From a bacterium (GTDB lineage: Bacteria; Auribacterota; UBA3054): a DNA stretch of 64,000 nt. Position numbers and translations under genes: made by a program. The notes beneath the pieces are model-generated. The model saw only the letters and a program-made list of their open reading frames with translations, ran no database searches and had not been told where the DNA came from. The stretch spans positions 1 through 64,000 of the forward strand of contig JAFZXZ010000017.1 of NCBI GenBank assembly GCA_017616555.1, written 5' to 3'. Below, one piece after another: positions 1 to 64,000 of the stretch; within the stretch, counting starts at the first letter, position 1; each line of letters starts with the position of its first letter.

Positions 1-471
1 AAGAGGGCGACGGCAAAGGACGACGAGGAAGGCAAAAAAGACCTGAACCGGGGGTTGGCAAGGTCTCTGTTGCTGTCGCTTTCCTATATCGTTCTAGCCT
101 TCGTAAAGCTGGCGCCTTTTGCGATCCTGTTCTTCCCCGCCGCCATCTTTGTATTGATACTTGTTTTCGTCTCCCCTCTTCTCGCGCTGCTCATAATATT
201 GCTCTGGTTCCTGGGAGGTTTGTGGTTTTACGCCCGCTGGTACTTCACGGACTACATCATCACGGAAACTTCCGCTAACCCCTTTACCGCTTTGGGCGAT
301 AGCTGGGAGCTTACCAAGGGCAACCAGTTCGCGGTCTGGGTGCTGGTTCTGACAGCCTTCATACTGCACATTCCCGCCTTTTTCACCCTGGGGCTCTCCA
401 CCATCCCGACGAGGTCTTTCGACTTCACGCTGCGCGCCACGGCTTACCGGCAGCTCAAAGGTGAAGCATGA
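1..471 (+). CDS. Integral membrane protein, C-terminal part (5' end outside window)
   Basis: The reading frame is open to the first base, so the N-terminus lies outside the window; a TTG at 55 is in frame but is probably internal. The visible 156 residues start with a short charged stretch rich in Lys, Asp and Glu. Two long hydrophobic regions follow (about residues 20-80) and a further membrane segment lies near 120-145. The phrase 'GDSWELTKGNQ' before the last segment resembles the repeated amphipathic helix seen in DUF4013- or GlpF-like multi-pass proteins of unknown role, but I cannot name the family. The stop codon overlaps the folA start (ATGA at 468-471), which suggests translational coupling. 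Function unknown. Confidence 0.75.
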   Translation, partial: KRATAKDDEEGKKDLNRGLARSLLLSLSYIVLAFVKLAPFAILFFPAAIFVLILVFVSPLLALLIILLWFLGGLWFYARWYFTDYIITETSANPFTALGDSWELTKGNQFAVWVLVLTAFILHIPAFFTLGLSTIPTRSFDFTLRATAYRQLKGEA

Positions 472-935
472 AGCTAAGGGCTGTCGCTTGCATGGCTAAA
501 AACGGCGTGATCGGCTGCGGCGGCCGCCTTCCCTGGAACGTTCCCCAAGACATGGCGCATTTCAAGGAATTGACCATGGGGCATGCTCTGATAGTCGGGC
601 GGAAGTCGTATATGGGGCTTTTACCTGGCCGCAAGCTTGTTGTATTGAGCCGTAAGGGCTTTTCGGCGCCCAAGGGTATAGAGACAGCCCATACGAAAGA
701 AGAGGCCCTTAAAATCGCTTTGGCGCTCGATCCTGAGCCGTTCGTTATCGGTGGGGCCGAAGTGTACAAACTGTTCGAGCCGGAAATCAACGTTTTTTTT
801 CTTACGCGCTTAAATAAGGAATATTCCGGCGACGTTATTTTTCCCATCGATCTCAAGGGATGGGAAAAAACGGAAGAGCGCGCTTTTTCAGAAGGGACTT
901 TCGAGACCTGGGAAAAGATTCAGCGCATGCGGTAA
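468..935 (+). CDS. folA: Dihydrofolate reductase
   Basis: Reduces dihydrofolate to tetrahydrofolate with NADPH in the cytoplasm. The 155-residue length is typical. The N-terminal core carries the Met20-loop pattern 'GVIGCGGRLPWNVPQDM', with Trp23 and the proton-relay acid Asp28 (equivalent to Asp27 of E. coli), then 'VGRKSYMGL' for cofactor binding and 'VIGGAEVYKLF' in the C-terminal half. The start overlaps the stop of the upstream membrane protein gene by four bases. Its 3' end overlaps the 3' end of the convergent LptF/G-type gene by 16 bp. folK, another folate gene, lies far away in the window, so there is no folate operon here. Confidence 0.95.
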   Translation: MKLRAVACMAKNGVIGCGGRLPWNVPQDMAHFKELTMGHALIVGRKSYMGLLPGRKLVVLSRKGFSAPKGIETAHTKEEALKIALALDPEPFVIGGAEVYKLFEPEINVFFLTRLNKEYSGDVIFPIDLKGWEKTEERAFSEGTFETWEKIQRMR

Positions 936-2017
936 ACTAAGTAAGCGCCAATACCCAGGAAGACAACGTTGGCTGACCAGCAGGCTACGATGGCGTTGAC
1001 CTTGCCTTCCTTCGCCAGGTTGATCAAAAGGTACGCCACCACGAAATAGCCCAGGCAAAGGATAATGCTCGTCAGTACGCCCTTCATCATGCCGGCCCTG
1101 GTGTGGAAGATGCCGAAGGGGGCGGCTAAAAGAACGAAGACGAAGCAGGCGAAGGGCATGGCGTAACGACGGTGAAGGTCGGCCTTCAGGGAATAATAGC
1201 GGCTCGATTCCTCTTTTACGGTGCGGGCCGCGTTCTTCAGTTCCGAAAGATTCATGTTCATCTCGTCGTCGATGGAGTGGCTGAAAATGATTTCCGGCGT
1301 CTCGTCATAAACGGAGATCCTCCGCTTCTTGTAAGTGGAAGTGTCCTTGGGCTTCTCGTCAGCGTCGTAGATGATCTCCTTGACGTTAAAGAAATACCAG
1401 CCGTAGTTCGCTATGTATTCGGCGCTCTCTGCTTCCAGCTGCCTTATTATGCGGCGGGTAGAGGGCTTGTAGTGACGAATGGAGATATAACGGAACTTGT
1501 TGGGTTCGTCGGTCGCCTGGAGGTTCCAGATGCGGTTAGCCTTCGTATTCTCAAAAGTGACAAATGTACTGTTCTGCCCCTGGCTGATGCTCTGCGTCAG
1601 GGTGGAAGCTTTCTTCGGCATGATCTCCTGGGCTTTCTTCCTCGCGATGGGGCCGCAGTATTCGCTCAGCGCGAAGGTGCCGAGCGTGATAAGAAGAGCG
1701 CAGCAAAGGTACGGCCTTATGATCCTGGTCAGCGCGATGCCGCTGGCGCGCATGGCGATGATCTCGTTGGTCCTTGAAAGATTGCCGAGGCAGTAGAGGA
1801 TCGCGAGCAGGACCGCGAAAGGCATGACGATACTGAAGATCTCGGGGATCCTCATGACGTAGAAGGTCGCTATCTCGCTGACGGTCTTCTCTTCCTCAAG
1901 AAAGTCGGAAAGGTTGTTGGTCATGTCGTAAGCGAAGAACAGGACCAAAAACGCCGCCAGGCAGTAGAAGAGCGGCAGGAAGAAAGACTTTATGAGATAA
2001 CGGTCAATAAGCTTCAT
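920..2017 (-). CDS. LptF/LptG family permease (YjgP/YjgQ)
   Basis: A 365-residue inner-membrane protein of the LptF/LptG family, which forms the transmembrane part of the LPS-exporting LptBFG ABC transporter. The sequence opens with the family pattern 'MKLIDRYLIKSFFLPLFYC' and has three membrane segments before a large periplasmic region (about residues 120-270), then three more at the C-terminus. The phrase 'NEIIAMRASGI' after the second segment is the conserved coupling-helix region that meets the LptB ATPase. LptF and LptG cannot be told apart here, and the partner is not in the window. It lies 5 bp downstream of the glycosyltransferase gene on the same strand, so the two are probably one operon. 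Confidence 0.9.
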   Translation of the reverse strand: MKLIDRYLIKSFFLPLFYCLAAFLVLFFAYDMTNNLSDFLEEEKTVSEIATFYVMRIPEIFSIVMPFAVLLAILYCLGNLSRTNEIIAMRASGIALTRIIRPYLCCALLITLGTFALSEYCGPIARKKAQEIMPKKASTLTQSISQGQNSTFVTFENTKANRIWNLQATDEPNKFRYISIRHYKPSTRRIIRQLEAESAEYIANYGWYFFNVKEIIYDADEKPKDTSTYKKRRISVYDETPEIIFSHSIDDEMNMNLSELKNAARTVKEESSRYYSLKADLHRRYAMPFACFVFVLLAAPFGIFHTRAGMMKGVLTSIILCLGYFVVAYLLINLAKEGKVNAIVACWSANVVFLGIGAYLVYRMR

Positions 2018-2022
2018 AATTT

Positions 2023-2814
2023 TCAGATCTCCCTTTTGGGAAGCAGTTCCGGTTCATAAAAAGACTGCTTTTGGGGCTTCTTCTCAAACAGATGCGCGAA
2101 CAAAAGGCGCCAGACCATAAAGACAGCCTCGTAAACGATCTTTTTGTTCATCTTGGAGATGCCGTTGCTCCGCTCGTAGAAAATGATCGGCACTTCCCTA
2201 ATCTTGAATCCTTTGAGCCAGGCGTAATAAGTCAGCTCTATCTGGAAGGAATAGCCGTTGGAGCGGATGTTGTCCATATCAATAGCTTCGAGCACTTTTC
2301 GCCTGAAGCACTTGAAACCACCGGTCGCGTCGTTGGCAGGCAGGCCGGTTATGATCTTGACGTACATCGTGGCGAAGACGGAGAGCAGAACGCGGCGCAA
2401 GGGCCAGTTGATGACGCTGATGCCGGAAGTGTAGCGGGATCCCAAGACAAGGTCGGCGCTGCCTGCCACATGCAGAAAGTCCGCCACATATTTCGGATCG
2501 TGGGAAAAGTCGCAGTCCATCTCGAAGATGAATTCATAATCCCTTTCCAGGGCCCAGCGGAAGCCGGCGATGTAAGCCGTGCCCAATCCCAATTTGCCTT
2601 CCCTGTGGATGGCGTGGGTGAGATTATCATTGGCGCAGAGCTCGTCAACGACCGCGCCAGTGCCGTCCGGCGAATTGTCGTCAATGAAAAGCAGACCGAT
2701 GGAAGGATACAGCGACCTCAGAGCGTCATGCATCTTGACGACGTTCTCCCGCTCGTTGTAGGTCGGTATGATGATAAGGGCGCGGCCCTCGTTATTTTTG
2801 GCTTCCTCAGTCAT
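2023..2814 (-). CDS. Polyprenol monophosphomannose synthase-like glycosyltransferase (GT2)
   Basis: A 263-residue GT-A fold enzyme that would transfer a sugar from a nucleotide sugar to polyprenyl phosphate on the inner face of the membrane. The N-terminus shows the GT2 pattern 'IIIPTYNERENV', then 'FIDDNSPDGT' and the metal-binding 'MDCDFSHDP' motif near residue 100. 'ATGGFKCFRR' and 'IPIIFYERSNGISKM' match Dpm1-type polyprenol-phosphate-mannose synthases. There is no C-terminal transmembrane domain, as in the short Dpm1 class. The actual sugar (mannose or glucose) cannot be fixed from sequence. Its position just upstream of an LPS-export-type permease suggests a role in envelope glycan assembly (inference). 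Confidence 0.88.
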   Translation of the reverse strand: MTEEAKNNEGRALIIIPTYNERENVVKMHDALRSLYPSIGLLFIDDNSPDGTGAVVDELCANDNLTHAIHREGKLGLGTAYIAGFRWALERDYEFIFEMDCDFSHDPKYVADFLHVAGSADLVLGSRYTSGISVINWPLRRVLLSVFATMYVKIITGLPANDATGGFKCFRRKVLEAIDMDNIRSNGYSFQIELTYYAWLKGFKIREVPIIFYERSNGISKMNKKIVYEAVFMVWRLLFAHLFEKKPQKQSFYEPELLPKREI

Positions 2815-2887
2815 AATTATCCATTCTGTGAATAGTAAGGATAACAGAAAGCGGAAAACAAGTCAACAAAAGCCGCTTCTCCCCTTC

Positions 2888-2916
2888 TTTACATTGAAAG
2901 GCCCTTTTGCTACAAT
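2888..2916 (+). promoter_or_regulatory. Promoter of tRNA-Ala
   Basis: TTTACA (2888-2893) and TACAAT (2911-2916) are separated by 17 bp, and the -10 box is preceded by TG one base upstream (extended -10). The tRNA starts 26 bp after the -10 box. Confidence 0.6.
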
Positions 2917-2942
2917 GCTTCCTACTTGATTTGAGAGAAATT

Positions 2943-3018
2943 GGGCCGGTAGCTCAGCTGGGAGAGCGCAGCGTTCGCAATGCTGAGGCCGAGAGTTCGA
3001 TCCTCTTCCGGTCCACCA
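2943..3018 (+). tRNA. tRNA-Ala (anticodon CGC)
   Basis: A complete 76-nt cloverleaf with an encoded CCA end. The acceptor stem GGGCCGG pairs with CCGGTCC and contains the G3:U70 wobble that identifies alanine tRNAs. The D stem is GCTC/GAGC. The anticodon stem CAGCG/TGCTG closes the loop TTCGCAA, giving anticodon CGC, which reads GCG. The T stem is GAGAG/CTCTT with loop TTCGATC. The variable loop has 5 nt. Confidence 0.96.
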
Positions 3019-3024
3019 AATATT

Positions 3025-3052
3025 AAGCCTTTCCTTTTGGAAAGGCTTTTTT
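3025..3052 (+). terminator. Terminator of the tRNA gene
   Basis: A 10-bp stem AAGCCTTTCC/GGAAAGGCTT with a TTTT loop runs directly into a T-tract on the plus strand, seven bases after the tRNA. Confidence 0.85.
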
Positions 3053-3063
3053 GTTTTCCGCTG

Positions 3064-3103
3064 AAATAAAAAAACGGCCCGCTTGCGCGGGCCGTTCTTT
3101 TTT
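3064..3103 (-). terminator. Terminator after the omcB-like operon (bidirectional)
   Basis: The 10-bp stem AACGGCCCGC/GCGGGCCGTT with a four-base loop (3073-3096) has a T-tract on both strands. On the minus strand it lies about 24 bases after the stop of the second omcB-like gene. Confidence 0.85.
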
Positions 3104-3119
3104 GCTCCTCTAAGGAAGA

Positions 3120-4565
3120 TTAATACACATGAGTGGATTCTTCTTCCACGACCGGGTTCTTGAGCAGGTCGGAGTTCAGGTAGGATTTGATACGAGCATC
3201 GCCAACGGCTTCGCCTTTGGCTTTGATCGTCCAAGTCACAGCCTGCTTCGGCGTCAAGACAGGAACGGTCTCGAAGGTCACTTCTTTGCCGGTGACAGTG
3301 CCAGCAGTGGCGCCGCCGCAGGAGATCGGGGTGATCTCGGCCGGGAACACGACCTTCATCGTGATGTTGGAGTCATCAGCAGTGCCCTGGTTGGTCACGG
3401 TGATGGTGTAGGTCACTTCTTCAGCGGGCTCAGCATCGAGCTGGATCGGGTCGGGATCATCGACCATTTCGATCAGCAGAGCGGCCTGGCCGTACCACTT
3501 GGTGTTGCAGCAAGCCTGCTTGGTCACACCGTCGATGGTGGTGGTGGCGCAGTTGGTGGTTTCGCCGACCACAGGAGAGGTGGCGACCACGCTGAATTCA
3601 ACTTTCTGGCCGGGGCCGAGAGTCGGGACGGTCCAGGTGTTGCCCTGGGCGCCGTTGGCGTCGAGGACCTGCAGATTCACACCAGGCTGTTCGGAAACGG
3701 TGAAGTTTTCGAAGGTGGTGTCGCCAGTGTTGACCACGGTGATGGTGTAGTTGGCTTTCTTGTTGACCAGCTGGGATTCGGTGCCGGACTTGTAGATCTC
3801 AAACTGAGGCTTGAAGACCTTGGTGCAAGCCTGGGCGTCGGCCTGGTTGGTGTTGTCGCCCTTAGCGGTGACTTTGTTGCAGTAAGTGCCGCGATCTTTG
3901 GCAACAGCCTGGAAGGAAGCGGTCTTGACGCAGCCGGGGATCATGTCGCCGGCAGTCATGGTGAAGGTGCGGGCTTCAGGATCGGAAACGAGATAGACGC
4001 CCTCGGGGAGGGTATCGGTCACGACGACGTTCTTGGCTAAACCGCTGCCAACGTTCTTGATGGTGACGGTGTAGGTGAACGGCTGATCGACCAGAGCGGT
4101 CTCAGGAGCGGTCTTTTCGACTTCGATTCTGGGGTTGGTGGCTGTGACCACAAAGCAGGTACGGGGGTAAGCAGAAACGTAAGCGCACTGCTTGAAGGTA
4201 CCTTCCTGGTTGGCCTGCCAGTTGATCTCGAGAGTCTGGCACTGGAAAGCATCCAGGTCGCCGAGATTCCAGGTCAGGGACGTGCCGTTGACCTGAGCGG
4301 CAGGAGTAGAGCTGACGTAGGTCAGACCTTCCGGAACGGAGCTCTTGACCACGACTTCCGCCACGTCCTGATTCGGGGTGACGATCATCTTGCTCGTGAA
4401 CTGTTCGTTCAAGCTGACTTCAGTGGTGCCGGCATACTGGATACCGACCAAGCTGGTGCAGGCAGCAGAGCCGTTCTGGGTGATGGGGGCGCAATCAGCG
4501 ATAGCGGAGCCGGCGACTAAGCAGGCAACCAAGCTGATGGCCATGAGGCTTTTGAGAAGTTTCAC
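3120..4565 (-). CDS. omcB: OmcB-like cysteine-rich outer membrane/periplasmic protein, copy 2
   Basis: A 481-residue exported protein with a signal peptide (about residues 1-23) followed by tandem DUF11-type Ig-like domains ('NVGSGLAKNVVVTDTLPEGV', 'NTGDTTFENFTV', 'NQGTADDSNITMKVVFP'). The order of these motifs and the C-terminus ('VGDARIKSYLNSDLL' ending in 'EEESTHVY') correspond along the whole length to the chlamydial 60-kDa cysteine-rich protein OmcB, which ends in 'ENTHIY'. I count 12 cysteines after the signal peptide, fewer than in chlamydial OmcB. OmcB forms a disulphide-linked network under the outer membrane; the same role here is inferred. The start is GTG at 4565, with AAGGAG about seven bases upstream. 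It is the second gene of a two-gene operon. Confidence 0.88.
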   Translation of the reverse strand: MKLLKSLMAISLVACLVAGSAIADCAPITQNGSAACTSLVGIQYAGTTEVSLNEQFTSKMIVTPNQDVAEVVVKSSVPEGLTYVSSTPAAQVNGTSLTWNLGDLDAFQCQTLEINWQANQEGTFKQCAYVSAYPRTCFVVTATNPRIEVEKTAPETALVDQPFTYTVTIKNVGSGLAKNVVVTDTLPEGVYLVSDPEARTFTMTAGDMIPGCVKTASFQAVAKDRGTYCNKVTAKGDNTNQADAQACTKVFKPQFEIYKSGTESQLVNKKANYTITVVNTGDTTFENFTVSEQPGVNLQVLDANGAQGNTWTVPTLGPGQKVEFSVVATSPVVGETTNCATTTIDGVTKQACCNTKWYGQAALLIEMVDDPDPIQLDAEPAEEVTYTITVTNQGTADDSNITMKVVFPAEITPISCGGATAGTVTGKEVTFETVPVLTPKQAVTWTIKAKGEAVGDARIKSYLNSDLLKNPVVEEESTHVY

Positions 4566-4582
4566 TTCTTTTCTCCTTAGTT

Positions 4583-4596
4583 GTTAAACGTTTAAC
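4583..4596. promoter_or_regulatory. 14-bp perfect palindrome upstream of second omcB-like gene
   Basis: GTTAAACGTTTAAC is a perfect palindrome located just upstream of the ribosome binding site of the 3120-4565 gene. It could be a dimeric regulator site or a small RNA hairpin. No regulator is known. Confidence 0.35.
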
Positions 4597-4602
4597 TGTT
4601 AT

Positions 4603-4619
4603 GGCGGGCGCTACCCGCC
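4603..4619 (-). other. Intercistronic hairpin between the two omcB-like genes
   Basis: GGCGGG and CCCGCC are separated by five bases. In the direction of transcription (minus strand) no U-tract follows, so it is more likely an RNA processing or stability element than a terminator. Confidence 0.45.
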
Positions 4620-4642
4620 TTTTGCTTATGGAACTAAAAATA

Positions 4643-6127
4643 TCAGTACAGGTGCGTGGATTCCTCTTCTATGACCGGGGTCTCGAGAAGATTCGTCTTC
4701 ACGTAAACTTTAAGTCTGGCGTCATCCACACTCAAAGCCTGCGCTTTTATTCTATAGATGATTTCCTGTTTGGGATCGATCACCGGTACCGGGGCGAAGA
4801 TGACCTTCTGGCCCTGGATCTGGCTGCCGATGGCGCCGGCCACGGCCAGAGGCTTCATGCTGTTCGGGAAGACCGCCGTAACTTCGACGTTGCTGTCCTG
4901 AGCAGTGCCCTGGTTCATGACGGAGATCGTATATACCGTCTCGCCGCCGATCTCGACCGGGTCGGGATCATCGACCACTTCGACTCTGACAGCCGGCATG
5001 CCGCGCCAGATGGTCGGGGCTTCAGCCTGTCTGCGCAGGCCTTCGCGGCACTCGGCCGTGACGGTGTTGGTATGCGTTCCAGGCGTCTTGCAGGTGACGG
5101 TCACGTTGAAGGTCTGGGACTGTCCCGGAGCAAGCGTATTGAGGCGCCAAACGACCTGGTTGCCCTGGACCTGGCCTCCGCTCGAGGAGACGTAAGTCGT
5201 GTACGGCGGCAGAGTATCGACGACCACAACGTCGGTCAGAGCGGCGTCGCCGGGGTTCGTGACAACGATGTTGTAGTTAGCCTTGCGGCCGAGGAACTGG
5301 GACTTGGTGCCGTCCTTGGTCAGCTGCAGCTGGCGTTCCTGGACGACCGTGCAGGCGGTGGATTCAGCCGTGCCGGCGTTGGAGGTCGTCACGACCGCGC
5401 GGTTGCAGTGTCTGCCGCGGCTGACAGCCTGGGCGGACAAAGTGAGCGTCTTGGATTCGCCCGGAGCAAGAGAGCCGATATCCTGGCTGAGCTGGGAGGA
5501 GCCGCTGCTGTGGCGGAGACCTTCCGGCAGATAGTCGTTCAGGACCACGTTCCTGGCGGTGCCGTCACCGACGTTACTGATCGTAATGGTGTAAGGAACG
5601 TTCTCGCCCAAAACCGCGGTCTCGGGGCCGGTCTTCTCAATGGCGATGCGGGCTCTCACCGTCTTGGCGGCGGAGCAGGAGCAGCTCGTCGTCTGCAGGA
5701 AAGCGCAGAGCTTGAGATCGACGTCATTGACGGAGCGGTACTGGACCTGGAAGGTCCTTTCCTCGCCCTTTTCAACGCTGCCAAGATCCCAGACGATGTT
5801 GTTGCCGGACCTGGTGGCCTGAGGCTGCGTGCCGACGCATTCGAGGCCGTTGGCCATCGGATGGACCACGCTGCAGGTCTGGTAACGGTTGGCCGCTCTG
5901 AAACGGATGACGCAGACCTGGCTCTCGCCGACCTGCCATTCGCCGGGGGCCGTAACGACGATCTCGTCGGTGCCGCCGCAGGAGAAGGCTCTCGGGGCGT
6001 AAGTGCGGACCGGAGCGGGAGCGGGCTCGTCAGCGAAAGCATCGCCGTCGGCAACCGCGTTGCCGGCGAAAAGACATACCATGGCCGTCAATACGGCCAA
6101 ACTGAAGATTTTTGTACGAATGTTCAT
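4643..6127 (-). CDS. omcB: OmcB-like cysteine-rich outer membrane/periplasmic protein, copy 1
   Basis: A paralogue of the adjacent 3120-4565 gene, about 494 residues, with a signal peptide (MNIRTKIFSLAV... to about residue 27) and repeated DUF11-type domains. 'GTARNVVLNDYLPEGLRHSSG', 'NPGDAALTDVVVVDTLPP' and the 'APTIWRG...VEVVDDPDPV' segment match chlamydial OmcB in order, and the C-terminus is 'VDDARLKVYVKTNLL...EEESTHLY'. About 11 cysteines remain in the mature protein, several in a 'CSCS' cluster. I chose the ATG at 6127 because the signal peptide begins there; an in-frame GTG at 6142 would add five residues. A strong promoter (TTGACT-18-TAGAAT) lies upstream, and this is the first gene of the pair. 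Confidence 0.88.
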   Translation of the reverse strand: MNIRTKIFSLAVLTAMVCLFAGNAVADGDAFADEPAPAPVRTYAPRAFSCGGTDEIVVTAPGEWQVGESQVCVIRFRAANRYQTCSVVHPMANGLECVGTQPQATRSGNNIVWDLGSVEKGEERTFQVQYRSVNDVDLKLCAFLQTTSCSCSAAKTVRARIAIEKTGPETAVLGENVPYTITISNVGDGTARNVVLNDYLPEGLRHSSGSSQLSQDIGSLAPGESKTLTLSAQAVSRGRHCNRAVVTTSNAGTAESTACTVVQERQLQLTKDGTKSQFLGRKANYNIVVTNPGDAALTDVVVVDTLPPYTTYVSSSGGQVQGNQVVWRLNTLAPGQSQTFNVTVTCKTPGTHTNTVTAECREGLRRQAEAPTIWRGMPAVRVEVVDDPDPVEIGGETVYTISVMNQGTAQDSNVEVTAVFPNSMKPLAVAGAIGSQIQGQKVIFAPVPVIDPKQEIIYRIKAQALSVDDARLKVYVKTNLLETPVIEEESTHLY

Positions 6128-6165
6128 CACGGTCTCACACACTTGTTGGATTGTTAACTAAGCAC

Positions 6166-6195
6166 ATTCTACCAAACCTCACTCCGATAAGTCAA
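6166..6195 (-). promoter_or_regulatory. Promoter of the omcB-like operon
   Basis: On the minus strand TTGACT and TAGAAT are 18 bp apart, and the -10 box has an upstream TG (extended -10). It lies about 40 bp before the ATG at 6127. Confidence 0.65.
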
Positions 6196-6212
6196 GAAGG
6201 AGGCTAAATTGC

Positions 6213-8783
6213 TCACGGTTTTTTCAGCTCCGCCCCGTCCACAATAAGCGTCCAGTTGCCGCTGGGAACGATCTGGGGCTTATTGCTCCCTTTCACAAGC
6301 TTATATTCGGCCACGCAGCCGGTGTCGTTGTCTTTTAGGGTGAAGCTGTCCGTGCATCCTCCCGGGAAGAAGCGCCAGACTTCCTTGCCATCAAGGAGAT
6401 AGCATGATTCGTCGGTCTTGGCCAGGCCTACGCCGGCGGCCAGGAGCCTGCCTTCTTTGTCCTCGGGATCAAGAGTTGCCTCACGGGCCTTGACAGCGTC
6501 TTTCGTTACGTCTTCCCTTGAAGCCACCGCGGCGGAAATGTTCAGTTTTCCTTCCGCGCCTTTCGGCAGATAGACTTTGACAGTGCGGGCGGCCGCCGAA
6601 TAATCCGTCTTGACAGGCTCGCCGTTGAAGAGCGCGCCCTCGAAGGAAGAAACATTGCGAATTGTGACTGTGTAGCCTCTGTCCTTCATTTGTCCCTTGA
6701 AGCTGCCTCTCTGGTCGCCTATCATAATGAAATGGCTGTTGAGCTGGCGGATGTAGCGGAAATTGGTGAAGGCATATTCGCCTTTCTTATAGTCAGGAGT
6801 GATGCCGTCGTCCTCATAGAGCGCGAACGATCCCTCGCCGTCGCCGTCCGTTGGGAATATCATAAGGTCTATGGTCTCGGGCAAGTCGGCCATCCTCTTC
6901 CCCATTCTGCCCAAGGGCAACGGCGTTCCCTTCTTCACGAAGAGCGGCATCTCCATGATGCCGCGCGAAACGAGCGCATATCCTTTGTCATAGCTTTCGC
7001 CCGTGAAGTAATCGGCCCAGCCGTCACTCGGGAAATATACGACCTGGGAAGCGAGCCAGTCTTTTCCCCTGCCGGGCTCCGTTATGGGAGCGGACAGCAT
7101 ATGATCGCCCAGCAAATATTCCTGGGGATTCACATAAGAATCATTGTCATTTGGATAATCGTAATACAATGGCCTTATGAAAGGCAAACATTCCTCGTAG
7201 AGCTTGTGCGCGCCCGTATATATGTAAGGAAGAAGCTGGGAGCGCAGGACGTAACTGCTCTTCAAAGAGGGCTCGAACTCCCCCCAGAGCCAGGGGCGCC
7301 TGTCCAGGTTTACGTCATAAGTGGAATGAAGCCTGAAGGAGGCGGTGGTGGCGCCGAACTGCAGCCAGCGGGCGTATAATTCGGGATCTCTTCTGCCGTA
7401 GTGGCCGCCCATGTCGTGGGACCAGTAGCAGCAGCCCGCGTTGGCGGAGACTGTGTTCATGGCGATCTCGAAAGCCAGCATGGGCCAGCAGCAGCCGGTG
7501 TCGCCGGAGAATTCTATTGGGTACTTCTGGTCGCCCAGACCGCCCCAGCGTGCAAAGGAGAGTCCCCTCTGGTCGGGCTTGTCAGTGTGCTCGTAGTAGA
7601 GCTTATTCAGCCAAGTCCAGTGCTTCAGGCCAGGAACGCCGGAAACGTAGGGGTAGATGTGATCCTGCTGCCAGTCCACCCACCAGACATCCACGCCTTC
7701 CTTTTCCAAGGGTTCGTGGGCGAATTTGAAATAGGCGTCCATGTATTTCTTGTTGCCGGCCTGGAAAGGAATGATGCGGCCGCCTTCGGTGCTTTCGCCC
7801 AGGGCTTTCATGAAGTCCTCATAGCACCATTCGTGATCCCTTATGCCGTCGGCGGGGTGAACGTTAAGGGCAATGTGCAGCCCTTCCTCCCTCATTTCCT
7901 TCAGGAGCTCCTCGGCGTCCGGCAGAAGATCCCTGTTCCAGGTCCAGCCCGTCCAGCCGAGAGTTCCGGCGTGGCCAATGCCCTTGGTGGCTTTCCTGTC
8001 GTGCCACTCCATGTCCCAGACCAAAACGTCCAGGGGGTAGCCCTTTTCCTCATATTCCTTGACAAGGTTACGGTAATCCTCCGAAGTGTAGGAGTACCAG
8101 CGGGAATACCAGGAGCCGAAGGTGAACCTGGGCGGCATGGGGATCTTTCCGGAGACGTCGCAGAGTTCCTGCAAGCCCTTCTGAAAATCTTTTCCGTAGC
8201 AGAAGAGATAGACGTCCATGTCCCCTTCTTTAACTTCCCTCACGACCGCCGAGCCGTCCTTCAGAAGCGGCTTTTCCGTATCGTCGTAAATGAACCAGCC
8301 TTCCTTGGTCATAAGGCCGTCGTCGAGTTCGAAGGGGCCCCACTTGCCGTCGAGGGTTCCCGTGCTTCCGCCCAGGTTGTGCTGCTTGATCTTTCCGTAC
8401 GAGGGTCGCCATACGACTATGCCAGGCATGTGCACGCCGAAGTTATGGTCTTCCATCCTGCCCTCGGGATGGTTTCTGTCCACGAAGAAGATCATGCTCT
8501 TCGTCTTGACGAGGATCTGGTCGTCCTTGTCCTCGATCTCAAAGTCGGTAAAGTCCATCTCCCTTTTCTGGGCGAACATGGTCTGCTCGTCGTGGAAAGT
8601 CCCCCTTTCCACCCTCATGCAGCCCTCGTCGATGATGGAAAGCCTGAGGATGCCGTCGATGATCATAGGATTGACTTTGGGCGTCGGCGTCTTGGCGGTC
8701 GAGACTTCCGTGCCAACGACCGAGGCCGCGTTCAAAGGCAAAACAAACAGTGCGCAAAGCGATAAAAGCAGAAAATAAGACAT
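6213..8783 (-). CDS. Secreted GH31 family glycoside hydrolase, copy 2
   Basis: An 856-residue exported alpha-glycosidase of family GH31 (alpha-glucosidase/alpha-xylosidase group). A signal peptide (about 1-19) precedes an N-terminal beta-sandwich and a TIM barrel that begins near 'PPRFTFGSWYSRW' (about 218). The likely nucleophile is Asp370 in 'WWVDWQQD', and the acid/base is Asp428 in 'FSGDTG', both at the expected GH31 places. 'LRSQLLPYIYTGAHKLYEE' and 'RPLYYDYPND' are further family motifs. A DUF5110-like beta domain follows ('RGYTVTIRNVSSFEGALFNG'). It lies 9 bp downstream of a close paralogue, so the pair is one transcript. The substrate cannot be told from sequence. Confidence 0.9.
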   Translation of the reverse strand: MSYFLLLSLCALFVLPLNAASVVGTEVSTAKTPTPKVNPMIIDGILRLSIIDEGCMRVERGTFHDEQTMFAQKREMDFTDFEIEDKDDQILVKTKSMIFFVDRNHPEGRMEDHNFGVHMPGIVVWRPSYGKIKQHNLGGSTGTLDGKWGPFELDDGLMTKEGWFIYDDTEKPLLKDGSAVVREVKEGDMDVYLFCYGKDFQKGLQELCDVSGKIPMPPRFTFGSWYSRWYSYTSEDYRNLVKEYEEKGYPLDVLVWDMEWHDRKATKGIGHAGTLGWTGWTWNRDLLPDAEELLKEMREEGLHIALNVHPADGIRDHEWCYEDFMKALGESTEGGRIIPFQAGNKKYMDAYFKFAHEPLEKEGVDVWWVDWQQDHIYPYVSGVPGLKHWTWLNKLYYEHTDKPDQRGLSFARWGGLGDQKYPIEFSGDTGCCWPMLAFEIAMNTVSANAGCCYWSHDMGGHYGRRDPELYARWLQFGATTASFRLHSTYDVNLDRRPWLWGEFEPSLKSSYVLRSQLLPYIYTGAHKLYEECLPFIRPLYYDYPNDNDSYVNPQEYLLGDHMLSAPITEPGRGKDWLASQVVYFPSDGWADYFTGESYDKGYALVSRGIMEMPLFVKKGTPLPLGRMGKRMADLPETIDLMIFPTDGDGEGSFALYEDDGITPDYKKGEYAFTNFRYIRQLNSHFIMIGDQRGSFKGQMKDRGYTVTIRNVSSFEGALFNGEPVKTDYSAAARTVKVYLPKGAEGKLNISAAVASREDVTKDAVKAREATLDPEDKEGRLLAAGVGLAKTDESCYLLDGKEVWRFFPGGCTDSFTLKDNDTGCVAEYKLVKGSNKPQIVPSGNWTLIVDGAELKKP

Positions 8784-8792
8784 GTTTTCCTC

Positions 8793-11357
8793 CTAGTATT
8801 TTTCTTCCAGGCCAAGGAAGCTCACGCGCTTTTCCTTCCCGCCGGAAGGAAGCAGAACGACTGGCTCCTTGCTGTTTTTTTCAAAGTTCACTCTCACTAC
8901 ATTGCCGCTCCCCTCTTCCGTAATGGTAACATTTTCGACCAAGCCTCCCGGGAAGAAGCGGTAAACATAGTTGCAGTCGTAGCCGTAGGCGCTTTCATCC
9001 GTCACGCCGAGGCCGCAGCCCGCCACCAGAAGTTTGCCGAGCTTATCCTCGACCGGCAGGAGGGCGGAGCGCCTTGCAATTTCCGCCGCTGCAATCGCCT
9101 CGGGCGCCACCGTTTCGGCCTCGACTTCCAAAGTCCCGGGCAGCGTGTCCGCCAAAGGTATCGTCAGCGTGCGCTTTTCCGCGTCGAAGTCAGCCTGCAC
9201 GATCTGTCCCATGAACTTCGCCTCCTTGTAGGAAGCGATGTTTCTCAGGACCACAAAGGCGGGACGCTGCGCGATCCTGCCCTCGAAGTCGCCTTTTGTC
9301 TCACCGAATGTCACTTTGTGGAGATTGCCCTGCCTTTCATAAGCAAAGGGCGTGCGCGCGCTTTTTCCTTCCTTGTAGGCGAGGCTCGTGCCGTCGTCCT
9401 CGTAGAGTTCGCTCTCCCCTTTGCCGTCCCCTTCCGTGGGGAAGACCATGACGGTCAGCGCGCTAGGCAAATCGGCCATCCTCTTCCCGGTCTGTCCCAG
9501 GACGAGCGGATAGCCCTTCTTAACAAAGAGCGGGAACTCGTAGAGGTCGGCGCTGACCAAAGAATAACCTTTATCGTAGCCTTCGCCTGTGAAATACTGA
9601 GCCCAGCCGTCACTTGGGAAATAGACGACCTTGGTGGAAACGAAGGATTCTCCCCTGCCCTTCTCGGCTATAGGCGCGGCCAGAATGCCGTCGCCTAGCA
9701 AAAATTCCCTCGGATTGCGGAAAGCCGCCTCGTCCTCGGGATAATCGTAATACAAAGGCCTGATGAAGGGCAGGCTCTCGGAATAGAGTTTTTCCGCCGC
9801 GGAGTAGATGTAGGGCATCAGTTTCGACCTCAGGTCGAAGCTTCCCCTGGCGGACTTTTGCGCATAGTCCTGCCAGAACCAGGGGCGCTTGTCGATGTCG
9901 CCGCAGGAGTGAAGACGGAAAGCCGCCGAGATCGCGCCGAACTGCAGCCAGCGAGCATAGATCTCGCCGTCGCGGCCGCTGAAGAATCCGCCCAGGTCGT
10001 GCGACCAGTAGCAGCAGCCCGCGTTGGCGGAAACAGGCGTCATGCAGACTTCGAACTGCAGCATCTCCCAGGTGCCGCCGGTGTCGCCGGAAAATTCCAG
10101 AGGATGCTTCTGGTCGCCTAATCCTCCCCAGCGCGCCAAGGACAAGCCTCTCCTTTCCGGCCTGTCGGTGTATTCGTAATAGAGCTTGTTCAGCCAGGGC
10201 CAGTGCTTCAAACCAGGAACGCCGGAAACAAATGGATAGATGTAATCCTGCTGCCAGTCCACCCACCATATGTCCACGCCTTCCTTTTCAAAAGGCTCGT
10301 GGGCGTACTTGAAATAGGCGTCCATATATTTCTTGCTGCCGGCCTGGAAAGGCACGATGCGCTCCCCTTCCGTGCTCTCGCCGATGGCCTTCATGAAATC
10401 CTCGTAGCAGAAGTCGTGGTTCCTGACGCCGTCGGCGGGATGCACGTTCAGGGCGATATGCAGTCCCTTTTCACGCATCTCGTGTAAAAGTTCCTCCGCG
10501 TCCGGCAGAAGCTCCCTGTTCCAGTTCCAGCCCGTCCAGCCCAATGTGCCGCAGTGTCCCACGCCCTTATTGCCTTTCCTGTCATGCCACTCCATATCCC
10601 ATACAAGAACATCCAGAGGATACTTCTGCTCGTCGTATTCTTTCACGATATTGCGGTAATCCTCCGAAGTGTACATAGCGTGGCGACTGTACCAGGAACC
10701 GAAGGCGAACCTGGGCGGAAGCGGGATCTTTCCCGAGACGTCGCAGAGCGACTGCAGACATTTTTGATAATCTTTCCCGTAGCAGAAAATATACATGTCC
10801 TGGTCAAGCTCGCCGAACTCTCTCACTACCGCCGAGCCATCCTTAAGCAAAGGAGTCCTGGTGTCGTCTATGATGCACCAGCCCTCTTTCTTCATGAGGC
10901 CACAATCAAGCTTGCACTCTCTCCACTTGCCGTCCAAGGTGGCGATGCTGCCGCCCATGTCAGTAAGGTCCGGCACTCCGTTGTCGCCGTGCCAGCAGCC
11001 CACTCCCGGCATATCCACGCCGTAGTTCCAGCCGTCCATCCTGCCATTGAAGCGGTGTCTGTCCACAAAAAAGATCTGCGTTTTGGTCTTGACTAGGATC
11101 TGGTTGTCCTTGTCGATGACTTCGAAATCGAAGAAGTCCATTTTCCTTTTCTTCGCGAACATGGTCGGCTCGTCATGGAAAGAGCCGAGTTCCACGCGCA
11201 TGCAGTTTTCGTTCAGGATGGAGAGCCTTAAGACCCCGTCAATGATCATAGGATTGGCTTTCGGCGTCGGCTTCTCCTTGGTCGAAACTTCCGTCCCTTC
11301 ATAAGCGAAGGCCGAAAAACAAAGCAGCAGCGACAGGAACAAGTTTAAGCGTGACAT
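8793..11357 (-). CDS. Secreted GH31 family glycoside hydrolase, copy 1
   Basis: An 854-residue paralogue of the 6213-8783 gene with the same layout: signal peptide, N-terminal beta-sandwich, GH31 barrel and C-terminal beta domains. The nucleophile motif 'WWVDWQQD' and acid/base motif 'FSGDTG' are intact. Both copies begin their mature part with nearly the same phrase ('GTEVST...PTPK.NPMIIDG'), showing a recent tandem duplication. Differences cluster in loops ('SGRDGEIYAR' against 'GRRDPELYAR') and in the C-terminal domains, so substrate range may differ. A strong ribosome binding site (AGGAGG) precedes the ATG, and an extended -10 promoter lies upstream. Confidence 0.9.
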   Translation of the reverse strand: MSRLNLFLSLLLCFSAFAYEGTEVSTKEKPTPKANPMIIDGVLRLSILNENCMRVELGSFHDEPTMFAKKRKMDFFDFEVIDKDNQILVKTKTQIFFVDRHRFNGRMDGWNYGVDMPGVGCWHGDNGVPDLTDMGGSIATLDGKWRECKLDCGLMKKEGWCIIDDTRTPLLKDGSAVVREFGELDQDMYIFCYGKDYQKCLQSLCDVSGKIPLPPRFAFGSWYSRHAMYTSEDYRNIVKEYDEQKYPLDVLVWDMEWHDRKGNKGVGHCGTLGWTGWNWNRELLPDAEELLHEMREKGLHIALNVHPADGVRNHDFCYEDFMKAIGESTEGERIVPFQAGSKKYMDAYFKYAHEPFEKEGVDIWWVDWQQDYIYPFVSGVPGLKHWPWLNKLYYEYTDRPERRGLSLARWGGLGDQKHPLEFSGDTGGTWEMLQFEVCMTPVSANAGCCYWSHDLGGFFSGRDGEIYARWLQFGAISAAFRLHSCGDIDKRPWFWQDYAQKSARGSFDLRSKLMPYIYSAAEKLYSESLPFIRPLYYDYPEDEAAFRNPREFLLGDGILAAPIAEKGRGESFVSTKVVYFPSDGWAQYFTGEGYDKGYSLVSADLYEFPLFVKKGYPLVLGQTGKRMADLPSALTVMVFPTEGDGKGESELYEDDGTSLAYKEGKSARTPFAYERQGNLHKVTFGETKGDFEGRIAQRPAFVVLRNIASYKEAKFMGQIVQADFDAEKRTLTIPLADTLPGTLEVEAETVAPEAIAAAEIARRSALLPVEDKLGKLLVAGCGLGVTDESAYGYDCNYVYRFFPGGLVENVTITEEGSGNVVRVNFEKNSKEPVVLLPSGGKEKRVSFLGLEEKY

Positions 11358-11378
11358 TATGTTTCCTCCTTTACCCTA

Positions 11379-11387
11379 ATTTTAGCA
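11379..11387 (-). promoter_or_regulatory. Extended -10 promoter of the GH31 pair
   Basis: On the minus strand TGCTAAAAT lies about 22 bp before the ATG of the first GH31 gene. No good -35 box is visible (weak TTTCTG at 16 bp). Confidence 0.45.
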
Positions 11388-11438
11388 AACTCTCCCCTGT
11401 CAGAAAAGAGAGACGATTTGTTTCCGCTTTCGACCTCA

Positions 11439-11588
11439 TTGAAAGCGCTTGCCTTTTCATATCATACTTACGGAAACTCTACTTGCGGTTTCCAATTAAA
11501 ACCGTCCAGAGACCAAAACGCCATAAACGGTCAATTATCCAGACCCTTGGACGGTTCGCGCGGGGAATAGTTCCCCGCGCGTTTTTTT
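11439..11588 (+). ncRNA. Candidate small RNA ending in a strong plus-strand terminator
   Basis: No gene is read on the plus strand here, yet a terminator-quality hairpin (GCGCGGGGAA/TTCCCCGCGC, 11558-11580) is followed by T7 on that strand. Upstream on the same strand are two further inverted repeats: GGAAAC/GTTTCC (11472-11493) and AACCGTCCA/TGGACGGTT (11500-11556). TTGAAA at 11439 with TATCAT at 11460 (15 bp) or CATACT at 11463 (18 bp) could be its promoter, giving a transcript of roughly 115 nt. It lies between the GH31 pair and the metallopeptidase-like gene, both on the minus strand. No known RNA family is recognised. Confidence 0.35.
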
Positions 11589-14361
11589 ATTCCGCTTCAA
11601 TGGTGAATTCAAAAAGTTCGCTGGCCCTTATCCCGTCCAGCACGTAAAGGGCTTTCTTGATCTTTTCGCCCGGCTTCGCAGGCGCTTTGAATTCCTGGAC
11701 CCTTCCGCTCTTGAAGCCGGAGGCGTACCAGTTCCCCGCGTCATGCCAGTAATAAAGTAGCGGCTGGAGCTCCGGATCGAAGCTTCCCTTGGCGTCAAGC
11801 TTGATCGTCTGTCCGGCTTTCACTTTGAAATAGTTGGTCGAAAGCAGCGCCACCGGAGCCCTGTTGAGCTTGCGGCACTCTTCCGGGATATCGGTCTTCC
11901 TCAAAACCGGCCTCTTGGTGTTTTTCAATTGTGTCCTGATCTCGTAAACGCCACGCATCTTGTCGCCGGCGAAAAATTGCTCGTTGAACTCTGACATAGG
12001 CAGCAGATGGAATTCCACGTCATCCGCCGTTTCGATCTTAATGAGCAATAATCCCTCCACATGCCACACGGAGGGCGTGCAGGGCGCGTCCTTGGTAGCG
12101 TTGCTCTCGTCGGTCGTCATGCCGAAAGGATTCCAAACGCTCGTTCTGCCGTCGAAGCGGTCGGTGTAAACGCAATCCCAATCCTTGTCGGTGTCGGTCG
12201 GGATAAGATACTTTCCCTCCTTGTCGGTGTAGCCTTTGAATTTGGGAACATCGGCAAAGTATTTGTCCGCGAAGGAATTTATCTTTCCGTGCGAGACCTG
12301 ATAGATATAGACCGCCGCGTCCTTGAGGGGCTCGTCGTTGACGTCGTAAAGTTTCAGGATGTTTTCCGAAATGGGAATGAACCTTCCCTGCACGCCCCAG
12401 AATCTCGGACCCCTGTATCCCATGCAATAGACGATCTTCCCTGCGTTGGATTTGTTGATCCACATATGGCAGCCGCTCATAAGGGGCGTGTAGGCCGAAC
12501 CGCAGGGCACGTTCTCCGCGGAACTGTACATGATATCGGCGCCGAACTTCGGCATCCTGCTTCCGCCTACATACAATTTCCCCTCCTTGTCTTTCAGCAA
12601 CACATTGTGGCTCCTCACGGGATAACTGTAAACGTCCGGCAGCGCCAGACAGGTGTGCCCCAGTTCGTGCACCACGGAAGCGTTTAGCGACGAGAAATGC
12701 GGCGCGCTTGCTTGATGCGAAGCATGGTCGTTGGGATTGTCCGTTATGGGGAAACCGCCGTCCCTGAATTCCTCTCCCTTGTCGTAAACGTTGTCCTTGC
12801 CTTTTTCCCAATAATGATAAACAAGGTTGTCGATCCTGTATTTCTCCTTGATGCCATCCGGGCAGATGTCGGGATATTTGGTGTCAAGCAGCAGCGCATC
12901 TAATTTCAGCTTGTGCCCGGCCACCCAGTCGAACATCGAGAACGATCCCACGCAATTCATTTTCCTTTCAGCAAAATAATTCGTCGTAACGATTGGCGAG
13001 AACGCGAACCACAACGGCCTGGCGTCGCCCCACTCGGAGACTTTGTTGTTGACGAGGCAGAGGTCATCCTCCAGCGCGACCTCGGCGTTCATCAGCAAGC
13101 TTTCCTTCGGGAACGTCCAGACAAAAGAATACTTCCTGATCTGCTGCGGCAGAAAAGGCTCCAGATCCACGACCTTCTTGCACACGGGTTCTTTATCGTC
13201 CCCTACCCAGAACTTGAGTTTCAAGCCCTTTGGCGAAGCCACAGGGCCATAGTTGGCCACGTGCACCACGGAGGTCACCTGGTCCCCGGGGGCGATCTTT
13301 GTCTTAAGATCCTTGTAGCTGTAGCGCGGCAAAAGCTCGATGAACTGCACAGTCATGTCCGGCTTTTCAGGAGAAATCACAGAAGTCTTGAATTCCGCAG
13401 TTTTCCCGCGGTAACTCGCCTTGACCGTGACCGGCCCTTCCGCAATGCCCTCTATGGCTGCCGACACTTTCGGATCGGGCTTTGCGTTGTCGTTGTCCGT
13501 CGTCCACTCTATGAAAGGCTTGGCGTCGAAATAAGACCAGTTGCCGTAGGCGTTCATCTCGTCCGTCACCATTTCGAATTCGCCGTTCCTTTTCGCAAGC
13601 AAACCGAATTTTTTAGAATACCCCTTCAAGATCCTCTTGTCTGCGTGTATCCCCCAGGGTTCAGCCGTGATCTTGATATCCTCCGCCGGGAAAGTCCGGA
13701 AATAATCCGTATAGACGGTCCTTAACAAAGCCCCGTTGTCAAGTGTCGATCTCTTCCCCAGTTTTTCGTTCCTGAAGACCAGATCCATCATTTCGCCGTT
13801 GTCGTGATGAAATTCAATGTTCCCGGGTATCTCCCCCGGATCAAAGAAAGCGTCCTTGCAGGGCACTTCCCCGGCAATACACACTTTGTCGAAAAACAGC
13901 GGCAGCCCACAGGGAACGCCGTCGTCGTTCACGAACCAGGAAAAAGCAATGTGATGCCACTCCCGCGCCTTGAAATTAACCGTACCTCTCGTGGCGGCCT
14001 TCTTCTCCTTTGATACGGAAGCGATCTTCAGAAGGCCTTCCTTGGTCTTCGAGAGAACCATCCCGTTCTCTGGTTTTCCCAAGACAAAGATCAAATGCTC
14101 CTTGCCGTCGTCGGAAGAGAAATTGGGCTGGAACCAAAACGAGACGTAGCCGAATTTGGGCGAGATCTCCAGCCCTTCCGCATAGGTGACATTGTCGGCG
14201 CGCCTAAGATCCTTGTGCCCATCAAGCCAGCTGTCCCCCGTCTGCACTTCCTGCGCCCCACTAAGCGGCGCGGAAGAAAGCGGAGAAAAAGTATAGACCG
14301 TGGCAGAAACGTTCATCACCGCCAAAACAATAACGACAAACAAGATCCTCTTCATAAACAT
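11587..14361 (-). CDS. Secreted zinc metallopeptidase-like protein with LamG-like module
   Basis: A 924-residue exported protein. After the signal peptide (to about residue 21) comes a LamG/concanavalin-like domain (about 25-190; 'FKAREWHHIAFSW'), then Ig-like regions including a CARDB-like domain near 340-450. A catalytic-looking domain near 500-640 contains the zinc motif 'VVHELGHTCLALPDVYSY', with HExxH and a following Asp as possible third ligand. A carboxypeptidase-regulatory-like segment ('KLYDVNDEPLKDAAVYIY') and a PKD-like end follow. The motif resembles M6/M64 peptidases ('HExGHxLGLPDxY') but has one extra residue before the Asp, so activity is not certain. ATGs at 14361 and 14355 are both possible starts. 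Confidence 0.75.
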   Translation of the reverse strand: MFMKRILFVVIVLAVMNVSATVYTFSPLSSAPLSGAQEVQTGDSWLDGHKDLRRADNVTYAEGLEISPKFGYVSFWFQPNFSSDDGKEHLIFVLGKPENGMVLSKTKEGLLKIASVSKEKKAATRGTVNFKAREWHHIAFSWFVNDDGVPCGLPLFFDKVCIAGEVPCKDAFFDPGEIPGNIEFHHDNGEMMDLVFRNEKLGKRSTLDNGALLRTVYTDYFRTFPAEDIKITAEPWGIHADKRILKGYSKKFGLLAKRNGEFEMVTDEMNAYGNWSYFDAKPFIEWTTDNDNAKPDPKVSAAIEGIAEGPVTVKASYRGKTAEFKTSVISPEKPDMTVQFIELLPRYSYKDLKTKIAPGDQVTSVVHVANYGPVASPKGLKLKFWVGDDKEPVCKKVVDLEPFLPQQIRKYSFVWTFPKESLLMNAEVALEDDLCLVNNKVSEWGDARPLWFAFSPIVTTNYFAERKMNCVGSFSMFDWVAGHKLKLDALLLDTKYPDICPDGIKEKYRIDNLVYHYWEKGKDNVYDKGEEFRDGGFPITDNPNDHASHQASAPHFSSLNASVVHELGHTCLALPDVYSYPVRSHNVLLKDKEGKLYVGGSRMPKFGADIMYSSAENVPCGSAYTPLMSGCHMWINKSNAGKIVYCMGYRGPRFWGVQGRFIPISENILKLYDVNDEPLKDAAVYIYQVSHGKINSFADKYFADVPKFKGYTDKEGKYLIPTDTDKDWDCVYTDRFDGRTSVWNPFGMTTDESNATKDAPCTPSVWHVEGLLLIKIETADDVEFHLLPMSEFNEQFFAGDKMRGVYEIRTQLKNTKRPVLRKTDIPEECRKLNRAPVALLSTNYFKVKAGQTIKLDAKGSFDPELQPLLYYWHDAGNWYASGFKSGRVQEFKAPAKPGEKIKKALYVLDGIRASELFEFTIEAE

Positions 14362-14383
14362 GATTTCCCTTGGTTACAACCTA

Positions 14384-14392
14384 ATTGTAACA
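14384..14392 (-). promoter_or_regulatory. Extended -10 promoter of the metallopeptidase-like gene
   Basis: On the minus strand TGTTACAAT lies about 22 bp before the ATG at 14361. It is back to back with the addB promoter. Confidence 0.45.
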
Positions 14393-14430
14393 AAATAACG
14401 ACAAATGCGCACATAAAAGACGGTTGTCTT

Positions 14431-14439
14431 TGCTATAAT
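14431..14439 (+). promoter_or_regulatory. Extended -10 promoter of addBA
   Basis: TGCTATAAT is a perfect extended -10 element; the addB ATG follows eight bases later, so the leader is very short. No clear -35 box is visible. Confidence 0.55.
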
Positions 14440-14446
14440 TGAAGCC

Positions 14447-17185
14447 ATGATAGAAGTCCTGAAAACCTTACCTGCCCGCCGCCAAGTCATAAGAGACCTG
14501 GCCCTTGAACTTTTGTCCAGACACCGGACTGGCAGGCTTCTGGACCTCTCCTGTTACACTCTGCTACTTCCCGGAAAGCGCGCCGGCAGAAGGCTTCTGG
14601 AAATACTTTCTGAACTCTGCGCCAAAGAAAAGATCCTTTTCCTTCCGCCCAAAACCGAGACCGACATCTCCTTCCTGCGCTCGCTTGGCCGTGAGTTCGC
14701 CGGCAGCAAAATGGCCTCTCCCTTCGAGACCGCTGACATTTGGAGAAAAGTCCTAAGAGAAAACAGTGAGCTCCTGCCCGACATAATTACGACCATAGAA
14801 GAAGGCGGAATCATTCCTGACAACGTTTTCACTAGTTTGGGAGAAAGCCTGGCCAAACTTAAAAAGGAACTCTTCCTCAATAGAGTCGCTCTAAGCGACA
14901 TCATAGAAAAAGGCGAGCTCCCGACCGATGAGGAAGTCAAGCGCTATGAAGCTATCGGTAAGCTTTTCTCTGCTTACGAAACGAAGCTGGATGTTTACGA
15001 CCTCATGGACGAAACGAAAGCTTTGAAGTTCATTTTGGACTCTCCTCCGGGAGAAATTAAAAAGATCTATCTTTTTGCCTGCCGCGACAACATCCACTTC
15101 CTTCTGAAACTATTCCAAAGGGAAGACTACGACGTTAAGCTATTGCTTGTCGGAGACGCCGCCTGGTTCGACGAAACAGGCCTTCTGAAAAAGGACGCCT
15201 CTTTCCCTCCGACCAAGGCCCTGCTCTCCCCTAATACCAAGATCTTCCCCACGCCCCTAGAGGAAGCCGAGGAGATCTATCTCTCTCTGAAGAAGGAGAC
15301 CGAGGAAAGAACGCTCAGCCAATGCGACGTGACGATCGCTTCCCAGGACAGCGGCATCTGCTCCTTCCTAAGAGTCTTCGCCAAAGAAGACCTGACATTC
15401 CACGAAGCTTCCGGCAAATTATGGCACGAGACGGAGCCGGGACTTTTCTGTCAATCGCTGACAGAGCTCCTTTTGAATCCCAGCGCCAAGGCCTGCATAG
15501 AATTTCTGCGCCTGCCCTGCGTGGAAAGAGCCGCCGTAGCGGAAATTAAAACTTTCCATAACCTGGAGGAAGTTCTTCCCGTCTTCACCAAGATCCTGAC
15601 TGAACGTTTGGGCGAGCACCCAAAGAGCTGGATGTTCGAATCACACCCCAATCAGGATCCCCTTAAGCTCTTCCTCTTTCTAGAAGAGCTAGCGAAACCC
15701 TGGCGCCAAAAGCTGACTAAAAGCCAATGGCTGGAAGTTTGGAAGGGCACGCTCACAAAGTTAAAGGCCAGCCAATCTCCGGAAGACCAATCCGCTTGGC
15801 AGCAGACCGACGCGTTAGCGGAAACGCTCGCGGCCTCCAGGATCGAGGAGGAGGAAATAAGTGGCGATGTCTTCCTGAAACGCCTCGAAGCTCAGGCGAA
15901 AAAAACGCACGTGACCATCCAGACCGAAGCGGACGCCATCGACGTCACCGGCTGGCTGGAAGTCGTCCTTGACGATTCCCCCATTATTTTCCTTTGCGAC
16001 ATCAATGAAGGCATCCTTCCGAAGGTCAAAGCCTCCGACGTCTTCCTGCCCGACAAATTGAGAGCCAAACTAGGCATGAGCTGCGGCGAGGACATCATAA
16101 GAAGGGACCGCTACTATCTGAGGCTGCTCCTTGATAAGGACGCCAAGACATACCTCTTCGCCTGTCGCCAGTCCGTAGACGGCACCTACAGGACTCTGAG
16201 CCGCCTCCTCTGCGACGAGAGTGAAGATCCCGTTGACCGCGCAAAGTATGTCGAGGAGTTCTACGCCAAGGCCAAAAACGGATCGGCGAACCTCTACGCC
16301 TCGCTTTTCCTGCCGAAGTTTGAAGCCGGCTCGCTTCCCGATCCTCTTATAGAAACAATAAGGGCCAGCCTTTCCTCGATCAGCGCTTCAAACCTTAACG
16401 CCTTCAGGGAATGTCCCTTCAAATTTGCCCTGTGGCAGATCGGCGTGCAAAGCGACAGCCCGATCTTTCGGGAAATGGCTCCGAACATCTACGGGACGCT
16501 CGCCCATCACGTCATGCAAAAATTCGCCGAAGCCAAGATGGCGGGCTCGCTTCCTTCCAACGAAGAAAAAACGAACGCCTTTTTCGCCGAAACGATCCAA
16601 TCCCTTTGCAGAAAGTTTTTCGGATCCGCCCTTCCCCCGCTTGCCAACTTCCAGATAATGCAGCTTCGGGAAAAACTCACGCTTTTCTCCAAAGAGCACC
16701 TGGATTGGGAAAAGGAAGGCTGGGAAATAACAATGGCGGAAAAGAAGTTCGAAAAAGAAATTAAAGGCGTGAGACTGACGGGCAAACTCGACAGGCTCGA
16801 CCGCAATGCCGCGTCGCAGGATTCCATCTGCGTGATCGACTATAAAACGGGCGCGACGGCCAAAAGCGAAAAGGAAATGCAGGAAGATCTTCAGCTGCCG
16901 GCTTACCTTAAGCTGTTGGAAGACGTCTTTCCGCCTGAAGTTGAGCGCCGCTACGCCTTCGTAAATTTCAGCGCCGACAAGACTCAGGAAAAAGTATACG
17001 CGCCTCTCGCACTAATTGCTGACAGCGGAATCATAGAGGAAACGTTTGACCAAATTCTGCAAAGCGATTTCCACAACATCTTCCCTCATAAGAACTGCCA
17101 ATACTGCCCGTACAAAACGGTCTGTGAGCTGTCAGACAGGGAAAGGATCACAAAAGTCGAGGAGATAATAGGATGCCGCGAATAG
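14447..17185 (+). CDS. addB: AddB-like helicase/exonuclease subunit with Fe-S nuclease domain
   Basis: A 912-residue partner of AddA in the double-strand-break resection complex. No Walker A motif is visible at the N-terminus, only 'LLLPGKRAGRRLLEIL', so the helicase half is inactive, as in some AddB types. The C-terminal PD-(D/E)XK nuclease domain shows 'SASNLNAFRECPFKFAL', 'YGTLAHHVMQKF', 'GKLDRLDR', 'ICVIDYKTG' and 'EDLQLPAYL'. Cysteines near residue 656 (RECPF) and near 884, 887 and 893 (CxxCx5C) make the four-cysteine iron-sulphur staple of AddB nucleases. The gene overlaps addA by 13 bp. The leader is very short, directly behind an extended -10 promoter. Confidence 0.88.
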   Translation: MIEVLKTLPARRQVIRDLALELLSRHRTGRLLDLSCYTLLLPGKRAGRRLLEILSELCAKEKILFLPPKTETDISFLRSLGREFAGSKMASPFETADIWRKVLRENSELLPDIITTIEEGGIIPDNVFTSLGESLAKLKKELFLNRVALSDIIEKGELPTDEEVKRYEAIGKLFSAYETKLDVYDLMDETKALKFILDSPPGEIKKIYLFACRDNIHFLLKLFQREDYDVKLLLVGDAAWFDETGLLKKDASFPPTKALLSPNTKIFPTPLEEAEEIYLSLKKETEERTLSQCDVTIASQDSGICSFLRVFAKEDLTFHEASGKLWHETEPGLFCQSLTELLLNPSAKACIEFLRLPCVERAAVAEIKTFHNLEEVLPVFTKILTERLGEHPKSWMFESHPNQDPLKLFLFLEELAKPWRQKLTKSQWLEVWKGTLTKLKASQSPEDQSAWQQTDALAETLAASRIEEEEISGDVFLKRLEAQAKKTHVTIQTEADAIDVTGWLEVVLDDSPIIFLCDINEGILPKVKASDVFLPDKLRAKLGMSCGEDIIRRDRYYLRLLLDKDAKTYLFACRQSVDGTYRTLSRLLCDESEDPVDRAKYVEEFYAKAKNGSANLYASLFLPKFEAGSLPDPLIETIRASLSSISASNLNAFRECPFKFALWQIGVQSDSPIFREMAPNIYGTLAHHVMQKFAEAKMAGSLPSNEEKTNAFFAETIQSLCRKFFGSALPPLANFQIMQLREKLTLFSKEHLDWEKEGWEITMAEKKFEKEIKGVRLTGKLDRLDRNAASQDSICVIDYKTGATAKSEKEMQEDLQLPAYLKLLEDVFPPEVERRYAFVNFSADKTQEKVYAPLALIADSGIIEETFDQILQSDFHNIFPHKNCQYCPYKTVCELSDRERITKVEEIIGCRE

Positions 17186-20100
17186 AAAACACCGCCATTA
17201 TCGCCTCGGCAGGGACCGGAAAGACCTACCGCCTCGCCATGCGTTTCATCAAGCTTTTGAGCCTGGGAGCAAGGCCGAGCGAAATATTAACGCTTACCTT
17301 CACAAGGTCGGCCGCCGCGGAAATGCTGGAAAGGATCCTTAAAGTTTTGGCCAAGGCGGCCCAAAGCGACGAGGAAGCCCAAAAACTATTCAAGGACGCC
17401 GAGCTTGAAAAAGTCCCGTCGAAAGTTGACTGCGCGAAGTGGCTCTTTTCCATGCTCGACGAGCTTCCCAAACTGAAGATCTCGACCTACGACAGCTTTT
17501 TCAACGACATCCTGCGCTGCTTCGCCTTCGACATGGGGATGGACGCCGGCATAAACATTCTGGAAGGCACGCTTGAAAAACGCATTCGTGAAAAAGCGCT
17601 CGACGATCTTCTCCTGGATTACCGGGAGATCCAAAAAGTCAAGGAATTCTACGAAAACTTCTCCAGCCTCAACGAGCAGAGGGAGCTGAGAAGAGTCGGG
17701 CGCGACATTCTGGAGATTCTAGACGACTTCCAGAACAACAGTTTCCTTATCCCTGCAGAAGCCGTCGGCAACATAGCCTTCAGAAACGAAGACAAGCCGG
17801 ACCTTTCCTTCAAGCTGAAAACTATCGACGGCAAAAACTCCAGCGTGGCGGAAACGCTCACGCGCGATCTGGGATTGGCCTTCGCTTACAAAAAGAGCAT
17901 AACCGACAACAGTCAGGTCAAGAAGATTCTTGAAAACGAATCGATCGATTTCGCTGCTATCGCGGACCTGCAGCTGACCGACAGCAGCCTTGATCACCTG
18001 GAAAAATGCCTGACATACCTTGGATCCCGGGAACTGAAAAGAAAGATCAGCGAGACCAAGGCCGCTTACCAGCTCTCGGAAAAATATGAAAGCAAACTAT
18101 TGGAACGAAAATTCAGGGAAAACAGCTTCACCTTCAGCGACATCACCCAGACCGTTGGAAAGATAATCTCAAACCCCATCCTCGGGCTGGATATATATTT
18201 CCGTCTCGACTCCCGGATCAGGCACATTCTTATCGACGAATTCCAGGACACCAGCTGGACTCAGTGGGATATCATTAGTCCTTTGATCGACGAGATCTTG
18301 TCCGACACGGAGGAAAGAAGTCTCTTCGTCGTGGGCGATCTGAAGCAGGCCATCTACGGCTGGCGCGGCAGTTCTCCTGAGATTTTCAGACGTTTTCTCA
18401 AATACTACGAATCGGCCCTTAAGAAGCATCCGCTGTTCGAAAGCTACCGTTCTGCTCCGGAAGTCCTTGAACTGGTCAACTTGATCTTCTCCCTACCCTG
18501 CTATATAGATAGAGATAGAGATTGGAGAGATGCCGTTGAGTTCCAAGACCACGCTTCAGCAAAGGGCGAAAATGTCCCCAAAAAAGGCTACAGCCGACTC
18601 ACGTTAGTCAGCAGTGAAAAGAGGAGCGAAAACTACCTTTTCCCCGAAACTTTAAGGCTGATAAACGAGATCCAGCCGCACAAGCAAGGCCTGCAGGCCG
18701 CTGTGCTGGTCAGGACCAACGAGCAGGCGGAAAAGTTATTGTCCCTTATGACCGAGGAAAACATTCCCTGCACGAATTCCGCGGACGTCAAGATAATAGA
18801 CTTCCCAGAGACAAAGATCGTCTTGGCCTTCTTCAAGCTAATCGCCGATCCCGGGGATCTCGTTTCGCTCTTCCTGCTCATGAATTCGCCCCTCAGGGAA
18901 TTGTTCAAAAATGAAACTCCGGAGGAAACTCTCGCCTTCTGGCGCCGCCAGGTGATCCGCGACGGATACTCCAGCGTTGCGGCCCGTTTGGCCGAAAAAT
19001 GGAAAGAAGCCTCCGGGAACGAAGAAGGAAAAGATATCATAGCCAAACGTCTGTCCGACATCTCGCTTGCCGCTTCCTCTTATCCTGGCAGATCCCTTTC
19101 AGACATAGAAAATTTCATAAGCTTCATAGAGGAATACAAACGTCCGAGAGAAAAAGCTGATCCCGGCAAAGTGATCGTCACCACGATCCATGCCGCCAAG
19201 GGCCTGACTTTCGACATGGTGATATTGCCGCTGATCCAAAGCCAACTCGACGATATTTCCAAGGCGGACTATATAAAAACGGAGGAGCAGGAAGAGGAAG
19301 TTTTGTCCGCTCCCAAATGCACCGCCTTCATCAAAAAATGCAGCAAACTGGCCTACTTCGCTTCCGAACAATATGCAAAGATGGAAGATATGGCGAAGGA
19401 AAAACAATATATCGAGAACGCCAATCTGAATTATGTCGCGCTGACCAGGCCGTCAAAGGCTCTGTACGTGCTTTTCCCGGACGCCAAGAAGCCAGGCATC
19501 AGTCAGCTTCGCTACTATCTGAAAAAGCACGTTGAAGAAAGCGAAAATTCCACCGAAGCGTTCAAAGACTACGGCATCACTTACACCGACTTCGGCAGCG
19601 CCAATTGGTACAACGAGGAAGCTGAAAGCAAAAAGTCTGAAACCGAAGAAACGCTTTTGGAATTGACTCCTCCCGCTTTTGACAAAAAGGTCTCCCGCAG
19701 AAGGCAGACAGTTTCCCCTTCCAAGCTGGGAGAAACAGAAAGGGAGGAAGAGATCAGCGATGAGATCACGTTCGTAACTAAGGAAAGAGAAGAAGCCATG
19801 CGGCGCGGCAGCGCCATCCACGCCTATTGCGAGAGCATCCTCTGGCTGGGCGATGCGAGTTCAGTTCCCGCCGCTCCTGCCTCGGAGGCGGCTGTTGAAG
19901 CGAAGGCGGTGGTGGACGCTTACATCGCCAGGCATCCGGAGAATGTTTTCGTAAAGCCCAAGGAAGCGTGCGAGGTTCGGCGCGAGATGCCATTCATGGC
20001 GCTGATAGAAGGTAAGCTTGTGAAAGGCATTATGGACAGAGTGCATTTTTATCCGAGCGCGCAGGCTCCGGAAAGAATCGTCGTTTACGATTTCAAAACG

Positions 20101-20211
20101 GGGCATCCGCATGAGGAGAACCAAGTTCAGATAGACCTTTACGTGAAAGTGCTTCGGGATATCTACGGGATAGAGGATATCACGGGCGAACTTGTCTATC
20201 TGGAGATGTGA
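17173..20211 (+). CDS. addA: AddA-like ATP-dependent helicase/nuclease (UvrD superfamily)
   Basis: A 1012-residue helicase-nuclease. Helicase motifs appear in order: Walker A 'ASAGTGKT' (about residues 12-19), 'TLTFTRSAAAEML', Walker B 'LIDEFQDTSW' (about 354), 'VVGDLKQAIYGWRGSSPEIF', 'VTTIHAAKGLTFDMVILP' and 'NYVALTRPSKALYVLFP'. The C-terminal nuclease domain contains 'RGSAIHAYCESI', 'KGIMDRVHF' and 'VVYDFKTGHP'. With AddB it resects double-strand DNA ends for RecA loading. It begins inside the end of addB, as expected for a coupled complex, and ends at a bidirectional terminator. Confidence 0.9.
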   Translation: MPRIENTAIIASAGTGKTYRLAMRFIKLLSLGARPSEILTLTFTRSAAAEMLERILKVLAKAAQSDEEAQKLFKDAELEKVPSKVDCAKWLFSMLDELPKLKISTYDSFFNDILRCFAFDMGMDAGINILEGTLEKRIREKALDDLLLDYREIQKVKEFYENFSSLNEQRELRRVGRDILEILDDFQNNSFLIPAEAVGNIAFRNEDKPDLSFKLKTIDGKNSSVAETLTRDLGLAFAYKKSITDNSQVKKILENESIDFAAIADLQLTDSSLDHLEKCLTYLGSRELKRKISETKAAYQLSEKYESKLLERKFRENSFTFSDITQTVGKIISNPILGLDIYFRLDSRIRHILIDEFQDTSWTQWDIISPLIDEILSDTEERSLFVVGDLKQAIYGWRGSSPEIFRRFLKYYESALKKHPLFESYRSAPEVLELVNLIFSLPCYIDRDRDWRDAVEFQDHASAKGENVPKKGYSRLTLVSSEKRSENYLFPETLRLINEIQPHKQGLQAAVLVRTNEQAEKLLSLMTEENIPCTNSADVKIIDFPETKIVLAFFKLIADPGDLVSLFLLMNSPLRELFKNETPEETLAFWRRQVIRDGYSSVAARLAEKWKEASGNEEGKDIIAKRLSDISLAASSYPGRSLSDIENFISFIEEYKRPREKADPGKVIVTTIHAAKGLTFDMVILPLIQSQLDDISKADYIKTEEQEEEVLSAPKCTAFIKKCSKLAYFASEQYAKMEDMAKEKQYIENANLNYVALTRPSKALYVLFPDAKKPGISQLRYYLKKHVEESENSTEAFKDYGITYTDFGSANWYNEEAESKKSETEETLLELTPPAFDKKVSRRRQTVSPSKLGETEREEEISDEITFVTKEREEAMRRGSAIHAYCESILWLGDASSVPAAPASEAAVEAKAVVDAYIARHPENVFVKPKEACEVRREMPFMALIEGKLVKGIMDRVHFYPSAQAPERIVVYDFKTGHPHEENQVQIDLYVKVLRDIYGIEDITGELVYLEM

Positions 20212-20221
20212 TCAGGAAAAG

Positions 20222-20251
20222 AAAAAGGCGGGGAAAATTCCCCGCCTTTTT
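20222..20251. terminator. Bidirectional terminator between addA and a PEP-CTERM gene
   Basis: Stem GGCGGGGAA/TTCCCCGCC with a two-base centre is flanked by five A on the left and five T on the right, so it can stop transcription from both convergent genes. Confidence 0.85.
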
Positions 20252-20274
20252 GTTTCGGTTTTAGTTAGACCGGC

Positions 20275-22815
20275 TTATCTCTTGCGAAGGCCGAGAGCAA
20301 GAAGCGCCATGAGCGCCACGAGCGCGGCCGGTTCGGGAACGACGGAGACTTTGACGTTGTCAAAGGTCAAATTGGCGCCGTAGGCCCCGCAAATGCAGAA
20401 CAGGGTGACAGGCGTACCGGCGTCGTCGGTGATCAGTTCATCGGTCTCGAAAGTGTTATCGTCGATCGTGAATTCAGTCACCATGCCCAAAAGATAATCT
20501 ATGACGTAGGAAACATGCATCCATTCTCCTACGTATTCCGTTTCGCAGAACGTCATATCGTAATCTTTGGCCGTAGCATAGACGATAGGAACACCGTCAA
20601 CAGAAGTGGCGCGGAGCATCAGCTCTTTCGAGGGGCTGTATCTGCTGTTCTGCTTAAGATAGACTAGGGTTTCATCCATCCATTCGGGATCTTCGAAGAT
20701 GGCAGGCGGAACGAACACGTCCATTTCGAACTTCACCAGTTGGTTGGCCGGCACATTAAGATCATGATAGTAGCCGCCCCAGTTGCCGCCGTATTCCATA
20801 TAGAGGGACTGCTGATCGTTGGTGGAGCAGATGTAGGCGATGTTTTCTCCGCCGTTATCGTCCACCCATTGATCCTGGCCGGCAAAGGTGCCGAGCGTGA
20901 AGAAAGGTTCCTCAAAGTCGGCGAAATAATAGACGTTGCCGCAAACGAAGGAAGCTATGCTGGTGGCGCAGCCGGCTTCACCGGCGTCGATCCTGATCCT
21001 GGTGCGGTAGAAGTTGTCCTCCAGATCGGTCCTGTCGATATTGATTACCAGATCAACGGAGTTTGTCACAGTGCCGCTGGGGTTTGTGACCGTCAGGGCG
21101 TCGTCCAGGTCAAGGACTTCCGCGGTGTAGTCGAAGCTGCCAGCGCCGCCGTTCCTTATGGGAATGATGATGGTGTCGTCGGTGCCGAAGGATTCGTATT
21201 TAATGGTGATCAGTTCGGGATCAGCTTCCCTGGGCACTCTTTCGATTTTAAGGTTGTCAACCGCCACACGGCTGCCGTTGTCCTCGCCGTTCCAAGCGGA
21301 GTGGCCCCAGGAGTTGAAGAAGTTGCAGCCCTGGTTCATGAGCGGCCAATCGACGAAGTTGGTGACGTTCTCGCCGACAGCGAAGGAGAGAAGCTTCTGG
21401 CTTTGGAGATCCAGGACATATTCCACTTTGTTCCAAGTGTCGAAGGGAGAGAGCGGGAAATTCTTGACGCGCTTTTCCTGTTCGGAGCCATCCTTGTTGC
21501 TTCTCTTGATCATATACATACCGAGGCCGCCGTCATCGCCATAGGTGGGCATGAACTGGCCTTCGAATTTTTCGTTCTTGCCGTTGTCCTTCATCAAGAC
21601 GTAGGAGTCATCGCAGTGACTGTCGCTCGGCCAGTAGAGGTCGTAGCTGACTTTAATGATGAAGTTCTCGTACCAAGGCTTCGGCAGATACATGCTGCAG
21701 GCGTAACTGCCGCCGCAGCGGTGCATGAACATGCAGTTTCCGGCGCACTCGTAAGCGTTGGTGATGCTGACAGCACCGACATCCACCGTCCAGCCGCGCT
21801 GACCAACGATGTTGCCGGGCGTCATGTCGTCGAAGTTTTCTTCAAAGATGACGTTGCCGTTGGAGCACATGACGGAAACGACCTTGGTTCCGGCATCGCC
21901 AGCGTCAACGGTCATGGTGCCGCGGTAGAAACCTTCTTCCAGGCCTTCCGCAGCCTTCAGAGTCAGAGTGGCGGATTCGTTGAAGGAGCCGGAATTGGGC
22001 GTGACGCTCAGCCAATCGCCGGAAGTGGAGATGGAATAATCAATGGTGGTGGTATCGGGGCCGGCGTTGTAGATCGTGAATTCCACGCTTTCGGTATCAA
22101 GGGGGATGAGCGCGTCTTCAGCGCAGGCAAGCAGCGGATCGGCGGAACGGGGCGAATAAGAAACGTCCACGTAGTCATAGTAAGTTCCCTCGGCTCCGTC
22201 CAGGGAAGTGTGCTGCAGGGAAAGGCGCAGCCTGGAGGGCTGTTCGCAGCTGCCGCTGGGCAGAATGTTGCACTCCTGTTCCTCGCCGTTGCAGGTAACT
22301 TTCAAGACCTTTTGTTCAAACGGATCCCAAACGAAGGAGATCTCGTCGGGGGTGGTCGCGTCGGTGTAGAGGTTGGTGAAGTTGACGCCGGAGGGATAGC
22401 TTTCCAGCGTTCCGCTGCTGCGGTCGCCCTTCAGATAGAAGTAACGGTTGCTATTCTTATCATAGATGGCGAAAAGGTCAATGCTGCTGGCCATGATGAC
22501 CCTGGCGCTGACGGTGACCAGATTGGCCGCCGGATTGGGGGTAGTCAGGTCAACTGTCGGAGTCAGAACCATAACATATTCGTCGTGCCCTGTCGAAGAG
22601 GGCGAAAGGATCATGGCTTTGCCTTCAATATTGGGGGCGTTGTCCACGACCGTAGTGTTGCCGTTGTAGGTGCTGAAGATGTCCCAGCCTTCCTGATCAG
22701 CCATCTGCGTTCCCACTTCGTAAGACTCGAAATCTTCCCGATAGAGCGTATCTGACCAGGCCAGATTGGAGGCGACGAAGGCGAGGAGCGCCAAAAGAAT
22801 AAGGATTCGTTTCAT
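20275..22815 (-). CDS. PEP-CTERM sorting-domain protein, paralogue 4 of 4
   Basis: An 846-residue exported protein with a signal peptide (about 1-21) and a C-terminal PEP-CTERM signal: 'VPEPAALVALMALLALGLRKR' pattern of VPEP, hydrophobic helix and basic end. Three concanavalin/LamG-like modules each begin with an aromatic-acidic phrase ('YREDFESYEVGTQMADQEGW', 'IFEENFDDMTPGNIVGQRGW', 'YFADFEEPFF'). A BACON-like domain ('GDWLSVTPNSGSF') lies near 230-315 and a similar Ig-like spacer near 545-630. PEP-CTERM proteins are processed by an exosortase and released or anchored outside; the exosortase is not in the window. Ligand unknown, although such modules often bind carbohydrate. Confidence 0.85.
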   Translation of the reverse strand: MKRILILLALLAFVASNLAWSDTLYREDFESYEVGTQMADQEGWDIFSTYNGNTTVVDNAPNIEGKAMILSPSSTGHDEYVMVLTPTVDLTTPNPAANLVTVSARVIMASSIDLFAIYDKNSNRYFYLKGDRSSGTLESYPSGVNFTNLYTDATTPDEISFVWDPFEQKVLKVTCNGEEQECNILPSGSCEQPSRLRLSLQHTSLDGAEGTYYDYVDVSYSPRSADPLLACAEDALIPLDTESVEFTIYNAGPDTTTIDYSISTSGDWLSVTPNSGSFNESATLTLKAAEGLEEGFYRGTMTVDAGDAGTKVVSVMCSNGNVIFEENFDDMTPGNIVGQRGWTVDVGAVSITNAYECAGNCMFMHRCGGSYACSMYLPKPWYENFIIKVSYDLYWPSDSHCDDSYVLMKDNGKNEKFEGQFMPTYGDDGGLGMYMIKRSNKDGSEQEKRVKNFPLSPFDTWNKVEYVLDLQSQKLLSFAVGENVTNFVDWPLMNQGCNFFNSWGHSAWNGEDNGSRVAVDNLKIERVPREADPELITIKYESFGTDDTIIIPIRNGGAGSFDYTAEVLDLDDALTVTNPSGTVTNSVDLVINIDRTDLEDNFYRTRIRIDAGEAGCATSIASFVCGNVYYFADFEEPFFTLGTFAGQDQWVDDNGGENIAYICSTNDQQSLYMEYGGNWGGYYHDLNVPANQLVKFEMDVFVPPAIFEDPEWMDETLVYLKQNSRYSPSKELMLRATSVDGVPIVYATAKDYDMTFCETEYVGEWMHVSYVIDYLLGMVTEFTIDDNTFETDELITDDAGTPVTLFCICGAYGANLTFDNVKVSVVPEPAALVALMALLALGLRKR

Positions 22816-22880
22816 AATTCGTCCTGTGTTGGTTGTTAATTGATTTTCTATATTTTACTAAAAATCTCTTTGAGTTCCAT

Positions 22881-23798
22881 TTAATCGAACATGGCTTTCA
22901 GCGAACGGCCGCGCCAAGCTTGCGGGATCTTAAGCCCCAAAGCGTAGGCTAGTGTGGCGCTCAAATCGTACTGCATCGTCGGTTCGTCCAGAACATAGCC
23001 CTTGCGGATGTGTTTTCCGTAGAGGATAAGTGGTGTCTCAAGATGCAGCATCTTAAGTTCTCCATGACCTTTTTCCGAGCCTCCGTGGTCGGAGGAGAAC
23101 ACGAAGATCGTGTCGTCAAAGATGCCGGCATCCTTGCAGGCTTGCAGAATGATACCGACCATCCGGTCGGTCTCTTCCAGACTTTTGTAATAGCTTGGCG
23201 TATCCCAGCCCTCATTGTGACCCACTTCGTCCGGGTTGCCGATGTAGATCGTGAAGAAGGTTGGTTTCTTCTCCAGAATGTACTTCACGGCGACTTCCCT
23301 AATATATTTCTCCAGCGGGTTGTTTTCCGTATTGCGGTAAAGGTGATAATTGATAGCCTCCTCATCGATGAGCGGGCCGATGCCGTCCCAGTTATATACG
23401 CAGCCTGTTTCGGAGTCCGGGCGCTGTTGCCGAAGCAGCGTATAGATGGTCGGCGGCATTCCCCTGCCGTTGTCCAGGACAGGCGGGATCTCGGGTTTGG
23501 TGGAATTCCAATTCCCGTACCCGTGCTGTTCCGTCGGAAGACCATTGAAGATAGAGGCCCAGTTGATGGCCGAAGCCGACGGCATCACGGAGCGCTTTTC
23601 CAGGGTATAACTCCCCTCCTCCATCATCATCTTGAGATTCGGCATCCTTGAAAGCAGCGCCGGATCCTTAAAGGCGGGCGTCGATACGCCGTCCACGCCG
23701 ATGAAGATGACGTGTCCGGCCTTCGGCCGCGCTTCATCGCTGCAGGAGCAGCAGAGGACAAGCGCCGCCAAGGCGATCAGGAAGAATCTTTTCATCAT
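22881..23798 (-). CDS. Alkaline-phosphatase-superfamily lipoprotein (type I phosphodiesterase/sulfatase-like)
   Basis: A 305-residue lipoprotein whose N-terminus has a hydrophobic signal ending in a cysteine cluster ('LVLCCSC') suited to lipid attachment. The fold is that of the alkaline phosphatase superfamily: metal-binding Asp36 in 'FIGVDGV', a Ser/Thr-rich nucleophile region 'MPSASAINWASIFNG', 'GNPDEVGH' and 'SSDHGGSEKGHG' as the later metal ligands. At 305 residues it is short, close to nucleotide pyrophosphatase/phosphodiesterase-like members rather than true sulfatases, and no sulfatase Cys/Ser-x-Pro-x-Arg signature is seen. ATGs at 23798 and 23795 are equivalent. It stands between PEP-CTERM genes with its own promoter. 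Confidence 0.82.
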   Translation of the reverse strand: MMKRFFLIALAALVLCCSCSDEARPKAGHVIFIGVDGVSTPAFKDPALLSRMPNLKMMMEEGSYTLEKRSVMPSASAINWASIFNGLPTEQHGYGNWNSTKPEIPPVLDNGRGMPPTIYTLLRQQRPDSETGCVYNWDGIGPLIDEEAINYHLYRNTENNPLEKYIREVAVKYILEKKPTFFTIYIGNPDEVGHNEGWDTPSYYKSLEETDRMVGIILQACKDAGIFDDTIFVFSSDHGGSEKGHGELKMLHLETPLILYGKHIRKGYVLDEPTMQYDLSATLAYALGLKIPQAWRGRSLKAMFD

Positions 23799-23838
23799 CT
23801 TTTTACCGATACCGTAAGTAAGTTAATAGGTTTGTTAT

Positions 23839-23847
23839 ATTTTAACA
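23839..23847 (-). promoter_or_regulatory. Extended -10 promoter of the phosphodiesterase-like lipoprotein gene
   Basis: TGTTAAAAT on the minus strand lies in a 70-bp AT-rich gap and about 40 bp before the start. It overlaps a 7-bp inverted repeat (TTTGTTA/TAACAAA). Confidence 0.4.
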
Positions 23848-23868
23848 AAATCTATTTGCGCTGAAATC

Positions 23869-26397
23869 TCACCTGCGTCTTATAACAAGCATAGCCGCAA
23901 GCGCCATAATTAGGAGCGCCGCCGGTTCGGGAACTACACTGACCTTGACGTTGTCAACCTGGAGGCCGACTTCGCTGCCCACGCAGATACAGAACAACGT
24001 GCAGGGCACGTCGGAATCTCTGGTATAAACGTATTCCGGATAGGAGGTGGCATCGCCGATGCTGAATTCCACCAGTTTGCCCTCCAGATAGTCTATGGTG
24101 TAGCTCAGATGCGTCCAGTCTTCTGGGTAATCCGCGATGACCAAAGGATAATCCTCGTAACCAACTGCATCGGCGACAAGAATAGGCACCCCGTCCATCA
24201 GATCGGGAGCAACCCTGAGTTCGATGGAAGGATTATATTTATCATTCTGCTTCAAGTGCAGTATGGGGTTGGTAAGCCTTTCCTCATCTTCAAAGATCGC
24301 GCTCGGAATGAAGAGATCCATCTCGAATCTCACGAAGTTGTTCCTGGGAACGTCGAGGGAATGATAATAGCCTCCCCAGCCGCCGCCGGTCTCAATGCAG
24401 AGGCACTGCATATCGTTGGTGGAAAGAACATAGGCGAGGTTCCAGTCGGGGTTGTCGTTGCTCCATTCGTCCTGGCCGGTGATGTCGCCGAGGTGGAAGA
24501 AGGGCTCCTCAAAATCGGCGAAGTAATAGACGTTGCCGCAAACGAAGGAGACGATCGTCGTGCAGCAGCCGGCTTCCCCGGCGTCGATCCTCACTCTGGC
24601 GTGATAATAGTTTTCATCCAGCGCGCTTCTGTCGGGAGTGACGGTAATGGAGCCGACGTCTCTAACGGTGCCAGAGGGCCTGTTGATCTTCAAAGCGTCG
24701 TCAATATCCAGGATCTCCGCGGTGTAATCGAAACTGCCGGAGCCGCCGTTGCGAATTTCGATCGTAAAGAAGTTTTCAACGCCGCCGTTGACGTAAGACG
24801 GGGCGATAAGAGTAGCTTCCTGGGATCTCGGCACTCTCTCTATGGTAAGGTCGTCGATGGCATGAAGCGCGGTGGGGCCTGTTGGATCCCAGTCGGCGTG
24901 TCCCCAGGAGCAGAAGTAATTGCAGGAGGGGTTGGGCAGAGACCAGTTCACGAAGTTCGTGACATAGCCGTCCCATCCGAAACTAAGCAGTTTCTGAGTC
25001 TGCAGATCGAGGGTGTACTCGATGGGCACCCACTGGTCGTATGGAGCGACCGGAAAATCGCGGATGGATTTGGCGAGAGTGCTGCCGCCGCTCAGTTTGT
25101 TGATGTAGTAGAGCATGAAGCCCTCGCCGCCTTCATCGGGGACAAAGCCGGCTTCAAATTTTTCCGTAGTGCTTGAGTCTTTCTGCAAAGGGCAGACACC
25201 GGTGGCGCCGCTCGTGCTGGGCCAGTAGAGCTTGTAGCTGACTTTGACTATTAAGTTCTCATACCAGGGCTCAGGCAGATACATGCTGCAGCCGTTGTTG
25301 CCGCCCGAAAGATAATGGAACATGCATTTGCCTTCGCACTCATAGGCGTTGGTGATGACAACGTTGCCGACGTCTAAGGTCCAGCCTCTCTGGCCGACGA
25401 TAGAGCCGTCAGTCATTGTGTCGAAATCTTCTCTGAAAATGACATTGCCGCCCTGATACATGACGCTGACCACTTTTGAGCCGGCCGTTCCGCCGTCGAT
25501 AGTCATATTGCAGCGGCGGAAAGTGTCCTGGTAGCCTTCCTTGGCGGAGAGCGTAAGGACCTGGCTGTCGCTGAAAGTGCCGCTGTCTGGCGTGACAGCG
25601 AGCCACTCAGCGTCAGAGGTGACCGTGAAGGTGACGTCGCTTTCACCGCCGTTTTTAACGGTGAACTTAGCTTCCGTCTTGTCCAAGGGGATCAGCACGT
25701 CGTCGTCGCAGATGATGGCCTGGCCGGCTGGGCGGCTTACCGTCTCGATCTTAACGTCGTCGAAATAGGAAGCGGTGCAGCCTTCCAACATGGTTGACAG
25801 CTGCACGTAAAAATACAGCCTGGTCGGCTGCACGCAGCTGCCGTTGGCTGCGATCGCGCATTGCTGCGTCACGCCGTTCAAACTGACTTCCACGGCTTTG
25901 TTCTCGTTGAAGTCGTAAGTGATGGAAAGCGTGTTGGGAGTGTGGCCGTCCTTGTAGAGATTGCTGAAAGAAATGCCGCCGGGCACGCTGAACATTACGC
26001 CGGTATTGGCGCTGCAGCGAAGATAAAAATAAGGATTGCCCACCGAGTCATGAAGCGCGATCATATCGTTATCGGTCGAGCAGACGAAAGTAACTGAGAT
26101 CTTCGTAAGCTCTTTCACGGGATCATCCGGCACGTAATTGGCGCCGGGAAGCACGACCACCACGTCGTTGGGGTTACCGTCCTCGGAGCGGCTCATTTCC
26201 ATGCATTTGCCGCTAAAACCCGTAATGCCGGAGACTACCAGTGAGTTGCCGGTGAAGGATCCGAGATAGGACCACTCGTCTTGTTCCGCCATTTGCGTTC
26301 CCAATTCATAGCTCTCGAAGTCCTCTTCATAAAGCACCTTTTCGGCGGCCATGACAGAAAAAGCGCCCAAAAGAAGAAGTATCATAAGTTGTTTCAT
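23869..26397 (-). CDS. PEP-CTERM sorting-domain protein, paralogue 3 of 4
   Basis: An 842-residue paralogue of the other array members, with a signal peptide ('MKQLMILLLLGAFSVMAAE'), three LamG-like modules ('YEEDFESYELGTQMAEQDEW', 'IFREDFDTMTDGSIVGQRGW', 'YYFADFEEPFFHLGDITG'), a BACON-like domain ('AEWLAVTPDSGTF') and a C-terminal 'VPEPAALL' signal ending in Arg-Arg-Arg. I place the start at the ATG at 26397 because AAGGTG lies at a suitable distance; an in-frame GTG at 26406 would add three residues. Export followed by exosortase processing is inferred. Its second and third modules are closest to those of the 26567-29713 gene. Confidence 0.84.
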   Translation of the reverse strand: MKQLMILLLLGAFSVMAAEKVLYEEDFESYELGTQMAEQDEWSYLGSFTGNSLVVSGITGFSGKCMEMSRSEDGNPNDVVVVLPGANYVPDDPVKELTKISVTFVCSTDNDMIALHDSVGNPYFYLRCSANTGVMFSVPGGISFSNLYKDGHTPNTLSITYDFNENKAVEVSLNGVTQQCAIAANGSCVQPTRLYFYVQLSTMLEGCTASYFDDVKIETVSRPAGQAIICDDDVLIPLDKTEAKFTVKNGGESDVTFTVTSDAEWLAVTPDSGTFSDSQVLTLSAKEGYQDTFRRCNMTIDGGTAGSKVVSVMYQGGNVIFREDFDTMTDGSIVGQRGWTLDVGNVVITNAYECEGKCMFHYLSGGNNGCSMYLPEPWYENLIVKVSYKLYWPSTSGATGVCPLQKDSSTTEKFEAGFVPDEGGEGFMLYYINKLSGGSTLAKSIRDFPVAPYDQWVPIEYTLDLQTQKLLSFGWDGYVTNFVNWSLPNPSCNYFCSWGHADWDPTGPTALHAIDDLTIERVPRSQEATLIAPSYVNGGVENFFTIEIRNGGSGSFDYTAEILDIDDALKINRPSGTVRDVGSITVTPDRSALDENYYHARVRIDAGEAGCCTTIVSFVCGNVYYFADFEEPFFHLGDITGQDEWSNDNPDWNLAYVLSTNDMQCLCIETGGGWGGYYHSLDVPRNNFVRFEMDLFIPSAIFEDEERLTNPILHLKQNDKYNPSIELRVAPDLMDGVPILVADAVGYEDYPLVIADYPEDWTHLSYTIDYLEGKLVEFSIGDATSYPEYVYTRDSDVPCTLFCICVGSEVGLQVDNVKVSVVPEPAALLIMALAAMLVIRRR

Positions 26398-26514
26398 AAA
26401 AAACACCTTTGTATGTTGATTAAAAAGATTTCGCTAATCATACTTAAAATTATAAAAAACAAGGCCTTGAAAATTAATACTTCTAAAAAACCAAGATAAT
26501 TATACATTAAGAAC

Positions 26515-26548
26515 AAAAAAAGGCCCGGCAAAAGCCGGGCCCTTTTTT
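26515..26548 (-). terminator. Terminator of the 1048-residue PEP-CTERM gene (bidirectional)
   Basis: An 8-bp GC stem GGCCCGGC/GCCGGGCC with an AAAA loop is flanked by A7 and CT6, giving a U7 tail on the minus strand about 19 bases after the stop. Confidence 0.85.
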
Positions 26549-26566
26549 ACTTAGGCGATCGCTCTG

Positions 26567-29500
26567 TTATTTGCGCCTGAGCAGAGCCAGACCAAGGAGA
26601 GCGAGAAGTCCAAGGACAGCCGGTTCAGGAACCACGCTGACCTTGACGTTGTCCACCTGGAGATTGACCTGGGAGCCCACGCAGACACAGAACAAGGTGC
26701 AGGGCACGTCAGAGTCATAAGTATAGACGTAATCCGGATTCTCGGTAACGTCGCCGATACTGAATTCCACCAGTTTGCCTTCCATGTAGTCTATGGTGTA
26801 ACTCAGATGCGTCCATTCTCCGGCGTATTCCGCTATGACCAGAGGATAGTCCTCGTAGCCCACAGCGTCGCCGACCAAAATAGGCACGCCGTCCATCACA
26901 TCGGGAGCGACCCTGAGTTCGATGGAAGGCTGGTAAGTGCTATTCTGCTTCAAGTGCAGCATGGGGATGGTAAGCCTCTCGGGATCTTCAAAGATCGCGC
27001 TCGGAACGAAGAGGTCCATGTCAAAGCGCATGAAGCTGTTCTTGGGAACATCCAGGGCGTGGTAATAGCCGCCGTAGCCGCCGCCGGTCTCGATCAGGAG
27101 GCACTGCGTCGCGTTGGTGGTAAGGACGTAGGCGTTGTTGCCTTCGGGCCAGTCGTTTTCCCATTCGTCCTGGCCGGTGATATCGCCTTCCTTGAAGAAG
27201 GGTTCCTCGAAATCGGCGAAGTAATAGACGTTGCCAACTACGAAGGCCACGACGGAGGTGGCGCAGCCGGCTTCCCCGCCGTCCACTTTCACTCTGGCGC
27301 GATAGAAGTTGTTTTCAAGCTTGCTTCTGTCCGGAGTTATGTTGAGGCTGACGGATTCTTTGACTTTGCCGGTGGGATTCTCGATCGTGAGGGCGTCGTC
27401 GAGGTCGATGACCTCGGCCGTGTAGTCGAAGCTGCCGGAACCGAGGTTCTTGATGCCTATTGACAAAACAGCATTCGTGCCGCAGTTGACATACTGGTCC
27501 GCCGACAGTTTAGGAGCAGCCTCCCTGGGTATTCTTTCAATCACCAGGTCGTCCACGCCGTGCTTGGCGTTCTCGCCGGAAGGATCATAGTCGGCGTGTC
27601 CCCAGGAATTGAAGGAATGGCAATCGGGATTGGTGAGAGCCCAGTTGTTGAAGTTGGTGGTGTAGCCGTCCCAGCTGAAGCTGAGAAGCCTGTTGTCCTG
27701 GAGATCCATGGTGTAGCTGATGTCCACCCAGGTGTCGTAAGGAGCCAGGGGGAAGTTCTTGACCGATTTGTCAACGTTCTGACCGCCGCTGTATTTCATG
27801 ATGTACAAAAGCGAGAAGCCTTCGTCATCGGGCACGTAGCCGGCCTCGAATTTCTCAGTTGTTCCGGATTCCTTCTGCAGCGGGCAGACGCCGGAGGCGG
27901 CGCTGTCGCTGGGCCAGTAGAGTTTGTAGCTGACCTTGACGATCAGATTCTCATACCAGGGTTTCGGCAGATACATGCTGCAGGCGTCGTTGCCGCCGGA
28001 GATGTAGTGGAACATGCACTTGCCGTCGCACTCGTAGGCGTTGGTTACGACCACTTTGCCGACGTCCAGCGTCCAGCCTCTCTGGCCGACGATCGAGCCG
28101 TCTTCCATGTCGTTGAAGTTTTCCGCAAAAATAATGTTGCCGCCCTGATACATGACATCGACGACTTTCACGCCGGCTTCTCCGGCGTCAACGGTCATTT
28201 TGGTGCGGCGCCAGGTGTCCTGATAGCCTTCCTTGACACTGAGGGTAAGCTTTTCGGAAACGTTGAAGGAACCTTCCGACGGCGTGACAGTGAGCCATTC
28301 GCCGTCAACGGCGACTTGATAGTTGACCGTGCCGGTCTCGGGGCCGGCGTTGTAGAGATCAAAGGTCGTCTCGGTGGTATCCAGCTGAATGAGAACGGAA
28401 TTCACGCAGTTCAGCATCGGATCGTCGGAACGGTTGACCGCCTTAACTTCCACATAGTCGTAGCTGGTTTCCGCACCCTCAAGTTTGGAGGAAAGCTGGG
28501 TGGAAAGACGCAGCCTGGTTGGCTGCCCTGAACCGCCGGCAATATCGCATTCAACCGTCGTGCCGTTGCAACTGGCGCCGACTATCTTGTTGTCAAGGGA
28601 GTCGTAAGTAAAGGAAATAGTGTTCAGCGTCTTGCCGTCTGTGCTCAGATTGTCAAATTCGATGCCGGCCGGGTTGGAAGCAGCCGTTCCGGCGTCGCCG
28701 TTGCAAAGCAGATAGAACCAGCGTGTGCCGGCCATATCGTAGAAAGCGATCAGGTCAGTGCCGCTGCCGCAGATGAACTTGCAGGTGATCTTGGCATACT
28801 GGGTGCCGGGGCTCGGCGGATTGAGCTCAATGGCCGGGGTAAGCACCATGACGTAAGCGTCGGAGCCGCCCTCGGACTGGGAGAGCACCATGCCTTTGCC
28901 TTCGAAGCCTTCCAGACCGCTCGTAACCGTGGTGTTGCCGGAATAAGTGCTGAAGAAAGCCCAGCCCGGCTGTTCGGCCATCTGTGTGCCATCTTCATAG
29001 CTGTCGAAGTTCTCCAGATACATGGTGTTGGAGTCGCCTCTCGAAACGAAGTCGATGGCGGCGTTGCCATAGATGGCGCCTTCATTGCCTTCCGCCAAAG
29101 TGGAGAGCTGGGTGGAAAGACGCAGGAAGCGCGGGGCGTCGCCGGAAGCGCAGGCCGATTCGCCTTCCCAGGTCTCGTCATTCACCGTCACTTTGACCAG
29201 CTTATAAACGCCGTCGGAATAGCGCAGCGTGGCGGAGATCTCGTTCAGCGCGTCGGTCTTGACGTTCTCAAAGAGCTGGGAGGCTGGATCGGTGGCCAGC
29301 AAACCGGAAGTGTTGCAGTTGAAAAAGAAGAAGCGGTTGGTGCTCTGGCCGTAGAGAGCGAAGAGGTCCACGCCGCTGCCTGGGCAGACCGTGCCTTTCA
29401 CGACCACGTCGAAATTTCCCTGAACGTAGCCGCTTTCCGCAAGCGTCGCCCAATCCGGGCCGATGACCGGCGTCAGGATCATGTTGTAATCTTCAGATCC

Positions 29501-29713
29501 GCCTTCGCTTTTTTTGAGCTGCAGGCACTTTGTGCCGAAAGCCTCGACGATGACCGGCGCGCCGGCATAAGTCGAGAAGGTGGTGTAACCAAGATCAAGA
29601 AGATTGTCTCCGGCATCGTAGCTCGAGTAATCGTCGCCCCAATACTGGAAGGAGTAGGCCGTTGAGGCCATGAAGACCGCCGCAAGAAGCGACAGACAGA
29701 GTAACCGTTTCAT
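26567..29713 (-). CDS. PEP-CTERM sorting-domain protein with extra N-terminal module, paralogue 2 of 4
   Basis: At about 1048 residues this is the longest member of the array. Its first module (about 25-215, starting 'FQYWGDDYSSYDAGDN') is an extra copy of the LamG-like module that comes next ('MYLENFDSYEDGTQMAEQPGW'). After these it follows the family plan: BACON-like domain ('GEWLTVTPSEGSF'), module 'IFAENFNDMEDGSIVGQRGW', Ig-like spacer, module 'YYFADFEEPFFKEGDITG' and the 'VPEPAVLGLLALLGLALLRRK' type of sorting signal. The start at 29713 is chosen from the AGGAG site; a further ATG-like codon lies two codons upstream. It ends at a strong terminator. Function outside the cell is unknown. 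Confidence 0.84.
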   Translation of the reverse strand: MKRLLCLSLLAAVFMASTAYSFQYWGDDYSSYDAGDNLLDLGYTTFSTYAGAPVIVEAFGTKCLQLKKSEGGSEDYNMILTPVIGPDWATLAESGYVQGNFDVVVKGTVCPGSGVDLFALYGQSTNRFFFFNCNTSGLLATDPASQLFENVKTDALNEISATLRYSDGVYKLVKVTVNDETWEGESACASGDAPRFLRLSTQLSTLAEGNEGAIYGNAAIDFVSRGDSNTMYLENFDSYEDGTQMAEQPGWAFFSTYSGNTTVTSGLEGFEGKGMVLSQSEGGSDAYVMVLTPAIELNPPSPGTQYAKITCKFICGSGTDLIAFYDMAGTRWFYLLCNGDAGTAASNPAGIEFDNLSTDGKTLNTISFTYDSLDNKIVGASCNGTTVECDIAGGSGQPTRLRLSTQLSSKLEGAETSYDYVEVKAVNRSDDPMLNCVNSVLIQLDTTETTFDLYNAGPETGTVNYQVAVDGEWLTVTPSEGSFNVSEKLTLSVKEGYQDTWRRTKMTVDAGEAGVKVVDVMYQGGNIIFAENFNDMEDGSIVGQRGWTLDVGKVVVTNAYECDGKCMFHYISGGNDACSMYLPKPWYENLIVKVSYKLYWPSDSAASGVCPLQKESGTTEKFEAGYVPDDEGFSLLYIMKYSGGQNVDKSVKNFPLAPYDTWVDISYTMDLQDNRLLSFSWDGYTTNFNNWALTNPDCHSFNSWGHADYDPSGENAKHGVDDLVIERIPREAAPKLSADQYVNCGTNAVLSIGIKNLGSGSFDYTAEVIDLDDALTIENPTGKVKESVSLNITPDRSKLENNFYRARVKVDGGEAGCATSVVAFVVGNVYYFADFEEPFFKEGDITGQDEWENDWPEGNNAYVLTTNATQCLLIETGGGYGGYYHALDVPKNSFMRFDMDLFVPSAIFEDPERLTIPMLHLKQNSTYQPSIELRVAPDVMDGVPILVGDAVGYEDYPLVIAEYAGEWTHLSYTIDYMEGKLVEFSIGDVTENPDYVYTYDSDVPCTLFCVCVGSQVNLQVDNVKVSVVPEPAVLGLLALLGLALLRRK

Positions 29714-29758
29714 AAACACTCCTGATGGTTAGGTTGAATGTAAAACAAATTCTTTGGC

Positions 29759-29792
29759 AAAAAAAGGCCCGGCTTTCGCCGAGCCTTTTTTT
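29759..29792 (-). terminator. Terminator of the first PEP-CTERM gene of the array
   Basis: On the minus strand the RNA GGCUCGGC-GAAA-GCCGGGCC forms an 8-bp stem with one U-G pair and a GAAA tetraloop, followed by U7. Confidence 0.85.
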
Positions 29793-29801
29793 AGCGCTCT
29801 T

Positions 29802-32324
29802 TTATTTGCGTCTGATAAGAGCCAGACCAAGGAGAGCGAGCAAGCCGAAGACAGCCGGTTCAGGAACAACGCTCACTTTGACGTTGTCGAACTGGATGTT
29901 GCCGGCGTAGGTCACGCACAGGCAGAAGAGGTTGCAGCCGGCGCCCTTGTAGTTGTCATTGATGTAGGCATCCACAGGATATTCAGAATTGTCGTCGATG
30001 GTGAATTCCGTGAGCAAGCCTTCCTTGTAGTCGATGACGTAGGAAACGTGCATCCAGTCTTCCGCGTATTCGGTCGTAGAGAACATGTAGTCGTTGGCAT
30101 GGTCGAGACCATAAACGATAGGAACGCCGTCCATGAAGTCGATGTCCAGCGTAATGTCCGCGGCGGACTGGTACATGCTGTTCTGCTTGAAGTAAATGAC
30201 TTCCCTGCCGATCAGGTCTTCTCTTTCGAAGATGGCGGGCGGGAGGAAGACATCGCAGTCGAACCTGACCATGCTGTTCTCGGGAACATCCAGGGCGTGG
30301 TAATAGCCGCCGTAGCCGCCGCCGATCTCGATCATCACGGTCTGGTTGTCGTTGGTGCTCATAACATAGGCAACGTTGGCGCCGGGGTTGTTGTCGCCCC
30401 AGTCGTCCTGGCCGGCAAATTCACCAAGCGCGAAGAACGGTTCTTCAAAGTCAGCGGAGTAATAGACGCCGCCAACCACGAAGGAAACGATGGTGGTAGT
30501 GCATCCGGCGTCGCCGGCGTTGAACACTACTCTGGAGCGGTAGTAGTTGTCACCCAAGCCTTCCCTGTCCACGGTGAACGTCACTTCCTGACTATCCTCA
30601 ACGGTGCCGCTGCTCGGGGAGACCGTAACGTTTTCGGCTAGATCGAGAACTTCAGCCGTGTAGTCGAAGGAGCCCTTGCCGCCGTTCAAGACATTCACAG
30701 CAGCGCTGTCGTTAACGCCAACAGATGCAGACAAGGGAACGATCATCTTAGCGTCCGCTTCCTTTTCGACTCTTTCAACCTTAATATTGTCGATGCCATG
30801 ATTGCATTCAAGAACACCGTTGGCGTTATCCCAGACGGCATATCCCCAGGAATTGTAGAAATGGGTGTCGGGCTGCTTGAGCTGCCAATTGGTGAAGTTC
30901 GTGACAACGCCGTCCCAGCCGAAACTGAGAAGCATATTGGCCTGGAGGTCGATGGTATATTCGACTGTGACCCACTTGTCGTAGGGGGCGATGGCGAAAT
31001 TCTTGATTTTCTTAGCGCCATTGTTCTTCTGAATGTTTACCAGATAGAAACCTTCGCCGCTTTCGTCTTTCGAAACATAATTCTCGAACTTCTCGTGGCT
31101 GTTTTTCTGCAGCATACAGACGTCGGTGGCCGTGCCGTCGGAGGGCCAATACACATCAAAGGAGACCTTCACCACAAGGTTTTCATACCAACAAGCTTGC
31201 GGAAGATACATGCTGCAGGCGTTGTTGCCGCCGGCACCGTAAATGAACATGCATTTGCCGCTGCAGTCGTAGGCGTTGGAGACGATAACGTCGCCCATGT
31301 CGAGCGTCCAGCCTCTCTGACCGACGATCGAGCCGTCTTCCATATCGTCGAATTTTTCTTCAAAAATTATGTTGCCTTTGGAGCACATGACGGAAACGAC
31401 TTTCGGTTCGCCGGCGCCGCCGGAAACAGTCATGCTGCCGCGGTAGAATCCGTCGGGCATGTCTTCCTTGGCTTTCAGGGTAAGAACGGTCGAATCGGTA
31501 AACGTGCCGCTGGTGGGGGTGACTTCCAGCCAATCGGCGTCGGTGGTGACGGTGAAGTTGATCTCGCCTTCGGAGGCGCCGTTGAAGAGCGTGAACTCCG
31601 CGCTGGTGGAATCCAGGGGAATGACCGCATCGCTGTCACAGAAAATGGTGGGCTCTTCGGCACGGGCCACGTTCTCGACCTTGACGAAATCATAATAGGT
31701 GCCGGTAGCGCCTTCGATCACACCGCCAAGATACGTGGAAAGGCGCATCCTCCACGGCTGTTCGAAAGTGGTTTCCAACATAATGGAGCATTCCTGAGTC
31801 TCGCCGTTGCAAGTCACAGACGTGATCTGGTTGTTGAGATGGTCGAAAACGACTGTGATCTCGTTGGGAGTCAAACCGTCGGTGTTGAAGTTTTCAAAGG
31901 TAACGCCGCCCGGACTGGAAGCCATCAAACCGTCCGCTGCGTTCAGGTGCAGATAGAAGAAGCGGCTCATGTTCTTATCGTAAAGCGCAATAAGGTCGGT
32001 ATTGGAACCGGAGACAACTTTCGTGGAGATCTTTGTGACTTCTTTGAGAGTGCTGGCAGGCGTGGTATCGAAAGTCGGAGTCAGGACCATAACATATTCG
32101 GTGGAGCCCGTATCGGACTGGCTCAGTACCATGGCCTTGGAATCAATGTTGGGAGCATTCGTCACGACCGTGGTGTTGCCGGTGTAGTTGTTGAAGATTT
32201 CCCAGCCTTCCTGTTCGGCCATCTGGGTGCCCACTTCGTAGCTTTCAAAATCTTCCTGATAGACGACGCCGGCAAAGACCGGAACGCAGACCAGGAGCAA
32301 TAGAGCTATGAGGATTCGTTTCAT
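29802..32324 (-). CDS. PEP-CTERM sorting-domain protein, paralogue 1 of 4
   Basis: An 840-residue member with a signal peptide ('MKRILIALLLLVCVPVFAG'), three LamG-like modules ('YQEDFESYEVGTQMAEQEGW', 'IFEEKFDDMEDGSIVGQRGW', 'YYSADFEEPFFALGEFAG'), a BACON-like domain ('ADWLEVTPTSGTF') and the C-terminal signal 'VPEPAVFGLLALLGLALIRRK'. The cysteines around 'SGKCMFIYGAGGNNACSMYLP' in the second module are shared by all four paralogues. It is the promoter-proximal gene of the array, divergent from the MoxR/Bat operon, with a weak -10 (TAGAAT at 32361-32366 on the minus strand) and its own terminator. An external carbohydrate-binding or adhesive role is only an inference. Confidence 0.84.
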   Translation of the reverse strand: MKRILIALLLLVCVPVFAGVVYQEDFESYEVGTQMAEQEGWEIFNNYTGNTTVVTNAPNIDSKAMVLSQSDTGSTEYVMVLTPTFDTTPASTLKEVTKISTKVVSGSNTDLIALYDKNMSRFFYLHLNAADGLMASSPGGVTFENFNTDGLTPNEITVVFDHLNNQITSVTCNGETQECSIMLETTFEQPWRMRLSTYLGGVIEGATGTYYDFVKVENVARAEEPTIFCDSDAVIPLDSTSAEFTLFNGASEGEINFTVTTDADWLEVTPTSGTFTDSTVLTLKAKEDMPDGFYRGSMTVSGGAGEPKVVSVMCSKGNIIFEEKFDDMEDGSIVGQRGWTLDMGDVIVSNAYDCSGKCMFIYGAGGNNACSMYLPQACWYENLVVKVSFDVYWPSDGTATDVCMLQKNSHEKFENYVSKDESGEGFYLVNIQKNNGAKKIKNFAIAPYDKWVTVEYTIDLQANMLLSFGWDGVVTNFTNWQLKQPDTHFYNSWGYAVWDNANGVLECNHGIDNIKVERVEKEADAKMIVPLSASVGVNDSAAVNVLNGGKGSFDYTAEVLDLAENVTVSPSSGTVEDSQEVTFTVDREGLGDNYYRSRVVFNAGDAGCTTTIVSFVVGGVYYSADFEEPFFALGEFAGQDDWGDNNPGANVAYVMSTNDNQTVMIEIGGGYGGYYHALDVPENSMVRFDCDVFLPPAIFEREDLIGREVIYFKQNSMYQSAADITLDIDFMDGVPIVYGLDHANDYMFSTTEYAEDWMHVSYVIDYKEGLLTEFTIDDNSEYPVDAYINDNYKGAGCNLFCLCVTYAGNIQFDNVKVSVVPEPAVFGLLALLGLALIRRK

Positions 32325-32453
32325 AATAACCTCGTTGGTTTTGGTTAAGAGATGTTAAAGATTCTATCTGTCAATAATGATATGAAAAAGCAACTTATAA
32401 ATAAATATCCCTAAAAAACAGCTTTTTTTATAGATAAAACACATGGAAAACCA

Positions 32454-32470
32454 TTTGTCATTTTGACAAA
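32454..32470. promoter_or_regulatory. Inverted repeat, candidate enhancer site for a sigma-54 activator
   Basis: TTTGTCA and TGACAAA form a perfect 7-bp inverted repeat around three T. Its centre is about 85 bp upstream of the start point predicted from the sigma-54 promoter, the usual place for a bacterial enhancer-binding protein site. The binding protein is unknown. Confidence 0.5.
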
Positions 32471-32520
32471 AAGCAGCGGCGGCAAAATTTTAAGTTATGT
32501 AAATATCGTGATTTATTTTT

Positions 32521-32536
32521 TGGCACGCTTTTTGCA
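32521..32536 (+). promoter_or_regulatory. Sigma-54 (-24/-12) promoter of the MoxR/Bat operon
   Basis: TGGCACG, four bases, TTGCA matches the RpoN consensus throughout, with the GG (32522-32523) and GC (32534-32535) separated by exactly 10 bp. The predicted transcription start is at about 32547, next to the ATG at 32548. Confidence 0.75.
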
Positions 32537-32547
32537 ATATGTTCGGC

Positions 32548-33414
32548 ATGCGTAAAACGATTTACATAATTGCAGTTTTCCTGCTGGCGCTGAGCGCGAG
32601 TTCGGAAGTAAGGTGGGAGATCCTTCCGGAGAGCACCAACGTCGTCTCAAAGAAGAGCACGCAGCTCATAATGACCGCTACGTGGACCGGCTATGAGACG
32701 ATCTCCGTGCGCACTCCCCGCTTTAAGGAATTGAAAGGCGCCCTGGTAAAAGACATCGTCAGCTACAACGAGTCGAAGCCGGGTGTTGGCGGGACGCAGC
32801 ATACCGCTACTTACCTGATCGATCTTCTTGTAACGAACGCCCCGGGAACGGTCGTCGAGACCGGATTGATCGAGGTCATGTCGAGAGGATTAGAGGACAG
32901 CGAATTCAGCAGTTCCGATCTGGCGGGCATAACTTTGAACGTTAAGAGCGCAAAGCTTCCATGGCTCGTTATCGCGGCCGCCCTTCTGATCGTCCTTGCC
33001 GCCGCGCTGGTTTTCGTCTTGAAAAAGAAAACGGCGAAAAAAAGCGCGGATCAGCCCGAACAGAACCTCGAGGAAGAATACCTCGTGAAGCTGGAGGAAA
33101 GCAGGGAGCTGAGGCTTAAGGGCGAGACCGCCGCCTACTTCGGCAAATGCGAAGAGCTCTTAAGAAGCTACCTGCGCGCCAAGTATTCCATCGCCGACCT
33201 CGACTCATTCGGGGAAAAGGAAGCTTTGAATAACGGCGTGGACCAGAGGATGGTGAGGACGGCCAAGGAAGTATGCGCCCTTTGTTTCAACGTGCGCTAC
33301 GCCGGCTACGAGCCCTCCGCCATGGAAGAAAAGCGCGCCTATGATTTTTTGAAAGAATTATTAATCCGTAACAAGCCCAACCGTCAAAAGGAAACGGATG
33401 AGCTTTACATCTAA
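32548..33414 (+). CDS. Single-pass membrane protein, first gene of the MoxR/Bat operon
   Basis: About 288 residues: a signal peptide ('MRKTIYIIAVFLLALSASS'), a periplasmic beta domain (about 20-140), one membrane helix ('LPWLVIAAALLIVLAAALVFVL') and a cytoplasmic helical domain ('GETAAYFGKCEELLRSYLRAKYSI'). The layout and C-terminal domain match the later 35842 gene and BatD/DUF4381-type proteins that accompany MoxR. I prefer the ATG at 32548 because the sigma-54 promoter predicts a transcript starting at about 32547, and the signal peptide begins there; an in-frame ATG at 32539 lies within the promoter. No ribosome binding site is visible, so the message may be leaderless. Function not recognised. 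Confidence 0.75.
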   Translation: MRKTIYIIAVFLLALSASSEVRWEILPESTNVVSKKSTQLIMTATWTGYETISVRTPRFKELKGALVKDIVSYNESKPGVGGTQHTATYLIDLLVTNAPGTVVETGLIEVMSRGLEDSEFSSSDLAGITLNVKSAKLPWLVIAAALLIVLAAALVFVLKKKTAKKSADQPEQNLEEEYLVKLEESRELRLKGETAAYFGKCEELLRSYLRAKYSIADLDSFGEKEALNNGVDQRMVRTAKEVCALCFNVRYAGYEPSAMEEKRAYDFLKELLIRNKPNRQKETDELYI

Positions 33415-33425
33415 AAGGAGAATTT

Positions 33426-34415
33426 ATGAATACAGACGTCAAACAGATCCAGGAACAGGTCCAGTCAGCCAGCGCTAAGTTTTCCGTGCTGCGCCAGGAG
33501 ATCTCGAACACAATCGTAGGGCAGAGCTACATGATCGACAGGCTTTTGATCGGCTTGCTGTCCAACGGGCACATTTTGTTGGAAGGCGTTCCGGGACTGG
33601 CCAAGACCTTGTGCGTTACGACGCTTGCCAAAGCCGTGAAAGCCGATTTCAAGCGCATCCAGTTCACGCCTGACCTTCTGCCCGCCGACCTTATCGGCAC
33701 TATGATCTACGATCCGAAGGAAGGCACCTTCAAGACCAAGAAAGGCCCGATCTTCGCTAATTTGATCCTGGCCGACGAGATCAACCGCGCCCCGGCCAAA
33801 GTGCAGAGCGCTCTTCTGGAAGCTATGCAGGAACACCAGGTGACGATAGGAGACCAGTCCTTCGCCCTGGACGAACCCTTCCTGGTCCTGGCCACCCAGA
33901 ACCCCATAGAGCAGGAAGGCACCTATCCCCTGCCGGAGGCGCAGGTGGACCGCTTCATGCTGAAACTTAAGATCACCTACCCCAACAAAAAAGAGGAAAA
34001 GGAGATCCAGCGCCGCATGGCCGCTACCAACGTGAAGTGCGAAGTCAATGAGATAATCACTCCGGAAGAGATCCTGGAAGCGAGAAAAATAGTCGATTCC
34101 ATCTACATCGACGAGAAAGTCAGCGACTACATCCTCGACATCATTTTCGCGACCAGAGAGCCGGAAGCCTACAAGCTCCCCTTCAAGGACTACATCCAGT
34201 ACGGCGCTTCGCCCCGCGCCACCATCGCGCTGACAATAGCCGCCAAGGCCCACGCCTTCCTGCAGGGCAGAGGCTTCGTGACGCCGCAGGACGTCAAGTC
34301 CATCGGCCCGGACGTCTTGCGCCACAGAGTTATAGTGAGCTACGAGGCGGAAGCGGAAGGCATGACTTCCGACGACCTCGTCCAGAAGATCTTCGACGAA
34401 GTGCAGGTGCCCTGA
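33426..34415 (+). CDS. moxR: MoxR family AAA+ ATPase
   Basis: A 329-residue AAA+ ATPase of the MoxR group, chaperone-like proteins that work with von Willebrand A (VWA) domain partners. Walker A is 'GVPGLAKT' (about 54-61), Walker B 'LADEINRAP' (about 113), and the pattern 'ATQNPIEQEGTYPLPEAQVDRFML' is the MoxR signature with sensor 1. The C-terminal lid contains 'YGASPRATIAL'. It has a good ribosome binding site (AAAGGAG) 11 bp after the first gene, and is followed by a DUF58 gene and two VWA genes, the standard MoxR/Bat arrangement. Confidence 0.95.
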   Translation: MNTDVKQIQEQVQSASAKFSVLRQEISNTIVGQSYMIDRLLIGLLSNGHILLEGVPGLAKTLCVTTLAKAVKADFKRIQFTPDLLPADLIGTMIYDPKEGTFKTKKGPIFANLILADEINRAPAKVQSALLEAMQEHQVTIGDQSFALDEPFLVLATQNPIEQEGTYPLPEAQVDRFMLKLKITYPNKKEEKEIQRRMAATNVKCEVNEIITPEEILEARKIVDSIYIDEKVSDYILDIIFATREPEAYKLPFKDYIQYGASPRATIALTIAAKAHAFLQGRGFVTPQDVKSIGPDVLRHRVIVSYEAEAEGMTSDDLVQKIFDEVQVP

Positions 34416-34453
34416 TGATCTTTCCCAATAGGATAGATTAAGGAGAAATCAAG

Positions 34454-35335
34454 ATGTTATCCAAAGAACTGCTCCAGAAAGTCCGCCAGATCCAGATCAG
34501 GACCAGCCACCAGGTGACCGAGGTCATGGCCGGCGAATACAAGAGCGCCTTCAAAGGGCGCGGCATGGAGTTTGACGAAGTCAGGCTCTACCAGCCCGGC
34601 GACGACATCAGGACCATCGACTGGAACGTCACGGCCCGCACCGGCGTTCCGTACGTGAAGCGCTTCGTGGAAGAGCGCGAACTGACCGTCATGCTGATGG
34701 TGGACGCCAGCTCCTCCGGCGCCTTCGGTTCAGTAACTAAGAGCAAGAACGAGATCGCAGCCGAGATCGCGGGGCTTCTGGCCTACACCGCAATAAGGAG
34801 CAACGACAGAGTGGGGCTCATCATCTTTACGGATAGAATCGAGCTCTACATCCCGCCGAAGAAAGGCCACTCCCATGTCCTCCGCGTCATCAGGGAAGTT
34901 TTGGGCTTCAAGAAGAGCGAGCGCTCCAAAACGGACGTCGGCGCCGCCCTCGATTTCTTAAACAAAGTCTGCCGCAGGAAGGCCGTCGTCTTCCTTATCT
35001 CGGACTTTTTGTGCGAAGGCTTCGAGAAGCCGATAAACCTCGCCAGCAAGCGTCACGACCTCATTCCGGTCTCCGTTTCCGACCCGAGGGAAAGCTCGCT
35101 TCCGCCGATCGGCCTCATCACTCTCGAAGACGCCGAAACGGGCGAGACCATAACCGTTGACACCTACGACGCCAAAGTCCGCCGGACCTTGGAAAAACTC
35201 TCAGTAATGAGAAACGAGGAACGCGACAAAAGCTTCACGTCCTCCGGCGTGGACTCCATGCGCGTATCGACCAACGCCAACTACGGCGACGAGATCGTGC
35301 GCTTCTTCAAACGCCGGGAAAAAACCATTTTCTAA
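34454..35335 (+). CDS. DUF58 domain protein (VWA-like)
   Basis: A 293-residue cytoplasmic protein with the DUF58 signature near residue 40 ('RGMEFDEVRLYQPGDDIRTIDWNVTART') and a VWA-like core beginning 'VMLMVDASSSGAFGS'. The MIDAS-like DxSxS motif is present. DUF58 proteins are regular partners of MoxR ATPases, and this gene sits between moxR and the bat genes. AAGGAG precedes the ATG. The molecular role is not established for the family. Confidence 0.9.
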   Translation: MLSKELLQKVRQIQIRTSHQVTEVMAGEYKSAFKGRGMEFDEVRLYQPGDDIRTIDWNVTARTGVPYVKRFVEERELTVMLMVDASSSGAFGSVTKSKNEIAAEIAGLLAYTAIRSNDRVGLIIFTDRIELYIPPKKGHSHVLRVIREVLGFKKSERSKTDVGAALDFLNKVCRRKAVVFLISDFLCEGFEKPINLASKRHDLIPVSVSDPRESSLPPIGLITLEDAETGETITVDTYDAKVRRTLEKLSVMRNEERDKSFTSSGVDSMRVSTNANYGDEIVRFFKRREKTIF

Positions 35336-35339
35336 ACTT

Positions 35340-35840
35340 ATGTCAAAAATCATTTCCTTAATACAGATCCTTTGCTTCATACTGCTTCTCCTTATCGCCT
35401 ACAGGCTCTACTTCCCGCCCAAAGCGAACTGGACCGCCGAGCAGCAGAGAGCCCTGGCCATCACTTTGAGGACCAAAGGGCTCGATCTGCAGGCCGCCAA
35501 AGAGCTGCAGAAATACCTCTCCGACTACCCCGTTCCCGTAAAAGAGCGCCCGGGAGTATGCGTGACGATCGGCAACATCTATTACGACAAGCTTGATTTC
35601 GCCAACGCCGTCGCCTACTACTACCGCGCCGAAGCGTTAGACCCGACTTTTGCGAACGACAAGGACGTCCCGAGAAGAGTGGTCGATTCCCTAACGAAGC
35701 TGGGGCGCCAGAAAGAGGCCGCCGCCGCGAGGAAAAGATACACCGCCCTGGATCCCTCGCTCGACCAGAAGGAAGAAGTGAAGAATGAGAAGGAACCGGA
35801 AAAACCGGCTCAGGATGAAAATCTAAAAGAGGAAAAATAA
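35340..35840 (+). CDS. TPR-containing membrane-anchored protein of the Bat operon
   Basis: A 166-residue protein with one N-terminal membrane helix ('IISLIQILCFILLLLIAYRLYF') and a helical TPR-like domain ('AKELQKYLSDYP', 'GNIYYDKLDFANAVAYYYRAEALDP'). It ends in a Lys/Glu-rich tail. It starts four bases after the DUF58 stop and ends one base before the next ATG, so it is translated with its neighbours. It may be a small scaffold for the complex (inference); no closer family is recognised. Confidence 0.8.
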   Translation: MSKIISLIQILCFILLLLIAYRLYFPPKANWTAEQQRALAITLRTKGLDLQAAKELQKYLSDYPVPVKERPGVCVTIGNIYYDKLDFANAVAYYYRAEALDPTFANDKDVPRRVVDSLTKLGRQKEAAAARKRYTALDPSLDQKEEVKNEKEPEKPAQDENLKEEK

Positions 35841-35841
35841 C

Positions 35842-36819
35842 ATGCGTCATATTTGTCTGCTGATACTGCTGACCGCGGCTCTGATAGGCTGCCAGAAGAA
35901 GAAGGCCGAAAGCGCAGCCGCGCAAACGAGCGACCCCGTCGCCGTGAACGTCTTCGTGGACCGGCCGCAGGTCAGAGTGGGCGACCTTGTGAAATACACC
36001 ATCTCCGTCAACGCCCAGACCAACATCGACGTTCAGATGCCTGATTTCGCCGAGAACCTGGCGCCCATGGGCAGCCTCCTGATCCACGACTGGGAGAACC
36101 TCCCGGAAGAAAAACTGCCGGGCGGCCGCGTCGTAAGGAAACAGACCTACGAGCTGGAGACCTATCTGACGGGCGTCTATGAGATTCCGCCCGCGAAAGT
36201 GAATTTCGCCATTACGGGCCACACCAACACGCTCTATAGTTCCGCCCTCTGCGTAGAGGTCGTCTCCATCGCCAAGGAAGGCGAGATGACCGACATCAGG
36301 GACATCAAGGGCGTGGTTGAGCTGCTTTTGAAGGAAAAGAACAGAACGAAGATCATCATAGTGCTAGCCTCCCTGGCCGCCGTCGCGCTAGTTCTGCTTC
36401 TCTGCCTCAGAAAGAAAAAAGAAGCATCCGCGCCCCCTCCCGTCCCGGCCCACGTCAAGGCTTACGCAGCCCTGGAGGCTCTCCTTGCCGAAGGGCTCCT
36501 GGAAAAAGAACTTTACAAAGAATATTTCAGCCGTCTCTCCATCGTCTTGAGAACTTACATTGAAGACCGCTTCGAGATCCGCGCTCCGGAACTCACCACG
36601 GAGGAATTCCTCGCCATCCTTAGGCAGGATCCCAAGTTCACCTACGAACAGAGGGAAATGCTCCGCTCCTTCCTCATGGAGTGCGACATGATCAAATTCG
36701 CCAAGGGCGAGACCTCTCTTGAACTGGCGAAGGAAGCAACAAAGAACATCAAAAATTTCATCGAGCAGACAAAAGAGACCGCCGAACAGAAAGAAGAAAA
36801 AGAAGGAGGAAAGCAATGA
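35842..36819 (+). CDS. BatD-like/DUF4381-type lipoprotein with one membrane helix
   Basis: A 325-residue protein with a lipoprotein signal (lipobox 'ALIGC', Cys at about 17), a periplasmic Ig-like domain ('RPQVRVGDLVKYTISVNAQTNIDVQMPDF', about 36-150), a membrane helix near 175 ('IIIVLASLAAVALVLLLCL') and a cytoplasmic helical domain ('YKEYFSRLSIVLRTYIEDRF'), with a Glu/Lys-rich end. The arrangement matches the first gene of the operon. Proteins of this type are found between MoxR/DUF58 and the VWA genes. The stop overlaps the batA start (ATGA). Confidence 0.8.
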   Translation: MRHICLLILLTAALIGCQKKKAESAAAQTSDPVAVNVFVDRPQVRVGDLVKYTISVNAQTNIDVQMPDFAENLAPMGSLLIHDWENLPEEKLPGGRVVRKQTYELETYLTGVYEIPPAKVNFAITGHTNTLYSSALCVEVVSIAKEGEMTDIRDIKGVVELLLKEKNRTKIIIVLASLAAVALVLLLCLRKKKEASAPPPVPAHVKAYAALEALLAEGLLEKELYKEYFSRLSIVLRTYIEDRFEIRAPELTTEEFLAILRQDPKFTYEQREMLRSFLMECDMIKFAKGETSLELAKEATKNIKNFIEQTKETAEQKEEKEGGKQ

Positions 36820-37805
36820 TCCTTCACGACCCATATTGGCTCTTGCTTCTTTTGCTCATCCCTGTGATCCTTTGGGATGCGCTGAAAAAAACAGGCAAAG
36901 CCGGCGTCAGATACTCCGACATCAGCCTGCTTAAAAGAATAAGACCGACTTTAGCTGTCAGGCTCCGTCCCTTCATAGTCCTTTTGAGAGTGGCCGCCGT
37001 GGCATTACTGGCCATCGCTCTGGCCCGCCCTCAGAAAGGCAAAGAGGACACCAAAGTGACGACGGAAGGCATCGACATTATGCTGACCATCGACACCTCC
37101 GGATCAATGATCGCGGAAGACCTGGCCAAGGACCGCAGCAGGCTTGACGTGGTGAAAGAAGTGACCGCCGACTTCATCAAGCATCGCTCCAGCGACAGGA
37201 TCGGCCTCGTGGTTTACGGCGCCGACGCCTACACCCAGTGCCCCCTCACTCTGGACTACGGAACGCTTCTGACTCTCCTCGACCAGTGCGAGATCGGCAT
37301 GGCCGACCAAAGCGCCACCGCCATCGGCGACGCGCTAGCCACAGCGCTTCTTAGGCTGAAAGACTCCAGCGTCACGAGCAGAGTGGTCGTCCTGCTGACC
37401 GACGGTATGAACAACGCCGGCAAAATGGCGCCCATGGCCGTCGCGCAGAGCGCCAAGGCTCTAGGCGTCAAGATCTACACGATAGGCGCCGGCACAAGGG
37501 GCATGGCGCCCGTTCCCGGCACCGACTTCTTCGGCCGCAAGATCCTCCAGCAGGTCCCTGTCGAGATCGACGAGGATCTTCTGAAGAACATCGCCAAGAC
37601 CACAGGCGGCCAATATTTCCGCGCCACCGAGAAAGCCTCGCTTGAAAAGATCTATAAGGAAATAGATCAGCTCGAGAAGACCAAGACGGAATCTCTGACC
37701 TACATGGAATGGATAGAAAGATTCCCGGGACTCGTCTTCGCGGCCGCCGCTCTGCTTATCATCGAAACTCTGCTTTTGGCTACCAGGTTCCAAAAACTGC
37801 CATAA
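36816..37805 (+). CDS. batA: BatA-like VWA domain membrane protein
   Basis: A 329-residue inner-membrane protein with two N-terminal membrane helices, a VWA domain (about 85-270) and one C-terminal helix. The metal-ion-dependent adhesion site is intact: 'TIDTSGSM' (DxSxS), then 'GDALATALLRL' and 'LLTDGMNNAG'. In Bacteroides the Bat proteins are linked to aerotolerance, and in other bacteria to envelope stress; the role here is by family only. It overlaps the preceding gene by four bases and is followed by batB after ten. Confidence 0.92.
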   Translation: MILHDPYWLLLLLLIPVILWDALKKTGKAGVRYSDISLLKRIRPTLAVRLRPFIVLLRVAAVALLAIALARPQKGKEDTKVTTEGIDIMLTIDTSGSMIAEDLAKDRSRLDVVKEVTADFIKHRSSDRIGLVVYGADAYTQCPLTLDYGTLLTLLDQCEIGMADQSATAIGDALATALLRLKDSSVTSRVVVLLTDGMNNAGKMAPMAVAQSAKALGVKIYTIGAGTRGMAPVPGTDFFGRKILQQVPVEIDEDLLKNIAKTTGGQYFRATEKASLEKIYKEIDQLEKTKTESLTYMEWIERFPGLVFAAAALLIIETLLLATRFQKLP

Positions 37806-37815
37806 GGAGAATATT

Positions 37816-38838
37816 ATGTACTTTGAAAAACTTTACTATATACACCTTCTCTGGATCGTTATAGCCCTGGCGCTCTTTTTGTTCTACAGAGCGAGGAAAA
37901 GAAGATCCATGCTGGAACAGTTCGCCTCCAGGGAAATGCTCGACAAGCTTCTGACCAGAAGCGAGAGCGGGCGCCTCATTAAGATCTTCCTCTTCCTTTT
38001 GGGCCTCACGTTCCTGGTGCTTGCGCTTATGGAGCCGAAGTGGGGCTACACCTGGGAAGAGATGAAGAGAGAAGGCCGCGACATCATCGTCGCCGTGGAC
38101 GTTTCCAGGAGCATGCTGGCCCAGGATATCGCGCCAAGCAGGCTTGAGCGCGCCAAGCGCGCTATCCTTGACCTTATGCAGATCATGCAGGGCGACCGCA
38201 TCGGCTTGGTCGCTTTCGCCGGCAGCGCTTTCGTGCAGTGCCCGCTTACCCTTGACTACGGCGCGGCGAAGATGTTTTTATCTGAACTCGACCCTTCGCT
38301 CATTCCCAAGGGCGGAACGCAGATCGGCGAAGCCATAATAAAATCCGTCAACGCCTTCGAAGGCAATGAACGCAACACCAGGGCGCTGATACTTATAACA
38401 GACGGCGAGAACCTCCAGGGCGACCTCGACAACGCCATAAAAATGGCCAAGGAAAAAGGCATCAAGATCTTCTGCATCGGCATCGGAACGCCCAGCGGCA
38501 GCCCCATCCAGATAACGGATGAAAAGGGCCGCAAGACCTATATCACGGACCGCAGCGGCAACCAGGTGCTAAGCAAGCTCAACGAAGAAACACTCCAGAA
38601 GATCGCGCTGGAAACCGGCGGCGCCTACGCCCAGGCCGTCGCGTCCGGCCTGGAACTGGACGCCATCTATACGAAAAGGATCGCCAACATGGACACCAAA
38701 GAGCTCGATTCTTCCAAGAAGAAGCACTATGAGCACAGGTTCCAGTGGCCCTTGTGCGCCGCCTTCTTCTGCTTCTTTTTGCAGTCTTTAGTAAGCGAAG
38801 GCCAGAAAAAAACCGCCAAGGAAGGAGAAGCTGCATGA
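37816..38838 (+). CDS. batB: BatB-like VWA domain membrane protein
   Basis: A 340-residue paralogue of BatA with the same membrane topology. The MIDAS motif is 'VAVDVSRSMLAQDI', followed by 'GLVAFAGSAFVQCPLTLDYG', 'GGTQIGEAI' and 'LITDGENLQGD'. The C-terminus has a membrane helix ('WPLCAAFFCFFLQSLV'). BatA and BatB are thought to form a complex with BatC through its TPR domain. The stop overlaps the ATG of batC. Confidence 0.92.
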   Translation: MYFEKLYYIHLLWIVIALALFLFYRARKRRSMLEQFASREMLDKLLTRSESGRLIKIFLFLLGLTFLVLALMEPKWGYTWEEMKREGRDIIVAVDVSRSMLAQDIAPSRLERAKRAILDLMQIMQGDRIGLVAFAGSAFVQCPLTLDYGAAKMFLSELDPSLIPKGGTQIGEAIIKSVNAFEGNERNTRALILITDGENLQGDLDNAIKMAKEKGIKIFCIGIGTPSGSPIQITDEKGRKTYITDRSGNQVLSKLNEETLQKIALETGGAYAQAVASGLELDAIYTKRIANMDTKELDSSKKKHYEHRFQWPLCAAFFCFFLQSLVSEGQKKTAKEGEAA

Positions 38839-40484
38839 ATATGAAAAACATTCTTCTTATCTTCACCCTCTCGCTCTTAAGTTTCGCCGCTCCCCTTTAC
38901 GCTGCGGAAAGCAAGGAACTCGCGGCTAAGATCAGCGAAGGCAACAAGGCTTTCCAGAACGGAAATTTTCAGGAGGCCGAACAAAAGTACGCCGACGCCC
39001 AGATAGACGCCCCCGACAATCCCGAGGCTAATTACAACGCCGGCTTGGCTTGCTACCGCCTGGAAAAATACGATGAGGCGATCTCCGCTTTCCAAAGAGC
39101 CGCCAGCGGCGCCTCCACTGAACTGGAAGCCAAATGCCACTACAACATCGGCAACTGCCTCTTCCGCCAGGGCAAATTAAAAGAATCTCTCGAAAGCTAC
39201 AAGCGCGCCAACGAACTCGACCGCGACGACGAGGACACCAAAGCCAACATCGAGTACGTTACAAGACTGATGAAGGAATTGGCCAGCCAACAGAAAGACG
39301 AGCAGGAAAAAGATCCCCTGCAGAAACTCCTTCGCGAGCTTGAAGCGCTGATCAGGGCGCAGAACATTACCCTCATCAAGACCGCGAAAAGCCTTGAAAA
39401 AGGTACTGACATCCCGCCCGACTTCTTGGGCGGAATCATGACGAACCAGTACGCCCATTCAGAAAAAGCCGACTATCTCATCGTCGGGTTCCAGGCCCTT
39501 TTCACCAACCTGCCGCCTGAAAGGCTGCAGTCAAGTGGCGAAGCGCCGGCAACCCAAGGCTTGGAAAAAACGCCGGAAAACGAAGCGCTCATCGCCCTCT
39601 ACCAAACCTTCGCAAATGTGGGCCAGGGCCTCAGCCAGTGCATCCAGGGCGGCGTTCCCCAGACGGACGTCTTCCAGGCTTTGAGCAACCGCTTCCAGGA
39701 AGCCAGGGCGACGGCCGTCGGCCTCGTCTCGGAAAACATTTCGCCTTACGTCAACGACTTGTCCGGGCGCTGTGCGGAGGTCTTCAACAACTTCTACGAC
39801 CTCTCCTGCGACCTCTCGCTCCTGGACGCCCCAGCCCTGAAGGAATGCGCCGACAAATTCAATGCCATCGGCCAGGAACTGGTCAAGGAACTGAAGTCCC
39901 GCAGCGGCCAGAAGGACGAATCTGAAGGCGAAGAGAGTGAAGGCGAAGGCGAGGAAAAAGAGGAAGCTCTGCCCGCCGCCAGCTCCAAAACGCTCGCCAT
40001 GTGCATTACCAACGCCATAGAATATCTGAAGCTCGGCTCCGCTGCTAGCAAAACCGCTGAAGAAAAGCTGAAAAGCCTAATTACGGACGCGCCCACGAAC
40101 CAGTTCGTCGCCCTGGACAATTTCATCAAGGCGAGAAAAGAGTTCGAAGACGACGACCAGAAGAACAACGAAAAGCAGCAGCAGAATCAGCAGCAACAGC
40201 AGAACGACAATCAGAACCAGGATCAGCAGGATCAGCAGGATCAGAAAGATCAGCAGGACCAGGATCAGAATGAGAACCAGGACCAGAATCAGCAGCAACA
40301 GCAGCAAGAACAGCAGCAGGATCAAAACCAGGATCAGCAGCAGCAGGATCAGGAGAACAGCGAAGAGATGACCAAGGAACAGGCTGAACAGATGCTCCGC
40401 GCTTTCGAAGAGGATAATTCCGACAAAGAAAAGAACCGCAAGAAAATGCCGGGAGCGATCGTGCCTGTGGACAAAAACTGGTAA
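38835..40484 (+). CDS. batC: BatC-like TPR protein with Gln/Asp/Asn-rich tail
   Basis: About 549 residues. The start at 38835 is chosen because it overlaps the batB stop (ATGA) and begins a signal peptide ('MNMKNILLIFTLSLLSFAAPLYA'); an upstream in-frame ATG at 38745 lies inside batB. Three TPRs follow (about 25-150: 'GNKAFQNGNFQEAEQKYADA', 'AGLACYRLEKYDEAISAFQR', 'GNCLFRQGKLKESLESYKRA'), then a long helical region of about 270 residues not usual in BatC. The tail (about 440-520) is an extreme Gln/Asp/Asn-rich repeat. This suits a periplasmic scaffold in the Bat complex. Confidence 0.85.
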   Translation: MNMKNILLIFTLSLLSFAAPLYAAESKELAAKISEGNKAFQNGNFQEAEQKYADAQIDAPDNPEANYNAGLACYRLEKYDEAISAFQRAASGASTELEAKCHYNIGNCLFRQGKLKESLESYKRANELDRDDEDTKANIEYVTRLMKELASQQKDEQEKDPLQKLLRELEALIRAQNITLIKTAKSLEKGTDIPPDFLGGIMTNQYAHSEKADYLIVGFQALFTNLPPERLQSSGEAPATQGLEKTPENEALIALYQTFANVGQGLSQCIQGGVPQTDVFQALSNRFQEARATAVGLVSENISPYVNDLSGRCAEVFNNFYDLSCDLSLLDAPALKECADKFNAIGQELVKELKSRSGQKDESEGEESEGEGEEKEEALPAASSKTLAMCITNAIEYLKLGSAASKTAEEKLKSLITDAPTNQFVALDNFIKARKEFEDDDQKNNEKQQQNQQQQQNDNQNQDQQDQQDQKDQQDQDQNENQDQNQQQQQQEQQQDQNQDQQQQDQENSEEMTKEQAEQMLRAFEEDNSDKEKNRKKMPGAIVPVDKNW

Positions 40485-40495
40485 AATATCTCCCT

Positions 40496-42277
40496 ATGAA
40501 AAACACGATGAAAATAAAAGTCTTTTTCCTAACCATTATGCTGGCAATAGGCGCGCTGGCCGAAGTCAAAGTCTCGGCCACGTGCAGCCGCAAAGCCATC
40601 AGCATGGATGAATCGCTGCGCTACACCGTAACGGTGGAGAACGCCAAGAACGCCTCTCCCCCGCAATTGGGCGAGATGGACGGCTTTCGCGTGATCATGG
40701 GGCCCAGCCAGAGCAGCAACATCTCCATAGTGAACGGAGTGCAGTCTTCCTCCCAGGAATTCAGCTACGAACTGCAGGCAGTTAAGACAGGCAAACTGAC
40801 GATCGGAGAAGCGAAGATCAAAGCCGACGGCAAGACTTACAATCTGCCGAAGATAACGATCGATGTTTCAGAAGCGAGGAAAAGCTCCGCCAACTCCCCC
40901 GCCACCACGGAAACGGGCGGCGAACTCTTCCTGGAACTGGACGCCAGCACCACTAATACTTTCGTAGGCGAACAGATCTTCCTGACGATCACGCTCTACT
41001 ATAAAGACCTCAATCTCTCCGGCGCCAACCAGCCGGAACTGCAATTCGCGGGCTTCAACGCCCAGGACATCGGCAATTACCAGCAGGACCGCCAGCGCTA
41101 CCGCGGCCAGATCTACAACTACCTGCGCTTCCAGAAACTCATAATCCCCCTGAAAGCCGGCAAACTCTCGCTCGGGCCCGCCAACATGCGGGTGTCTGTG
41201 AACGTTCCCGTATCCAGAAGAAGCCGCTCAAGGGATCCCTTTGACGATCCTTTCAGCTTTTTCCAGAACTACCGCACCGTTGAGAAGAACGTCGTTTCCG
41301 AACCGCTTGTTTTCAACGTTAAAAATCTGCCGACTCAGAACAAGCCGAAAGATTTCAAAGGCGCCGTCGGGCGTTTCGCCCTGGACGCCGACGTCACGCC
41401 CAAGAAAGTCAAGGAAGGCGAACCTGTCACGCTTAAATTAACTTTGACAGGCATCGGCAACATCGACCAGGCCATGGTCGATCTTTCCAGCACCAACGTT
41501 ACTGGCTTCACGGTTTACGATCCTGTAGTGGACAAGAAGACGAGCGTTTCGGACGGTGTGCTGAAGGGCATCAAAAATTACAGCCAAATGTGGGTGCCCT
41601 TGAGCGCTGACATAAAAGAACTGCCCGCCGTCTCCTTCTCATATTTCGACACCGCCAAAAACGATTACCAGACTCTTACCGCCGGGCCATTCCCCTTAAC
41701 TGTGGAAAAATCCGCCCAGAGCCAGAAGGTGACGGTCTCTGAAGCAATTCCCGTGCAGAGAGGCGGCTCCCCCACCATCAAGATCTTAAACCAGGATATC
41801 TTCGGCATCAAACTGGAACGCGGTGAAGACGCCTTGTCCTCCATACGCGACAAGCGCCTGCTCGTCATAGCCGCCATGCTTCCGCCGGTCATATTCCTAC
41901 TCTGCGCCCTTATCGCCTACAAGCGCAGTAAAGAGGAAGACCCGAGCTTCAAGAGAAAAAGCCAGGCCTACTCGATTGCCGAGCAGAACTTGAAGAAAGC
42001 GAAAAAACTCAAAGGCAAGCCGGAAGCTATCAAGGAATTCTGCGGCTATCTCTCGGCCGCCCTCAACGACTACGTCGCCGACACCCTGGATCTCCCCAAG
42101 GGCTCCATCAGCGCCGACACCATAGAGGACGCCAAACTGAAAAAAGACTGGCAGGATCTCATGACAAGGATAGAAATGGCGCGCTTCGCCGGCAACTACG
42201 GACCCAAGTGCGATAACGACCAATTGCTTAGTGACACCTCCATCCTCTTGAAAGAATTAAGGAGGACTTTGAAATGA
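40496..42277 (+). CDS. batD: BatD-like oxygen-tolerance family protein
   Basis: A 593-residue protein with an N-terminal signal sequence (about 1-22), several beta-sandwich repeats ('SRKAISMDESLRYTVTVENAKNASPP', 'FVGEQIFLTITLYYKDL', 'VKEGEPVTLKLTLTGIGNIDQ'), a membrane helix near residue 465 ('LLVIAAMLPPVIFLLCALIAY') and a cytoplasmic helical domain like those of the two smaller BatD-like proteins in this operon. This is the standard BatD layout. The large part would be periplasmic. Its stop overlaps the next gene by four bases. Confidence 0.9.
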   Translation: MKNTMKIKVFFLTIMLAIGALAEVKVSATCSRKAISMDESLRYTVTVENAKNASPPQLGEMDGFRVIMGPSQSSNISIVNGVQSSSQEFSYELQAVKTGKLTIGEAKIKADGKTYNLPKITIDVSEARKSSANSPATTETGGELFLELDASTTNTFVGEQIFLTITLYYKDLNLSGANQPELQFAGFNAQDIGNYQQDRQRYRGQIYNYLRFQKLIIPLKAGKLSLGPANMRVSVNVPVSRRSRSRDPFDDPFSFFQNYRTVEKNVVSEPLVFNVKNLPTQNKPKDFKGAVGRFALDADVTPKKVKEGEPVTLKLTLTGIGNIDQAMVDLSSTNVTGFTVYDPVVDKKTSVSDGVLKGIKNYSQMWVPLSADIKELPAVSFSYFDTAKNDYQTLTAGPFPLTVEKSAQSQKVTVSEAIPVQRGGSPTIKILNQDIFGIKLERGEDALSSIRDKRLLVIAAMLPPVIFLLCALIAYKRSKEEDPSFKRKSQAYSIAEQNLKKAKKLKGKPEAIKEFCGYLSAALNDYVADTLDLPKGSISADTIEDAKLKKDWQDLMTRIEMARFAGNYGPKCDNDQLLSDTSILLKELRRTLK

Positions 42278-43041
42278 AAAAGATCCTGACATTGCTTTTC
42301 ATCGTAGCTTTTGCAGTCGCGGCTAAAGCGAGTTCGTTTGAAGCCGCGAAGTATTTCGCCCAGGGCAATTCCGCTTACACGAACCAGAATTACCAGGAAG
42401 CGATCGCTTGCTACACGCGCTCCGCAAAAGAAGGCCTCTCCTCCCCCGCTTTGAGCTACAATCTCGCCAACGCTTATTATAAGTCCGGCGACCTTGGCAA
42501 CGCCATCGCCTGCTACAGAAGAGCCGAGCTTTTCGCCCCCAGGGACGCCGACACTTCCGCCAATCTTTCCCGCGCTTTGAGCCAGACCGAGGACAACATC
42601 GCGAGGAAGGAAGTCCCCTCCGCCATAAGGTCCTTCTTCTTCCTCTACTTCTACCTCGGGATCATGGAGCAGCTGACGGTCGCCATTGTTTCCTGGATCA
42701 TAGGCTGGTTTGCGCTTTCCGTTTTCATCGTTTCAAGAAAGCCCGGCCTCAGGAGCGCCATGAAAAAATTCGCGATCTTCTTCTTCATCGTCGCAGCGCT
42801 CTTTTCGGCCTCCTTTCTCCACAAATACTACGACGCTTCGCACCAGGGCGTGATAGTTGCGGAGGAAGCAAGGATCCACGCCGGACCCGACGCCTCTTAC
42901 ACCGAGATCTTCGTTTTGAAGAACGGTTCGGAAGTGAAGGTGACAGGCTTTGAAGGCAATTGGGTGAAGATCCTGGTCAGCCAGGAGGAAGGAAGCCAGG
43001 CCGGCTGGCTGGAAAGCAGCCAGATAAAAACGATCCTCTGA
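42274..43041 (+). CDS. batE: BatE-like TPR and SH3-domain membrane protein
   Basis: A 255-residue protein: signal peptide ('MKKILTLLFIVAFAVAAKA'), two or three TPRs (about 20-100: 'GNSAYTNQNYQEAIACYTRSAKEG', 'LANAYYKSGDLGNAIACYRRAEL'), two membrane helices (about 125-185) and a C-terminal bacterial SH3 domain ('EEARIHAGPDASYTEIFVLKNG'). This corresponds to BatE. It is the last gene of the operon, translationally coupled to batD, and is followed by a strong terminator. Confidence 0.88.
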   Translation: MKKILTLLFIVAFAVAAKASSFEAAKYFAQGNSAYTNQNYQEAIACYTRSAKEGLSSPALSYNLANAYYKSGDLGNAIACYRRAELFAPRDADTSANLSRALSQTEDNIARKEVPSAIRSFFFLYFYLGIMEQLTVAIVSWIIGWFALSVFIVSRKPGLRSAMKKFAIFFFIVAALFSASFLHKYYDASHQGVIVAEEARIHAGPDASYTEIFVLKNGSEVKVTGFEGNWVKILVSQEEGSQAGWLESSQIKTIL

Positions 43042-43045
43042 TAAA

Positions 43046-43079
43046 GAAAAAACGCGCGCCTTGCGGCGCGCGTTTTTTT
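43046..43079. terminator. Bidirectional terminator between the Bat operon and metY
   Basis: A 10-bp stem AACGCGCGCC/GGCGCGCGTT with a TTGC loop is flanked by A7 and T7. Confidence 0.88.
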
Positions 43080-43100
43080 GTTTTCGCGTTTCAGGCTTTC

Positions 43101-44459
43101 TTATTTGTTTTCGAAAGCCTGCTTGAGGTCGGCGATGATATCGTTCACGTCCTCAAGACCGACGGACAATCTGATAAGCCCGACAGGGATGCCGGCGGCT
43201 TCGAGCTGCTCGTCCGTCAGCTGACGGTGCGTATGGCTCGCAGGATGCAGCACGATCGTCCTGTTTTCAGCCACGTGCGTTTCCACACCGATGAACCTGA
43301 AGCGGTCGATGAACTCGGAGGCTTCCTTGCGGCCGCCCTTCACGCGGAAAGCGATGACGCCGCTGCAACCGTTGGGCAGATACTTCTTGGCGAGCTCGTA
43401 GTCCGGGCTGCTCTTAAGGCCGGGATAGTTGATCCATTCGACTTCCGGTCTGGATTCCAGGAATTCCGCGACTTTCTGGGCGTTCTCGGAGTGCCTGGGC
43501 ATACGAAGATGCAGCGTCTCAAGACCGTGGTTGAGCAAGAAGGCGTTCATGGGACCCTGCTGGGCGCCGATGTCTCTCATGAGCTGGGCCACCAGTTTTA
43601 TAGTATAGGCCAGTTTGCCGAAAGCCTTGGTATAAGTGAGGCCGTGATAGCTCTCGTCCGGAGTGGTGAGACCGGGGAACTTGTCAGCGTGCTTGTCCCA
43701 GTCGAAGTTGCCGCTATCGATGACAATGCCGCCGGTCGCGCAGGCATGGCCGTCAAGATACTTCGTGGTAGAGTGGATGACGATGTCGCAGCCGAACTCG
43801 ATAGGACGGCAGTTGATGGGCGTCGGGAAGGTGTTGTCAACGATCAAAGGCACGCCGTGCTTGTGGGCGATGCGAGCGAATTTCTCGATATCCAGGACTT
43901 TCACGTTGGGGTTCGTCAAAGTTTCGCCGAAGACCGCCTTGGTGTTGGGACGGAAATATTTGTCCAATTCTTCTTCGGGCAGGTCCTGATCCACCAGTTC
44001 CACTTCGATGCCGAGTTTTTTCATGGTGACCACGAAAAGGTTCAGCGTTCCGCCGTAGATGGAAGCGGAGCTGATGACATGGTCGCCCGCGGAGGCGATG
44101 TTGAAGATGGAGAAGAAACTGGCCGCCTGGCCGGAAGCGGTCAGAACGCCGGCGATGCCGCCTTCCAGGTCGGCGATCTTGTTGGCGACCACGTCGTCGG
44201 TCGGATTCTGCAGTCTGGTGTAAAAGTAACCGGAGGCTTCCAGATCGAAAAGCTTACCCATCTCTTCGCTGGTGGCGTAGCGCCAGGTCGTGCTCTGGAA
44301 AATGGGCAGAGCCCTGGGGCCGCCGTTGGCCGGCTGCCAGCCGCCCTGGGTGCAGATGGTGGCGAGGCTGTATTCCTTGTTGCTGAGTTTCTTGTAACCG
44401 CCGCCGATGCAGGGGATGTCGAACTTGGGGTTCAGAAGGGGGTTTTCATTGTCGTTCAT
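43101..44459 (-). CDS. metY: O-acetylhomoserine aminocarboxypropyltransferase (sulfhydrylase)
   Basis: A 452-residue PLP enzyme of the Cys/Met metabolism family. It would convert O-acetylhomoserine and sulphide into homocysteine. The PLP lysine is in 'IHSTTKYLDGHA', with 'SASIYGGTLNLF' and 'NPTDDVVANKIADLEGG' as cofactor and substrate motifs and 'RLSVGLEDVNDIIADL' at the C-terminus. The length and the N-terminal 'LATICTQGGWQPANGGPRALPIFQSTTW' phrase favour MetY over cystathionine synthases. The gene is a single transcription unit; AGAGG lies before the ATG and a shared terminator after it. Confidence 0.93.
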   Translation of the reverse strand: MNDNENPLLNPKFDIPCIGGGYKKLSNKEYSLATICTQGGWQPANGGPRALPIFQSTTWRYATSEEMGKLFDLEASGYFYTRLQNPTDDVVANKIADLEGGIAGVLTASGQAASFFSIFNIASAGDHVISSASIYGGTLNLFVVTMKKLGIEVELVDQDLPEEELDKYFRPNTKAVFGETLTNPNVKVLDIEKFARIAHKHGVPLIVDNTFPTPINCRPIEFGCDIVIHSTTKYLDGHACATGGIVIDSGNFDWDKHADKFPGLTTPDESYHGLTYTKAFGKLAYTIKLVAQLMRDIGAQQGPMNAFLLNHGLETLHLRMPRHSENAQKVAEFLESRPEVEWINYPGLKSSPDYELAKKYLPNGCSGVIAFRVKGGRKEASEFIDRFRFIGVETHVAENRTIVLHPASHTHRQLTDEQLEAAGIPVGLIRLSVGLEDVNDIIADLKQAFENK

Positions 44460-44506
44460 GGTGGACCTCTTAAGTTAAAGGTTATATTGTATATATATTA
44501 GGCAAA

Positions 44507-44560
44507 TAAAAAGCCGCACAAGATTGTCCTGCTTGCGCGGGCAAAACTTGTGCGGCTTAA
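44507..44560 (-). terminator. Terminator of rpsT
   Basis: A 12-bp inverted repeat (AAGCCGCACAAG/CTTGTGCGGCTT) encloses a smaller hairpin (CCTGC/GCGGG). On the minus strand a U-rich tail follows, about 20 bases after the rpsT stop. Confidence 0.75.
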
Positions 44561-44580
44561 ATGGTGCTTATATGAGGCAA

Positions 44581-44841
44581 TCAGGCTTTCTCGGCCTGGA
44601 TCTTGTTGGCGCGTTTCGTTAAGCGGGAAATACGACGGCTGGCGGCCTTGCGATGAATGACGCCCAGCTGAGCGGCTTTCGCAACCGTGGAGACGGCGCT
44701 GCGCAGATCTTTCTCGAGATCTTTGCTCTCGGGAGAGACTTTCTTGGACATGGTCTTCACGCGGGACTTGACCTGCGTGTTGCGTTCCTGACGTACGGCA
44801 GCCTGTTTGAGGCTTTTGACGCGATGCTGATGTGAAGGCAT
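44581..44841 (-). CDS. rpsT: 30S ribosomal protein S20
   Basis: An 86-residue basic protein with the S20 pattern: 'MPSHQHRVKSLKQAAVRQERNTQVKSRVK' type N-terminus, 'KDLRSAVSTVAKAAQLGVIHRKAASRRISRLTKR' in the C-terminal helices. It binds 16S rRNA in the small subunit. It stands alone with its own promoter and terminator. The ATG has little Shine-Dalgarno signal. Confidence 0.96.
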   Translation of the reverse strand: MPSHQHRVKSLKQAAVRQERNTQVKSRVKTMSKKVSPESKDLEKDLRSAVSTVAKAAQLGVIHRKAASRRISRLTKRANKIQAEKA

Positions 44842-44896
44842 AAATGAACTTGGTTTTAAATTAGATTGATTCGGTTAATTTCAAAATGTGCCGACT

Positions 44897-44925
44897 ATGT
44901 TATCACAACAGTTGGCAAAAATCAA
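44897..44925 (-). promoter_or_regulatory. Promoter of rpsT
   Basis: On the minus strand TTGATT and TAACAT are 17 bp apart, with TG one base before the -10 box. Confidence 0.6.
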
Positions 44926-44942
44926 GGGTGCTTAACTTAGCC

Positions 44943-46292
44943 TTAGAAGAGGCCCTGCTCCAGCATGGCGGTCGCGACTTTCTTGAAACCGGCGATGTTG
45001 GCGCCGGCCACGAGGTCGTAACCCAAGCCGTACTCTTTGGCAGCCTCGGCGGAAGCGTCATGGATGTTCTTCATCATGACGGCAAGCTTGGCGTCCACTT
45101 CCTCGGCGGTCCAATTCAGGCGCTCGCTGTTCTGGGACATTTCCAGGGCGGAGACACCCACGCCGCCGGCATTGGCGGCCTTGGAGGGAGCGACGATGAC
45201 GCCCTTCTCGCCTCTCAAATAATTGAGGGCTTCGTTGGTCGTCGGCATGTTGGAGACTTCAATGTAGTACTTCGTGCCGTTGGCGACGATCTGCTTGGCT
45301 TCTTTGACATCGACTTCGTTCTGGGTGGCGGCGGGCATGACGATGTCGCCCTTGACGCCCCAGGGTTTCTCGCCCGGGAAATATTTGGCGCCGAATTTGT
45401 CGGCGTATTTCTTTATGTTCTTGTCGTTGGCGGCGCGCATCTGAAGCAGATAGTCGATCTTCTCGGGAGTGTTGACGCCCGCTTCATCGAGGATGTAGCC
45501 GGCGCTGCCGGAAATGGTGATGACCTTGGCGCCGAGTTCGGCGGCCTTCTTGCAGATGCCCCAGGTCACGTTGCCGTAACCGGAACAGACGATGGTCTTG
45601 CCCTTGATGGAGTCGTTCTCGTGCTTCAAAACTTCGTTGAGGTAGTAGATGGCGCCGTAGCCGGTCGCTTCCGGACGAATGAGGGAGCCGCCGTAAGTTA
45701 AGCCCTTGCCCGTCAGGACGCCGTTCTCAAAGACGCCTTTCAGCCTGCGGTACTGGCCGTAGAGGAAACCGATCTCGCGGCCGCCTACGCCGATATCGCC
45801 GGCCGGAACGTCAACGTCCGGACCGATGTAGCGGTAAAGGGCCGTCATGAAACTCTGGCAGAAACGCATGACTTCCGCGTCGGATCTTCCCTTGGGATCG
45901 AAGTCGGAGCCGCCCTTGGCGCCGCCTATTGGCTGGCCGGTCAGAGCGTTCTTGAAAGTCTGTTCAAAGCCAAGGAAACGGATGATGCCGGGGTAAACGG
46001 AAGGATGGAAGCGCAAGCCGCCCTTGTAGGGGCCGATGGCGCCGTTGAACTGGCAGCGGTAGCCGGTGTTGGTGTGGACTTTGCCGTTGTCGTCCGTCCA
46101 GACGACGCGGAAAGTGAACATCCTTTCGGGTTCCACCATCCTGCCCAGGATGTCAGCCTGCTCGTAAGCGGGGTTAGAGGCGATGACGGGGTCAATGGAA
46201 GTTAAGACTTCCTCCACGGTCTGGCAGAATTCCGGCTGATGCGGATATTTCGCCTTGACTTTTTCGATGACGCTTTGAACGTAGGCGTTCAT
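44943..46292 (-). CDS. gdhA: NADP-specific glutamate dehydrogenase
   Basis: A 449-residue enzyme of the hexameric glutamate dehydrogenase family, which forms glutamate from 2-oxoglutarate and ammonium. Motifs include 'YKGGLRFHPSV', 'PIGGAKGGSDFDPKGRS' with the catalytic lysine region, 'VDVPAGDIGVGGREIGFLYGQYR' and the nucleotide-binding 'VCSGYGNVTWGICKKA'. The length of about 450 residues and the N-terminus fit the bacterial NADP type. AAGGAG lies eight bases before the ATG, and a TTGAAA-17-TATCAT promoter lies upstream. It is transcribed alone. Confidence 0.95.
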   Translation of the reverse strand: MNAYVQSVIEKVKAKYPHQPEFCQTVEEVLTSIDPVIASNPAYEQADILGRMVEPERMFTFRVVWTDDNGKVHTNTGYRCQFNGAIGPYKGGLRFHPSVYPGIIRFLGFEQTFKNALTGQPIGGAKGGSDFDPKGRSDAEVMRFCQSFMTALYRYIGPDVDVPAGDIGVGGREIGFLYGQYRRLKGVFENGVLTGKGLTYGGSLIRPEATGYGAIYYLNEVLKHENDSIKGKTIVCSGYGNVTWGICKKAAELGAKVITISGSAGYILDEAGVNTPEKIDYLLQMRAANDKNIKKYADKFGAKYFPGEKPWGVKGDIVMPAATQNEVDVKEAKQIVANGTKYYIEVSNMPTTNEALNYLRGEKGVIVAPSKAANAGGVGVSALEMSQNSERLNWTAEEVDAKLAVMMKNIHDASAEAAKEYGLGYDLVAGANIAGFKKVATAMLEQGLF

Positions 46293-46354
46293 TTGTATGT
46301 CTCCTTGGATCGTTGTATTTTTTAGATTTTTATTTTCAAAACATCCGGTTAGTT

Positions 46355-46383
46355 ATGATACCAAATAGGAAATCACGTTTCAA
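46355..46383 (-). promoter_or_regulatory. Promoter of gdhA
   Basis: On the minus strand TTGAAA and TATCAT are 17 bp apart, with TG one base before the -10 box (extended -10). The leader is about 55 bp. Confidence 0.6.
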
Positions 46384-46417
46384 TAGGATAATAAAAATCC
46401 CCTTTCCCCTTCAGCCG

Positions 46418-46447
46418 TTGGCAAAGCGCAGGCGATAATAGTATAAT
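46418..46447 (+). promoter_or_regulatory. Promoter of the pseudokinase-ligA operon
   Basis: TTGGCA (46418-46423) and a perfect TATAAT (46442-46447) are 18 bp apart. The start codon is about 28 bp downstream. Confidence 0.65.
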
Positions 46448-46475
46448 GAACTAATTATCAAAAGTATTCGAGACT

Positions 46476-50503
<4,028 letters not shown>

Positions 50504-50525
50504 CAATAAATAAAAATTAAAAACC

Positions 50526-51920
50526 ATGCCTTACACCTGCGATGTTTTCGTAATGGGCGCCGGACCCGGCGGGTACCCGGCCGCCATCAGAGCCGCCCAG
50601 CGCGGACTTAATGTAATGATAGCCGAAAGGACCGCCGTGGGCGGGACCTGCCTCAACTGGGGCTGCATTCCCACCAAGGCCCTGGTCGCCTCCGCTGAAG
50701 CTTTTCACACCGTCAAGAACGCCGCCGCCTTCGGCGTCTCAAATCCTGAAGGCGCGACCATAGATTACGCCAAAGCCATTGAAAGAAAGGACGGCGTGGT
50801 CAAGAAACTGACGGGCGGCATCGCCCAGCTATTGAAGGCCCACGGCGTCACGACCATCATGGGCAAGGCGCGCTTCGTCGATTCAAGCCACGCGGAAGTC
50901 GAGACCGAAAACGGCGTCGAAACGGTGGAATTCAAAAACTGCATCATCGCGACCGGCAGCGAATCCGCGCGTCCCCGCTTCATTCCCTTCGACGACGAAA
51001 GAATAGTGGAGAGCAAGACCTTCCTCGCGCAAACCACCCTCCCCTCCTCCGTCATAATAATCGGCGGCGGCGTGGTGGGCTGCGAATTTGCCGGCATCTT
51101 AGCGGAATGCGGAACGAAAGTCACGATCGTGGAAATGCTCGACCGTCTCTTGCCCCTTGAAGATCCCGAGATCTCCAAGCACATTCTGAGAGCCTTCAAG
51201 AAGCGCGGCATAAATGTCATGCTGGGCGTCGGCATCTCCGACATTTCGCTAACCGAGACCGGCGTCACCGGCAAGGTCGGCGAAACGACCATCGAAGCGG
51301 AAAAAATGCTGGTGGCCATTGGCAGAAGCATGAACACTGCGGACATCGGCCTCGACAGGATCGGCATTGAAACGGAACGCGGCTTCATCGCGGTAAACGA
51401 CAAGATGCAAACTAAAGTTCCCCATATTTACGCCATCGGCGACATCACCGGCAAGATCCTTCTGGCCCACGTAGCGACCGCCCAAGGCATCGTGGCTGCG
51501 GAAAACTGCGCCGGCGCTAATGAAACCATGGATTACCGCGTGGTGCCCTCTTGCATCTTCACCGTGCCGGAAATAGCTTCCGTCGGCCTCTCCGAACCGA
51601 AGGCCGTTGAAGCCGGACACGAAGTCACGATTGCGCAGTTCCCCATCGGCGCCTTGGGCAAAGCGCTTGCCATGGGCGAAATCGAAGGCTTCTTTAGGCT
51701 CATCTCGGACGCCAAGACCGACGAGCTCTTGGGCGCCCAAATCATGGGCGCGCACGCCTCCGACATCATTGCGGAACTGGCGCTCGCCATCTCGCAAAAA
51801 ATGACCGCCAAACAATTAGGCGACGTCATCCACGCCCATCCCAGTCTTGCTGAGGGCGTCATGGAAGCGGCCCACGCCATCCACAAGCTCTGCGTGCACC
51901 AGGCTCCCCCGAGAAAGTAA
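50526..51920 (+). CDS. lpdA: Dihydrolipoyl dehydrogenase
   Basis: A 464-residue flavoprotein disulphide reductase that reoxidises dihydrolipoyl groups with NAD. The FAD-binding 'GAGPGGYPAAIRAAQRG', the redox-active disulphide 'GGTCLNWGCIPTKAL', the NAD-binding 'IIGGGVVGCEFAGI', the second FAD motif 'PHIYAIGDITG' and the C-terminal His-Glu pair 'HAHPSLAEGVMEAAH' are all present. The gene follows ligA by 22 bp; no other subunit of a 2-oxoacid dehydrogenase or glycine cleavage complex is nearby. A strong bidirectional terminator follows. Confidence 0.94.
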   Translation: MPYTCDVFVMGAGPGGYPAAIRAAQRGLNVMIAERTAVGGTCLNWGCIPTKALVASAEAFHTVKNAAAFGVSNPEGATIDYAKAIERKDGVVKKLTGGIAQLLKAHGVTTIMGKARFVDSSHAEVETENGVETVEFKNCIIATGSESARPRFIPFDDERIVESKTFLAQTTLPSSVIIIGGGVVGCEFAGILAECGTKVTIVEMLDRLLPLEDPEISKHILRAFKKRGINVMLGVGISDISLTETGVTGKVGETTIEAEKMLVAIGRSMNTADIGLDRIGIETERGFIAVNDKMQTKVPHIYAIGDITGKILLAHVATAQGIVAAENCAGANETMDYRVVPSCIFTVPEIASVGLSEPKAVEAGHEVTIAQFPIGALGKALAMGEIEGFFRLISDAKTDELLGAQIMGAHASDIIAELALAISQKMTAKQLGDVIHAHPSLAEGVMEAAHAIHKLCVHQAPPRK

Positions 51921-51931
51921 AAGTCAAAGAC

Positions 51932-51966
51932 AAAAAAAGCCCGCGAAAGATCGCGGGCTTTTTTTT
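51932..51966. terminator. Bidirectional terminator after lpdA
   Basis: Stem AGCCCGCGA/TCGCGGGCT with loop AAGA lies between A7 and T8, serving both lpdA and the convergent minus-strand gene. Confidence 0.88.
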
Positions 51967-51977
51967 GCACTTAAGCT

Positions 51978-52943
51978 TTATTCGTTTTTAGTGAACCTGA
52001 AATAGCAGCCTATGTTGTATTGAGACTTCAAGGTCAGCTTGAACTTGTGGTTCTTCTTGTTGAGGGAGAACTTAAGAGCAACCTTGGCTCCCTCCACGAT
52101 CGACGTATTGTCGCAGCAATACTGGTTGCCCTTGTCGATCAAATTAAAGCTCTGACCGCCGTACATATCGGGATGCGAGATCCAGCCGTGATAGAAAGAC
52201 ACGGTGCTGTTGTTGAAGGGATCCTTGTCCTGGTTGTAAATATTGCTATTCTTGCCGGAGAAAGTGTTCTGAACAAGTAAATTCTCGACAAACGGGGAGC
52301 CCTCGGAAAATGTTCCCAGGTTGAAATATTTGTTGGCGTAAGTTGGGCCTATCTTGAAAGTCAGCGTGGTTTTTTTGCGCTTGAAATTCAAACTTACGTC
52401 ATTGGCTTTAAAATAGGCGTCGGAGCCTTTGGGGATCAGGCAGAAATAGTCGGAAAATATGCTGCCTTTGCAGCTGATGAAAAATCTGTGCTGACCATCA
52501 GCGTCGATCCTTCCCAGCGTCTCGTCCGTCACTACCCCCGACATCTTCAGGGTGCTATCCGATCCCGACTGATCTATCTTGCAACCCTTGTTCCCTCCTT
52601 TGACTTTGAAGACCATGCCGGTGCCGGCGGCTGGGAAAGCAAAGGGTCCGCCGCCTTCGTAGGGAGCGTAGCCGCCGGAGGTCCTGCTGTTGAAAATGTA
52701 GTATTCGCCCGGTTTCAGTTTTTTGCTCCAGCCGCGGCCGCTGATGTCAGATTCTATTGTGGCAAGGATCTTGGTGTGGCTGTAATCCTCGCTGATGGAA
52801 AACTGGTAGCCCGGGACTGGCAATCCGCTCTCCTCGTCCTGCACTTCTATCAAAAGTTTTCCATTGTAATTGATCATGGCGTCGGCGCAAAGAGATCCGA
52901 AGGCAGCCAAAAGCCCTAAAAGGAAAAACGTTCTCATCATCAT
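51978..52943 (-). CDS. Secreted protein of unknown function
   Basis: A 321-residue exported protein with a signal peptide ('MRTFFLLGLLAAFGSLCADA'). The mature part begins with a beta-rich region that looks like a SpaA/Cna-B-type or carboxypeptidase-regulatory-like fold ('LLIEVQDEESGLPVPGYQFSISED', 'GRGWSKKLKPGEYYIFN'). The rest ('FFISCKGSIFSDYFCLIPKG', 'NLGTFSEGSPFVENLLVQN') is not recognised. Codons 1-3 are three Met codons, so the exact start is uncertain. It stands alone with an extended -10 promoter and a shared terminator. Confidence 0.75.
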   Translation of the reverse strand: MMMRTFFLLGLLAAFGSLCADAMINYNGKLLIEVQDEESGLPVPGYQFSISEDYSHTKILATIESDISGRGWSKKLKPGEYYIFNSRTSGGYAPYEGGGPFAFPAAGTGMVFKVKGGNKGCKIDQSGSDSTLKMSGVVTDETLGRIDADGQHRFFISCKGSIFSDYFCLIPKGSDAYFKANDVSLNFKRKKTTLTFKIGPTYANKYFNLGTFSEGSPFVENLLVQNTFSGKNSNIYNQDKDPFNNSTVSFYHGWISHPDMYGGQSFNLIDKGNQYCCDNTSIVEGAKVALKFSLNKKNHKFKLTLKSQYNIGCYFRFTKNE

Positions 52944-52969
52944 TCCGTTCAGTTGGTTATCTTGCCTTT

Positions 52970-52978
52970 ATTATAACA
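52970..52978 (-). promoter_or_regulatory. Extended -10 promoter of the 321-residue secreted protein gene
   Basis: TGTTATAAT on the minus strand lies about 27 bp before the start. No -35 match is visible. Confidence 0.5.
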
Positions 52979-53017
52979 TATCGACCTATCGTCGCGGAGA
53001 GCGGCATACGCCAAAGG

Positions 53018-53217
53018 GAGCATATATCCCCCGCTCACGGACTACGCGCGCTTGGCCTTGATTTGCGTCCTCCGTGAGTTCGCTTGGGGGTACATGCTGC
53101 GTTCGCACTTGAGTCTTGTCAGTATCCTCCGTGAGTTCGCAGGCGATAGAATCATGTGCCCGTAAGCAAACTTAGCGAAGCCTGTTTGCCAAGGGCATAT
53201 GATTTATCGCCTGCGAA
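53018..53217. repeat. Palindromic repeat element in a 336-bp intergenic region
   Basis: Two long imperfect hairpin units lie side by side. In the first, AGCATATATCCCCC and GCTCACGGA (53019-53041) pair with 53071-53097. In the second, a 26-base arm (53136-53161) pairs with 53193-53217 with few mismatches, around an inner GCAAAC/GTTTGC stem. A 16-bp direct repeat, TCCTCCGTGAGTTCGC, occurs at 53068 and 53125. No ORF and no T-tract are present, so it is not a terminator or a gene. It resembles a REP/BIME-type or MITE-like element. The rest of the gap (52944-53279) holds only promoters. Confidence 0.65.
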
Positions 53218-53231
53218 ATAGTGGGCGGTTA

Positions 53232-53240
53232 TGATATAAT
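53232..53240 (+). promoter_or_regulatory. Extended -10 promoter of dapL
   Basis: TGATATAAT lies 39 bp before the dapL ATG and just after the right arm of the palindromic element; AAGGAA serves as ribosome binding site. Confidence 0.5.
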
Positions 53241-53279
53241 GACAAATAGTTTAATCTGCAATAGAACTTAAGGAACACT

Positions 53280-54452
53280 ATGGATTTTCCCCTTTCCAAA
53301 AGGCTTTCCATGCTGCCGCCGTATCTCTTCCAAGAGATCGACGCTCTGAAAAGCGAACTGAAGAAATCGGGCGCGGACGTCATCAATCTGGGCATCGGCG
53401 ACCCTGACCTCCCCACTCCTCCGCACATCGTGGAAGCTTTAAGAAAAGCCGCCCTGAATCCCGCCAACCATCAGTACGACTTTGGCAACGGCAAACAGGC
53501 TCTGAGAGAAGCCTGCGCTGATTATTATAAAACCCGTTTCGGCGTGACCGTTGATCCCAACACCGAGATCATACCGCTCCTTGGCTCCAAGGAAGGCATC
53601 GGGCATATCCACCTTGCGTTCGTCAACCCTGGCGAAGTGGTGCTCGTTCCGGAACCGGGATACCCGGTCTATCATTCCGGCACGCTTTTCGCTGACGCCG
53701 AGACTTACTATATGCCGCTTAAGGAAGAGAACGATTATCTTCCCGACCTCGACGCCATTCCGGAAGAAATTGCGCAGAAGGCGAAGATGATGTTCCTCTG
53801 CTACCCCAACAACCCCATCGCTGTCACCGCGCCGCTCTCCTTTTACAAGAAAGCCCTGGACTTCGCGAAGAAATACAACATCATCATCGCCCACGACGCG
53901 GCCTACGCCGACGTTTACTACGACGGCATCAAGCCCCATTCCTTCCTGGAAGTTGAGGGCGCCAAGGAATACTGCGTGGAGTACTACTCGCTTTCCAAGA
54001 CCTACAATATGACGGGCTGGAGGGTGGCTTTCGCGGTCGGCAATCCTTCTTTGGTGGCCGGGCTCTACCGCATCAAAGGCAACCTTGACTCCGGCATCTT
54101 CGGCGCCGTCCAGGACGCCGCCGTGGAAGCGCTGACGGGCGACCAAAGTTGGCGTGAAGAGCTGCTTCGTACTTACCAGGAAAGAAGGGATGCGCTAGTC
54201 AACGGCCTGCAGGCCCTGGGCTGTCCCGTGAAGCCTAGTCAGGCGGCCTTTTACGTCTGGGCGCCCGTCCCTCAGGGCATGACGAGCAAGGAGACCGCCA
54301 TGAAACTTCTTAAGGAAGCGGCGGTGGTGGCCACTCCCGGCAACGGCTTCGGCCCCTCCGGCGAAGGCTATATCAGGATGACTCTGACCGCTCCCAAGGA
54401 AAGGCTCCTTGAAGCGGTGGAAAGGATCAAAAAGCTCAACATTTACAAATGA
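53280..54452 (+). CDS. dapL: LL-diaminopimelate aminotransferase
   Basis: A 390-residue class I PLP aminotransferase. DapL converts tetrahydrodipicolinate directly to LL-diaminopimelate for lysine and peptidoglycan synthesis, a route also used by Chlamydiae. The N-terminus 'MDFPLSKRLSMLPPYLFQEID', 'INLGIGDPDLPTPPHIVEAL', 'LLGSKEGIGHIHLAFVNPGE' and 'YPNNPIAVTA' fit DapL, and the PLP lysine lies in 'YYSLSKTYNMTGWR' (about residue 240). The 390-residue length fits the bacterial DapL2 type. Other aminotransferases of this class cannot be wholly excluded. Its stop overlaps the folK start. Confidence 0.88.
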   Translation: MDFPLSKRLSMLPPYLFQEIDALKSELKKSGADVINLGIGDPDLPTPPHIVEALRKAALNPANHQYDFGNGKQALREACADYYKTRFGVTVDPNTEIIPLLGSKEGIGHIHLAFVNPGEVVLVPEPGYPVYHSGTLFADAETYYMPLKEENDYLPDLDAIPEEIAQKAKMMFLCYPNNPIAVTAPLSFYKKALDFAKKYNIIIAHDAAYADVYYDGIKPHSFLEVEGAKEYCVEYYSLSKTYNMTGWRVAFAVGNPSLVAGLYRIKGNLDSGIFGAVQDAAVEALTGDQSWREELLRTYQERRDALVNGLQALGCPVKPSQAAFYVWAPVPQGMTSKETAMKLLKEAAVVATPGNGFGPSGEGYIRMTLTAPKERLLEAVERIKKLNIYK

Positions 54453-54940
54453 CATTAAGCTATCTCAGTCTTGGGTCAAATCTGGGAGACAGACTTGGCA
54501 ATCTTAAGAGCGCAGTGGCAAAACTGCGCGAAAAGGTTGCTGTCACTTCGTTGTCTTCCGTCTGGGAGACCGCGCCCATAGACTGTCCCGCCGGTAGCTC
54601 TCCTTTCCTCGACATGGTCGTCTCCTGCGAACATGAAATGAATGAGCGCGAACTGCTCGCTTTTACCCAGAGCATCGAAAAGGAGCTGGGCAGACCTAAT
54701 GAGCATGAAAAGAATTCTCCCAGGACTTGCGATATCGACATACTGACTTTCAATGATGAGTGCGTGAACGAACCTGAACTCACGATCCCGCACCCCAGGA
54801 TGAAAGAAAGGCTCTTCGTGCTTGCGCCCTTGAGGGAATTGCAGAAAGATGCTTTTCAATTCGGCAAAGAATACGCATCTCTTCTTGACGCTCAGGAAGT
54901 CAGGCTCTACGCCCCCGCCTTTATTTTGCAACAAGCATAA
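54449..54940 (+). CDS. folK: 2-amino-4-hydroxy-6-hydroxymethyldihydropteridine pyrophosphokinase
   Basis: A 163-residue HPPK, which transfers pyrophosphate from ATP to the pterin in folate synthesis. The family motifs are 'YLSLGSNLGDRLGNL' at the N-terminus, 'VSSVWETAP'-like 'LSSVWETAPIDCP', 'QSIEKELGR' and the signature 'SPRTCDIDILTF', with 'IPHPRMKERLFVLAPLREL' at the end. It overlaps dapL by four bases and ends nine bases before rnfD, so it is embedded in a mixed operon. Confidence 0.94.
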   Translation: MTLSYLSLGSNLGDRLGNLKSAVAKLREKVAVTSLSSVWETAPIDCPAGSSPFLDMVVSCEHEMNERELLAFTQSIEKELGRPNEHEKNSPRTCDIDILTFNDECVNEPELTIPHPRMKERLFVLAPLRELQKDAFQFGKEYASLLDAQEVRLYAPAFILQQA

Positions 54941-54949
54941 TTTAAACAT

Positions 54950-55930
54950 ATGGAAACAAAACTTCTTCGTCTTTCCTCATCGCCGCACATCAGGTCGGGA
55001 GACTCCATCCCGAAAGTCATGTGGACGGTCTTTCTGGCGCTGCTGCCGGCTTTGATCTGGAGCTACGTCATCTTCGGCCTCATGGCGGTCAAACTCACGA
55101 TCGTCTGCGTTCTCTTCGCCATGGTCTGCGAGGCTGTCTGCCTTAAGATTCGGAAGCAGCCGATCAGATCCTGCTGGGACGGCAGCGCAGCTTTGACCGG
55201 GCTCTTAGTCTCCTTCAACGTTCCGCCGACCATCCCCTTGTGGATGCCGATGCTCGGCACAGCGCTGGCGGTCATAATCGTGAAGCAGTGCTTCGGCGGA
55301 TTGGGCTGCAATATCTTCAACCCCGCTCTTATCGGGCGCGCGTTCCTTCTGGCTTCCTTCCCGAAGCATATGACGAGCTGGACACTGGGCGCGCAGTTCG
55401 GCAACCCGGTTGACGCTATCTCCCAGGCGACGCCCCTGGGACTCTTGAAGGAAGGCGGCCAGGACGCTCTCATAAGCGCGTTCGGTTCGAAGGGCAGCAT
55501 GTACCTTGACCTGGCCTTCGGCTACGGCAGAGGGGCCATAGGCTGCGTCGGCGAGATCTCCGCCGTATTGCTGCTTTTGGGCGGGCTCTTCCTGCTCATA
55601 AGAGGCATAATCACTTGGCACATCCCCGTAAGCTTCCTTGTGACGCTGGCCTTGGTCACTCTGATCTTCAAGGGCGACCCGCTCTTCGCGATCCTCTCGG
55701 GCGGCGCGATGCTGGGCGCCTGGTTCATGGCGACCGACATGGTCACTTCCCCTCTGACGCACAAAGGGCAATTGATCTTCGGATTTGGCTGCGGACTTTT
55801 GACTTTCATAATAAGACGCTGGGGCGGTTATCCGGAGGGCGTTTCCTACTCAATCCTGATCATGAACGCCACGGTGCCCCTGATCGACGGTCTTATTTCT
55901 AACAGAGTATTCGGGACGGGCAAGAAATGA
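54950..55930 (+). CDS. rnfD: Rnf electron transport complex subunit D
   Basis: A 326-residue inner-membrane subunit of the Rnf complex (ferredoxin:NAD oxidoreductase that moves Na+ or H+). The N-terminus 'LLRLSSSPHIRSGDSIPKVM' is typical of RnfD, and the covalent-FMN threonine is in 'ISQATPLG' (about residue 161). Several membrane helices run to 'YPEGVSYSILIMNATVPLID'. At 326 residues it is RnfD rather than the longer NqrB. It overlaps rnfG by four bases. No rnfC precedes it. Confidence 0.93.
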   Translation: METKLLRLSSSPHIRSGDSIPKVMWTVFLALLPALIWSYVIFGLMAVKLTIVCVLFAMVCEAVCLKIRKQPIRSCWDGSAALTGLLVSFNVPPTIPLWMPMLGTALAVIIVKQCFGGLGCNIFNPALIGRAFLLASFPKHMTSWTLGAQFGNPVDAISQATPLGLLKEGGQDALISAFGSKGSMYLDLAFGYGRGAIGCVGEISAVLLLLGGLFLLIRGIITWHIPVSFLVTLALVTLIFKGDPLFAILSGGAMLGAWFMATDMVTSPLTHKGQLIFGFGCGLLTFIIRRWGGYPEGVSYSILIMNATVPLIDGLISNRVFGTGKK

Positions 55931-56571
55931 AAACCATACTGCATTACGGCTTAGTCCTTCTCATCATTGCCGGCGTGGCCGGCGTAGGGCTGTCCTTGGT
56001 TGACAGGATCACAAAGGAGCCCATCCAGGCCGCCCAGGCGAAAAGGCTTGAGGAAGGCCAGAAGCTGGCTTTCCCAAGCGCCTCCTCTTTCGGTGAACTG
56101 AAAAAGGTGGAAACGGAAGGCAAGACCATCTCTTATTACGAAGTCTTCGACGAAAGCAAGAACGTGATCGGCTACGAGCTTTTGTACCAGGTCGGCGGCT
56201 ATCAGTCCCAGATCAAAGTTCTAAGCGGCATCGAGCCCGACGGCAAAGTCGTCGCCATCAGGGTGCTCGAGCAGGCGGAGACTCCGGGCTTAGGTGCGGA
56301 AGTGGACGCGCTTCCTTCCAACGACACCATATTGAGCGCCATCAAAGGACTCTTCTCCTCAAAGGAAGAAAAATCCGAGGAGAGCCAGATCCCCTGGTTC
56401 CAGGCGCAGTTCTCCGGCAAGACGCCCGAGGATCTCATTGTCGTGAAGACGAAAGATCCGAAGCACATCACCGCTCTTTCCGGCGCGACCATAACAAGTA
56501 CCGCCGTGACGAAGGCGGTCAAGGAACCGATTGAGCTCTTCCTAAAAGCTAAAGCGGAGGGACAATTATGA
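55927..56571 (+). CDS. rnfG: Rnf electron transport complex subunit G
   Basis: A 214-residue periplasmic-facing subunit with one N-terminal membrane helix and an FMN-binding domain. The flavinylation motif 'SGATITSTAVTKAV' lies near residue 188, where FMN is bound to the Thr. 'VLEQAETPGLGAEV' is another conserved RnfG phrase. It overlaps rnfD and rnfE by four bases each. Confidence 0.93.
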   Translation: MKTILHYGLVLLIIAGVAGVGLSLVDRITKEPIQAAQAKRLEEGQKLAFPSASSFGELKKVETEGKTISYYEVFDESKNVIGYELLYQVGGYQSQIKVLSGIEPDGKVVAIRVLEQAETPGLGAEVDALPSNDTILSAIKGLFSSKEEKSEESQIPWFQAQFSGKTPEDLIVVKTKDPKHITALSGATITSTAVTKAVKEPIELFLKAKAEGQL

Positions 56572-57161
56572 GTCTTCTCAAGGAATTTTTAAAAGGCATC
56601 TGGGAAAAGAACCCTGTATTGGTCCTTTCCTTGGGCTTGTGCCCGACTCTCGCCACGAGCGGAAGCATGCGCAACGCCGTAGGTATGGGCCTTTCCGTCA
56701 TCGCGGTTCTGACTTTCTCCAACATCATCATTTCCCTTATAAAGGGCTTCGTGCCTTCCAAGATCAGGATCCCCTGCTACATCATCGTCATCGCTTTTTT
56801 GGTGACGGTCGTCGATATGCTGATTGCGGGCTTCGCACCGGAACTTAGCAAGGCCATCGGACTCTTCATAAAATTGATCGTGGTGAACTGCATCATCCTT
56901 GGCCGCGCGGAAGCTTTCGCCGCCAAGAACAATCCCCTTAGAGCCGCGCTCGACGGGCTTGGCATGGGGATAGGCTTCCTTATCGCCATCTCCATCATCG
57001 CGACCATCAGGGAAGTTTTGGGCGCCAACAAATGGTTCGGGCTGACGGTCGTTCCCGGCTGGGACCCCATCGGCATCATGATCCTCCCCGCCGGCGCGCT
57101 TTTAACTTTCGGCCTCGTCATGGCCGTGCGTAACGTCTTAGCCCAGAGGAGAGCCAAATGA
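56568..57161 (+). CDS. rnfE: Rnf electron transport complex subunit E
   Basis: A 197-residue multi-pass membrane subunit. Motifs are 'WEKNPVLVLSLGLCPTLATSG' at the N-terminus with the conserved Cys that helps to hold the membrane iron-sulphur cluster shared with RnfA, and 'KLIVVNCIILGRAEAFAAKN' with the second Cys. Six membrane helices are expected. It overlaps both neighbours by four bases. Confidence 0.93.
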   Translation: MSLLKEFLKGIWEKNPVLVLSLGLCPTLATSGSMRNAVGMGLSVIAVLTFSNIIISLIKGFVPSKIRIPCYIIVIAFLVTVVDMLIAGFAPELSKAIGLFIKLIVVNCIILGRAEAFAAKNNPLRAALDGLGMGIGFLIAISIIATIREVLGANKWFGLTVVPGWDPIGIMILPAGALLTFGLVMAVRNVLAQRRAK

Positions 57162-57832
57162 ACCTAGCCACTGCCTTTCTAGTCGTCATTTCCGTTGTTC
57201 TCGTCAACAACTTTATCTTCTCGCGCTTCCTTGGCTATTGCCCGTACATCGGCGTTTCCACGGAAAAGAAGTCGGCCCTCGGCATGGGGCTCGCCGTCAT
57301 CTTCGTCATGACGCTATCGAGCGTCGTCTGCTGGCTCGTCTATCACTTCTTCCTCTACCCCTCCGAAAGCAATCTCTTCTACAAGATCTTCGGCGGAGGA
57401 CAGGGAGTCGAATCTTTCGACCTGCGCTACCTGATGACGCTGGTCTTCATCCTTGTCATCGCGGCTCTCGTGCAGTTCGTGGAGATGGTCATCCAGAAGA
57501 TCGCCCCGCCCCTTTACGCGGCATTAGGCATCTACCTTCCTCTTATCACGACGAACTGCGCCGTCCTTGGCGTTACTATCCTCAATATCGAGGGCGTCAC
57601 CATCAACGGCACGGCCCTTGGCTACGGACACCCAATGAGCCTCCTCTTTGGCGTTTTGCAGGGGTTTGGCGCCGGATGCGGCTTCCTACTCGCCTTAATG
57701 CTGATGGCGGGCATAAGGGAGCGTCTGGCGCTCGTTGACATTCCCAAGCCTTTCAGGGGAATGCCCATCGCCTTCCTTACCGCCGCGCTTTTGGCCATAG
57801 CCTTCATGGGCTTCGCCGGCCTTGTTAAATAA
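57158..57832 (+). CDS. rnfA: Rnf electron transport complex subunit A
   Basis: A 224-residue membrane subunit with the RnfA patterns 'VVLVNNFIFSRFLGYCPYIGVS' and 'GIYLPLITTNCAVLGV', which carry the two Cys of the membrane iron-sulphur cluster, and 'FRGMPIAFLTAALLAIAFMGF' at the end. RnfA is normally about 190 residues; the extra length is mostly an insertion after the third helix (around 'YPSESNLFYKIFGGGQGVES'). It is the last rnf gene here; rnfB does not follow. Confidence 0.92.
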   Translation: MNLATAFLVVISVVLVNNFIFSRFLGYCPYIGVSTEKKSALGMGLAVIFVMTLSSVVCWLVYHFFLYPSESNLFYKIFGGGQGVESFDLRYLMTLVFILVIAALVQFVEMVIQKIAPPLYAALGIYLPLITTNCAVLGVTILNIEGVTINGTALGYGHPMSLLFGVLQGFGAGCGFLLALMLMAGIRERLALVDIPKPFRGMPIAFLTAALLAIAFMGFAGLVK

Positions 57833-57848
57833 AAACGAAGTTATAAAG

Positions 57849-59297
57849 ATGGAAAACGAAAAAGAAAAACCGGCTGCTCCAGTTGAAGAGCAGGAACAGA
57901 GAATAAAGACCAAGCACTCCCTAATACTTGGCAAAACGAAACTGAATTACACCGCCACGACCGGCACGCTCTTTCTTAGGGAGCACAAGGACGAGAGCAA
58001 AATTAAGGCCAGGATCTTTTTCACCTACTACGAACTGGACGGCGTAAAAGACAAGGCCAAACGCCCCGTGATCTTCATCTACAACGGCGGCCCTGGCAGT
58101 TCTTCCATCTGGCTGCACATGGGCGCCTTCGGCCCCAGGCGCTGCAAGATGAATGCCGACGGCTCCGCTCCCAAACCGCCTTTTGAGATCGTGGACAACA
58201 AGGAAACGCTCCTCACTGCCGCCGATCTGGTCTTCGTCGATCCTGTCAGCACGGGCTTCTCCCGCGCCGCCGACCTCGAGCACGAAGACGAATTTCACGG
58301 TCTTGAAAAAGACATCGAGGCCATGGGCGACTTCATCATGCGCTTCTGCAGCCAGCAGGGCCGCTGGATGTCCCCGAAGTACCTCCTGGGCGAAAGCTAC
58401 GGCACGACGCGCTCCGCAGGGCTTGCCGGATACCTGAACAACGAGCAGGGCATGTACCTGAACGGCATCATCCTCGTCTCCTCCATCCTTGATTTCGGCA
58501 CCGCCCGTTTCGACTTCGGCAACGACCTCCCCTTCATTCTCTTCCTTCCGACCTACGCCGCCATCGCGCACTATCACAAGAAAGCCGGCGTTGGACAAAA
58601 GCAGGACGATTTCCTGGCCGAAGTGGAAAGCTTTGCGGTCAACGAATATCTCCGCGCGCTCTTTTTAGGCACTGAACTTCCTGAAGATGAAAAACAGGAA
58701 GTCGCGAAAAAGCTGGCCGCCTACACCGGACTCACAGAGCAGTTCGTGCTTGACTGCAACCTAAAGCCCAGTATCTGGCGCTTCACCAAAAATCTCCTGA
58801 AAGAGGAAGGCTATTCCGTCGGCCGCTTCGACGGCAGGATCAAAGGCCGCGACGGCGAACGTGCCGGCGACCATCCCGAGACCGACCCAAGCCATTCCGC
58901 CACGGCGGGCGTTTTCACGACCTGCTTCAACGACTACGTCAGGACTGAGCTGAACTACGATTCCGAAAAACTATATCTGGTCCTGACCGGACGCGCCCAT
59001 CCCTGGAAATTCGACCACGAGGGCAAATATGTCAACGTGAGCGACAGGCTGCGCCAGGCCATCTGCCGCAACACGGACCTGAAGGTCCTCATCGCCAACG
59101 GCTACTTCGACCTGGCTACGCCGTACTTCGCCACCTGGCACACGGTGAACCATATGCCCTTGACGCCGGAACTCAAGAAGAACATCTCCCAGACCTACTA
59201 CCAGGGCGGGCACATGATGTACACCATCGATTCTGAGCGCGAGAAACTAAAAAAGGACATCGTCAGCTTCATAGCCAAGACGACCAACAAGAAGTAA
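57849..59297 (+). CDS. Serine carboxypeptidase-like protein (peptidase family S10)
   Basis: A 482-residue alpha/beta-hydrolase. S10 motifs are complete: oxyanion region 'YNGGPGSSSIWLHMGAFGPRR', catalytic Ser in 'LLGESYGTTRSAGLA' (about residue 181), Asp in 'NGYFDLATPYF' (about 420) and His in 'YQGGHMMY' (about 454). S10 enzymes cleave C-terminal residues, usually in acidic or exported compartments, but no signal peptide is visible here. I place the start at the ATG at 57849; an in-frame TTG at 57822 overlaps the rnfA stop. The stop overlaps the next start (TAATG). Confidence 0.88.
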   Translation: MENEKEKPAAPVEEQEQRIKTKHSLILGKTKLNYTATTGTLFLREHKDESKIKARIFFTYYELDGVKDKAKRPVIFIYNGGPGSSSIWLHMGAFGPRRCKMNADGSAPKPPFEIVDNKETLLTAADLVFVDPVSTGFSRAADLEHEDEFHGLEKDIEAMGDFIMRFCSQQGRWMSPKYLLGESYGTTRSAGLAGYLNNEQGMYLNGIILVSSILDFGTARFDFGNDLPFILFLPTYAAIAHYHKKAGVGQKQDDFLAEVESFAVNEYLRALFLGTELPEDEKQEVAKKLAAYTGLTEQFVLDCNLKPSIWRFTKNLLKEEGYSVGRFDGRIKGRDGERAGDHPETDPSHSATAGVFTTCFNDYVRTELNYDSEKLYLVLTGRAHPWKFDHEGKYVNVSDRLRQAICRNTDLKVLIANGYFDLATPYFATWHTVNHMPLTPELKKNISQTYYQGGHMMYTIDSEREKLKKDIVSFIAKTTNKK

Positions 59298-59683
59298 TGT
59301 TCGCTTTCGGTTCTCCTGACACCGCTTTCGTTTCGCCGCGGCACGCTCTTTACCCGCACATGACGGTCTTCAAGAACGTCCTGGGCGACCTGTCGCTTCG
59401 CGGCTATACGAGCGATGAGATAAAAAAGAGAACGACTGAAATGGAAAGCTGGCCCTGGCTCTCCCCTATCTTTTACAAAGCTTGCCGGGAGCTAACGGAA
59501 GAGGAACTCTACCTCGCCGCCCTCGCCAGAGCCGCCGCCTCGCAGGCGCCGATCCTTTTGTGTGAGCTTCCGGAAAATCCGTCTGAAAAAATATCAGACG
59601 CCCTTGAACATTTGAAAACCCAATTCACTGTAAAAATTGCGTCCCCCAATACAGGCACCGCATGGAGTAAACATTCAATATGA
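59297..59683 (+). CDS. Truncated, degenerate ABC-ATPase fragment (MalK-like)
   Basis: A 128-residue protein that aligns with the middle of MalK/UgpC-type ABC ATPases. 'PRHALYPHMTVFKNV' corresponds to the Q-loop region ('QSYALYPHMTV'), 'LRGYTSDEIKKR' to the helical domain, 'CRELTEEELYLAALARAAA' to the signature LSGGQQQRVALARA, and 'ILLCELPENPSEKISDAL' to Walker B and D-loop ('LLDEPLSNLDAKL'). There is no Walker A, the Q of the Q-loop and the SGG of the signature are replaced, and the Walker B Asp is Cys, so ATP hydrolysis is not expected. The frame is intact and coupled to both neighbours, which argues against a plain pseudogene. Confidence 0.7.
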   Translation: MFAFGSPDTAFVSPRHALYPHMTVFKNVLGDLSLRGYTSDEIKKRTTEMESWPWLSPIFYKACRELTEEELYLAALARAAASQAPILLCELPENPSEKISDALEHLKTQFTVKIASPNTGTAWSKHSI

Positions 59684-60024
59684 AGATCGCCCATTTTTGC
59701 ATTTACGCATCGCTTCTCGTCCTCTCGAACATCTTCATGACTTTCGCCTGGTACTATCACCTGAAAAACAGGTCCGACTCCGCTGTAATCCTCGCCATTC
59801 TGACAAGCTGGGTGATAGCCTTCTTCGAATACAGCATCATGATCCCTGCCAACCGTTTCGGCAACCAGTCCTTCACCCTCATGCAGATGAAGATCACCCA
59901 GGAGATAGTTACACTCTCGGTCTTCGTGCCCTTCGCGATCTTCATTATGAAAGAGAAAGTTTCCTGGAACTTCCTCTACGCCGCCCTCTGCATGGTGGCC
60001 GCCGCCTACTTTATTTTCAAGTAA
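59680..60024 (+). CDS. Small DMT-like membrane protein (DUF486 family)
   Basis: A 114-residue protein with four membrane helices. The sequence matches the DUF486 family along its length: 'LLVLSNIFMTFAWYYHLK', 'SWVIAFFEYSIMIPANRFG' and 'QMKITQEIVTLSVFVPFAIF'. DUF486 proteins are related to small drug/metabolite transporters but have no established substrate. The start overlaps the preceding stop by four bases, so it ends this operon. Confidence 0.9.
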   Translation: MKIAHFCIYASLLVLSNIFMTFAWYYHLKNRSDSAVILAILTSWVIAFFEYSIMIPANRFGNQSFTLMQMKITQEIVTLSVFVPFAIFIMKEKVSWNFLYAALCMVAAAYFIFK

Positions 60025-60033
60025 ATTGAGAAT

Positions 60034-60061
60034 AAAAAAGCGGACGGGTTGCCCCGTCCGC
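60034..60061 (-). terminator. Terminator of the bamA operon
   Basis: A 9-bp stem GCGGACGGG/CCCGTCCGC with a four-base loop is followed on the minus strand by U6. On the plus strand no T-tract follows. Confidence 0.8.
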
Positions 60062-60093
60062 CCAAACATTGTAGGAGAAGAATCGTTTGGTTT

Positions 60094-60795
60094 TTATTTG
60101 TTTTTATATACGTCGCGGGGCTGCTTGTACCCCGGTTCGCAGTAATTGTAAGCCATGATCTTGGTGCCGTCCACTGACAATTGGCTGGTGTAGTCAGCGG
60201 GCAGGTCGGCTATGCCTTCCTCGGAGACGACATAAACGTTAACCTGGAAGAATTTCGGGAAATTCATATTGAAGAAACCGAGTTTGGAGATCTTCTGGGT
60301 CTTGCGCAAATAATAGGTCCTGTCGTCGTCAGTCCTGTAGTAGTAGGCAAGGTAATAGCTTCTCGGCTTGATCTCTTTGCCGTAATTGTAGAAGATATCG
60401 CCTTTCACGGTGCGCTTGGTGCTCTTCATGAACTTGATATGGAAGACGGGATCTTCAGTTCTCTGCAGCGTAGCGTCAACGTAGTCGGCGCCCTGGGTGA
60501 TGTCCATAAATTCGCCTGAGAAGAGGTCCAGGGAATTGGCGAAGCCTTTGAAAGTGTACTGGGGATACAGAAGGCGCATTTCCTGGCGGTTCTTCCAGAA
60601 TTTGACCTTGCCGGCCACAGGATCCTTGTCCTGGCCGCCCAGGATCGTAGTGTAGCCGTCCCTGGCCACTATGACGGTGTAAGTAGCGCCGTTGGCGGAA
60701 AGATTGTAGGAGCCCGTGTATTGCTTGAAGCCCGGCTTTTCAGCCAGAACACATGTCGCTGTTATCGCTAATATGAGTAAAAGTATTTTCTTCAT
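60094..60795 (-). CDS. Exported protein of unknown function in the bamA operon
   Basis: A 233-residue protein with a signal peptide ('MKKILLLILAITATCVLAEK') and a mature part rich in Tyr and beta-strand patterns ('FKQYTGSYNLSANGATYTVIVARDGYTT', 'RSYYLAYYYRTDDDRTYYL'). No family is recognised. It follows the lipoprotein gene by nine bases and is the last gene of the bamA transcript, so a periplasmic or outer-membrane role is likely but unproved. Confidence 0.75.
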   Translation of the reverse strand: MKKILLLILAITATCVLAEKPGFKQYTGSYNLSANGATYTVIVARDGYTTILGGQDKDPVAGKVKFWKNRQEMRLLYPQYTFKGFANSLDLFSGEFMDITQGADYVDATLQRTEDPVFHIKFMKSTKRTVKGDIFYNYGKEIKPRSYYLAYYYRTDDDRTYYLRKTQKISKLGFFNMNFPKFFQVNVYVVSEEGIADLPADYTSQLSVDGTKIMAYNYCEPGYKQPRDVYKNK

Positions 60796-60804
60796 ATCAA
60801 TACC

Positions 60805-61434
60805 TTATTTTTTGTAGCCGTAGGTGCAAAGGGGAAACTGCTGCATCATGTCGCGGAAGAGTTCGTCGTAGCGGTTGTGGATCTCTCTGGCCCACATGAC
60901 GTCTCTTTCATACATGTACAGGAAGCTTATGCCCATGACGAGGGAGTCGCGGAAATCCTCGGCTTCCCAGACTTTTTCGCCGGTCGAAGCGTCGTAGAAA
61001 GCGATCCTTGCTGTCACGCTGTTATATGAGAAGACCAGGCCGTAGCGGCTGCACTGCTCTTTCACTTCGCCGTAGCAGACGAGGTCAACGCCCAGGGCGC
61101 TCTTCATCCTGCCGGCGGCGCTTTCGTCGAGGTCGCGGCGGGTGAGCTTAGAAAGGCGATTGTCGGTCTCGCCCATCGGCTGGACGTTCCAGTTCTTATA
61201 GGAGACCAGGTTGCCGTAGAAGGAGCGCCTGGCGTAAGTGTTGGCGTTCTTCATACCGGCGTTGTTGATGAAGGGCATGACCGCGATAGTGGTGTACTTC
61301 GGAGTGACCGCAAGATTGATGTGGTTGCGGGTGTTCATGACCACTTCTTCATGAATGTTCTCGTAGGCCCCCCTGGCGCATCCGAAAAGCAAGAGAGAGG
61401 CGGCGGATATCAATATGTATTTCGCGCTTTTCAT
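60805..61434 (-). CDS. Outer-membrane-type lipoprotein in the bamA operon
   Basis: A 209-residue lipoprotein with lipobox 'LLLFGC' (Cys near 18). The mature part has 'YTTIAVMPFINNAGMKNANTYARRSFYGNLVSY' and 'GVDLVCYGEVKEQ', the pattern of CsgG-, LpoB- or DUF799-type lipoproteins that share an anticodon-binding-like fold ('IAVMPF'). I place the start at 61434, where the ATG overlaps the bamA stop (TGATG) and begins the signal; a longer frame to 61482 lies inside bamA. It could act with the BAM machinery or with cell-wall synthesis; neither is shown by sequence. Confidence 0.8.
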   Translation of the reverse strand: MKSAKYILISAASLLLFGCARGAYENIHEEVVMNTRNHINLAVTPKYTTIAVMPFINNAGMKNANTYARRSFYGNLVSYKNWNVQPMGETDNRLSKLTRRDLDESAAGRMKSALGVDLVCYGEVKEQCSRYGLVFSYNSVTARIAFYDASTGEKVWEAEDFRDSLVMGISFLYMYERDVMWAREIHNRYDELFRDMMQQFPLCTYGYKK

Positions 61435-64000
61435 CAGAAGGAGAATCCTGTGCCGAGGGTTAAGCCGTCCAAGGGTTTCCAATCTTTCGATTCACTATCC
61501 TTGAAGATCGGGACACCGTAGTTGATCCTGATGGGCATGCGCCACAATTGCAGAATAAGGCTGCCGCCGACGCTGGCGTTGATCTCGCCGAAGTTGTCGA
61601 ATTTCTTTCTTTCGACCACGTACTGGCCGTTCATGCAGCGCAGCGCTCTGTAGTACGTCCTTTCCTTCCACCAGACGTTGCCGATGTCGGTCCAGACCGC
61701 GCCGTGCACGCTGATGTTCTCGTTGTAGCGCCAGATCGGGAAGATGTATTCCGCGGAGACCATGAACTTGAAGTTGCCGCCCAGCGGGTTGTCGCCGGAG
61801 TAGTCCTTCGGCCCGACAAAGCCGTAGCGGAAGCCGCGCATCTCTTCGCTGCCGCCCATAAAGAAGCGGTCGAAGATCGGCGTATTGTGGGAAGCGAAGC
61901 CGATCGATCCGCGCAGCAGCAAGACGTGCGAACCGCTGAAGACGTAATTGGGCTTCCTTTCGAAGAGCTCGAAGAGCTTGAAGTACTGGGAGTGGCTGGC
62001 TTCAACAAGACCGTAGATCGTGGAGCCGACGCCAACTCTGCCTTTCAAAATGGTCAGAGCGCCGGAAGTCGGAAGGAACAGGGCGTCTCTGGTGTCCCTC
62101 GTAAGAGTGATTGTCGGAGCGAGCACAGCGTAACTGCCCTTCTCTTTCTTCAGATACTTGTCATAGCGCTCGTATTCAAGAGGGACCATGCGTTTCTGGA
62201 CGCGGCCGTTGCGTTTGTTGACATGGCGTCTCTTGAGCCAGGTGGTGTCTTCGCCGACGATCATATCGTCATAATCCAAGGACTTGTCAACGCCGACCCT
62301 GATGTATTCACCAGCCAAGGCGCCCTCAACTTTTAAAACGCCAAGGTACTTGCCGACAGTCGGGATCCAGGCCATACTAACCGGCGTAGCGGCCCTGAGG
62401 TCGCCGCCGATCCTCATGATCCTGAGATCGGGACCAAGGGCGTTGTTGTTCTTCCAGTAGAGGTCGAAGCCGGCCGCCACTTTTCTTCCCTTCAGCTGCT
62501 CATGCAGGAAGTAGGGCTCCGTGAAACTTAGGATGACGTCCTGGCGGTGAATGCCAAATTCGCCTTTCAAACGAAAATGCTGGCCGCCGCCGGTGAACCA
62601 ATTTTTGTAATTCTTCCAGTCAAAGTTGGGCTGCGTAATGGTGATCGTGCCGAAGAGCATGTCCTGGCTGGAGAAGCCGACGCCCACGCCGACCTGGCCG
62701 GTCAATTTTTCCTTGACGTCAACATAAATGTCTTTCTTGCTGTGATCCTGGGGATTCGGCGCTTCGACTATATCGACTTTCTCAAAGTAGTCCATGTTCA
62801 TCAGGCGCTGGCGGCTCGTGTCGATGCGGTAGTAGTTGTAGCGGTCGCCCGGGAAGAAAGAGAGCTCGCGGCGGATGACGACGTCTTTGGTGCGTTCATT
62901 GCCGGTGATGTAAACGATGCCGATGTCGAAGAGGGACGATTCGTCCATTTCGTAGAAAATATCGACTCTCACGCTGTCGTCGGGCTGCTCTTCGGCAAGC
63001 AGTACCTTGGAAGCGCAGACGGCGTCGGCATAGCCCAGAGAACGGAAATAATTCCTAAGATTCTCAGTGTCGCGTTCCACAGCCTGCGGGGTATAGGGCT
63101 CGTCACGATGCACCTCGATCATCGAGATGATGTTGGTGAGGTACATATCCCTCAGTTTGCCCTGCCTGACGGTGATGTCGTTGACAAAATAAGGGCGTCC
63201 CTCATCGATCGTGATGTCGAGGGCGAGGCCGTCGCCTTTCTCGGTGGAATGGAGGTCGTAATCGACCTGGGCCTCGGGATAGCCGATTTCCTGATACATC
63301 TCGGTTATTTTCCAGATATCGTCCCTGACCTGATCTTCCTGGTATGTGCCAAAAAGGAACCAGAAACGGGCTTTGGTGCCGATCAAGAGTTTGATCTTAG
63401 CCGTGGAGATAAGCGTATTGCCGGAAATATTGACTTCCCTGATGTAGGATTCCTCGCCTTCCGAAACGAGAATGTTGACGCTGGCCCTGGTTCCGTCCAT
63501 GGTGTCGTCTATCTCATAGGTGACATCAGCCATGCCGTAGCCTTTTTCAGCGTAATATTTGCGGATCTCCTCCACGGAGTTTTCAAGTTTCTCAAGACTC
63601 AGGGGCTCGCCTATTTTGAGTTGGACCTTGTCAACCAGGTCCTTTTCCTTAATGCTGTTGTTGCCGGTGAAATCAAGCTTGTCGAGAATTGGTCTTTCCT
63701 TGACAGTGTATGTGACGATCGTGCCGCTGATACCTTCGCTCGTAGTGGTCGAAGCGCTATCGAAATCGCCGGAGGCCAAAAGCCTCTCAGTGTCAGCCAT
63801 GGCTTTTTCTTCGCTGTAAACTTCATTGGGATGCGTGCTGATCATGTCACGGATGACCTGCTCGCTGACTCTTCTGTTGCCCTCTATGTCAATGCGCTCG
63901 ATTATGGTCTCGCCATAAGCGGATAAGCCGAGGACCGCCGTCAGAGTCAAAACGGCGAGTCCCAATTTCAGGTCGAATGTCTTCTTTCCGAAAGTTGATT
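61434..64000 (-). CDS. bamA: Outer membrane protein assembly factor BamA (N-terminus outside window)
   Basis: An Omp85-family protein that inserts beta-barrel proteins into the outer membrane. The frame is open to the window edge, past the TTG at 63965; the residues before it ('STFGKKTFDLKLGLAV') belong to the signal peptide, so only the first few codons are missing. Five POTRA domains (about residues 20-420: 'IIERIDIEGNRRVSE', 'DKLDFTGNNSIKEKDL', 'REVNISGNTLISTAKI', 'YITGNERTKDVVIRREL') precede a 16-strand barrel (about 430 on: 'GVGVGFSSQDMLFGTITITQPNF', 'MRGFRYGFVGP'), and the last residue is Phe, as in outer-membrane proteins. It heads a three-gene operon. Confidence 0.94.
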   Translation of the reverse strand, partial: STFGKKTFDLKLGLAVLTLTAVLGLSAYGETIIERIDIEGNRRVSEQVIRDMISTHPNEVYSEEKAMADTERLLASGDFDSASTTTSEGISGTIVTYTVKERPILDKLDFTGNNSIKEKDLVDKVQLKIGEPLSLEKLENSVEEIRKYYAEKGYGMADVTYEIDDTMDGTRASVNILVSEGEESYIREVNISGNTLISTAKIKLLIGTKARFWFLFGTYQEDQVRDDIWKITEMYQEIGYPEAQVDYDLHSTEKGDGLALDITIDEGRPYFVNDITVRQGKLRDMYLTNIISMIEVHRDEPYTPQAVERDTENLRNYFRSLGYADAVCASKVLLAEEQPDDSVRVDIFYEMDESSLFDIGIVYITGNERTKDVVIRRELSFFPGDRYNYYRIDTSRQRLMNMDYFEKVDIVEAPNPQDHSKKDIYVDVKEKLTGQVGVGVGFSSQDMLFGTITITQPNFDWKNYKNWFTGGGQHFRLKGEFGIHRQDVILSFTEPYFLHEQLKGRKVAAGFDLYWKNNNALGPDLRIMRIGGDLRAATPVSMAWIPTVGKYLGVLKVEGALAGEYIRVGVDKSLDYDDMIVGEDTTWLKRRHVNKRNGRVQKRMVPLEYERYDKYLKKEKGSYAVLAPTITLTRDTRDALFLPTSGALTILKGRVGVGSTIYGLVEASHSQYFKLFELFERKPNYVFSGSHVLLLRGSIGFASHNTPIFDRFFMGGSEEMRGFRYGFVGPKDYSGDNPLGGNFKFMVSAEYIFPIWRYNENISVHGAVWTDIGNVWWKERTYYRALRCMNGQYVVERKKFDNFGEINASVGGSLILQLWRMPIRINYGVPIFKDSESKDWKPLDGLTLGTGFSF

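Follow-up and report, generated by a model that had tools for sequence, protein, structure and literature searches.

What switches on a ten-gene MoxR/Bat operon whose first ATG lies immediately behind a sigma-54-type promoter, and where would its message begin? Operons of the Bat/MoxR type occur widely, and little is understood of what they do and how they are controlled. The first-pass annotation of the stretch of DNA analysed here (64,000 nucleotides, hereafter the window) had placed the whole operon under an enhancer-binding protein (EBP) and had taken its first message to be leaderless. Our analysis supports both parts of this reading, which we infer from sequence: with a probability of about 0.75, the locus belongs to a sigma-54 envelope-stress regulon with a leaderless Bat mRNA, a class B EBP being the most probable activator. 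The hosts are a group of uncultured bacteria, some of them from the rumen; the genome that contains the window amounts to 1.66 Mb and is 84% complete.

Operon layout and predicted start

The operon shows the Bat/MoxR order (moxR, DUF58, the VWA genes of BatA and BatB, TPR, BatD), and the earlier count of ten genes is right, gene 10 ending at 43041 ahead of a terminator-like hairpin. We compared its upstream region at 14 orthologous loci, eight in the genus and six in other families of the order. The features of the window are as follows.

32454 to 32470, no strand assigned: palindrome TTTGTCATTTTGACAAA, predicted EBP (sigma-54 activator) site; core kept at 14 of 14 loci
32521 to 32536, + strand: sigma-54 (-24/-12) promoter TGGCACG-CTTT-TTGCA, from a motif scan; present at 14 of 14 loci
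32547 or 32548, + strand: predicted transcription start (C 32547 or A 32548, first base of the ATG), from the -12 rule
32548 to 33414, + strand: gene 1, membrane protein with a signal peptide and a single pass (DUF4381 matches weakly); its start is predicted to be leaderless
33426 to 34415, + strand: gene 2, MoxR-type AAA+ ATPase (PF00158, the AAA+ model, matches weakly; we take the family to be MoxR)
34454 to 35335, + strand: gene 3, DUF58 protein with a VWA-like fold (Pfam)
35340 to 35840, + strand: gene 4, 166 aa, weak TPR matches under the Pfam cut-off
35842 to 36819, + strand: gene 5, 325 aa, no Pfam match
36816 to 37805, + strand: gene 6, BatA-type VWA protein
37816 to 38838, + strand: gene 7, BatB-type VWA protein
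38745 to 40484, + strand: gene 8, TPR protein (BatC-like); mechanical ORF start, the true start probably lying further downstream
40496 to 42277, + strand: gene 9, BatD
42274 to 43041, + strand: gene 10, TPR-SH3 protein
43053 to 43073, + strand: terminator-like hairpin with a T-run, end of the operon

Sigma-54 promoters begin transcription about 12 bp past their GC. The promoter described by the first-pass annotation is indeed present, with TGGCACG at 32521-32527, CTTT, and TTGCA at 32532-32536, and its GG-N10-GC spacing is exact (GG at 32522-32523, GC at 32534-32535), in agreement with the consensus TGGCAC-N5-TTGCA/T. It is the sole zero-mismatch sigma-54 match that the motif scan returned within the window; the ten matches with up to two mismatches correspond to the chance level, so that only the perfect site is meaningful. 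Setting -12 at C 32535 gives a predicted +1 at 32547, adjoining the ATG at 32548 as had been proposed, and the promoter scan found no forward sigma-70 promoter above threshold 5' of this ATG. The TTTGTCA-N3-TGACAAA repeat was likewise recovered, centred at 32462, 85 bp before 32547; TTTGTCATTTTGACAAA is the single perfect site both in the window and in the genome, where one further site with one mismatch occurs. The divergently oriented gene of an 840-aa BACON-domain protein has an upstream block of its own (AAATATCCTTAAAAAACAG, window 32324-32450), conserved genus-wide, which is probably the promoter of that gene or another regulatory site.

The claim that no ribosome binding site precedes the ATG at 32548 was confirmed, although a Shine-Dalgarno (SD) sequence does precede moxR and several further operon genes, anti-SD pairing reaching -6 to -12 kcal/mol for most operon genes with a typical start. 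Upstream of gene 1, this pairing is weak at 12 of the 14 loci, including our own; L052 and L056 show moderate SD-like pairing (-5.9), which would sit upstream of the predicted start. The gap between the TGCW of the promoter and the ATG is 11, 12, or 13 nt at all 14 loci, with differing bases inside it, and the predicted start therefore falls 0-3 nt from the ATG; with a start at the AUG, gene 1 must be translated as a leaderless message. Leaders of 45-70 nt are predicted for other sigma-54 genes of these genomes (e.g., 45 nt for clpB and 49 nt for dnaK). An in-frame ATG at 32539 (MFGMRK...), 5' of the predicted start, was rejected as translation start because it is unconserved and the orthologues align from 32548; the next in-frame ATG past 32548 is behind the signal peptide. 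The Bat mRNA would thus be leaderless, as judged from sequence.

Conservation and further palindrome sites

Gene 1 has orthologues in all eight genomes of the genus and in seven other genomes of the order; the 14 loci compared are those for which upstream sequence exists. Aligning the upstream regions, we found the promoter and a GTCA-N3-TGAC core in all seven other genus genomes and in six genomes of other families; both are therefore found at 14 of 14 loci belonging to four families, and the loss in close relatives that the first-pass annotation had named as contrary evidence was not seen. Outside the family of our genome, the upstream neighbour genes differ, yet promoter and palindrome core remain. 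The distance from the palindrome centre to the -12 C is 73 in the genus and 96-110 elsewhere, and strict helical phase is absent. When the compound pattern palindrome-N40..100-promoter was searched in 44 genomes of the phylum, 16 matches were obtained, 14 of them at the Bat operon, in as many genomes of the order; the remaining two belong to an htrA-like gene (G011) and a Ycf48-like gene (G040). Reversing the pattern as a control gave no match in these 44 genomes. Under a first-order Markov null drawn from a locus's own 200 bp, the palindrome has a chance of about 1e-4 to 2e-3 per locus; a sigma-54 site at leaderless spacing has a chance of at most 3.5e-4 (Markov null, own 200 bp). The loci being related, these per-locus chances are not independent. 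For the palindrome by itself, the excess of one-mismatch matches over the control is small at the level of the order.

Searches of the genus genomes that allowed up to one mismatch placed one palindrome at Bat and, for seven of the eight, another ahead of a gliding-type ABC transporter operon; near its Bat locus, G005 has an additional one-mismatch copy. The ABC operon has a conserved sigma-54 promoter, CGGCAYGnTTTTTGCT, followed by the palindrome centred at about +24 to +36, and this promoter-then-palindrome pattern matches the operon in all eight genus genomes as well as the orthologous operon of G011. In some species, the palindrome adjoins a TATAAT; in our own genome, it comes directly after TGCTATAAT. 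We rejected a plain sigma-70 operator at TGCTATAAT, as TATAAT is absent in four of the eight genus genomes and the GG-N10-GC promoter is conserved. Lying 3' of a sigma-54 promoter, the palindrome might also serve repression here. FleQ is known to activate from sites located downstream; a search for FleQ-type downstream sites returned nothing useful. Two other matches with a downstream palindrome (G010:C354 and G040:C3) are inside coding sequence and look like chance.

In G011, an htrA/degP-like gene (G011:C80, L217) has both the palindrome and a sigma-54 promoter and is likely a further member of the palindrome regulon. Outside the order, the gene of a Ycf48-like secreted protein (G040:C38, L212) has a double palindrome, one copy of which is imperfect, and a sigma-54 promoter merely 16 nt before its ATG.

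In family f3, each of three genomes contains two predicted sigma-54-dependent small RNAs of about 57-90 nt.

L196, L206, L251, L258, L268, L284 (in G009, G013, and G014): predicted small-RNA loci

At these loci, the palindrome is located 118-122 nt upstream of the sigma-54 promoter. The predicted RNAs contain GTTTTTTCATGGTTTCTCCTCC, which is an SD-spacer-AUG-AAA-AAA region in reverse complement, followed by a terminator stem; their anti-SD/anti-start sequence is CAUGGUUUCUCCUCC. The terminator stem covaries, four pairs being changed on both sides among six aligned sequences (four of them transcribed by hand from their loci), and a comparison of the predicted RNAs with Rfam gave no match at the gathering score. 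The same sequence also occurs without a sigma-54 site, mostly where genes of exported-type proteins begin, these genes being the expected targets; such genus-wide matches were rejected as small RNAs, being ordinary gene starts. The Bat, ABC transporter, htrA, and small-RNA loci thus have a sigma-54 promoter and the palindrome in common, and the inducing signal may come from the envelope.

Candidate activators and rival explanations

A search for rpoN returned one complete RpoN in the genome (RpoN box ARRTVVKYRE), in line with the first-pass reading, and a profile search returned four strong PF00158 proteins, all four classes having orthologues at the level of the order.

Class A EBP, G000:C17:275287: in a kinase-EBP operon with uppS and cdsA
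Class B EBP, G000:C30:68016: in a histidine kinase-EBP pair directly before lgt
Class C EBP, C17:5042: with a GAF-like front
Class D EBP, G000:C30:185854: adjoining rseP and dxs

The class B gene is followed by lgt in every genome with a long enough contig, and lnt is linked to them in the genus. Its recognition helix reads GLKT(L/I)YRK in families f1, f3, and f4, where the half-site is TGTCA; in family f2, the helix reads GTKT or GAKT, and the half-site is GGTCA at Bat and ABC and CGTCA at htrA. Class B is the sole EBP class whose helix changes together with the half-site, a co-variation seen on one branch, in two genomes. We put the chance that class B is the activator at about one half, and at about one quarter for class A. 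In the mechanism that we favour, an envelope (perhaps lipoprotein) fault would lead the kinase to phosphorylate an NtrC-type EBP, most probably class B, which would bind TTTGTCA-N3-TGACAAA at about -85 and reach the sigma-54 polymerase through DNA looping. The polymerase would then transcribe all ten genes from the promoter at 32521-32536, starting at 32547/32548, and the first message would be translated from its 5'-terminal AUG. The regulon would be small: the Bat operon and the ABC transporter, to which relatives would add htrA or anti-initiation small RNAs.

The strongest rival keeps the promoter and the leaderless start and has another EBP as activator, most likely class A or class D; we consider it a serious contender, at somewhat less than even odds. 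Both proteins are encoded among envelope genes in our genome. In G010:C375 (L150, position 1806), a perfect TTGTCAAGTTGACAA overlaps the -35 of TTGACA-N17-TACAAT, the promoter of the class A kinase-EBP operon; this suggests negative autoregulation or cross-regulation and makes class A a possible binder of the palindrome. Against it, class A was not found in G011 (about 80% complete) despite three palindrome-sigma-54 sites in that genome, and its helix varies within the genus where the palindrome is constant. The helix of class D is well conserved, which speaks for it, yet it stays unchanged where the half-site changes. A bolder version of the class B reading, which we regard as tentative and rather doubtful, describes an order-wide sigma-54 envelope-stress response in which the kinase-EBP pair tied to lgt (and to lnt in the genus) would activate not only the leaderless Bat mRNA but, in some families, also small RNAs pairing with the whole SD-spacer-AUG-AAA-AAA region of exported-protein mRNAs. 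Devoid of SD and leader, the Bat mRNA would then escape the small-RNA block, and this escape would be what the leaderless layout of the promoter is for.

It is unlikely that the promoter is real and the message nevertheless leadered, through an unrecognised upstream promoter or non-SD initiation, the spacing being kept for some other reason. An upstream sigma-70 promoter under the scan threshold would yield such a message, and the SD-like pairing at two of the 14 loci fits it; the scan, however, returned no forward sigma-70 promoter, the gap of 11-13 nt is kept although its bases change, and SD is missing at most loci though used elsewhere in the operon. Less probable still is a repressor without any relation to sigma-54, which would use the palindrome as its operator, the nearness of this site to both promoters being a coincidence. 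The repressor-like placement right after TGCTATAAT in the ABC operon of our genome would suit this explanation, but the GG-N10-GC promoter and the palindrome persist in the four genus genomes lacking TATAAT, and the Bat, ABC, htrA, and small-RNA loci all combine the two elements. Finally, loose sigma-54 matches are frequent in the window, and two consensus matches could in principle have met by chance; since all 14 loci conserve both and the reversed controls are empty, we consider the odds of this negligible. The preferred reading thus stays that of an EBP-activated, leaderless Bat message, most probably under class B.

Known systems and other sigma-54 promoters

As the first-pass annotation had supposed, a literature search (open-access text only) found no described RpoN control of a Bat/MoxR operon. 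The locus resembles sigma-54 promoters under NtrC-type EBPs in its GG-N10-GC element, its rpoN, its EBPs with two-component partners, and its inverted repeat about 85-120 bp upstream; it differs from the usual systems in that a MoxR/Bat operon is driven and that the start codon comes 11-13 nt past the -12 element. The predicted DVU2894 and FlrA sites read GTCA-N6-TGAC (PMC4641369), whereas the spacing here is GTCA-N3-TGAC. Sigma-54 has been linked to cell-envelope functions by Francke et al. (2011, PMC3162934), who do not mention MoxR, BatA, or a leader.

The Bat (aerotolerance)/MoxR-VWA operons of Leptospira and Borrelia likewise comprise moxR, DUF58, two VWA genes, TPR, and BatD. For the Bat genes of L. 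biflexa, independent promoters were inferred and a stress function was not found (PMC3557215); in B. burgdorferi, rpoN was measured beside bat-like genes, and the part of that report covered here (PMC5700661) gives no RpoN promoter. In contrast, a single conserved sigma-54 promoter heads the whole operon in our genomes. Leaderless genes mapped by dRNA-seq also lack an SD, and their ATG coincides with the start (a predicted start in our case) or lies no more than 3 nt from it. Those of B. japonicum have an extended -10 motif upstream, and the authors state that specific promoters are undescribed for such genes (PMC4842269); here, the promoter is of the sigma-54 type and its spacing is kept order-wide. 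The small RNAs GlmY and GlmZ act within an envelope circuit (PMC7073468), whereas those predicted in the relatives of our genome include a sequence complementary to an initiation region and, at gathering scores, match nothing in Rfam. The elements are of known kinds, and their combination and conservation are new as far as we found. A link of the Bat operon to sigma-54, shared by htrA, an ABC exporter, and small RNAs, allows a role in the envelope to be tested; the locus would also be an order-wide case in which the position of a sigma-54 promoter lets transcription and translation begin together, and a sigma-54-type promoter for leaderless genes is not described in the mapping literature that we compared (e.g., PMC4842269).

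Sigma-54 promoters were also found in our genome before clpB, dnaK, the gene upstream of clpC, and accB.

C2:4560, C9:15037, C17:383860 in our genome (L010, L017, L035), and L244, L246, L255, L260: sigma-54 promoters of chaperone genes (dnaK, clpB, gene upstream of clpC)

Core chaperone genes thus seem to be sigma-54 controlled in the genus and partly in the order, their leaders being of the usual kind, 45-67 nt long. Four further sigma-54 promoters (L252, L253, L239, L240) precede a large glutamine-synthetase-like gene, identified as such from its sequence, and are consistent with a separate nitrogen regulon.
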